Shown here piece by piece: positions 1-32,610 of a stretch of 32,610 nt of DNA; within the stretch, counting starts at the first letter, position 1, and each line of letters begins with the position of its first letter. Source of the stretch: an uncultured Acidimicrobiales bacterium (GTDB lineage Bacteria; Actinomycetota; Acidimicrobiia; Acidimicrobiales; SHLQ01). The stretch lies in the NCBI GenBank assembly GCA_938084885.1, contig CALKGG010000077.1, positions 1 to 32,610 of the forward strand, written 5' to 3'. The position numbers and the translations under genes were made by a program. Below the pieces are notes generated by a model. That model was not told the DNA's origin and ran no database searches. It saw only the letters and a list, made by a program, of their open reading frames with translations.

Positions 1-16
1 TCACTCCATCACTCCA

Positions 17-1207
17 CTAACTTCGACGCACATCGATCCACGGAATCTCCTTGTCAACTCGAGGTTCGCCCGGAAGCCCGAGAACCTGCTCCCCAAGAAT
101 GTTGCGCATGATCTCTGACGTTCCACCCTCGATGCTGTTCGCCCGCGCCCGAAGAAACGCGTAACGAGGCCCGCTGCCGGTGCCCGACACATCGAGGGAT
201 TCGGGGGCACGATACGTGAAGTCGTAGTCGACCTGCCCGGCCAACCCCAACAAGCCAATAGCAACTTCGTAGACCTCTTTGTTGAGCTCGGCGAACATCG
301 TCTTCGCGACAGACCCTTCGGGTCCGGGGTTGCCGACCGTACGATTCTGCGAAGCTCGAATGTTGGTGAGTCTGAGCGCTTCGGCCTTGGCCCACAGCTT
401 CATGACCGCCTCACGGCGTACGGGAGTCCGAGCGTGGTCGGGCAACGTGTTCCACACGTCGATGAGCTCGCCAATAGTTCCGCCGCCGCGCTTGGGGGTG
501 CCGCCACCGATGGCGGTTCGTTCGTTCATCAACGTCGTCAGTGACGCACGCCAGCCTTCGCCTACCTCGCCCACGCGAAAGTTGTCGGGAATTCGAACGT
601 CGGTGAGATACACCTCGTTGAACTCGGCCTCGCCGGTGATCTGTCGCAGTGGCCGAACGTCGACACCGGTGCTCGCCATGTCGACAGCGAAGTACGTCAT
701 GCCCCGATGCTTTGGCACGTCAGGGTCGGTGCGAACAACGAGCATTCCGAAGTCGGCGAGATGCGCCAACGTGTTCCAAACCTTTTGCCCGTTCACCACC
801 CACTCGTCACCGTCACGCATCGCCTTTGCTGCCAAACCTGCAAAGTCCGAACCAGCGCCAGGCTCGGAGAACAACTGACACCAGCGTTCCTCACCGGTGA
901 ACATCGGGCGAAGGAAACGGTCCTTCACCTCGTCAGAGCCATGGGCTTCGATGGTCGGCCCGGCCAGATGACGAAAGAACATCGTTGGGTCTTCGGGCTC
1001 GCGTCCGGCTTCGAGTAGACGCTTCTCGATATGGCGTTGCAGCGATGGGGCCAGCCCCATCCCGCCGCGGCCGGCAGGGAAATGGATGATCCCGAGGCCG
1101 GCATCGTATTGATGACCCCGAAACTCGATCGTCGACATGGTCGTCGGGTTGTGCTCGGCGAGGAGCGACTCGATGGCGGCGTCGATCGTGGTGAGTGCGT
1201 CGGTCAT
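17..1207 (-). CDS. Acyl-CoA dehydrogenase, FadE type
   Basis: A 396-residue flavoprotein of the acyl-CoA dehydrogenase family, expected to catalyse FAD-dependent alpha,beta-dehydrogenation of an acyl-CoA in the cytoplasm. The family signature CQLFSEPGAGSDFAGL lies near residues 110-125 at the FAD/substrate face. A WVVNGQKVWNT strand follows, and the C-terminal SIEGGTSEIMRNILGEQVLGLPG is typical of actinobacterial FadE proteins. The N-terminal helical domain is a little short. The catalytic base cannot be placed with confidence because the short-chain YEGTNEIQ pattern is replaced by IEGGTSEIM. The ATG at 1207 has only a weak ribosome site. The gene stands alone, divergent from a small plus-strand frame. 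Substrate (fatty acid, steroid side chain or branched acid) cannot be told from the sequence. Confidence 0.93.
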   Translation of the reverse strand: MTDALTTIDAAIESLLAEHNPTTMSTIEFRGHQYDAGLGIIHFPAGRGGMGLAPSLQRHIEKRLLEAGREPEDPTMFFRHLAGPTIEAHGSDEVKDRFLRPMFTGEERWCQLFSEPGAGSDFAGLAAKAMRDGDEWVVNGQKVWNTLAHLADFGMLVVRTDPDVPKHRGMTYFAVDMASTGVDVRPLRQITGEAEFNEVYLTDVRIPDNFRVGEVGEGWRASLTTLMNERTAIGGGTPKRGGGTIGELIDVWNTLPDHARTPVRREAVMKLWAKAEALRLTNIRASQNRTVGNPGPEGSVAKTMFAELNKEVYEVAIGLLGLAGQVDYDFTYRAPESLDVSGTGSGPRYAFLRARANSIEGGTSEIMRNILGEQVLGLPGEPRVDKEIPWIDVRRS

Positions 1208-1339
1208 TGACGCACCGTAGTCAATGACCTCGTATCGAAGCGAGCCGCACGACCATCCCTACCCAAGACCGCGAAGCGGTACTACGATACTTCAGCCGGA
1301 GGGGCCGTAAGCGGGCGTTTTACGAAAGCCCTACCGCGA

Positions 1340-1597
1340 ATGACCGCACAACCTTCAGTCCCGATCCAGCTGCACGATCAGCCCCAGGTCTTTACCGTCG
1401 AGGACAAGCAGACCCTGCTTTCGGTCGTCGATCAGCTCAACATAGTCACCGAGCGACTTGCACTCCTGGAAGAACAGATCGCCAACGGCACGCTGATCAT
1501 CAACCAGAAACCAGCAACGCATCTTCGGGTCGCGAACGACATTCCCCGCTCGCCAGCGAGCAGTGGCCAAACCGGCTGGCAACCAACCCGCCGGTAA
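1340..1597 (+). CDS. Small hypothetical protein (85 aa)
   Basis: No family recognised. The frame encodes a helical segment with heptad-like spacing (about residues 22-50: DKQTLLSVVDQLNIVTERL and onwards) and a Pro/Ser/Thr-rich basic tail. Its third codon positions are clearly G/C-rich, as in neighbouring genes. The frame on the opposite strand over the same triplets (1355-1582) lacks that bias, which is why the plus strand was preferred. No good Shine-Dalgarno sequence precedes the ATG. It converges on the UPF0182 gene with 15 bases between stops. Confidence 0.45.
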   Translation: MTAQPSVPIQLHDQPQVFTVEDKQTLLSVVDQLNIVTERLALLEEQIANGTLIINQKPATHLRVANDIPRSPASSGQTGWQPTRR

Positions 1598-1614
1598 AGA
1601 TCGGGTACCGATCT
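1598..1614. terminator. Short hairpin between convergent genes
   Basis: AGATCGG-GTA-CCGATCT forms a 7-bp perfect stem exactly in the gap between the convergent stops of the small plus-strand gene and the UPF0182 gene. There is no T-run on either side, so it is at best a weak bidirectional terminator. Confidence 0.3.
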
Positions 1615-4561
1615 AGGCCGAGTCGGGATCTTCCTCGGCCACATCGCCATCGCCCTGAAGCGCCTCGACTTCATCTTGGAGGTCTTCGAGTTCGCGGAGC
1701 GCCTCTTGCTGCAACCGGCCAAACTCGGCAAAGTCGGGCAGGGCGGCCTCGGCAGCATTGAACTGCTCAAAGATCTCGTCGAGGCGTTGCACAAACTCTT
1801 GCGGAAGGCTGTCGAGATCGATGCTTCCCGATGGCGCCCGCGTGGAATCGTCACCGTCGGGAATCGCCAGACGGTCGCTGCCAAGAAGCGCGACTGCTTC
1901 GTCGAGTGAAATGTTGAACAGCTCCGACAGTGCCGACTCATATGTTGGGCCGAAGCCGAGACGCTGCTCTTGGACGACGGTCACGAACTGCACCTGTGGC
2001 TCGGTGACGGTGTTTGGTGTCTCGGTTGCTCGTTCACGACGAACATAGAACGGTCGGACATACACCACCGAGTCTTCGACGAGCAGCGGCACGAGGTTGC
2101 CCGACAAGAACTCCGAGCCACCCCGACCAAGCTCGGTACGTTCCTCGGAAATCTCGGGATCTGAGTTCAGCAGCTCGTCGATTTGCACCGGACCGCGAGC
2201 CGACACGTTCTCGCCGGCGCTCAACCGATATTGACGCAGCTCGGGAACACCGTTGCTGTCCACGCGGCCAACAAAATACGCGTTGAGCTCGGGGAGGTCT
2301 TGAGGCACGAATGTCCTCGACACCACGAACGTGACATCGTCCTCGTCGGGAAGCTGCGTGACCTGATAGTAGGGATCGACCGGACTTGCCGAGAGGCTCG
2401 GAACGCCCGTGACAGGATCGTTGACGGCAATCACGCCGCCGCTGGGCTCGGAGTCACCTGGGTTCGAGGCAATTGCCCAGCTGAGGTCGCCGGTGAAGAA
2501 CTCGGTCACGTTGTCGAGCTGATAGCGGCCCCACATCGTGGTCTGAATCTTAAAGAGGTCCTCGGGGTAGCGCAGGTGAGCACGCAACTCGTCGGGCATT
2601 TCCGACGCGTCTCGGAAGATCTCGGGGAAGGCCTGCCGGTATGCGCCGAGAAGCGGATCTTCGGTATCGACAACGTAGAAATCGACCGTGCCGTCGAAGC
2701 CGTCGACCACGACCTTGACCGAGTTCCGGATGTAGTTGAAATTGCGGAAAAGGTCGTCTTGGTTACCAATGGATCCCACGTCAGCGAACTCGGCGTACGG
2801 CAGCTGATCGGACGTTGTGTAGGCGTCGATCACATAGGAGATGCCGCCGTTGAGCACGATTGGGTACGGGTTCGAATCGTATTGCAAGAAGGGCGCAACC
2901 CGCTGCGCTCGGTCGGTGACGTCGCGGGCGAACAACACCTCGGTCTCGTCGGTGATAATTCCCGAGATCAACGGCTCGATTGCACTGAACCGGAACGCGA
3001 ACGCGATCCTCGAGAAGAGGCTCGACATTGGAACACCGCCATCGCCGTCATAGGCGAAGCCCTCGATGAAGTCGGACTCGACCTCGGTTGTTCCGGTTAC
3101 GGCGTAGTGATCGACACCCTCACCGAAGTAGATCTGCGGCTGGTCGATGAGCACTGTGTCTTCGAGTTCGTTCTCGAGCGGTGCGTCACCAATGAGGAAC
3201 TCGGGTTCGCCGTTACTGCTGAACTGGTTCGCAGGGGCGAGGACAAATCCGTAGCCGTGGGTTCGGTTGGCGTGACGAACCTGCCATGACACGTTCGGGT
3301 CGCTTGCGATCTCGCGGGCGCCGACGACGACGGGCGTGATCTCGCCGTCGATGACATAACGGTCGACGTCAACCTTTCCGGCGAAATCGTCGTAGATGGG
3401 AAGGTCCTGCTGGTTCCGGGTGAACGAGTCGTCGATGATTCGTGGGTCGAGCAGGTTCGGGTTCGCAAGCGCGCCCGGGTTTGCGAGCACTTCTTCACGG
3501 GTCAACAGCTCGTCGTCGAAGGTGAACGCACCGTCGACGACTTGGTCGAGCCCAACGCCTATCCGAGTCGCCTCGATATTGCGCTCGAGGAAAAGTCGCT
3601 CACGAGTGAGTTCGTCGGGCGCCACCTGAAACTGCTGGATGACGGCCGGATACACGCCACCGGCGAGCACGGCAATGAGTGCCCACAGGCCAACGGCAAC
3701 CGATGGCCAGGCCCAACCGCGACGCCAAATATTGGCGACCAGCAGCACGACTGAGAACAGCGAGATCAACAGCAGCAGCTGGATTGCCGGAAGCGACGCG
3801 TTGAGATCGGTGAAGAATGCGCCGCGGCGAGTGCCCTGGGTCGATGTGAGAAGTTCGAACCGTTGCAAGTAGTAGTCGGCTGCCTTGAGCAGCGCCAGGA
3901 TTGCCAAGATGACCGAAATGTGTGCCTTGACCTGCGGGGTCGAGCGGCGATCGACGGTTTGAATGCGAATGCCGCCGTTGATGTAGTGCCAGATGCCAGT
4001 GATGATGCCGATGATGATGAACGCCGCGAAAAACCAGTTGACGACAAAGGTCAGGAACGGCAACCGAAAGACGTAGAACGACAGGTCGCGGCCAAAGATC
4101 GGATCGACCGTGCCGAAATCGACCGGGTTGTTAAAGAGAATCCATTCGTTCCACTCCGCAGCCGCACCAGCGCCCGCAACGAGGGCGAAGAAGCCGGCGA
4201 TCACGAATCGGATCAGCCCGTTGCGATTGCCCACGGTTTCGTGCCAACGGACGAGCAATTCTTCTTCGGGACCCGGTGGCCGCAAGGCAGGTGCGATCCG
4301 GTCGGCAATGACGAGGTTCACCCACGCCAACACAAAGAAGATCGCAACAAACACGACCGAAAGAACGATTTGTGACGTGAGAATTCCCGCCCAGACCGAC
4401 GTACGGCCCAGATCGTCGAACCACAAGTAGTCGGTGTAGAGGGTAAGGATGCCTCGCAGCGACGCAAGAAGTACCAAGAAACCCAGGATGAACACGACAG
4501 CGAACACTCGCCCTCGCCCTGGTCGACTTGCACTCGCCTCTTGTTCAGTCTCGGAGCTCAT
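1613..4561 (-). CDS. UPF0182 (COG1615) family integral membrane protein
   Basis: A 982-residue membrane protein of the UPF0182 family, common in actinobacteria and of unknown biochemical function. Seven hydrophobic segments fill the first third: roughly residues 17-40, 62-88, 118-145, 168-198, 213-232, 258-278 and 284-312. A large soluble, probably extracytoplasmic, region of about 550 residues follows. The protein ends in an acidic coiled-coil-like tail (RLDEIFEQF, LQQEALRELEDLQDEVEAL). Length and layout match the family. It is the last gene of a minus-strand set after the S16/PDZ peptidase and the DivIVA-like gene. In Mycobacterium a UPF0182 gene and a PDZ/S16 gene are also neighbours (Rv3193c/Rv3194c, from memory), which suggests a joint envelope role. 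The ATG at 4561 has a weak ribosome site. Confidence 0.93.
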   Translation of the reverse strand: MSSETEQEASASRPGRGRVFAVVFILGFLVLLASLRGILTLYTDYLWFDDLGRTSVWAGILTSQIVLSVVFVAIFFVLAWVNLVIADRIAPALRPPGPEEELLVRWHETVGNRNGLIRFVIAGFFALVAGAGAAAEWNEWILFNNPVDFGTVDPIFGRDLSFYVFRLPFLTFVVNWFFAAFIIIGIITGIWHYINGGIRIQTVDRRSTPQVKAHISVILAILALLKAADYYLQRFELLTSTQGTRRGAFFTDLNASLPAIQLLLLISLFSVVLLVANIWRRGWAWPSVAVGLWALIAVLAGGVYPAVIQQFQVAPDELTRERLFLERNIEATRIGVGLDQVVDGAFTFDDELLTREEVLANPGALANPNLLDPRIIDDSFTRNQQDLPIYDDFAGKVDVDRYVIDGEITPVVVGAREIASDPNVSWQVRHANRTHGYGFVLAPANQFSSNGEPEFLIGDAPLENELEDTVLIDQPQIYFGEGVDHYAVTGTTEVESDFIEGFAYDGDGGVPMSSLFSRIAFAFRFSAIEPLISGIITDETEVLFARDVTDRAQRVAPFLQYDSNPYPIVLNGGISYVIDAYTTSDQLPYAEFADVGSIGNQDDLFRNFNYIRNSVKVVVDGFDGTVDFYVVDTEDPLLGAYRQAFPEIFRDASEMPDELRAHLRYPEDLFKIQTTMWGRYQLDNVTEFFTGDLSWAIASNPGDSEPSGGVIAVNDPVTGVPSLSASPVDPYYQVTQLPDEDDVTFVVSRTFVPQDLPELNAYFVGRVDSNGVPELRQYRLSAGENVSARGPVQIDELLNSDPEISEERTELGRGGSEFLSGNLVPLLVEDSVVYVRPFYVRRERATETPNTVTEPQVQFVTVVQEQRLGFGPTYESALSELFNISLDEAVALLGSDRLAIPDGDDSTRAPSGSIDLDSLPQEFVQRLDEIFEQFNAAEAALPDFAEFGRLQQEALRELEDLQDEVEALQGDGDVAEEDPDSA

Positions 4562-4656
4562 GAGGGTTCTAGGCTAACGCCCCCAAAGTCAATGTCTCTG
4601 GCAGTCGGGCCGAAACATGGCCACGTGAGACAACTCTTACAAAGCAGTCGTCGCGA

Positions 4657-6678
4657 TCAGGACCGGGCGAGCATGCTGTTCGAGACGGCGTCGGCGGTAT
4701 CGCCAATCTGTTGGGTCTTGATCTCGCGGTAGATGCTCCGCAACGAGCCAACTGCCGTCTCTGTATCGCCATCGGCGGCGGTGAGCGCAGCTGCAACACG
4801 GCGGCGGATGGTGTCGACGAGGCCATCGATCGCGCTCGACGCCTCTGCGCCTGCGAGCAAGGGGTCGTCGAGCTGGTCGAGCACTTCGTTCCAATAGCCG
4901 GAACGATGATTCGCTTCGCTGAACAAGAGAGCTTCGAGATCTGGCAAGACCTCGGCGTTTTTGAGCTGCGACATTGCACGGCTTTGTTCGTCTGCGAGCA
5001 CTCGTTTTAGGCGGCGGGCAAGGGCAGACGAATCGACGAGTGGCGCGACTGGCTTGGCCCTCTTCGATCCTGTCTTGTTCGATCCTGTCTTGGCCCGGGC
5101 TGGCGCAGCTGCTTTGGTGGCGTTCGACGAGGTCTTCGACGACGACACATCGGTCTTGGTCTTCTTCTTCGCCGTCGACTTTTTCTGTACGACAGGCTCG
5201 GCGTTGTCCGAGCGCAAGGACGCAAAGAGGCTGCCCACCGAATCATCGGCCGCTGGTTCGACCGGGTCGGGAGCAGCGACGAGCTTGGCAGGTGATGTTG
5301 GTTCGACCGTGGTGTTGTTGTCGGGGGCGGTCGGCACCGATGCGTCGGAGCTGTCGTTGGTGGCCTGGCTTTTCTTTGTTGCAGAGCCGTTGCGTCCGTT
5401 GCCGGCTTCTCGACCTTTGGCCGGGTGACTTGCGGTATCGACGTCGGCGCGGGCCTTGTCCAGTTGGACAACTTCGGCCAGATCGCCCGAATTGGTCCGT
5501 TCGGCCGCGACCTCGGTGGTCGCGTCGGTGGCCTGCGTCGTCTCAGCCTCGACGGTTTCGATGGTGCTGGCCTCGACGGTTTCAGTGTCGACGGTTTTAG
5601 TGTCGACGGTTTCGATGTCGGTGTCGACGGTTTCAGTGTCGGTGTCGACGGTTTCGATGTCGGTGTCTACTGCTGCGTCGGTCGGCGCAGGGTCGCTACT
5701 CGCGCCCGCGTCGGGTTGGTTCGGCGCTGCCGAATCATCAGCCGCTGCATCAACGCTCGCTGCGGCTCGATTGGCCGAAGACTTCGTCGGCAACGCAGGC
5801 GAACGCACAACCGGCACCGGCCCAGTGTCGAGCAGACCCGTCAACCGTGCCGTTTCGATCTCGGCCTCGAGCTCTTCGATTGTTCCATCCGACACCGTAT
5901 GTCCGGCAGTCTTGGCCGCGGCGCGAGCTTCTGACATTGAAATGTTGAGCTCTTCGGTTATCTCATCGAGCGCCCGACGCACTGCCTCATGGGACGCAAG
6001 CAAACGCTCTCGGCCAGCACGCAACTGCTCGATCTGACGTTTCGCTGCGCCACGGCGACGAAGAAGATCGCCGAGAATCTGACGGCGAGCGAGCTCGGCT
6101 TCACGAATGATCTGGGCGGCCTCGACATCGGCAGACTCGCGGTCAGAAAAGACTTCCGATCGAGCCAATTCAAGATCGGCTTGAGCTGAAGAAACAATCT
6201 CCGCTGCGACCGTCTCGGCCTCCTGGGCTTTGAGGTTCGCTTCTTCACCGGCACGCAACCGAATACGGTTCGCCTCTTCGTCAGCCTCCTGCGAACGAGC
6301 CGCATAGGTCTCCTCAGCTTTGACGAGAATGCTCTGGGCTTCCTTGTCGGCCTCGGCAATTCGGTCTGCCGCAGCAGCCCGTGCTTCAGACAGCACCCTG
6401 GCTGCATCTTGGCCAAGGCGGTCGGCGAGCGCGACTTCATCGAGTTCGATCGGGTCTTGCGACGCGACTTCAGCCGCCTTCTTTGCCGATGCGACCTCGG
6501 CGGACAACGCTTCGACCTTTGCTGCGAGCGAAACGACCTCGCCTTCAAGGTTCGTCACCGTCGACGCGGCAGCCTTGAGGTGTTTGTCGACCGCGGCAGG
6601 GTCATACCCGCGACGCTTCGTATCGAACGAGGCGTTTGCGATTTGTTTAGGTGAGAGAGCTCCGGGATCAGATGTCAT
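4657..6678 (-). CDS. DivIVA/Wag31-like coiled-coil protein with long disordered linker
   Basis: About 673 residues. The N-terminus (LSPKQIANASFDTKRRGYDP, then AAVDKHLKAA) matches the DivIVA-domain pattern that marks membrane-curvature-seeking polar or septal proteins. A long Ala/Glu/Arg-rich coiled coil runs to about residue 275, followed by an acidic, Thr/Asp/Glu-rich, probably disordered stretch with tandem ETVDTDI-type repeats. A Lys/Ser/Ala-rich stretch follows. The last 125 residues form a separate helical domain (SALARRLKRVLADEQSRAM ... SLRSIYREIKTQQ). The start is taken at ATG 6678, because the GTG one codon upstream adds only Met. The gene sits 47 bases after the S16 peptidase stop and 95 bases before the UPF0182 gene. 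An ordinary DivIVA/Wag31 is much shorter, so this is a long relative that may organise envelope growth or a cytoskeletal scaffold. Confidence 0.85.
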   Translation of the reverse strand: MTSDPGALSPKQIANASFDTKRRGYDPAAVDKHLKAAASTVTNLEGEVVSLAAKVEALSAEVASAKKAAEVASQDPIELDEVALADRLGQDAARVLSEARAAAADRIAEADKEAQSILVKAEETYAARSQEADEEANRIRLRAGEEANLKAQEAETVAAEIVSSAQADLELARSEVFSDRESADVEAAQIIREAELARRQILGDLLRRRGAAKRQIEQLRAGRERLLASHEAVRRALDEITEELNISMSEARAAAKTAGHTVSDGTIEELEAEIETARLTGLLDTGPVPVVRSPALPTKSSANRAAASVDAAADDSAAPNQPDAGASSDPAPTDAAVDTDIETVDTDTETVDTDIETVDTKTVDTETVEASTIETVEAETTQATDATTEVAAERTNSGDLAEVVQLDKARADVDTASHPAKGREAGNGRNGSATKKSQATNDSSDASVPTAPDNNTTVEPTSPAKLVAAPDPVEPAADDSVGSLFASLRSDNAEPVVQKKSTAKKKTKTDVSSSKTSSNATKAAAPARAKTGSNKTGSKRAKPVAPLVDSSALARRLKRVLADEQSRAMSQLKNAEVLPDLEALLFSEANHRSGYWNEVLDQLDDPLLAGAEASSAIDGLVDTIRRRVAAALTAADGDTETAVGSLRSIYREIKTQQIGDTADAVSNSMLARS
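5602..5664 (-). repeat. Three 21-bp in-frame tandem repeats
   Basis: Three consecutive 21-bp units (5602-5622, 5623-5643, 5644-5664) start with GTCGACGGTTTC and end with GTCGGT; the middle copy differs from the others at two bases. Shorter partial units precede them from about 5572. They encode seven-residue ETVDTDI/T units in the linker of the DivIVA-like protein. Confidence 0.9.
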
Positions 6679-6728
6679 CACCTACCAGAGTAGGTGCCGC
6701 CGCCGGGCCGGATGGTGAACCGTTTGGC

Positions 6729-8093
6729 CTACAAGCTTCCGTCGGTCGGAAGTTCCCCTGCATTCCCGCCAAACTCGGCGATTATTGCCAAGGCCTCGTC
6801 GAGCGTTGCGACGGGCTCAATGCGCAAATCTTCGCCAACTGCGGCCCGAGCCTCGTCGACATTGCCCGCTGGAACAATGAACACGTCGGCGTCATCATCG
6901 AGAGCGGCGAACGCTTTTTGGTGGAGGCCGCCCACTCGCCCAACGTTGCCAACCCGATCGATCGAACCCGTAACCACGACGTTTGCTCCGCCGGTCAGGT
7001 CGCCCTCGGTGAGGACATCGAGAACCGTCAGCGAGAACGCAAGCCCCGCAGATGGCCCGCCGACATCTTCGGTGGTGAAGCCCACGTCGAAGGGAAGCTC
7101 GGCGTCACGGAACTGCGTGTCGGCGTTAAAGATGCCAGCACGCTCCAACGCCCGAACTCCGAGGTTGATGTCAAAGGTCAGCTGTTCGTCACCGCGTTGG
7201 ACCACAACCTCGACCGTGTCCCCAGCGCGACGATTGATGAGCGGCTCGATCAGCTCGTCGAACGACGCCACCGGGGCTCCTTCGAAACCAATAATTCGGT
7301 CGCCGGGAGCCAGCGATCCGTCGGACGCTCCACCCTCGATGATCTCGCTGAGGAAGGCACCAGCACCTTCACCCACCGGGTCTTCGCCACCGGCAACACC
7401 GAGGAAGCCGCGGGTGTCGTTGGTGAGCTCAACCTCGATCGTTCGCGGTTCGGTGCCGGGGCGTGCCGCCACGAGTTCGACCGTTCCCGACTCGGTTGCG
7501 CTGAGCAAGTCGAACAGCTCGCGTGCTTGGGTGATGTCTTGGCCGTTGACCTGGCTGATGACGTCGTTGCGAGAAAGGACCCCATCGAGCTGGCCACCTT
7601 CGACGACGTCGATGATGACAACCCCGGCAGGCACGGCGGTCTCGTAGCCGAGGTGATCGAGCGCTGCGGCCACCGCATTGTTCTGCGAGGTCAACATGAG
7701 TTGGGCATTTTCTTCACGCTGCTGATCGATGGTCTGGTCGCCGAGGATGAGGTCTTCATGGAAGATCTCATCGGAATCACGTAGCGACGAGAAGAGCCAA
7801 CTGATTGGTGTGAGCCGTCGTTGTGTGACGGTTACGAAGAAGACCTCGCCCTCGCTCTCATACGATGCAGTGCCCTCGACGGCGACGAAGTCCTCGGTCT
7901 CAAAGGTGTTGCCCGGTTCGAGTGAGAAGTACGGAATCTCGATGACGACAGCGGCAACGGCAGCGAGCAATCCGAGGAAGAAGCAGACGCCCAGAAGCTT
8001 GCGACCCACGCTCGAACCTTCTTCCGGGGTCGGCGCGCCGTAGTAGTCGACGCCGTTTGCTACGGTAGGGGCGGATTTGACCGCATCAGACAC
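6729..8093 (-). CDS. PDZ-domain Lon-type (S16) membrane peptidase, YlbL/SepM-like
   Basis: A 454-residue membrane-anchored serine peptidase. One transmembrane helix lies at about residues 32-52, with the body predicted outside the membrane. PDZ-like regions lie near 155-220 and 240-310 (GVLSRNDVISQVNGQDI; GSLAPGDRIIGFEGAPV). The S16 domain is at the C-terminus, with the Ser-Lys dyad visible as Ser348 in GGPSAG and Lys393 in GLHQKA. The chosen GTG at 8093 is preceded by GAGGAG about 7 bases upstream. It is the first gene of the minus-strand set leading to the DivIVA-like and UPF0182 genes. It probably cleaves or quality-controls an envelope protein; the substrate is unknown. Confidence 0.92.
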   Translation of the reverse strand: MSDAVKSAPTVANGVDYYGAPTPEEGSSVGRKLLGVCFFLGLLAAVAAVVIEIPYFSLEPGNTFETEDFVAVEGTASYESEGEVFFVTVTQRRLTPISWLFSSLRDSDEIFHEDLILGDQTIDQQREENAQLMLTSQNNAVAAALDHLGYETAVPAGVVIIDVVEGGQLDGVLSRNDVISQVNGQDITQARELFDLLSATESGTVELVAARPGTEPRTIEVELTNDTRGFLGVAGGEDPVGEGAGAFLSEIIEGGASDGSLAPGDRIIGFEGAPVASFDELIEPLINRRAGDTVEVVVQRGDEQLTFDINLGVRALERAGIFNADTQFRDAELPFDVGFTTEDVGGPSAGLAFSLTVLDVLTEGDLTGGANVVVTGSIDRVGNVGRVGGLHQKAFAALDDDADVFIVPAGNVDEARAAVGEDLRIEPVATLDEALAIIAEFGGNAGELPTDGSL

Positions 8094-8228
8094 GCTGAAA
8101 CTCCTCGGTTGGGGGGATTAGAGCGGCCACCGGGTAGACCGAGGCTCGTGTTGATGTGGACGATTTCTGTTGGTGGGTATCCAATACAATTCCCGATATC
8201 GATTTCAGGTGAAGGAGGGTAAGCACAT

Positions 8229-8510
8229 ATGACGAGCATTGCGCCACGCCCAGATAACCCATCGTCGCACAGACAGCTTCCCATCGAACCGCAGCCCGAG
8301 CGAAGTTTCATACAAAAGTTAGGTGTTGGATTCCAAACTCCAGCCCAAGCCGAGTACGGCGCTGACGCCTACCCGTCGCTGCTCCGACGGGTGACGTCAT
8401 TCTTCTTGCTGATCGCTGTCTTGGTGTTTCTCGGCGTTGCTGTCGCCGCATCGATCGGCGGGGTTCTTCTCGTTGCTGGCTTCCTGCTCGAGCAGGCCAT
8501 CAGTAGCTGA
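8229..8510 (+). CDS. Small single-span membrane protein (93 aa)
   Basis: Not assigned to a family. The N-terminal half is polar and Pro-rich. A single hydrophobic helix (about residues 58-88: SFFLLIAVLVFLGVAVAASI and onward) ends close to the C-terminus. A strong ribosome site, GAAGGAGGG, lies about 9 bases before the ATG, and TACAAT (8185-8190) is a plausible -10 element. The gene is divergent from the S16 peptidase. Its stop codon lies inside the first copy of a 21-bp tandem duplication, so the tail may have been altered by repeat slippage. Confidence 0.75.
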   Translation: MTSIAPRPDNPSSHRQLPIEPQPERSFIQKLGVGFQTPAQAEYGADAYPSLLRRVTSFFLLIAVLVFLGVAVAASIGGVLLVAGFLLEQAISS

Positions 8511-8542
8511 CCGTCAACCTGCAGTAGCTGACCGTCAACCTG
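8501..8542. repeat. Perfect 21-bp tandem duplication at a gene end
   Basis: Two identical 21-bp units (8501-8521 and 8522-8542, starting CAGTAGCTGACCGTC). The first contains the TGA stop of the small membrane protein, and the second lies just beyond it. This looks like a recent duplication. Confidence 0.95.
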
Positions 8543-8553
8543 CTCTCGGCCAA

Positions 8554-8571
8554 CGGCCGGCCTAGCGGCCG
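8554..8571. terminator. GC-rich hairpin between convergent genes
   Basis: CGGCCG-GCCTAG-CGGCCG is a 6-bp stem that covers the stop codon of the minus-strand repeat protein and lies about 50 bases after the plus-strand membrane protein gene. There is no T-run. A weak bidirectional terminator is possible. Confidence 0.3.
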
Positions 8572-9392
8572 AACAGTCCCCTTCGTGGGTTCACGTCGTT
8601 GGTGAGCTCGTCGATTGTCTCGCCTGGGTCGATGCTGCCTGGGTCGATGCTGCCGGTGTCGATGTCGCCGAGATCTGTGCCGACGCCATCGGTCGTGCTC
8701 TTGGCAGCATTCTGGGCTGCGGAGCCCTTGCCCTCGAGGCTGCTGACGAACTTGTCGAACAGGCCGGTCTTGGGGGCGGCTGCTGCAACGGCACCAGCGG
8801 CACCAGCGGCACCAGCGGCACCCTCAGGTGACAACGCGTCGTCGATTCCCGCGTCGGGAGCATCTGGTGGAACAACTTCAGGAGCTTGCGTCGTTGTCAC
8901 CTCGGGTTCGACTGGCGAAACCGCATCTGCAGCTCCATCCATGGTCGGCTCGGTTTCGACAACGACGTTGTGCTCCTCTTCTGAAAATTCATAGCCAGTG
9001 TCGACGGCAAGATCGGCATCTGGCTGGGGAACGTCGCCGAACAGGCCGTTGCTTTGACGGGCGTCGGCGGTGGTCGCGTCGATCGCGCTCGCCGCCGTCG
9101 AGCCGGAATCGGCTACAGCATCGTTCTGCATAGCTACAGCATCGTTCTGCATAGCTGCAGCATCGTTCTGCATAGCTGTGCCAACCGCGGTACCGCTGGC
9201 CCGATCAACAACGTTGATCCGGTAATACGGCTGGAAATCATATCGAATCTCGTTGGTCTCAAAGATCCGAGGGCGCTCGATGGAATCGACGTTGCGCAGG
9301 CGCTCAGCGGCTTCCACCGCCGCGTCAAGATCAGAGCAGGACTCAACAGCAGAACTGCCATCGGTTCGCTGATATACGACTATAAATGCCAT
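8562..9392 (-). CDS. Repeat-rich acidic protein with three GLF motifs
   Basis: 276 residues from the ATG at 9392, chosen because GGAG lies 6 bases upstream; a start 12 codons earlier lacks this. The N-terminal 65 residues look like a small folded alpha/beta domain (MAFIVVYQRTDGSSAVESC ... YYRINVV). The rest is low-complexity and acidic. Repeats include AMQNDAV units (residues 73-93), GAA triplets (191-200) and D(P/T)GSI units (245-258). Three short GLF motifs stand out: GLFGD at 116-120, GLFDKF at 210-215 and GLFGR at the extreme C-terminus. They may be docking motifs. It is divergent from the HEAT-repeat gene. No family recognised. Confidence 0.72.
   Translation of the reverse strand: MAFIVVYQRTDGSSAVESCSDLDAAVEAAERLRNVDSIERPRIFETNEIRYDFQPYYRINVVDRASGTAVGTAMQNDAAAMQNDAVAMQNDAVADSGSTAASAIDATTADARQSNGLFGDVPQPDADLAVDTGYEFSEEEHNVVVETEPTMDGAADAVSPVEPEVTTTQAPEVVPPDAPDAGIDDALSPEGAAGAAGAAGAVAAAAPKTGLFDKFVSSLEGKGSAAQNAAKSTTDGVGTDLGDIDTGSIDPGSIDPGETIDELTNDVNPRRGLFGR
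8623..8652 (-). repeat. Two identical 15-bp tandem repeats
   Basis: CCTGGGTCGATGCTG occurs at 8623-8637 and again at 8638-8652, encoding repeated PGSID in the acidic protein. A degenerate third copy (GGTGTCGATG) follows. Confidence 0.9.
8791..8817 (-). repeat. Three 9-bp tandem repeats
   Basis: GCACCAGCG is repeated exactly at 8791-8799, 8800-8808 and 8809-8817. It gives the Gly-Ala-Ala run of the acidic protein. Confidence 0.9.
9113..9175 (-). repeat. Three 21-bp tandem repeats
   Basis: Units at 9113-9133, 9134-9154 and 9155-9175 share CAGCATCGTTCTGCATAG; the third differs at one base. They encode AMQNDA(V/A) three times. They have the same 21-bp period as the repeats at 5602 and 8501, but an unrelated sequence. 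Confidence 0.95.
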
Positions 9393-9522
9393 CTCGTTCT
9401 CCAGAAGACTCTGATGTATTGGTTCCAATCGGACTCAACCCCTCTCACTTAAATCGTCTCGAATACTCACGTGCCCGTATTCTTATGGGTACCACCCCTT
9501 ACAGATTGGGCAAAACCGAGCA

Positions 9523-10095
9523 ATGAGCTCCCGACAACAACTCATCCGCGCAGAAGCCGACGGGGATGTTGCAGCTCTTCAGAAGGCCCAACGCGACGCG
9601 GACCCACAGATCCGTGCACTCTCCCTCGGTTCGCTCCAACGAATGGACGCCCTCACCGACGACCTGCTCAACGCCGCGCTGAGCGACGATGATCGCGACG
9701 TTCGAGTGCGTGCCATCGAGCTCGCCTTCGATCGCCAACACATCCAACTGGTACCCGGCCTAGCCGACGAGGACGACCTCGTCGTCGAAACCACAGCATG
9801 GGCGCTTGGCGAACGCGAAGCACCCGACGCCGAAAGCATCGCAGCGTTGGTTTCGACCGCGTCCGATCACCGGGTATCGATTTGTCGGGAGGCCGCCATT
9901 GCAGCACTCGGCGCAATTGGCCACCCCGATGGGCTACCGGCGATCCTCGCTGGACTTCAGGATCGAGCGCCGGTGCGCCGACGCGCCGTGCTCGCTCTTG
10001 CACCGTTCGACACCCCCGAGGTCACCACTGCGCTCGAAGAGGCGCTCAACGACCGGGACCGTCAAGTCCGCCAAGCCGCCGAAGACCTGCTGTAA
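9523..10095 (+). CDS. HEAT-repeat protein
   Basis: A 190-residue soluble protein made of about five to six HEAT or PBS-lyase-type helical repeats: DADPQIRALSLGSLQRM, SDDDRDVRVRAIELAF, EDDLVVETTAWALGE, DHRVSICREAAIAALGAIG, DRAPVRRRAVLAL and NDRDRQVRQAAEDLL. Such folds are usually protein-binding scaffolds. No lyase-specific residues were identified. The ribosome site before the ATG is weak. It is divergent from the acidic repeat protein (130-base shared upstream region) and converges on the ABC exporter with 17 bases between stops. Confidence 0.85.
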   Translation: MSSRQQLIRAEADGDVAALQKAQRDADPQIRALSLGSLQRMDALTDDLLNAALSDDDRDVRVRAIELAFDRQHIQLVPGLADEDDLVVETTAWALGEREAPDAESIAALVSTASDHRVSICREAAIAALGAIGHPDGLPAILAGLQDRAPVRRRAVLALAPFDTPEVTTALEEALNDRDRQVRQAAEDLL

Positions 10096-10112
10096 CAACC
10101 CCAGGTGCGCGG

Positions 10113-11894
10113 CTACGACGCTTGTCGGAACTGCTCCATAAAGAGGCCGTGGTAGAAGCCCTTCTTTGCCAACAGCTCATCGTGCGTGCCCATCTCTTCG
10201 ATTCGACCATTGTCGAGGGCGATGATCATGTCGGCGTCACGAACAGTCGACAGTCGATGCGCAATCACAAACGACGTGCGCCCTGCCATCAGCCGGCGCA
10301 TCGCCACCTGAATCTCGCGTTCGGTGCGAGTGTCGACCGATGACGTTGCCTCGTCGAGAATGAGCACATCGGGTTGGGCAACAATGGCCCGAGCAATGGT
10401 GATGAGCTGGCGCTGACCTTGCGACAGATTGTTGCCCCCTTCGCCTAGCACCGTGTCGTACCCATTGGGTAGACGGCAAATAAATGAGTGGGCGTTCGCG
10501 TCCTTTGCCGCAGCGATGCACTCATCGTCGGTGGCATCGAAGCGGCCGTACTTGAGGTTGTACATCACCGATTCACTGAACAAGAACGGCGTTTGCAGAA
10601 CAACCGCAGCGCGAAGGCGAAGGTCGTCGACGGCAAGCGACACGAGTGGCTTGTCATCGAGGCGAATCTCTCCGTCATCGATTTCGTAGAAGCGACCAAT
10701 GAGGTTGATGATCGTCGACTTGCCAGCCCCCGTCGGCCCAATGAGCCCAATCATCTGTCCGGGCGCTGCATGAAACGAGTTCTCGAACAAGATCTGTCGA
10801 CCGGCCTCGTAGGAGAAGTCGACCTGATCGAACACGACGTCTCCTTCAGCGTGGGCGATTGGTTCGGCATCGGCGTCGTCGATGATGGTCGGCATCTCGT
10901 CGAGGAGTTCGAAGATGCGGCTCGCGCCAGCGGCTGCCTGAATAGCCTGATTCATCGACCTCGAAATCTGGCCGACCGGTTGAGCAAACTGTTGGGAGTA
11001 GCCAAGGAACGCAACGACCGAACCAACGCTCGTTGCACCGCTCACCACACGAAGGCCGCCAACCAACGCCACCGCCGCAACGTTGCTGTTTGAAACCAGC
11101 CGTACGAGCGGCATGACGCTGAAGGCCAGAAACGATGCGGTTCTGTCGGCGTCACGGGCCTCTTCGGAAAGCGCCCGCAGCTCGGCGAGCGACGGGCGAG
11201 CCTGTCCGTAGGCCTGCAACGTCTTTTGGCCAGTGACGTTCTCTTCGAGCACGCCGTTGATCTGGCCCACCGAGGCCTGCAAGGCCGCAAAGTTCTTGCC
11301 GACGCGCTTGGCGACTTGGCCCATCAGGACCGCCGACACGGGTGCAAGCAAAATCACGACGATTGCGAGCGGAACATCGATCGTGAACATGATGATCGTG
11401 ACCGCCAGAAACTGGATCGCAGACGAAACAATCCCAAATAGTGACGACGACAGGAACGTGTTGACGACCTCAGTGTCAGAGGTGATACGACTCATGATCT
11501 CACCAGTGGAACGGCTCTGATGGAACCCGAGCGACAGCGTCTGCATCTTCTCGAACAGCTCTTCTCGCAACGTCCGCATTGCGTGCTGCGCTGCGATTGC
11601 GATGAGGTTGGCGGCGATCCATCGAAGCAACCACGTGAGCAAGGCCAGAACAATGATCAACATTGCTTGCGAGCCAATGCGGTCGGTCGACCCATCAGCG
11701 AGGTCGTTGACCGCCCGGCCAAACAGGAACGGCTGAACCGATTGCGCAACAAGCGCCACCAGCAACAGAATTCCCGATGCCGACGCCACGATCGGGCGAA
11801 GGAACAGGTAGCGGGCGAGGCGGCGGAGGGTTACCAACCCACCGGGATGATCGGACCGCGGTTGGCGTGCTGGATTCGTCGAGGCCGAGGTCAC
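10113..11894 (-). CDS. ABC exporter half-transporter, catalytically intact subunit
   Basis: 593 residues: an N-terminal six-helix exporter membrane domain (about 30-320) fused to a C-terminal ATPase domain. Walker A GPTGAGKS is at 386-393, the signature is LSQGQ at 490-494 (not the usual LSGGQ), and Walker B LILDE at 511-515 includes the catalytic Glu515. The H-loop His545 lies in VIAHRLSTV. It begins with GTG, sharing four bases (GTGA) with the stop of the upstream partner, so the two are translationally coupled. The pair fits a heterodimeric exporter of the LmrCD/BmrCD/TM287-288 type that moves lipids, drugs or peptides outward. The substrate is unknown. Confidence 0.93.
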   Translation of the reverse strand: MTSASTNPARQPRSDHPGGLVTLRRLARYLFLRPIVASASGILLLVALVAQSVQPFLFGRAVNDLADGSTDRIGSQAMLIIVLALLTWLLRWIAANLIAIAAQHAMRTLREELFEKMQTLSLGFHQSRSTGEIMSRITSDTEVVNTFLSSSLFGIVSSAIQFLAVTIIMFTIDVPLAIVVILLAPVSAVLMGQVAKRVGKNFAALQASVGQINGVLEENVTGQKTLQAYGQARPSLAELRALSEEARDADRTASFLAFSVMPLVRLVSNSNVAAVALVGGLRVVSGATSVGSVVAFLGYSQQFAQPVGQISRSMNQAIQAAAGASRIFELLDEMPTIIDDADAEPIAHAEGDVVFDQVDFSYEAGRQILFENSFHAAPGQMIGLIGPTGAGKSTIINLIGRFYEIDDGEIRLDDKPLVSLAVDDLRLRAAVVLQTPFLFSESVMYNLKYGRFDATDDECIAAAKDANAHSFICRLPNGYDTVLGEGGNNLSQGQRQLITIARAIVAQPDVLILDEATSSVDTRTEREIQVAMRRLMAGRTSFVIAHRLSTVRDADMIIALDNGRIEEMGTHDELLAKKGFYHGLFMEQFRQAS

Positions 11895-13690
11895 GGTGTG
11901 GCCCCATGGTCGAGCAGCGACTCGATCTCGTCGAGCGGCCCGAGTTGGGATTCGACGATCTCTCGGTAGCGCGCACTGTTTGCGAGCAGTTCTGAGTGCG
12001 TGCCGTTGCCAATGAGTTGCCCTTGGTCAAGCAGCAAGATGCGATCGGCGCTGAGCGCTGCAGTAACCCGTTGGACGACCATGATCACCGTCGTGTCGGC
12101 GAAACGTTCGTCGAGATTGTCCATAATTCGAGCTTCGGTCGCGACGTCGACCGCCGAGGTCGTGTCGTCGAGGATCAGGATCTGGGGTTCGGCGACCAAG
12201 GCTCGGGCGAGGGCGATCCGTTGACGTTGCCCACCCGACAAGTTGTTGCCCCGCTCGGTTGCGTTTGCGTTGAACCCGGCCTCGAGGGCGGAGATAAACG
12301 CGAGCGCGTCGGCCGACTCGGCGGCGGCCCGAACCTCATCGGCATTCGCCGATGCGCGTCCCATCGAGATGTTCCTTCCGATCGAACCCGTGAACACGTT
12401 GGCCTGCTGCAACGCCACGGCAACGTTGGCGCGTAAGTCATCGAGTGCAAGGTCTCGCACATCGTGCCCATCGATGCGAACCGTCCCAGCCGTCACGTCA
12501 TAGAAGCGAGGAATACAGCTGACGAGCGACGTCTTGCCCGAACCAGTCGCACCCAGGATCACGACGGTCTCCCCCGGCTCGATGACGAACGAAATGCCAT
12601 CGAGCACGGGCGACGTCGGCTCGGTGTCGCCACTCGAATCTGTTTGGTAGCGCAGTGACACGTCCTCGAACTCGATCGAACCGCGGACCCGATCGAGCGC
12701 AATTGGCACGGCGGGTTCGGCGACTTCGGGTTGGGCGTTGATGACTTCCATCAAGCGCCCGAGCGAACCGGCCATTCGTCCAATTTCGGGAAGCACAAAC
12801 CCAAGAAAGGCAATTGGCAGCATCGCTGCAAAGAGATAGTTAAAGAAGGTGGCGAGCTCGCCAGCGGTAAGAAAGCCCGCTCCCCCGCTACTCGTCAGCA
12901 GGAGCGCACCCGACACGGCAAGGAACAACAGCGTCATAAAGCTCGGCTCCATGACGGCAATACGTCGAGCCGGCCGAAGCGCAGCATCGTAGAGATCGTC
13001 GTTGCGCTCCTCGTATCGTTCAAGTTCGAGCGGTTGACGAACAAAGTTTTTCACGACCTGCACACCGGCGAGGTTCTCTTGCAGAACGGTGTTCAGCCCG
13101 TCGAGACGCTGTTGCTGGGCCCGATACAGGGGACTCAAACCGGGCACGATCACCACGATGATGCCCGTCATGACCAAGATGACAGCAAAGGTCGGCAGCA
13201 AGAGTTGCGGGGTTTCGAACGCGATCAGCCCGACCGCTCCTAGCAACATGACCGGTGCCCGGATGAGCATGGCGGCGCCGATGATCGAGCCGCTTCGCAC
13301 GATCGACACATCGGAAGTTAAGCGGACGAGCAACGCCCCAGTCTTGAACCGGTCGATGTCGCCGAACGACAGCTCGGTGACGCGTTCGTATCCGTCCATG
13401 CGCAGCTGATGTGCTGCCTCGGTGCTCACCGCCGAAGTCAAGCGGGACGCAGCGATACCAAAGACGGCAGATCCGAGGCTGAAAAGAGCCATCACGAGCG
13501 AAATGGAGATGATTGCAGACACATCTTCGTTGCGTATTCCGTCATCGATAATCCGCTGAATCTGCTGCGGAATCAGCAATTCCAAACTGACCGAAATGAC
13601 GAGGAATAGCTGTGACAGGGCAAGAACGCGACGCTGTTTTGCGGGGAGGCGCCGGACAAAGGTGGTGATTGCTTCCCAAGAACCCATCAT
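11891..13690 (-). CDS. ABC exporter half-transporter, subunit with degenerate ATPase site
   Basis: 599 residues with the exporter membrane domain followed by the ATPase domain. Walker A GATGSGKT is at about 380-387 and the signature is canonical LSGGQ. Walker B is followed by Asp509 where the catalytic Glu is expected (LILDDTTSAVD), and the H-loop His is replaced by Gln540 (VVQRV). These are the hallmarks of the non-hydrolysing half-site in heterodimeric exporters, and the partner gene downstream carries the matching non-canonical signature. It is upstream of that partner with a 4-base overlap. The start is ATG-ATG with a weak ribosome site. It is divergent from the Ser/Thr kinase gene. Confidence 0.93.
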   Translation of the reverse strand: MMGSWEAITTFVRRLPAKQRRVLALSQLFLVISVSLELLIPQQIQRIIDDGIRNEDVSAIISISLVMALFSLGSAVFGIAASRLTSAVSTEAAHQLRMDGYERVTELSFGDIDRFKTGALLVRLTSDVSIVRSGSIIGAAMLIRAPVMLLGAVGLIAFETPQLLLPTFAVILVMTGIIVVIVPGLSPLYRAQQQRLDGLNTVLQENLAGVQVVKNFVRQPLELERYEERNDDLYDAALRPARRIAVMEPSFMTLLFLAVSGALLLTSSGGAGFLTAGELATFFNYLFAAMLPIAFLGFVLPEIGRMAGSLGRLMEVINAQPEVAEPAVPIALDRVRGSIEFEDVSLRYQTDSSGDTEPTSPVLDGISFVIEPGETVVILGATGSGKTSLVSCIPRFYDVTAGTVRIDGHDVRDLALDDLRANVAVALQQANVFTGSIGRNISMGRASANADEVRAAAESADALAFISALEAGFNANATERGNNLSGGQRQRIALARALVAEPQILILDDTTSAVDVATEARIMDNLDERFADTTVIMVVQRVTAALSADRILLLDQGQLIGNGTHSELLANSARYREIVESQLGPLDEIESLLDHGATP

Positions 13691-13742
13691 CGGACGTTAC
13701 CGAGGTCGCGGGCAGTCTCGACTTCGGCCCAGCTCGCCGCCG

Positions 13743-13758
13743 CGTTTCACATGAAACA
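13743..13758. promoter_or_regulatory. parS-like sequence (14 of 16 matches)
   Basis: CGTTTCACATGAAACA differs from the ParB-binding consensus TGTTTCACGTGAAACA at two positions, the first base and one central base. It lies between the divergent exporter and kinase genes, 45 bases before the kinase start. It could be a diverged parS site, an operator, or chance. A near-perfect match to an intergenic palindrome is notable, but function is unproven. Confidence 0.4.
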
Positions 13759-13802
13759 TGTAAGACTTAGAACGATCACGAGTACCGAGGGGAATCGTCA
13801 CC

Positions 13803-16247
13803 GTGACATTGCCCAGCATTGAGGGTTACACGATCAGCAATCGGTTAGGAACGGGCGGTTTTGCCTCGGTCTACCTCGCTGCAAACGCCGACGGCGAGCT
13901 CGTTGCGATCAAGGTTCTGCACGCGCATTCGACGAACGAGAACGATCTTCGCCGTTTCGAGCGCGAACGCATGACGATGGAGGCGTTCGGCGGGCATCCA
14001 CACATTGTTGGGGTCCATGACACCGGCGAGACCGAGAGCGGCGAGCACTACATGGTGCTCGAGTACGTCGACGGCGGATCGGTCCGTGACCTCATCAAGG
14101 ACCAAGGCGCATTGCATTGGGGAGATGCCTTGCGTATCTCGGTGCAGATGTGTTCGGCCCTCGACGTGGCCCACCGAAGCGGCGTTCTACATCGGGACGT
14201 CAAGCCAGGCAACGTCCTGTTACATGACGAAACGGCCAAGCTCACCGACTTTGGAATCGCGCGGCTTATTGGGCAAAGCCAAGTCACTGCTGCACAGTCG
14301 ATCATTGGCACGCTCGCCTACACCCCACCTGAGGTGTTTCACAACCGCGGCTTCGACGGCCGCGGCGACATCTACCAACTGGGCATCACCATGTATGAAA
14401 TGTTGCTCGGTCGGGCGCCGTTTACCTCGGCCGCTGCCGACAACAAGGCAATGATTATCCGGCGTATTCTCGACAAGCCGGCGCCGTCACTCGCCCCGTT
14501 TGATATCCCTCAGCAGATCAGCGATTTGCTCGACGAGGTTCTGGCAAAGGACCCCGCCGACAGGCCCCAGAGCGCCCAGGGCCTCGGCCAACGTTTGAAC
14601 GACATCGAGCGTGAACTCGGTCGGGCCCCAACGCCGATGTATCAACAGGACAGCGACACGAGCACAGCAGGCGCAACGACAACAGATCATCGCAATGACA
14701 TCGACACCAATCATGGGTTGACGGTGCCGATCGATATGGCCGACGTCCCGACGCCACCGTCTGTTTCCCCGTCCAACGATGCCAACCTCACCGTTGCCGA
14801 GCCACGGCCTTCCCAGGCCACCTCGGTCCTCCAACAGCCCGAACGCCCCGACACAACGCCTGTTGAAGCAGCACCTTCGGAGCCACAGACCAGCCGGGCC
14901 GCCGCGAGTAACCCTCCAGATCCCGAGACGAGTGGCCGGAGCCGAGCGCCGTGGCTCGTGCTCCTACTCGGGCTCGTCGTCATTGGCGGCGCTGGGGCCC
15001 TGTTCGCACTCAATAGCTCTGGCAGTGGCAGCGACGACGGCGCAAACGATCCGGTCGAAGAACCCGGAACCGGCGACTCGACAGATGTCGGCGGCGAGAC
15101 GTCAACGCCAACACCCGAGTTCGCTCCCGTCGATAGCGACGTGTTCGCGCTTCCTGATGGCACCGACGGTGTGGTCTTTGACTCGGTGAGGAACAGCTTT
15201 GGCCTAACGATCGTGGGCAGCGCCGGTGACGGCGAACGGGTGAGCGATCAACGGTCGATCCTGTGGACCCTCGATGACGACAACGGCTTCGCTGTCCAAC
15301 GCGATTTCAGCGATTCGGGTCCGCACCGCATGTGGTCTATCGGCGTTATCGATGGCGAAACCTTTCTCTCGGTCGGCGATTCGCCGGGCCTCGATGGGAT
15401 TGCGTGGGCGGGAGGCCAAGCGTCGGCGTTCACCAATGTGACTCCCGCAGAACTCACCGGGCCCGGACGCGACCAGCTTCGTGTCGCGGTCGAAGACACC
15501 TCACAAGATCCGACCTTCCTCGTTGGCGGAAGCCGCGCTGACGAAGTGACGGGTTTGTGGGAAGTGCGCGGTGAACCGTCGTGGCAAGACCCCACCTGGA
15601 CCCAGATAGATCTGGGCGATGAACCCGGCGTCATCAGCGACATTGCGGTCGAGGGAGACCTTGCGGTAGCCGTCGGCATGGAGACGATCGATGGCCAAGA
15701 CGTCGGAGTCATGCTCATTCGGCGAGGCGGCACCTGGACCAATCTGATCGAGCCGCAACCCAACACCCAGTTTTGGGGTGTGGCCATCGATGGCGGCCAG
15801 ATCTTCGCAGTGGGCGAACAAAACACCAACAGCTCTCCGAATCCGTTCGCCGTGATCTCCAACGCGGATGGCGTCGGCAACATTCACGTCCTTCCCATTC
15901 GAAGCGGTGACGGCGGCGTGCAAACCGGAATCGCCCGGTCGGTTGCGGCGCTCGATGATGGCACGGTGATTGCGATTGGTGATGTGGGACGGTTGATCGA
16001 CCCTGACGATGCCGAATCGGCCATCGACCGCGACGGTGCCGTTTGGGAGTACCTCCCAGACCAAGACGTGTGGACCACCCGGGCGTCGCCGGATCTACTC
16101 GCCGACGGGTTCACCGAGTTGTGGGCCATCGACGAGTGGAACGACACCGTCTACGTGTTCGGCCGCACCGAAACAGATGATGGCCGTCAACCCGCAGGGG
16201 CCTGGACCCTCACCTTGAATGAGCGTCCAGACAGCCAACCAGAATGA
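13803..16247 (+). CDS. PknB-type receptor Ser/Thr protein kinase
   Basis: 814 residues. The cytoplasmic kinase domain spans about residues 8-270: Gly loop LGTGGFASV, Lys37 in VAIK, catalytic HRDVKPGN with Asp132, DFG at 149-151, and an activation segment ending GTLAYTPPE. A Pro/Thr/Ser-rich juxtamembrane linker (about 280-380) precedes one transmembrane helix at about 383-403. About 410 residues follow outside the membrane, with recurring blades of the type AVGMETIDGQDVG, VAIDGGQIFAVGE and IAIGDVGRL, suggesting a beta-propeller-like sensor rather than PASTA domains. Translation starts at GTG 13803 after GAGGGG. A parS-like site lies upstream. The ligand and phosphorylation targets are unknown. 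Confidence 0.92.
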   Translation: MTLPSIEGYTISNRLGTGGFASVYLAANADGELVAIKVLHAHSTNENDLRRFERERMTMEAFGGHPHIVGVHDTGETESGEHYMVLEYVDGGSVRDLIKDQGALHWGDALRISVQMCSALDVAHRSGVLHRDVKPGNVLLHDETAKLTDFGIARLIGQSQVTAAQSIIGTLAYTPPEVFHNRGFDGRGDIYQLGITMYEMLLGRAPFTSAAADNKAMIIRRILDKPAPSLAPFDIPQQISDLLDEVLAKDPADRPQSAQGLGQRLNDIERELGRAPTPMYQQDSDTSTAGATTTDHRNDIDTNHGLTVPIDMADVPTPPSVSPSNDANLTVAEPRPSQATSVLQQPERPDTTPVEAAPSEPQTSRAAASNPPDPETSGRSRAPWLVLLLGLVVIGGAGALFALNSSGSGSDDGANDPVEEPGTGDSTDVGGETSTPTPEFAPVDSDVFALPDGTDGVVFDSVRNSFGLTIVGSAGDGERVSDQRSILWTLDDDNGFAVQRDFSDSGPHRMWSIGVIDGETFLSVGDSPGLDGIAWAGGQASAFTNVTPAELTGPGRDQLRVAVEDTSQDPTFLVGGSRADEVTGLWEVRGEPSWQDPTWTQIDLGDEPGVISDIAVEGDLAVAVGMETIDGQDVGVMLIRRGGTWTNLIEPQPNTQFWGVAIDGGQIFAVGEQNTNSSPNPFAVISNADGVGNIHVLPIRSGDGGVQTGIARSVAALDDGTVIAIGDVGRLIDPDDAESAIDRDGAVWEYLPDQDVWTTRASPDLLADGFTELWAIDEWNDTVYVFGRTETDDGRQPAGAWTLTLNERPDSQPE

Positions 16248-16264
16248 GTGAGCTCAGCGCTCAC
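16248..16264. terminator. Hairpin after the kinase gene
   Basis: GTGAGC-TCAGC-GCTCAC starts immediately after the kinase stop codon and sits between convergent genes. The stem has 6 bp and no T-run follows, so it is a weak candidate. Confidence 0.3.
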
Positions 16265-16299
16265 GCTGCTCGTCGAAACCGCTGCTACTCGAACCTGCG

Positions 16300-16908
16300 T
16301 TATGGAATCGAGAAACCCTGATTTGCGTTGCGGCCAATCAAGGCGAGGAAGCGCACCGCGGCTGATGAATCGGGCGGCGGCGTGACAGGCGAACCAAACA
16401 CCATCGACTCGGCCAGCTCATCGAGCATGGGAAAAAGGAAGTCGAGCGCCGCTTCGGCCAACTCGTCAGGAATTTCAGCGTCGACACCGATCGTGTGCGC
16501 GAGGTCCCACGTATGGCCGAGCACATCGACCAAACGGAACCGGGCAAACACATGCCCCGGCCGCTCACCGACCGGGTGCTGCACAACCTGATCCATTGCA
16601 CCCTCGGCGCGCCACGCCTCGATCGCGGCCAAAGCAGTCCCCCGCCACGTCGCCACCGGGTTCGGACCCAAGATCGACGTATCTATCGCGATGGTCGACG
16701 GCAACGGGTTGCCCGTAAAGAGCAACGGCACCGATGCATCACCGAGCACGACGTGACTAATCAACGCCTGCACATTCCAACCATCACACGGCGTCTCGAG
16801 CTCGAGATGCTCGTCGTCGACCTGCAACAGCACCCGCCCAAAACGAGCCATCGCCGCGATGACATCTTCGGCTGGATCGGCGCCGAGCTCGGGCAGTTCG
16901 CTGCTCAC
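16300..16908 (-). CDS. TIGR03086-like DinB-fold protein (mycothiol enzyme superfamily)
   Basis: 202 residues from the GTG at 16908. The CDGWNVQALISHVVLGD motif and a later LGHTWDLAH motif are characteristic of actinobacterial DinB-fold proteins related to mycothiol-dependent maleylpyruvate isomerase. His52, His132 and His138 are the likely metal ligands. Members are often annotated as metal-dependent, thiol-linked enzymes, but most have no known substrate. The start was chosen because it lies only 4 bases after the guaA stop; an upstream extension would overlap guaA. It therefore appears co-transcribed with guaB3-guaA. A link to purine metabolism cannot be deduced. Confidence 0.82.
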   Translation of the reverse strand: MSSELPELGADPAEDVIAAMARFGRVLLQVDDEHLELETPCDGWNVQALISHVVLGDASVPLLFTGNPLPSTIAIDTSILGPNPVATWRGTALAAIEAWRAEGAMDQVVQHPVGERPGHVFARFRLVDVLGHTWDLAHTIGVDAEIPDELAEAALDFLFPMLDELAESMVFGSPVTPPPDSSAAVRFLALIGRNANQGFSIP

Positions 16909-16912
16909 GCGC

Positions 16913-18466
16913 CTACTCCCACTCGATGGTGCCGGGCGGCTTCGACGTAATGTCGTACGCCACACGATTGACGCCCGCGACCTCGTTGATGATCCGGTTC
17001 GACATCTTGTCGAGCAGGTCGTACGGCAACCGCGCCCAGTCGGCAGTCATTGCGTCCTCCGACGTAACAGCTCGAATGATGATGGCATCGGCATAGGTGC
17101 GCTCATCACCCATCACCCCGACCGAATTCACCCCGGGAAGCACGGCGAACGCCTGCCAAATCTCGCGTTCAAGACCCGCGTTGCGAATTTCCTCGCGCAC
17201 GATGAAGTCGGCTTCTTGCAGCACCGCGACCTTTTCGGGAGTCACATCACCAATGATGCGAACGCCAAGGCCAGGGCCAGGAAACGGCTGACGCCACACA
17301 ATCTCGTCGGGCAACCCCAGCTCAGTTCCGACTGTTCGAACCTCGTCCTTGAACAACAGCCGCAGCGGTTCGACCAACTCGAACTCGATGTCGTCTGGCA
17401 AGCCACCGACGTTGTGGTGGCTCTTGATCTTTGCGGCATCGCTGGTGCCCGACTCGATCACATCGGGATACAGCGTGCCCTGCACCAGATATTGCGCACC
17501 CACAACCTGCGCCTTTGCTGCTTCGAACACACGGATGAACTGCTCACCGATGGTCTTGCGCTTGGTCTCGGGGTCGACGACGCCCTCGAGGTGGGTAAAG
17601 AACCGGTCGGCCGCGCTGACATGAATGAGCTCGATGCCTTGGGTGCGCTCAAAGGTCTCGACAATCTGGTCAGACTCGCCCTTTCGCATCAGCCCGGTGT
17701 CGACATACACACACGTCAACCGATCGCCCACCGCCTTGTGGACAAGCGCAGCCGCAACGGCAGAATCGACGCCGCCGGAAAGCGCACAGATGACGCGGCC
17801 CTCGCTACCCACTTGCCTTTGGATGAGATCGACCTGCGTGTCGATGACGCTGGCCATCGTCCATGTCCGATCCGCACCACACCCCTCGCTGAGGAAACGC
17901 TCGATAACGGTCTGGCCGTGCTCGGTGTGCACGACCTCGGGGTGATACTGCACGCCATAGAGACCGCGTTGACGGTCTTCGAATGCCGCAACCGGAGCGT
18001 CAGGAGTCGATGCGGTCACGGTGAAGCCATCGGGCATCTCAGTGATGGCATCGAAATGGCTCATCCAGACGGTTTGGACTTGCGGCGTGCCGTCGAGAAG
18101 TGCGCCAGGCTCGGGCCCAACCGACAGCTCGGTGCGTCCATACTCGCCTCGCTCATTTCGCCCAACAACACCCTCTTGTTGGTGCGCAATCATTTGCGCG
18201 CCGTAACAAATGCCGAGCATTGGAATGTCGAGGTCGTAGACAGCGGGGTCGATCATTGGGGCCCCATCGACGTGAACCGACTTCGGCCCTCCCGAAAAGA
18301 TGATGCCGGTCGGGGCCTTTTCCCGAACCTCATCGGCGGTGATGGTATGGGGAACAATCTCGGAATAGACGCTCGCTTCACGAACTCGACGAGCGATCAG
18401 CTGTGCGTATTGCGCGCCAAAATCGACGACGAGAACCGATTCTTCGGTTGGGTCTGGAATGGTCAT
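16913..18466 (-). CDS. guaA: GMP synthase (glutamine-hydrolysing)
   Basis: 517 residues from ATG 18466. It converts XMP to GMP with ATP and glutamine. The N-terminal class I amidotransferase has nucleophile Cys87 (GICYGAQ) and His175/Glu177 ([11 protein letters not shown]). The ATP-pyrophosphatase P-loop SGGVDS is at 230-235, and the protein ends with the conserved KPPGTIEWE dimerisation/XMP-binding tail. The chosen start shares four bases (ATGA) with the stop of guaB3 upstream; longer starts inside guaB3 are not needed. All catalytic residues are present and length matches the family. It is the second gene of the guaB3-guaA-DinB set. Confidence 0.97.
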
Positions 18467-19575
18467 TTCTGGCTCACCAGAATCTCTGCTTTCTGAAAGT
18501 CTTTGAGGTCGGTATATCCGCACATCGCCATGGATTGACGCAAGCCACCCGCAAGATTCACCGAGCCGTCGTCGGCATGAGACGGCCCATGGATGATCTC
18601 GGCGAGCGTACCCACCGGCTCAACGGGAACTCGGCCACCTTGGGGCACTGTTGGATGCACACTCTGCACGCCCCAATGCCACCCACGGCCAGGGGCCTCC
18701 ACAGCGGCGGCAAGCGGAGCGCCGAGCATCACCGCGTCGGCACCGCAAACAATCGCCTTGGCAACGTCGCCGCCCGTCGCCATTGATCCGTCCGCAATGA
18801 TCTGTGTGTACACGCCGGTCTCGTCGAGGTGTCGGATGCGAGCAGCCCGCACGTCGGCGAGCGCCGTAGCTTGCGGTCCCCCAATGCCGAGCACGGTGCG
18901 AACCGTCGAGGCCCGGCCAGTGCCCACACCAACGAGCACGCCCGCAGCGCCAGTGCGCATGAGATGCAGCGCGGCCGCGTAGCTCGCGCAATCACCGACG
19001 ATCACCGGAAGCTCGAGGCCTCGGATAAACGTCTTGAGGTTCAGCGGCTCGCTGTCGTTGTTCGAGACGTGTTCAGCAGACAGGACGGGTTGTTGGATCA
19101 CGAGCATGCCGAGATCAGCCGTGAGGATCGTATCGATGTGTGCTTTCGTCCGCTGTGGGCTGATCGCCGCGCAACTGACCACACCGGCCGCGTTGATTTC
19201 GGCGATTCGTTCGACGATGAGCTCAGGAATAACCGGAGCTTCATACAGCTGTTGCATCCGCTGCACCGACGCCGCGTTGTCGAGCGTCGAGATCTCCTCG
19301 AGGATCCCGTCGGCATTCTCATAGCGGGTCCACAGGCCTTCGAGGTTGAGGACCCCAACGCCGCCTTGCTGACCAATTTCGATCGCCGTCGAAGGGCTTA
19401 CCACCGAGTCCATCGCCGAGGCCATAAATGGCAGATCGAATCGGTAGGCGTCGATCTCCCACGTGAGATCGATGTCTTCGGGGTCGCGCGTTCGGCGGGT
19501 CGGCACGATCATGATGTCGTCGAAGCCATACGCGCGACGCGCCGTCTTTCCCTTGCCAATATCAAACTCAGCCAC
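18463..19575 (-). CDS. guaB3: GuaB3 family IMP dehydrogenase-related protein
   Basis: 370 residues forming a (beta/alpha)8 barrel related to IMP dehydrogenase, lacking the CBS (Bateman) domain. It matches the actinobacterial GuaB3 pattern: N-terminal [25 protein letters not shown] at 51-61, and [19 protein letters not shown]. In classical IMPDH a catalytic Cys sits in the GSxCxT loop. Here the equivalent stretch is [11 protein letters not shown] with Ser223, so ordinary IMPDH chemistry is doubtful unless another residue substitutes. GuaB3 activity differs between lineages, and a purine nucleotide reductase or dehydrogenase role is possible. It begins at GTG with GGGGAG upstream and overlaps guaA by 4 bases. 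Confidence 0.92.
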
Positions 19576-19690
19576 GGTGCTCTCCCCGGAAATCAGGAAG
19601 TGGTCAATCTAGTCGGGTTATCCCTACCCCGAGACGCCCAGCCAGCACCGTTTGCAGCCCGTGCCGACACTGTCGATCACGAGCTCACCC

Positions 19691-21094
19691 CTAGGCGAGC
19701 ATCGCCAACAGGCTGAAGAGCGCGTCGACGTGGCGTTGCTCGGTTCGAACAGCGCCAATCGCCATCCGGAGAACGGTCTGTTCGTTGAGCCGCGTATGGG
19801 TGAGATAGGCCTCGCCACTCGCATTGATCGAATCGCGAATCCGTTCGTTCGCCGAGTCGCCATCGACATGACGGAACGTAACGAGCGAAAGCGACGTTGG
19901 CGCGACCAGTTCGTAGCTCGGGTGCGCGTCGATCTTGGCGGCAAAGTCCTCAGCCATCGCAACATGGCTGCGAATAAACGCCTGCAGGCCTTCCACACCG
20001 TGGGTTCGAATCACGAACCACAACTTGAGAGCACGAAAACGACGACCGAGCGAGATCTGCCAATCTCGGTAATCAATAACCTCACCATCGTCGGTCGCCG
20101 CGTTTTGCAGATACTCGGGCACAACGCTGAGTGCTGCGAGCATCGGCTGGCGATCAGCCACATAGAACAGCGAGCAATCGAAGTTCGTCAGCAGCCACTT
20201 ATGCGGGTTCAGGGTATAGCTGTCGGCGCGTTCCAATCCGTCGTTGACAAAACGAAGCTCGGGGGCAACAGCGGCTACCCCGGCGAACGCAGCGTCCACG
20301 TGCAGCCACGCCACCAAGTCCTTACAAACGTCGGCAATATCGGCGATTGGATCAAACGCTCCCGACGAGGTCGTGCCGGTCGTTGCCTGCACAAAGAAGG
20401 GCCGCTTGCCGTCGGCGATGTCCTCGCGCATTGCGCGGCGTAGTTCGGCGGCGTCCATTGCGAAGTTGTCGTCGCAGGAAATTGTTCGGACCTGGCTTTC
20501 TCGAAGCCCAGCGATCTTGCATCCCTTCAGCATCGATGAGTGGGCGTGCTCGGATCCATAGGCCACAAGGTCGTCCCATCGGAACTGTCCCGCAATCCGT
20601 TCTCGGGCCGCCAAAATCGCCACCAGCGCTCCCGACGACGCAGAGTCTTGGATAGTCCCGCCACCAGAACCACCGGACCGGAACCGGTCGGGGAGATCGA
20701 GCATGTCGACCATCCAGTCGAGCACATGGGTTTCGAGTTCGGTGCAGGCCGGCGAGGTCGCCCACAGCATGCCCTGCACCCCAAGACCCGCCGACAAAAG
20801 CTCACCCAAGACCGACGGTGGTGACGCGTTCGCTGGAAAGTAGGCAAAGAAGTTCGGCGATTGCCAATGGGTAATACCGGGGACGATCAGTTCGTCGACA
20901 TCGGACATAATGTCGGCCCACGCTTCGGGCCCTTGCGGCGGCGACGTTGGAAGGGCAGAACGGAGATCGCCGGGTTTCGTCTGGCTCAACACCGGAAGCG
21001 CATCGACGCGCTCCCAGTAGTCGGCAATCCAGTCGATCATCTCGTGTCCGGCCGAACGAAACTCGTCGTTGGACATCGGCGCCTCGTAGCTCAT
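19691..21094 (-). CDS. PLP-dependent group II decarboxylase (aromatic-amino-acid-decarboxylase-like)
   Basis: 467 residues from ATG 21094, chosen because GAGG lies about 4 bases upstream and because upstream sequence in frame is non-conserved. The fold-type I PLP enzyme shows the stacking His183 (SEHAHSS), PLP-binding Asp267 (HVDAAF) and Schiff-base Lys299 (NPHKWLLTNFDCS). It has the N-terminal HWQSPNFFAYFPAN segment of aromatic L-amino-acid, tyrosine and tryptophan decarboxylases. It would release CO2 and an amine such as tyramine, tryptamine or phenylethylamine; the substrate is not clear. It is downstream of a possible small gene and near a divergent LysR regulator. Confidence 0.93.
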   Translation of the reverse strand: MSYEAPMSNDEFRSAGHEMIDWIADYWERVDALPVLSQTKPGDLRSALPTSPPQGPEAWADIMSDVDELIVPGITHWQSPNFFAYFPANASPPSVLGELLSAGLGVQGMLWATSPACTELETHVLDWMVDMLDLPDRFRSGGSGGGTIQDSASSGALVAILAARERIAGQFRWDDLVAYGSEHAHSSMLKGCKIAGLRESQVRTISCDDNFAMDAAELRRAMREDIADGKRPFFVQATTGTTSSGAFDPIADIADVCKDLVAWLHVDAAFAGVAAVAPELRFVNDGLERADSYTLNPHKWLLTNFDCSLFYVADRQPMLAALSVVPEYLQNAATDDGEVIDYRDWQISLGRRFRALKLWFVIRTHGVEGLQAFIRSHVAMAEDFAAKIDAHPSYELVAPTSLSLVTFRHVDGDSANERIRDSINASGEAYLTHTRLNEQTVLRMAIGAVRTEQRHVDALFSLLAMLA

Positions 21095-21170
21095 CGCCCT
21101 CAAGCTAGCGGCGAGGGCAACGAGTAGGTGGTGACCGCAGCGCATATGGGCCCAGGCCCCGTGGGTTCTT

Positions 21171-21446
21171 CTAGGGCATTGGGGGACGCACGCCGTCGGT
21201 GCATGCCGCGCTGACAGCTGAGGTTGAGAGGCTGTGCTTCGGCACTGCTCGAGCGAGGGCGACGAGCCCTCGACCAAAGGTTTGGAGGCCGTGGCGCAGA
21301 TGGGCTGCTGCCTTCGCCACCGTAGTTCCAACCTCACTTCCAACCCGGTCGGCGCCTTCGACCGCCAGGGGAACAAGGGCGAGCTCGCAATGTAGGGAAG
21401 CGGAAACTGCGCAGGGCTGCTGTTGAGTGTTTGTGATCGTGGTCAT
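21171..21446 (-). CDS. Possible small protein (91 aa) upstream of the decarboxylase
   Basis: A frame from ATG 21446 with coding-like base composition (G-rich first and G/C-rich third positions) and an Ala-rich amphipathic helix (about residues 33-72). It lies on the same strand as, and 76 bases before, the PLP decarboxylase and divergent from lysR. No Shine-Dalgarno sequence is visible and no family was recognised. The whole 21095-21542 interval holds only this candidate plus an AT-rich lysR promoter region. Confidence 0.4.
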   Translation of the reverse strand: MTTITNTQQQPCAVSASLHCELALVPLAVEGADRVGSEVGTTVAKAAAHLRHGLQTFGRGLVALARAVPKHSLSTSAVSAACTDGVRPPMP

Positions 21447-21542
21447 GAATGTATTGTCACGGCAGACCCAACCATTCACAAGCGACATATTTGCATACTT
21501 TTTATTCCATTTTGTCATACTGTCGTGAGGTAGGCTTATGGC
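21447..21542. promoter_or_regulatory. AT-rich divergent control region before the LysR gene
   Basis: A stretch around 21488-21525 is conspicuously AT-rich compared with its surroundings and contains TTGCAT followed 18 bases later by TCATAC, a possible plus-strand promoter. LysR regulators usually bind such divergent spacers; no single clear operator stood out. Confidence 0.35.
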
Positions 21543-22406
21543 ATGCAGCTCGACGTCGAATCACTCCGTGTCCTCCTTGCCGTCCTCGAGACCGGCGGGA
21601 TGACCAACGCTGCACGTCAACTCCACATGAGCCAATCTGCAGTAAGCCGCAAGGTCAGTCGACTCGAGGCCAAGGCCGGTCAACCACTGTTGATACGAGA
21701 AGGCCATTCGCTTCGCCCAACAAGAGCCGCGCGCGAGCTCATCCCTGATGCACAAGCAATCGTCGAACGCCACGACGCCGCCGTTGCACGCCTGGAAAGC
21801 TCAGACCTCGAAGGAAAGGTCACCATGGGCTCAAACGGCGAGGTCGACATGTCGAAAGTCGCCTCGATCCTCGGCGCCTTCCGCCGCCGCCATCCCGCAA
21901 TCGAAGTCGAGTTTTCGATCGACCCTTCTCCCGCCCTCGCAGAACGAGTTCACTCGGGCGAAGTCGACGTAGCCCTGATCCAAGTGAGTGACAGATCGAT
22001 CGAAAAGACCGACATCGTGCTGTGGTCCGATGACCTCGTGTTCGTCACCAACGCGTGTGAAGACTTCTCGAAACAACCCATCCCATTCCTCGATTTCGAC
22101 TGCTGCTTTTTCAACAAGTACACCCACGCTGCAATGGATGACGCAGGCATCGAATTCAAAACGGTGTTTACCGCTGCCACATCGGCCAACGTCCGCGAGG
22201 CCGTCCGAGCTGGCCTTGGAGTAGCAGCGATGAATGCGCGATACCTCGGCGATGACGTCGTCGAATGGACTCCACCAACCACGCTGCACGGCCTTCCCGG
22301 CGTCCACCAAGTGCTTCGAACAGCTCCCGGCGAGCACTCCGAAGTAATCGACGCGCTCGTCGAAACGATCCGCGACAACTTTCTTGTGACATCGATCGCC
22401 AGCTAA
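21543..22406 (+). CDS. LysR-family transcriptional regulator
   Basis: 287 residues. The N-terminal winged helix-turn-helix is typical: LDVESLRVLLAVLETGGMTN, then AARQLHMSQSAVSRKVSRLE. The C-terminal periplasmic-binding-like effector domain begins near residue 90 (GKVTMGSNGEVDMSKVASIL). The ATG at 21543 was chosen since the domain starts directly after it. The protein probably senses a small metabolite and may control the divergent small gene/decarboxylase transcript, although the effector is unknown. Its stop codon overlaps the stop of the convergent Nudix gene (CTAA at 22403-22406). Confidence 0.93.
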   Translation: MQLDVESLRVLLAVLETGGMTNAARQLHMSQSAVSRKVSRLEAKAGQPLLIREGHSLRPTRAARELIPDAQAIVERHDAAVARLESSDLEGKVTMGSNGEVDMSKVASILGAFRRRHPAIEVEFSIDPSPALAERVHSGEVDVALIQVSDRSIEKTDIVLWSDDLVFVTNACEDFSKQPIPFLDFDCCFFNKYTHAAMDDAGIEFKTVFTAATSANVREAVRAGLGVAAMNARYLGDDVVEWTPPTTLHGLPGVHQVLRTAPGEHSEVIDALVETIRDNFLVTSIAS

Positions 22407-23089
22407 CTGGCCAACACCTCGAGCAGATTGTGCAACATCAGCGATGTTGCACCCCAAACCGTGTCGCCAACGAGATCAAAGAAGTGCATGGGCACCCATT
22501 CCCCGTTCCAAAACCAGTCCTCGGCGCGGTAAACCCCAGGGCTTAGCAACTCGCGCAACGGCACCGTGAGGATCACATCGACCTCGTCAGGCGAAGCCAC
22601 AAGCGTGGGAGGCTGAGACAACGTCGCAACGATCGGCTGGACGAGTGAGTAACTGGCGCCGGTGATGAACGAGTCGAGCTCGCCTGCACGCTGTGGCAGC
22701 GTTGGGTCGAGCGCCACTTCTTCCTCGGCTTCGCGAAGTGCCGTATGCCAGAGCGATTCGTCCGTCTCATCGAAGGACCCGCCCGGAAACGCAATCTCAC
22801 CAGCGTGTTTGCGCATGTGCATTGGGCGACGGGTAAGGATCGTCGTTGGACCATCGGCGCCGTCATAGATCGCCACGAGCACCGCAGAACGTCGACCTTG
22901 TTCTACAGGCCGCTGAACAGCCGGCCCCCGAACCACTTCCGACCGAACGTATGCGCCGAGAGCCCGCTGAACATCGCCAATCGTGTCCGGTCCCCGATAC
23001 CCAATCCATGTCGGAACGACCCCAGGCCGCACATCATCTGGGGTTGGGATTACTTGCGGCCCGCCGCGTTCGGGGACCGCCATAGTCAC
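22403..23089 (-). CDS. Nudix hydrolase, CoA pyrophosphatase type
   Basis: About 228 residues. The Nudix box is visible as GGSFDETDESLWHTALREAEEEVAL (shown here in two parts: GGSFDETDESLWH and TALREAEEEVAL), with the usual REUxEE core intact and Ala in place of the late Gly/Val position. The preceding LTRRPMHMRKHAGEIAFPGG matches the coenzyme A pyrophosphatase signature, so it probably splits CoA or acyl-CoA into phosphopantetheine and 3',5'-ADP. The GTG at 23089 overlaps the upstream small gene by 4 bases (GTGA). An ATG two codons later (23083) is an equal alternative. Confidence 0.9.
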   Translation of the reverse strand: MTMAVPERGGPQVIPTPDDVRPGVVPTWIGYRGPDTIGDVQRALGAYVRSEVVRGPAVQRPVEQGRRSAVLVAIYDGADGPTTILTRRPMHMRKHAGEIAFPGGSFDETDESLWHTALREAEEEVALDPTLPQRAGELDSFITGASYSLVQPIVATLSQPPTLVASPDEVDVILTVPLRELLSPGVYRAEDWFWNGEWVPMHFFDLVGDTVWGATSLMLHNLLEVLAS

Positions 23090-23376
23090 TCTGGAAGTTC
23101 AGTGAGCAGCTCGACCAGACCCTGGTCTTTCAACACTGCCAACACAATTTCGGGACGAGTCTTGCCCTTTTCCCAACCCACCCACGACTCGAGCATCGCA
23201 GCGATCTTGTCGTCGCCATTGGTGCTCTCCATCTTCGCGGCGAGCATCTCGGGCAGGAAGCCGGTCTTTAGGTACGACATGGTGCGACCCGGCATCTCGG
23301 TCTCAGCAACCCAGTCGTTGAACTGGCCGAGCAGCTTGGCCGGCGATGGGGCAGGGCGTTCTTGGAATTCGTCCAC
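23086..23376 (-). CDS. Hypothetical protein (96 aa)
   Basis: No family recognised. A mostly helical soluble protein with segments SPAKLLGQFNDWVAETEMPG, PEMLAAKMESTNGDDKIAAM and PEIVLAVLKDQGLVELLTEL, and no membrane span or metal motif. It is tightly packed: 6 bases or fewer from the upstream aminotransferase stop and overlapping the Nudix start by 4 bases. It therefore belongs to a glycosylase-aminotransferase-unknown-Nudix transcript. Codon use is like its neighbours. Confidence 0.8.
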   Translation of the reverse strand: MDEFQERPAPSPAKLLGQFNDWVAETEMPGRTMSYLKTGFLPEMLAAKMESTNGDDKIAAMLESWVGWEKGKTRPEIVLAVLKDQGLVELLTELPE

Positions 23377-23381
23377 AGCCC

Positions 23382-24230
23382 TCAGGCTATCGAAGCAAGT
23401 TCGCGAGCGGTCCGGTCGGCCATGGCTTCGCGAAGCGCCGTGGTATGTGGACCAACGGGAAACGCCCGCTCCCCAACCGAGGTGACAGACAACGTGTCGC
23501 GCAGTGTCGAAAGCGCAAAGAACTCGCTCGCGTCCTCAAGGCGCTCGAGTCCAACCTCGACCTCACGGATCTCAATACCAGCATCCTCGGCCGCGTCGAA
23601 CGCGAGCTGTCGTGTGATCGACTCCAATATCCCGAGGGTGAGGGACGGCGTTTCGTAAATGGCGCGTCCGTCTTCTTCGACAACCCACCCGACCGAAAAA
23701 CTCGGACCTTCAAGAACTCGACCCGATCGGCCAATCAACAACGCATCGTCGAACCCGTGGAGCTTCGCCTGGCGAATCGCTCCGAAATTGTTTCCATAGG
23801 AGAGCGTCTTGGCCCCGAGCAGCTCCCATTCGGCACCGTCGGAATGCCACGGCGCCGAGAGTGGATGCAGCGTCAGCACCAGTTCGCGGCTGGGCAACGG
23901 TTCGGATGCAACAACAACCCTCGCAGGGGTTTCGAAGGGGTCATCTCCAGCCGAGACCAACAGTCGGATCATGCACGAATCCATTCCCGATGCCGCCCGG
24001 TTGCACCACGCTTTCAATTCGTCTACCGGAGGAAGGTCAATGCCGAGCATCGCTGCGCTCTTCGCTAACCGTTCGAGATGCGGCACAAGCCGAAAGCACA
24101 CGCCATCAAACACGCGCATCACTTCGAAAACTCCGTAGCCACGGATGAACCCAATGTCGGTGACCGGAATGGACGCCGTGGCCGGATCGACCATCTCCCC
24201 ATCGATCTGCACGGTCGTGAATCCACTCAT
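23382..24230 (-). CDS. Class IV PLP aminotransferase / aminodeoxychorismate-lyase-like
   Basis: 282 residues from ATG 24230, which overlaps the upstream glycosylase stop by 4 bases (ATGA). The fold-type IV PLP protein has TDIGFIRGYGVFEVMRVFDG at the N-terminus, the candidate Schiff-base Lys141 in GAKTLSYGNNFG, and the phosphate-binding segment ETPSLTLGILESITRQL. It could be a branched-chain or D-amino-acid aminotransferase or 4-amino-4-deoxychorismate lyase; the substrate loops do not decide. ATG 24242 is a less likely alternative start. Confidence 0.88.
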   Translation of the reverse strand: MSGFTTVQIDGEMVDPATASIPVTDIGFIRGYGVFEVMRVFDGVCFRLVPHLERLAKSAAMLGIDLPPVDELKAWCNRAASGMDSCMIRLLVSAGDDPFETPARVVVASEPLPSRELVLTLHPLSAPWHSDGAEWELLGAKTLSYGNNFGAIRQAKLHGFDDALLIGRSGRVLEGPSFSVGWVVEEDGRAIYETPSLTLGILESITRQLAFDAAEDAGIEIREVEVGLERLEDASEFFALSTLRDTLSVTSVGERAFPVGPHTTALREAMADRTARELASIA

Positions 24231-25186
24231 CTTGTGTCCCATGTTTCTCTGCTGGCGGTGGTATGTGGCGGCCGTGACCTGCCGCCGTCTTTGACGCCGA
24301 CTCCACGTTCCATGTTGAGCCCGTCGCCGGTGAGCGACAACCTCGGTCCGCGCTTTGGAGCCGATCCGTTCGACTTTACGAGTCGAAGCACCCGCCACCG
24401 GTGGCCCGTCCACGGCTCGAGCAGTTCTAGCATCCGGGCGTCGTTACCGCGCTCTTCGCTGGCGAGATGCCACGCCACGGTGTTGGGCAGGTGGTAGTCG
24501 CCCACTGGCACGGCGTCGCTGTTTCCCATTGCGGTCGCCGTAATCATTGCGGTCGTCCATGGGCCGATGCCGCGAATTCGTTCGAGGCGAGCAGCGACCT
24601 GTTCGGGACTGCTCGCTGTGAGCTGGCCGAGCCTCGGCATCTCTCGGGCAGCCCGAAGGATAATCTCGGCCCGCTTGCGCTCGACTCCGCACGGATGCAG
24701 GTCGCTGTATCCCATATCGGCAACACGTTCGGGAGACGGCAAGATCCAGCCACCGCCAGGCCCTGGAGCCGGGTCACCGTAACGCTTTGCGATCTCGCGC
24801 CGAGATGCGTACGCGTTCTTGGCCTGCACCTTCTGTCCGAGGATTCCGCCGATGAGCGAGTCCCACAGCCGATCGGTGCGGCCGAGCAGGAACGGGCGTT
24901 TATTCCATGTGTCGGCGAGACGGCCGGGCGGCGGCGAGAAGCCGGAGATATCGTCGGCGGCGCCGAGCAGTTTCGGCGCTTGGGCAATCATCCAGTCGGC
25001 GCCCGGACCCCACGCCTGCGCATCGACGGTTGTCGGGCCGGTGCGGGTGAGGCGGAGCGACCCGAGCCCGTTTGGGGTTCGGGTGTTCCACGACGTTTCT
25101 CGCGGCCCGACCATGATTGGATCACGAGCGCCACGAACGGTCGAGGCGAGCTCGATCCAGTTCGGGATCTCGATCGTGTGCTTCAC
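24227..25186 (-). CDS. AlkA-like DNA-3-methyladenine glycosylase (HhH-GPD)
   Basis: 319 residues from GTG 25186. Helix-hairpin-helix motif ERIRGIGPWTTAMITATAM followed by the catalytic Asp230 in VGDYHLPNTV, as in AlkA-type base-excision glycosylases that remove alkylated purines. The N-terminal part (IPNWIELASTVRGARDP) resembles the AlkA beta domain. The reading frame stays open for another 500 bases upstream into the groEL terminator region, but that part is not protein-like and runs under a small plus-strand gene, so the start is placed at 25186. It is first of a four-gene minus-strand set. Confidence 0.87.
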   Translation of the reverse strand: MKHTIEIPNWIELASTVRGARDPIMVGPRETSWNTRTPNGLGSLRLTRTGPTTVDAQAWGPGADWMIAQAPKLLGAADDISGFSPPPGRLADTWNKRPFLLGRTDRLWDSLIGGILGQKVQAKNAYASRREIAKRYGDPAPGPGGGWILPSPERVADMGYSDLHPCGVERKRAEIILRAAREMPRLGQLTASSPEQVAARLERIRGIGPWTTAMITATAMGNSDAVPVGDYHLPNTVAWHLASEERGNDARMLELLEPWTGHRWRVLRLVKSNGSAPKRGPRLSLTGDGLNMERGVGVKDGGRSRPPHTTASRETWDTR

Positions 25187-25315
25187 GTTCCGGACACTAC
25201 CCGCAAAGATCCGAACACGACGGGTGCACCACGCGGTGAGCAACGGTTGGGGCCAGTGAAGAGCGAGTTTGCGCAAACCTTCCCAAATCACACGCAATGT
25301 GGCACTATTAACACC

Positions 25316-25453
25316 GTGGGTCCGGTCGTTGTTAACGCTTTGCGAAGCGTCCGTAGAGAATGGCATGAAGCGCCATGGTTCGTGCTGCTGATCGTCGCGA
25401 TCGCAGCCGTCCTCGCTCAAATCACCTACGCCGGCGTCACCAACCTCTTCTAA
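25316..25453 (+). CDS. Tiny membrane protein candidate (45 aa)
   Basis: GTG start, 45 codons: a short basic N-terminus with VRREWHEAPW, one hydrophobic helix (FVLLIVAIAAVLAQITYAG) and a short tail. TATTAA lies just 4 bases before the GTG and may be a -10 element for a leaderless message. The gene is divergent from the glycosylase and followed at once by the long inverted repeat at 25458. No homologue is recognised. Coding status is likely but not certain. Confidence 0.5.
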   Translation: MGPVVVNALRSVRREWHEAPWFVLLIVAIAAVLAQITYAGVTNLF

Positions 25454-25457
25454 CGGC

Positions 25458-25514
25458 CGGAAAATCTGTGGTCCCCATCGGGGCCCTTCCCGCTCACCGA
25501 CCACAAATTTTCCG
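25458..25514. repeat. Long inverted repeat (15-bp arms)
   Basis: Arms 25458-25472 and 25500-25514 (CGGAAAATCTGTGGT against ACCACAAATTTTCCG) pair at 14 of 15 positions. On the minus-strand transcript the one mismatch becomes a G-U pair, so all 15 would pair. A small CCCC-ATC-GGGG hairpin lies in the loop. It sits between the tiny membrane gene and the groEL terminator; neither strand has a T-run after it. Confidence 0.75.
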
Positions 25515-25547
25515 CCGGCGGTTACGGGGTGGGCTACAAAACGCAAA

Positions 25548-25575
25548 GAGGCGGCACCTTTGCAGGTGCCGCCTC
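25548..25575 (-). terminator. Strong intrinsic terminator after groEL
   Basis: GAGGCGGCACCT-TTGC-AGGTGCCGCCTC is a perfect 12-bp stem with a 4-base loop. On the minus strand it is followed by TTTGCGTTTT, the expected U-rich tail. It lies 143 bases after the groEL stop, beyond a series of smaller hairpins. Confidence 0.85.
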
Positions 25576-25576
25576 C

Positions 25577-25709
25577 AGCGTAAGCCTTCGTGGCTTCGAG
25601 TGCTTTCACCGCCTCAGGCGTAAAGCCTGCGTGGCGAATGAACGCTCCCCGAAGGGGAGGAAGTTCGTAGGAACCTGCTGCCAAGATCGCGGCTGAGCCG
25701 CTGGCAGCA
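25577..25709 (-). other. Multi-hairpin 3' untranslated region of groEL
   Basis: Four successive stem-loops lie between the groEL stop and the terminator. An outer 8-bp stem (25676-25683 with 25702-25709) encloses GCGGC-TGA-GCCGC. CTCCCC-GAA-GGGGAG is at 25645-25659, CAGGC-GTAAA-GCCTG at 25615-25629 with CGCC/GGCG flanks, and AAGCC-TTCGT-GGCTT at 25582-25596. Two related 18-19-base copies (CCGCCTC...GTAAAGCC at 25609-25627; CCGCCTCCAGCGTAAGCC at 25569-25586) lie about 40 bases apart. The sequence is not protein-like. Possible structured RNA, mRNA stabiliser or processed small RNA. Confidence 0.6.
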
Positions 25710-25717
25710 AAAGGGTC

Positions 25718-27669
<1,952 letters not shown>

Positions 27670-27688
27670 ACCTTCGCCTCCATGGCGG

Positions 27689-27715
27689 TTAGCACTCTCA
27701 ATAAGCGAGTGCTAA
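27689..27715 (-). promoter_or_regulatory. CIRCE operator (HrcA-binding site)
   Basis: TTAGCACTC-N9-GAGTGCTAA is an exact match to the CIRCE consensus. It lies directly before groES and over the expected transcription start, so HrcA should repress the operon and heat stress relieve it. hrcA itself is not in the window. Confidence 0.97.
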
Positions 27716-27744
27716 CTCTACGGAACGGGTCCCGAGCTATGCAA
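27715..27744 (-). promoter_or_regulatory. groES-groEL promoter
   Basis: On the minus strand TTGCAT (27744-27739) and TAGAGT (27720-27715) are separated by 18 bases, a plausible housekeeping -35/-10 pair. The predicted start point near 27708 falls inside the CIRCE element, as expected for HrcA repression. Confidence 0.6.
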
Positions 27745-27842
27745 CGCCAGCGGTGAATTTTTGCGAAGACCGTGCAGCGGAACACCCACAGCGCCGAACG
27801 ATGGCGTTCGACCCCACCGTTGCACCCCTAGTTGCGTGCCGC

Positions 27843-28655
27843 CTAGGCGCCGAGGAGTCCGCTTGGGGTTGCCACAGAAGCCGAAGGAAGCTCCCGTCGG
27901 TTTGCCGAGATTCGCATCGCAAGAAACCCGAGGCCAAGCGCCAACGTCGATCCGCCGAGAAAGCCGAACACGGCACGCCGAGCTGGCAACGGGCCGACCG
28001 GGTCGCTGAGCACAAACGGCTCGGTTACCAGCCGAGGGACAAGCTTCTCCTCACCGAAGATCGATCGCTGCACGATCGCCAGTCGAACCGAATCGACTGA
28101 TGCCCGAATCGCAGCTTTCTCTTGAAGCAGCGCCGTCAACTCGACCGAGGCCCCAAAGCCCATCAACTCTTCGATCTCCGCTTCGACTATTGCCAACTCC
28201 TCAACAAGCTCAGCCTCAAGTAGCCGGTAGGCTTCCGCGGCGGGGTTCGGTTCCGACGCTGCCACCTCGGCTTGGGCGAGGTATCGACGAGTCACCGACT
28301 CGACTACCGAGAGTGCGACCACCGGGTCAGCGTCGACAAACTCGAATTGCAAAATCTGGGTGCCAGGGATCTGACCTGCTTGCCATTTCGCTTCGAAATG
28401 GTCAATAGCAATGTTGTGAGCAGCAGCGACGGGCTCCAACAAGGTCCGACTATTCACGCGCTCAGACTCGGTCTCGACCCAACTCGAGCCGGCGTACTGC
28501 ACTTGCGAGCGCGCCCCAAAGACCTCTGGCCCTGCGTCAGCGAGCAGGTAGGTCAGCTGGGTACACATCAGGACGATTACGATTGCACCGAGCCCGATGG
28601 CGACGAGTAATGAAGGTTCGGGGCGGGTCCGAAAAACAGGCTCAAGGGGCTCCAT
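27843..28655 (-). CDS. Wzz-like chain-length determinant / tyrosine-kinase modulator
   Basis: 270 residues from ATG 28655 (277 if GTG 28676 is used). A transmembrane helix near the N-terminus (LLVAIGLGAIVIVLMCTQLT), an extracytoplasmic region with Wzz features (SRTLLEPVAAAHNI, QILQFEFVDADPVVALSVV) and a coiled coil (LLEAELVEELAIVEAEIEEL), and a second helix near the C-terminus (VFGFLGGSTLALGLGFLAM). This is the layout of proteins that set polysaccharide chain length or activate a capsular tyrosine kinase. No kinase or Wzx/Wzy gene is nearby, so this is an orphan copy. The upstream GTG would put the start inside an inverted repeat. Confidence 0.8.
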   Translation of the reverse strand: MEPLEPVFRTRPEPSLLVAIGLGAIVIVLMCTQLTYLLADAGPEVFGARSQVQYAGSSWVETESERVNSRTLLEPVAAAHNIAIDHFEAKWQAGQIPGTQILQFEFVDADPVVALSVVESVTRRYLAQAEVAASEPNPAAEAYRLLEAELVEELAIVEAEIEELMGFGASVELTALLQEKAAIRASVDSVRLAIVQRSIFGEEKLVPRLVTEPFVLSDPVGPLPARRAVFGFLGGSTLALGLGFLAMRISANRRELPSASVATPSGLLGA

Positions 28656-28673
28656 GAGCCCAGTGTGCACAGC

Positions 28674-28702
28674 CACCGAACCTCGGTCGTCAAGGTTCGG
28701 TG
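28674..28702. promoter_or_regulatory. Perfect 10-bp inverted repeat, N9 spacing
   Basis: CACCGAACCT-N9-AGGTTCGGTG, upstream of the Wzz-like gene and about 70 bases before the oxygenase gene. It may be a repressor operator for either divergent gene or an mRNA hairpin. Confidence 0.6.
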
Positions 28703-28726
28703 AAGAGTATGTGAGAGTTCACAACA

Positions 28727-28750
28727 GTCCAGTACTGGACGAACGTCCAG
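28727..28750 (+). promoter_or_regulatory. Overlapping palindromes, likely operator of the catabolic operon
   Basis: A perfect 14-bp palindrome, GTCCAGTACTGGAC (28727-28740), is followed by a third half-site (CTGGAC-GAAC-GTCCAG, 28735-28750). The array GTCCAG/CTGGAC/GTCCAG ends 21 bases before the first gene, where a repressor or activator would act. The binding protein is not encoded in the window. Confidence 0.65.
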
Positions 28751-28771
28751 CCGGCTCCTACGCTTCTTGAC

Positions 28772-29653
28772 GTGTCAGAAGCTGCCCGAGCCACCGCGCA
28801 ATCGATCGACGATCTCGAAGCGTTGATCGACCTCGATACCTATCCAATCCACCAACTCGACTCCCCGACCCGGTCGGACCTCGTCGCCGAGACTCGCACA
28901 CAAATGGACGCTGTCGGCTGTTGTCGAATCTCCAACTTCATCCGCCCCGAAGCCGTGAATACCATGCTCGGTGAAGCGGAACGACTAACACCGGAAACGT
29001 TCTGGGCCGAGCAGGACCACAACCCATATGCTTCGCCGGAAGACCCAACACTCCCAGCAACACATCCTCGCAATACCCTCCAAAAGCGCATGAGCGGGTT
29101 TATCAACTCCGATCTGCTTGGCCCCGCCTCACCGCTTAATCGCATCTACGACTCCAACGTCATGACCCATTTCATCTGGCAATGTCTGGGAACACCCAAG
29201 CCGATCTACCAGTGGGCCGATCCGCTCGGACGCAACCCCTATGGCGTGATGCAGACCGACCACTACTTCCCGTGGCACTTCGACGGCAACGAGTTCACGG
29301 TCAGCATCCTCCTGCAGCGCCCCGACCAAGGTGGCGTCTTCGAATATGTACCCGACATCCGAAGTCCGGACGCCGAAAACTTCGAAAAGGTGCAGTACAT
29401 CCTCGAAGGCGGCCGGGAAGGCGTGTTCGAACTCGACCTACAACCGGCCGATCTACAGCTATTCAAGGGCCGCTTCTCCCTGCACCGGGTCACTCGCATC
29501 GTCGGGCCGACCGCCCGCTACATCGCCCTGCCGACCTACGTGCACGACCCGTACCGTATGAACCGGCCACACCACGCAATCACTTACTACGGCCGGGCCA
29601 CGCCGCTGCACTACGAACGCGAGATGGTGCTCGTCGACGGACTGGTCGACTGA
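28772..29653 (+). CDS. 2-oxoglutarate/Fe(II)-dependent oxygenase
   Basis: 293 residues. The iron triad is visible as His169-x-Asp171 (FPWHFDGNEF) and His238 (KGRFSLHRVT), with Arg249 a fitting 2-oxoglutarate anchor. The GGVFEYVPDIRS and DLQLFKGRFSLHRV segments resemble the group containing amino-acid hydroxylases and BesD-like halogenases (recalled similarity, not a search). Asp171 is present, which favours hydroxylation over halogenation. It starts at GTG with no clear ribosome site, so the transcript may be leaderless. It is the first gene of a four-gene plus-strand operon and may unmask the substrate, for instance by hydroxylation or demethylation. The substrate is unknown. Confidence 0.82.
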   Translation: MSEAARATAQSIDDLEALIDLDTYPIHQLDSPTRSDLVAETRTQMDAVGCCRISNFIRPEAVNTMLGEAERLTPETFWAEQDHNPYASPEDPTLPATHPRNTLQKRMSGFINSDLLGPASPLNRIYDSNVMTHFIWQCLGTPKPIYQWADPLGRNPYGVMQTDHYFPWHFDGNEFTVSILLQRPDQGGVFEYVPDIRSPDAENFEKVQYILEGGREGVFELDLQPADLQLFKGRFSLHRVTRIVGPTARYIALPTYVHDPYRMNRPHHAITYYGRATPLHYEREMVLVDGLVD

Positions 29654-29654
29654 G

Positions 29655-30602
29655 GTGTCAGAGCCACCCCGTGTAGCCGTCATCGGTCTCGGAAACATCG
29701 GCGGAGGTGTCGCCGCAAACCTGCTTCGAGCCGGCTACCCCGTGACCGTGGTTGATCTCGACAACGAAAAGGTCAACGCCCTCGTTGCGCTCGGCGGTGT
29801 GGCCAACTCCACGGCCGAAGCGGCCGCAGCCACCGCCGACATCGTGTTCACCTCGCTACCCGGACCCAAACACATCGCTGCCGTTGGACTAGGCGATGGC
29901 CGCAGCGCCGGCGTCATCGCGACGATGAAACCAGGCTCGATTTGGGTCGAGCTATCGACCAACGATCTCGAAACGGCGCGCCAGTTGTATCAACCAGCAG
30001 CCGAGGCCAGCGTCAGCATCGTCGACGCGCCGGTCTCGGGTGGCCCGGAGGGGGCACAGGCCGGCACGCTATCGATCTATGTAGGCGCCAACGATGCCGA
30101 CTTCGACCGCATCCGACCGTTGCTCGACGTCATTGGTACGCACGTGACCCACCTGGGTCCCCGAGGCGCGGGGATCGTGGCAAAGATCGCCCAAGTCACG
30201 CTCTGCTACACACAGACCATCACGCTCATCGAAGCACTGCTGCTGGGCGTGAAGGGCGGCGTGCAACCCGAGGTCATGCTCGAACTGATTCAGAACAGCG
30301 CAGGAAGCAGTTATGTGGCCGAAACCTATGGTCCCGAAATCCTGACAGGCACCTACGACGCTTCGTTCCCGATCGGCCATGCGGCGAAAGACATGCGCCT
30401 GGCGATGAGCTTGGCGAACAGCGTCGGGGCCGACCTCGCGAACATGGCCCGAGTCGCCGAACTCTACGAACGAGCAGAAGCAACGTTCGGCGCCGCTGCG
30501 CCGCACTTACTCGTTGCACAGATGATCGAGCAGCAGAACAGCCTTATCCTGCACCGAAGAGCAGCGAACCAATCACCAGCCGACAATCCGGAGCCAACGT
30601 GA
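29655..30602 (+). CDS. 3-hydroxyisobutyrate-dehydrogenase-family NAD(P) oxidoreductase
   Basis: 315 residues of the beta-hydroxyacid dehydrogenase family. Rossmann motif IGLGNIGGGVAANLLRAG at 10-27, substrate-binding VDAPVSGGPEGAQAGTL at about 123-139, catalytic Lys177 in GAGIVAKIAQVT, and cofactor-side HAAKDMRLAM. The Asn usually three residues after the Lys is Gln180, which may alter substrate choice. It would oxidise a 3-hydroxy acid or sugar-acid derivative, or run in reverse. It starts at GTG one base after the oxygenase stop and ends overlapping the aldolase gene. Confidence 0.9.
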   Translation: MSEPPRVAVIGLGNIGGGVAANLLRAGYPVTVVDLDNEKVNALVALGGVANSTAEAAAATADIVFTSLPGPKHIAAVGLGDGRSAGVIATMKPGSIWVELSTNDLETARQLYQPAAEASVSIVDAPVSGGPEGAQAGTLSIYVGANDADFDRIRPLLDVIGTHVTHLGPRGAGIVAKIAQVTLCYTQTITLIEALLLGVKGGVQPEVMLELIQNSAGSSYVAETYGPEILTGTYDASFPIGHAAKDMRLAMSLANSVGADLANMARVAELYERAEATFGAAAPHLLVAQMIEQQNSLILHRRAANQSPADNPEPT

Positions 30603-31381
30603 CCAGCACGCACAACAAAGAAGTAACCAGCGACGACTTCGCCGCCGCAAACGCTGGGAGTTTCACCGGCGACGAATGGCAGGCCCGAGTCGACCTCGCT
30701 GCGCTGTACCGTCTGTCGGCTCACTTCGGCTACGACGACACCGTGTGGAACCACATCACCATGCGTGTGCCGGGCACCGACCACGACTTTTTTCTCAACA
30801 AATTCGGGCTCCTCTATAACGAGGTCACCGCGTCGAACCTCATCAAGGTCGACAGCGACGGCAATGTGCTCGAGGGGCCCGCCGACGTCAACACCGCAGG
30901 CTTTGTCATCCACTCGGCGATTCACAATGACTTTCCAAAATGGAAGGTCGTCTTCCACGCCCATGTTCCCGACATACTCGCAATCACCGCGTTAAAGGAT
31001 GGGTTTCAACACATCGTCCAAGACACGTCGATGCTGTACGGCGAGGTTGGCTATCACGACTGGGAAGGATTGTCGCTCACGCTCGAAGAGCGCGAACGTC
31101 TGGCGGCAAACATGGAAGGCAACCGAATGCTCATCATGCGCAACCACGGATTTCTCGCCGTGGGTGAAACCGCCGGCGAGGCATTCATGGTGATGCACTA
31201 TTTCGTCCGGGGTTGCCGGGCGCTGTTGGCAGCGAAGGCGACAGGGATGGAAATCGACCCGGGCCCGAAAGATATTTGGGAATTGTCCAAGCGGCAGTAC
31301 GACCACTTTCCCCTTGGGGTCAATGAGTGGCCAGCGCTACTGCGAATGCTCGACCAACTCGACCCCGGATACAAGTCTTGA
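30599..31381 (+). CDS. Class II aldolase/adducin-family protein
   Basis: 260 residues from GTG 30599, which shares four bases (GTGA) with the previous stop; longer upstream starts lie inside the dehydrogenase gene. Zinc ligands His120 and His122 (VVFHAHVPD) and His183 (MRNHGFLAVG) are in place, with the family segments TVWNHITMRVPG and NKFGLLYNEVTASNLIKVD. Relatives are fuculose-phosphate aldolases, ribulose-phosphate epimerases and oxo-tetronate-phosphate decarboxylases. No sugar kinase accompanies it here, so a non-phosphorylated substrate is possible. Confidence 0.9.
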   Translation: MTSTHNKEVTSDDFAAANAGSFTGDEWQARVDLAALYRLSAHFGYDDTVWNHITMRVPGTDHDFFLNKFGLLYNEVTASNLIKVDSDGNVLEGPADVNTAGFVIHSAIHNDFPKWKVVFHAHVPDILAITALKDGFQHIVQDTSMLYGEVGYHDWEGLSLTLEERERLAANMEGNRMLIMRNHGFLAVGETAGEAFMVMHYFVRGCRALLAAKATGMEIDPGPKDIWELSKRQYDHFPLGVNEWPALLRMLDQLDPGYKS

Positions 31382-32466
31382 GCACAGTCGTTCGGCTCGA
31401 CACGACGCTCGTCAACATTCCGTTTGCGAAGCCGCTCGGCACAGCGATTCACGCAATGACGTCTGCCGGATGTGTTCTGGTCGAGATCGAAACAGACGAT
31501 GGTGTTGTGGGCCAAGGGTACGTCTTCGTGATCAACGGCGACCGGCTCGCAGCGTTCGACGAGACAATCCGAGGCTTCAGGCCCTTCGTGGTTGGCCGAA
31601 GCGTGCACGAAACCGAAGGCATCTGGCATTCGATCTGGCGGGCGATCAACCCCACGGGGCACAAGGGCATCACGATTTCGGCGCTATCGGCAATCGATGT
31701 TGCCTGCTGGGACGCAGCTTCGAAGCTGGCGGGCCTGCCTCTCTACCGCATGTTCGGCGCCTGCCGCGAGGAGATCGATACGTACGCGAGTTCAGGCCTT
31801 TGGCTCACTGCATCCGTCGAAGAACTCGTCACCGAGGCTCAGGCATACCTCAACCAAGGCTTCACCGCCATAAAGCTCCGGATTGGCAGCGATTCGCCTG
31901 ACACCGACGTCGCCCGGGTTCGGGCGGTTCGCGAAGCGGTAGGAGACCAGATCAGTCTTCTGGTCGATGCCAACCAGAAGTTCACCACCAAAGAGGCGAT
32001 ACGGCTTGGACGTCGGCTCGAAGAGTTCGGCCTGGGCTGGATCGAGGAACCTGTCGCGGCAGGCGACCTTGCGGGGCAAGCCAGGGTCACTGCCGCACTA
32101 GATACGCCGGTCGCTTCAGGCGAGACCGAGTACACCCGGTTCGGTATGCAAGCGATGATCGACGCAACTTCGGCCGACATTTTAATGCCCGATCTCCAAC
32201 GAATGGGCGGCTACAGCGAGTTCCGCAAGGCGGCCGCAGCCGCAGCCGCTAACCATGTGCCGGTTTCGAGCCACTTCTTTACCGAACACAGCCTTTCGCT
32301 AGCTGGCTCGCTCGATAACTGCATATCGGTCGAGCACATCGACTGGTTCGCTCCCCTCTTCAACGAGGACATCGAACTACGCGCTGGCAAGCTACAAATG
32401 CCCGATCGCCCAGGCACCGGCTTCACCATCAACCCGTCAGCGGCAGCCCACTTCGCCGCCAGCTAA
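31378..32466 (+). CDS. Enolase-superfamily enzyme, mandelate racemase type
   Basis: 362 residues from TTG 31378, overlapping the aldolase stop by 4 bases (TTGA); a GTG at 31327 would lie inside it. Catalytic Lys166-x-Arg168 (AIKLRIG), metal ligands Asp197 (VDANQ), Glu223 (WIEEP) and Glu249 (SGETEY), the Asp272/His299 dyad (MPDLQRMGG; VSSHFF) and Glu319 are all present. The His-Asp dyad places it with mandelate racemase and acid-sugar dehydratases rather than muconate cycloisomerases. It probably dehydrates or racemises a hydroxy-acid intermediate. Last gene of the operon, 38 bases before an IS30-type transposase end. Confidence 0.9.
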   Translation: MSTVVRLDTTLVNIPFAKPLGTAIHAMTSAGCVLVEIETDDGVVGQGYVFVINGDRLAAFDETIRGFRPFVVGRSVHETEGIWHSIWRAINPTGHKGITISALSAIDVACWDAASKLAGLPLYRMFGACREEIDTYASSGLWLTASVEELVTEAQAYLNQGFTAIKLRIGSDSPDTDVARVRAVREAVGDQISLLVDANQKFTTKEAIRLGRRLEEFGLGWIEEPVAAGDLAGQARVTAALDTPVASGETEYTRFGMQAMIDATSADILMPDLQRMGGYSEFRKAAAAAAANHVPVSSHFFTEHSLSLAGSLDNCISVEHIDWFAPLFNEDIELRAGKLQMPDRPGTGFTINPSAAAHFAAS

Positions 32467-32504
32467 CCAAAGTAAGAACGCGGGGTCTGGGTGGGTTCAG
32501 TCGG

Positions 32505-32610
32505 TCATCGTGACAGGTGTTGAGTGTAGATGTCGTTTGAGGTCTTCCAGTTGAGGCTGCGTCTTGGTGTGGTGTTGAGTCGGGTTTCGATGGCTTGTAG
32601 TCGGTGTGTG
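32505..32610 (-). mobile_element. IS30-type transposase, 3' end (cut by window edge)
   Basis: On the minus strand the last 34 codons before a TGA at 32507-32505 read THRLQAIETRLNTTPRRSLN then WKTSNDIYTQHLSR. The LNTTPRRSLNWKTSNDIY pattern is the C-terminal LNxRPRKxLxWxTPxE segment of IS30-family transposases. The rest lies beyond the window. The IS terminus would be expected in 32467-32504, but with one end only its inverted repeat cannot be defined. Confidence 0.75.

Follow-up and report, generated by a model that had tools for sequence, protein, structure and literature searches.

An oxygenase-headed four-gene operon of uncultured Acidimicrobiales that may serve the breakdown of onium osmolytes

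The window, i.e. the whole 32,610-nucleotide stretch of DNA that was analysed, carries on its forward strand, at 28772-32466, a four-gene catabolic operon in the order OXY-DH-ALD-ENO, with successive intergenic gaps of 1, -4 and -4 bases (Table 1). A check of ORF positions and Pfam families bore out the genes and coordinates of the original prediction, which had been made from the sequence alone. As for the junctions, the single-base spacer between OXY and DH (position 29654) stood, but the overlaps that had been described as being on a three-base scale are of 4 bases each, GTGA between DH and ALD and TTGA between ALD and ENO. That the genes are co-transcribed as an oxygenase-headed catabolic set is supported. 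Identity between the window and sister locus L005 is 99.8% through position 32489; beyond it the two are unrelated, and the foreign insertion found there sets the downstream boundary of the operon. A hand translation of this insertion resembles the end of an IS30-type transposase, an identity that was not retained as Pfam returned no match.

Table 1. Coordinates of the operon genes and flanking features in the window.
Feature	Position	Strand	Remarks
Palindrome TGGACGAACGTCCA, probable TetR-type operator	28736..28749		22 nt 5' of the OXY start codon
OXY, 2OG-Fe(II) oxygenase, HalD/BesD-like fold, hydroxylase-type HxD...H triad	28772..29653	+	GTG start
DH, 3-hydroxyisobutyrate-dehydrogenase-family (beta-hydroxyacid) dehydrogenase	29655..30602	+	GTG start; PF03446 + PF14833
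ALD, class II aldolase/adducin-fold metalloenzyme, NF005451 subfamily	30599..31381	+	GTG start; PF00596
ENO, mandelate-racemase-subgroup enolase	31378..32466	+	TTG start; PF13378 + PF02746
Foreign insertion up to the contig end	32490..32610		starts 24 bp past the ENO stop

The strict palindrome, TGGACGNNCGTCCA/TGGACGAACGTCCA, occurs at two sites in the 3.37-Mb genome, each just upstream, one before this operon and the other before the second copy on contig 41. Its count in the genome is not above that of its reversed control, and the relaxed operator, TGRACGNNCGTYCA, is a TetR-type box of a general kind that recurs at many other sites in the family; the motif is informative only as the strict form combined with its position. 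Of 27 Acidimicrobiales loci, 24 have a TGRACGNNCGTYCA-like site, with at most 2 mismatches to the strict palindrome, upstream of OXY, usually as the sole such site in the locus. The Acidimicrobiales loci also harbour a divergent gene for a TetR protein with a BetI-type C-terminus. Judging from these sequence features, the palindrome is probably the TetR-type operator of the operon.

The sole Pfam match of OXY is PF23169 (HalD; E 3e-9; 37.1 bits against a gathering cut-off of 26). The best Foldseek matches of its AF2 model (pLDDT 90.5) are HalD (7u6h), BesD (6nie) and a lysine hydroxylase (7jsd), all of the BesD/HalD fold family (prob 1.00, E 2e-14, TM about 0.6-0.65). The iron triad H169-x-D171...H238 is invariant among 89 homologues, and R249 is present in 88 of them. 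Halogenases of this family have a Gly at the iron-ligand carboxylate position (PMC13244439), and HalD accordingly aligns as HWG where OXY has its HxD motif. The halogenase hallmark H-x-G/A is thus missing from OXY, and a halogenase identity was rejected in view of the invariant Asp. By its profile score and predicted structure, OXY is a hydroxylase-type distant relative of the lysine halogenases and hydroxylases BesD, HalD and 7jsd. Lysine itself is not supported as the substrate, since in a weak alignment the acidic residues that precede the iron motif in HalD align with Gly-Arg-Asn in OXY.

The original prediction held that all active-site residues were present, which is true of OXY and ENO, where they are conserved, but not of DH and ALD when these are compared with their family prototypes. 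DH has both family domains (NAD_binding_2 and NAD_binding_11) and its catalytic Lys, K177, is present in 61 of 61 homologues. Four residues further on, V181 occupies what we take to be the position of the catalytic Asn of 3-hydroxyisobutyrate dehydrogenase; Val is found there in 45 of the 61 homologues, the window protein included, and the DH paralogues linked to OXY2 retain the Asn. DH scores below the cut-offs of all named NCBIfam equivalogs, the nearest named families being tartronate-semialdehyde reductase and threonate dehydrogenase. ALD matches PF00596 (E 1e-38) and scores above the cut-off of NF005451. Its three metal-binding His residues, H120, H122 and H183 (H-x-H ... NHG), are near-invariant, but N98, present in all operon members compared, takes the place of what is presumably the catalytic Glu of fuculose aldolase (FucA Glu73). 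Adducin and NovR likewise align with an Asn at this position. ALD orthologues are rare, with 2 in 385 and 1 in 396 sampled genomes, and scans of wider samples gave few genomes.

ENO comprises the N- and C-terminal MR_MLE domains. Its catalytic residues K166-x-R168, D197, E223, E249, D272, H299 and E319 are conserved and make up the full set of the mandelate racemase subgroup (K-x-K/R, three carboxylate ligands, Asp-His dyad and terminal Glu). The nearest solved structure is the L-talarate/galactarate dehydratase 2pp0, and the nearest named families are the talarate/galactarate and arabinonate dehydratases. Nevertheless, ENO falls under all named NCBIfam cut-offs, including that for L-talarate/galactarate dehydratase (282 bits against 500). 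A role in cis-3-hydroxyproline dehydration, considered because of AcnX neighbours, was set aside, as the match to the HProlDhtase model is weak (75 bits against 500) and AcnX lies outside the window operon.

The gene set is deeply conserved. OXY-DH-ALD-ENO is found in identical order in 12 Acidimicrobiales loci and OXY-(DH)-ALD in 17 SAR11 loci. All four genes are present in one alphaproteobacterium (MR-LysR<>OXY-DH-ALD-SDR-GhrA), and one Pseudomonas plasmid carries OXY, ENO, DH and ALD together with an OpuAC importer. The four best plasmid matches of ENO and the four best of ALD come from one and the same group of four records. The recurrence of the gene order across two phyla excludes a chance association, and the original prediction, which was to be abandoned if close homologues were never neighbours elsewhere, survives through these Acidimicrobiales, SAR11, alphaproteobacterial and plasmid loci. 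The pathway is nonetheless modular, as ENO is absent from the SAR11 loci, and OXY from the Mesorhizobium and Sulfitobacter sets.

Genes that adjoin the orthologous sets point to a class of substrates. In all four plasmid loci with ENO-DH-ALD orthologues, an OpuAC-type ABC importer is encoded close to ENO; the sets adjoined in this manner are from Mesorhizobium, Sulfitobacter and Pseudomonas. The binding protein from Mesorhizobium shares 57% identity with RnDmpX, solved with bound DMSP (7yle), and conserves its residues W35, T64, W84, W152, Y200 and W202, and the Trp/Tyr cage is retained in the binding proteins of the other plasmid loci too. SAR11 loci harbour genes for a carnitine-dehydrogenase-like protein, BKACE, a GbcA-like Rieske protein, a DddP-like M24 protein and a formaldehyde-activating enzyme. 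Because of these OpuAC importers and carnitine-dehydrogenase-like, BKACE, Rieske and M24 neighbours, and of the BetI-type TetR, we prefer an onium zwitterion to the hydroxylated or methylated acid or sugar acid of the original prediction. With moderate confidence, we propose that this operon is under TetR control and serves the catabolism of a zwitterionic onium osmolyte, either a betaine (quaternary ammonium carboxylate) or a sulfonium carboxylate resembling DMSP. In support of this proposal, OXY has an HxD...H triad in a fold nearest to that of enzymes with cationic amino acids as substrates, two MttB-family methyltransferases are encoded in the same genome, and both the operator and the gene set are conserved, the latter from Acidimicrobiales and SAR11 to the alphaproteobacterium and the Pseudomonas plasmid. 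It is weakened by the modularity of the set and because the HalD acidic residues are not evident in OXY. Furthermore, neither an OpuAC nor a BCCT importer was found in the window's own genome, which is 93% complete, and the window operon holds no importer gene. An onium substrate would thus enter by another carrier or be made inside the cell.

In the proposed pathway, OXY would draw on O2, Fe(II) and 2-oxoglutarate for hydroxylation of the substrate, with the carbon beta to the carboxylate, or a position adjacent to it, as the most likely target. ENO would abstract the alpha proton, leading to epimerisation or dehydration of the hydroxylated acid, and DH would oxidise the hydroxyl at the beta carbon in an NAD(P)-dependent step. 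As a metal enzyme, ALD might then break the activated C-C bond, either in a retro-aldol reaction or by decarboxylation, to yield small central metabolites. It is tempting to speculate, with a little less assurance than for the substrate class, that this is an undescribed onium-osmolyte pathway common to Acidimicrobiia, SAR11 and other proteobacteria, opened by a catabolic clade of BesD/HalD-fold hydroxylases that had so far gone unrecognised and closed by a metal-dependent aldolase-fold enzyme without the usual catalytic Glu. We found no published pathway with the OXY-DH-ALD-ENO set and no kinase in it, in agreement with the original prediction on both points. A literature search on the breakdown of betaine-lipid headgroups (DGTS/DGTA) as a role gave nothing bearing on it.

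The strongest alternative, which we nevertheless consider unlikely, is that the substrate is a sugar acid or a hydroxy or methyl acid devoid of an onium group, such that OXY makes or trims a hydroxylated acid, ENO removes water from a 2,3-dihydroxy acid, DH carries out the oxidation of a hydroxy acid and ALD acts as the cleaving enzyme. The best-matching characterised relatives of ENO and DH indeed act on such compounds, which weakens the onium proposal, as does the lack of OpuAC and BCCT importers in the genome, and the GhrA and AcnX partners found elsewhere are hydroxy-acid enzymes. Importers of the betaine/DMSP type adjoining the orthologous sets at the four plasmid loci, and carnitine- and betaine-type enzymes at the SAR11 loci, argue against this alternative, and no sugar kinase was seen in the sets examined.

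Less probable still is a route of the carnitine family (trimethyllysine, gamma-butyrobetaine, carnitine), in which OXY would play the part of a trimethyllysine or gamma-butyrobetaine hydroxylase, DH or the carnitine-dehydrogenase-like protein would form a 3-keto acid, and BKACE or ALD would cleave it. It would fit with the order OXY-OXY-ALD-carnitine-dehydrogenase-like in SAR11 loci, with the presence of BKACE directly beside OXY in L044 and in its vicinity in L047, and with the action of OXY fold relatives on lysine or ornithine. An Arctic SAR11 island is reported to contain a class II aldolase, HADH, CDH, BKACE and two BBOX genes (PMC12421898), an aldolase that we set beside ALD by description only. 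However, the SAR11 carnitine-dehydrogenase-like protein is under its named cut-off (353 against 414 bits), OXY does not belong to the BBOX/TMLH family in Pfam, and DmpX, the nearest characterised binding protein, reportedly hardly binds carnitine (PMC10030565). As CDH and BKACE are outside the window operon and its core set, carnitine as the specific substrate was kept as a rival only. It is very improbable that OXY is a halogenase or biosynthetic tailoring enzyme in a small natural-product cluster, for although its only Pfam match is HalD and its nearest folds are halogenases, D171 replaces their Gly, a lysine hydroxylase exists in the BesD family (7jsd), and the partner genes belong to catabolic families linked to importers.

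If an onium osmolyte is indeed the substrate, the operon would supply a so far missing way of breaking down a methylated osmolyte in uncultured Acidimicrobiales and in SAR11, a group that ranks with the most abundant bacteria of the sea, and would assign a role to oxygenases of a halogenase-fold clade known to date only by fold. The substrate could be sought in strains with sequenced plasmids, namely Mesorhizobium amorphae CCNWGS0123, Sulfitobacter sp. SK012 and Pseudomonas sp. MPC6.

Among known systems, the BesD, HalD and HalB radical halogenases and the lysine hydroxylase 7jsd have their fold and PF23169 in common with OXY, whose HxD triad is that of the hydroxylase branch. Nevertheless, OXY is only 13-17% identical to these proteins, is longer (293 aa as opposed to about 255) and is linked to a catabolic dehydrogenase/aldolase set, unlike the BesD/HalD family, which is linked to biosynthesis. 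ENO resembles the subgroup dehydratases and epimerases such as 2pp0 in its K-x-(K/R) motif, D-E-E ligands, Asp-His dyad and terminal Glu, but has K-x-R where they have K-x-K. The L-threonate/tetronate pathways (LtnD-OtnI-OtnK-OtnC and relatives) likewise pair a beta-hydroxyacid dehydrogenase with a class II aldolase-fold protein, whereas the window operon lacks their kinase and has an oxygenase and an enolase in addition. No kinase or isomerase is present in the operon or among the annotated neighbours at the plasmid loci, and DH scores far below the L-threonate dehydrogenase model, and this identity was therefore rejected. Importers of the OpuAC type, to which the DMSP importer DmpXWV and the betaine importers are the closest known systems, adjoin orthologous ENO-DH-ALD sets but have no counterpart in the window's genome, and DmpXWV was reported not to be co-located with known DMSP catabolic genes (PMC10030565). 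Finally, the window operon differs from the L-carnitine dehydrogenase/BKACE pathway by its lack of CDH, BKACE and thioesterase and by an oxygenase of a family other than BBOX; genes for BKACE and a carnitine-dehydrogenase-like protein do occur in some of its SAR11 relatives. For the Arctic SAR11 betaine island, a 3-hydroxyisobutyrate dehydrogenase was reported alongside a class II aldolase (PMC12421898), two families that are also found in the window operon.

The original prediction of a four-gene coupled catabolic operon at 28772-32466, encoding a 2OG-Fe(II) oxygenase (OXY), a 3-hydroxyisobutyrate-dehydrogenase-family enzyme (DH), a class II aldolase-fold protein (ALD) and a mandelate-racemase-type enolase (ENO), is borne out in both position and close coupling. 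It is also more general than first thought, as the gene set recurs, in whole or in part, in Acidimicrobiales, SAR11 and other proteobacteria. The window makes up all of contig 77, from a 3.37 Mb genome that is 93% complete, and its near-identical relatives are uncultured Acidimicrobiales. It is 99.8% identical to its sister locus, L005, up to 32489 and has no match to it further on. The foreign sequence that follows starts 24 bp past the ENO stop and reaches the contig end. It probably represents the terminal part of an inserted element, but has no Pfam match and occurs only once in the assembly.

Features of the operon, its surroundings and its second copy
Feature	Position	Strand or orientation	Remarks
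Divergent gene	27843-28676	opposite to operon	upstream of OXY
Inverted repeat CACCGAACCT/AGGTTCGGTG	28674-28702		9-nt loop
Palindrome TGGACGNNCGTCCA	28736-28749
OXY	28772-29653	+
DH	29655-30602	+	spacing +1 base after OXY
ALD	30599-31381	+	spacing -4 bases to DH
ENO	31378-32466	+	spacing -4 bases to ALD
Foreign sequence	32490-32610
Palindrome TGGACGNNCGTCCA	contig 41:15167-15180
Second copy	contig 41:15286-18310 (L078:9287-12311)		TetR<>OXY(remnant)-DH-ALD-ENO-SDR

Searched in a single scan with OXY as the query, 84,980 species genomes yielded 45 loci, 28 in Acidimicrobiales and 17 in Pelagibacteraceae. By manual tally of 27 Acidimicrobiales loci (L005-L031), some of which end at contig ends, OXY is followed by DH in 20, ALD in 18 and ENO in 12, with constant order and strand. 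In all 17 SAR11 loci OXY is followed by ALD, with DH between them in 10, and ENO is never the fourth gene. In these loci (L032-L048), a FrhB/FdhB-family (F420 hydrogenase beta-like) protein usually comes directly or closely after ALD, and L038 has a different enolase-family gene downstream of FrhB. A FrhB/FdhB-family protein is again close to OXY in L013 and L085. The set is arranged as ENO-LysR<>OXY-DH-ALD-SDR-second enolase-SMR-GhrA in an alphaproteobacterium, and all four genes lie within 19 kb on the Pseudomonas plasmid pMPC6-328K. ALD orthologues (E<=1e-75) are rare: a sample of 385 alphaproteobacterial genomes has them in 2, and one of 396 actinobacterial genomes in 1. Over all loci, the correlation of OXY pairwise distances is r 0.94 with DH and 0.92 with ALD, values that partly reflect the split between SAR11 and Acidimicrobiales and drop to 0.53-0.55 inside the latter; ENO distances track OXY more weakly (0.33-0.50). 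Several OXY loci (L015, L016, L022-L025, L085) share a module of aconitase X and an SDR, to which the Acidimicrobiales ones (L015, L016, L022-L025) add an arylmalonate-decarboxylase-like protein and at times a Sulfotransferase_5 protein.

OXY belongs to one Pfam family only, PF23169 HalD (37.1 bits, cut-off 26), and matches no NCBIfam model. The 41 best PDB matches of its AlphaFold2 model, built from 22 homologues (pLDDT 90.5), are all HalD, BesD, HalB, HalA or BesD-family lysine hydroxylase, at 13-18% identity. The halogenases among these are devoid of the carboxylate iron ligand (PMC13244439). The iron triad H169-x-D171...H238 is present in 89 of 89 aligned OXY homologues, and R249 in 88. 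As OXY has the carboxylate ligand D171, it is predicted to hydroxylate. A second OXY clade (35-39% identical; L002/L079 on contig 26, L059-L071, L077, L081, L082) often adjoins its own beta-hydroxyacid dehydrogenase, which has the catalytic Asn, unlike the operon DH; this is a parallel, separate pair within the same genomes.

As for the other enzymes, DH is a beta-hydroxyacid dehydrogenase that has kept the catalytic K177 but has V181 at the site of the usual catalytic Asn, a residue retained by its paralogues next to the different OXY clade. ALD has the three metal-binding His residues, with N98 at the position of the catalytic Glu of fuculose aldolase. The aligned adducin and NovR sequences likewise have Asn there, and 'aldolase' is therefore the name of a fold here. 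ENO has the complete residue set of the mandelate racemase subgroup, with K-x-R; it is closest to talarate/galactarate dehydratase, yet far under the cut-off of that enzyme model.

The second copy, on contig 41, has intact DH, ALD and ENO (50%, 86% and 61% identical to those of the window), with TetR diverging upstream and an SDR downstream. In its OXY, about 190 internal residues are missing, the iron-binding motif among them; in a draft genome this may be a true deletion or an assembly error. Many Acidimicrobiales loci have a divergent TetR gene upstream of OXY, and the C-terminus of the one member tested, from L014, is of the BetI type. The genome has two instances of the strict palindrome TGGACGNNCGTCCA, both directly upstream of an operon copy. 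The reversed control occurs equally often genome-wide, so the evidence lies in position, not number. In 24 of 27 Acidimicrobiales loci, a site with two mismatches or fewer, usually the sole one per locus, is found 36-133 nt upstream of the OXY match start; these loci are related and thus not independent, L005 being nearly the window itself. No TetR gene adjoins the operon at the window locus, and the contig-41 TetR is the obvious candidate to act on it in trans. A separate, perfect 10-nt inverted repeat is found where the divergent gene begins.

The strongest clue to function comes from orthologous sets on annotated plasmids. The four best plasmid records for ENO are also the four best for ALD (Sulfitobacter SK012, two Mesorhizobium amorphae plasmids and Pseudomonas MPC6), and in each of them an OpuAC-type ABC importer lies near ENO. 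RnDmpX, whose structure has DMSP bound, shares 57% identity with the Mesorhizobium binding protein; W35, T64, W84, W152, Y200 and W202 are the same in the two, whereas in the Mesorhizobium protein E113 is replaced by Asp and A153 by Gly. The cage Trp/Tyr residues are present in all five binding proteins examined. SAR11 neighbours include a carnitine-dehydrogenase-like enzyme (353 bits, cut-off 414), a DddP-like M24 protein (383 bits, cut-off 600), BKACE, a GbcA-like Rieske oxygenase and a formaldehyde-activating enzyme, and a more distant OXY relative clusters with an MttB-family methyltransferase on a rhodobacterial plasmid. In an Arctic SAR11 island reported in 2025, carnitine dehydrogenase, BKACE and betaine transport accompany a class II aldolase and a 3-hydroxyisobutyrate dehydrogenase, which are comparable to ALD and DH by family (PMC12421898). 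Taken together, the importers, SAR11 neighbours, MttB cluster and island point to a putative onium zwitterion of the betaine/DMSP kind as the substrate. The window's own genome has two MttB-family genes but no OpuAC and no BCCT importer, and the lack of both importers makes it less certain that this substrate class applies to the organism. Some sets retain the importer, ENO, DH and ALD without OXY. The simplest reading of these is that OXY would make a hydroxylated onium acid that other species import ready-made. Any order of reactions among the four enzymes is drawn by chemical analogy.

We found no published pathway with this set in the open-access literature searched. The enzyme families are known, and so is the type of pathway, onium-osmolyte catabolism; it is the combination of OXY, DH, ALD and ENO that appears new to the literature.
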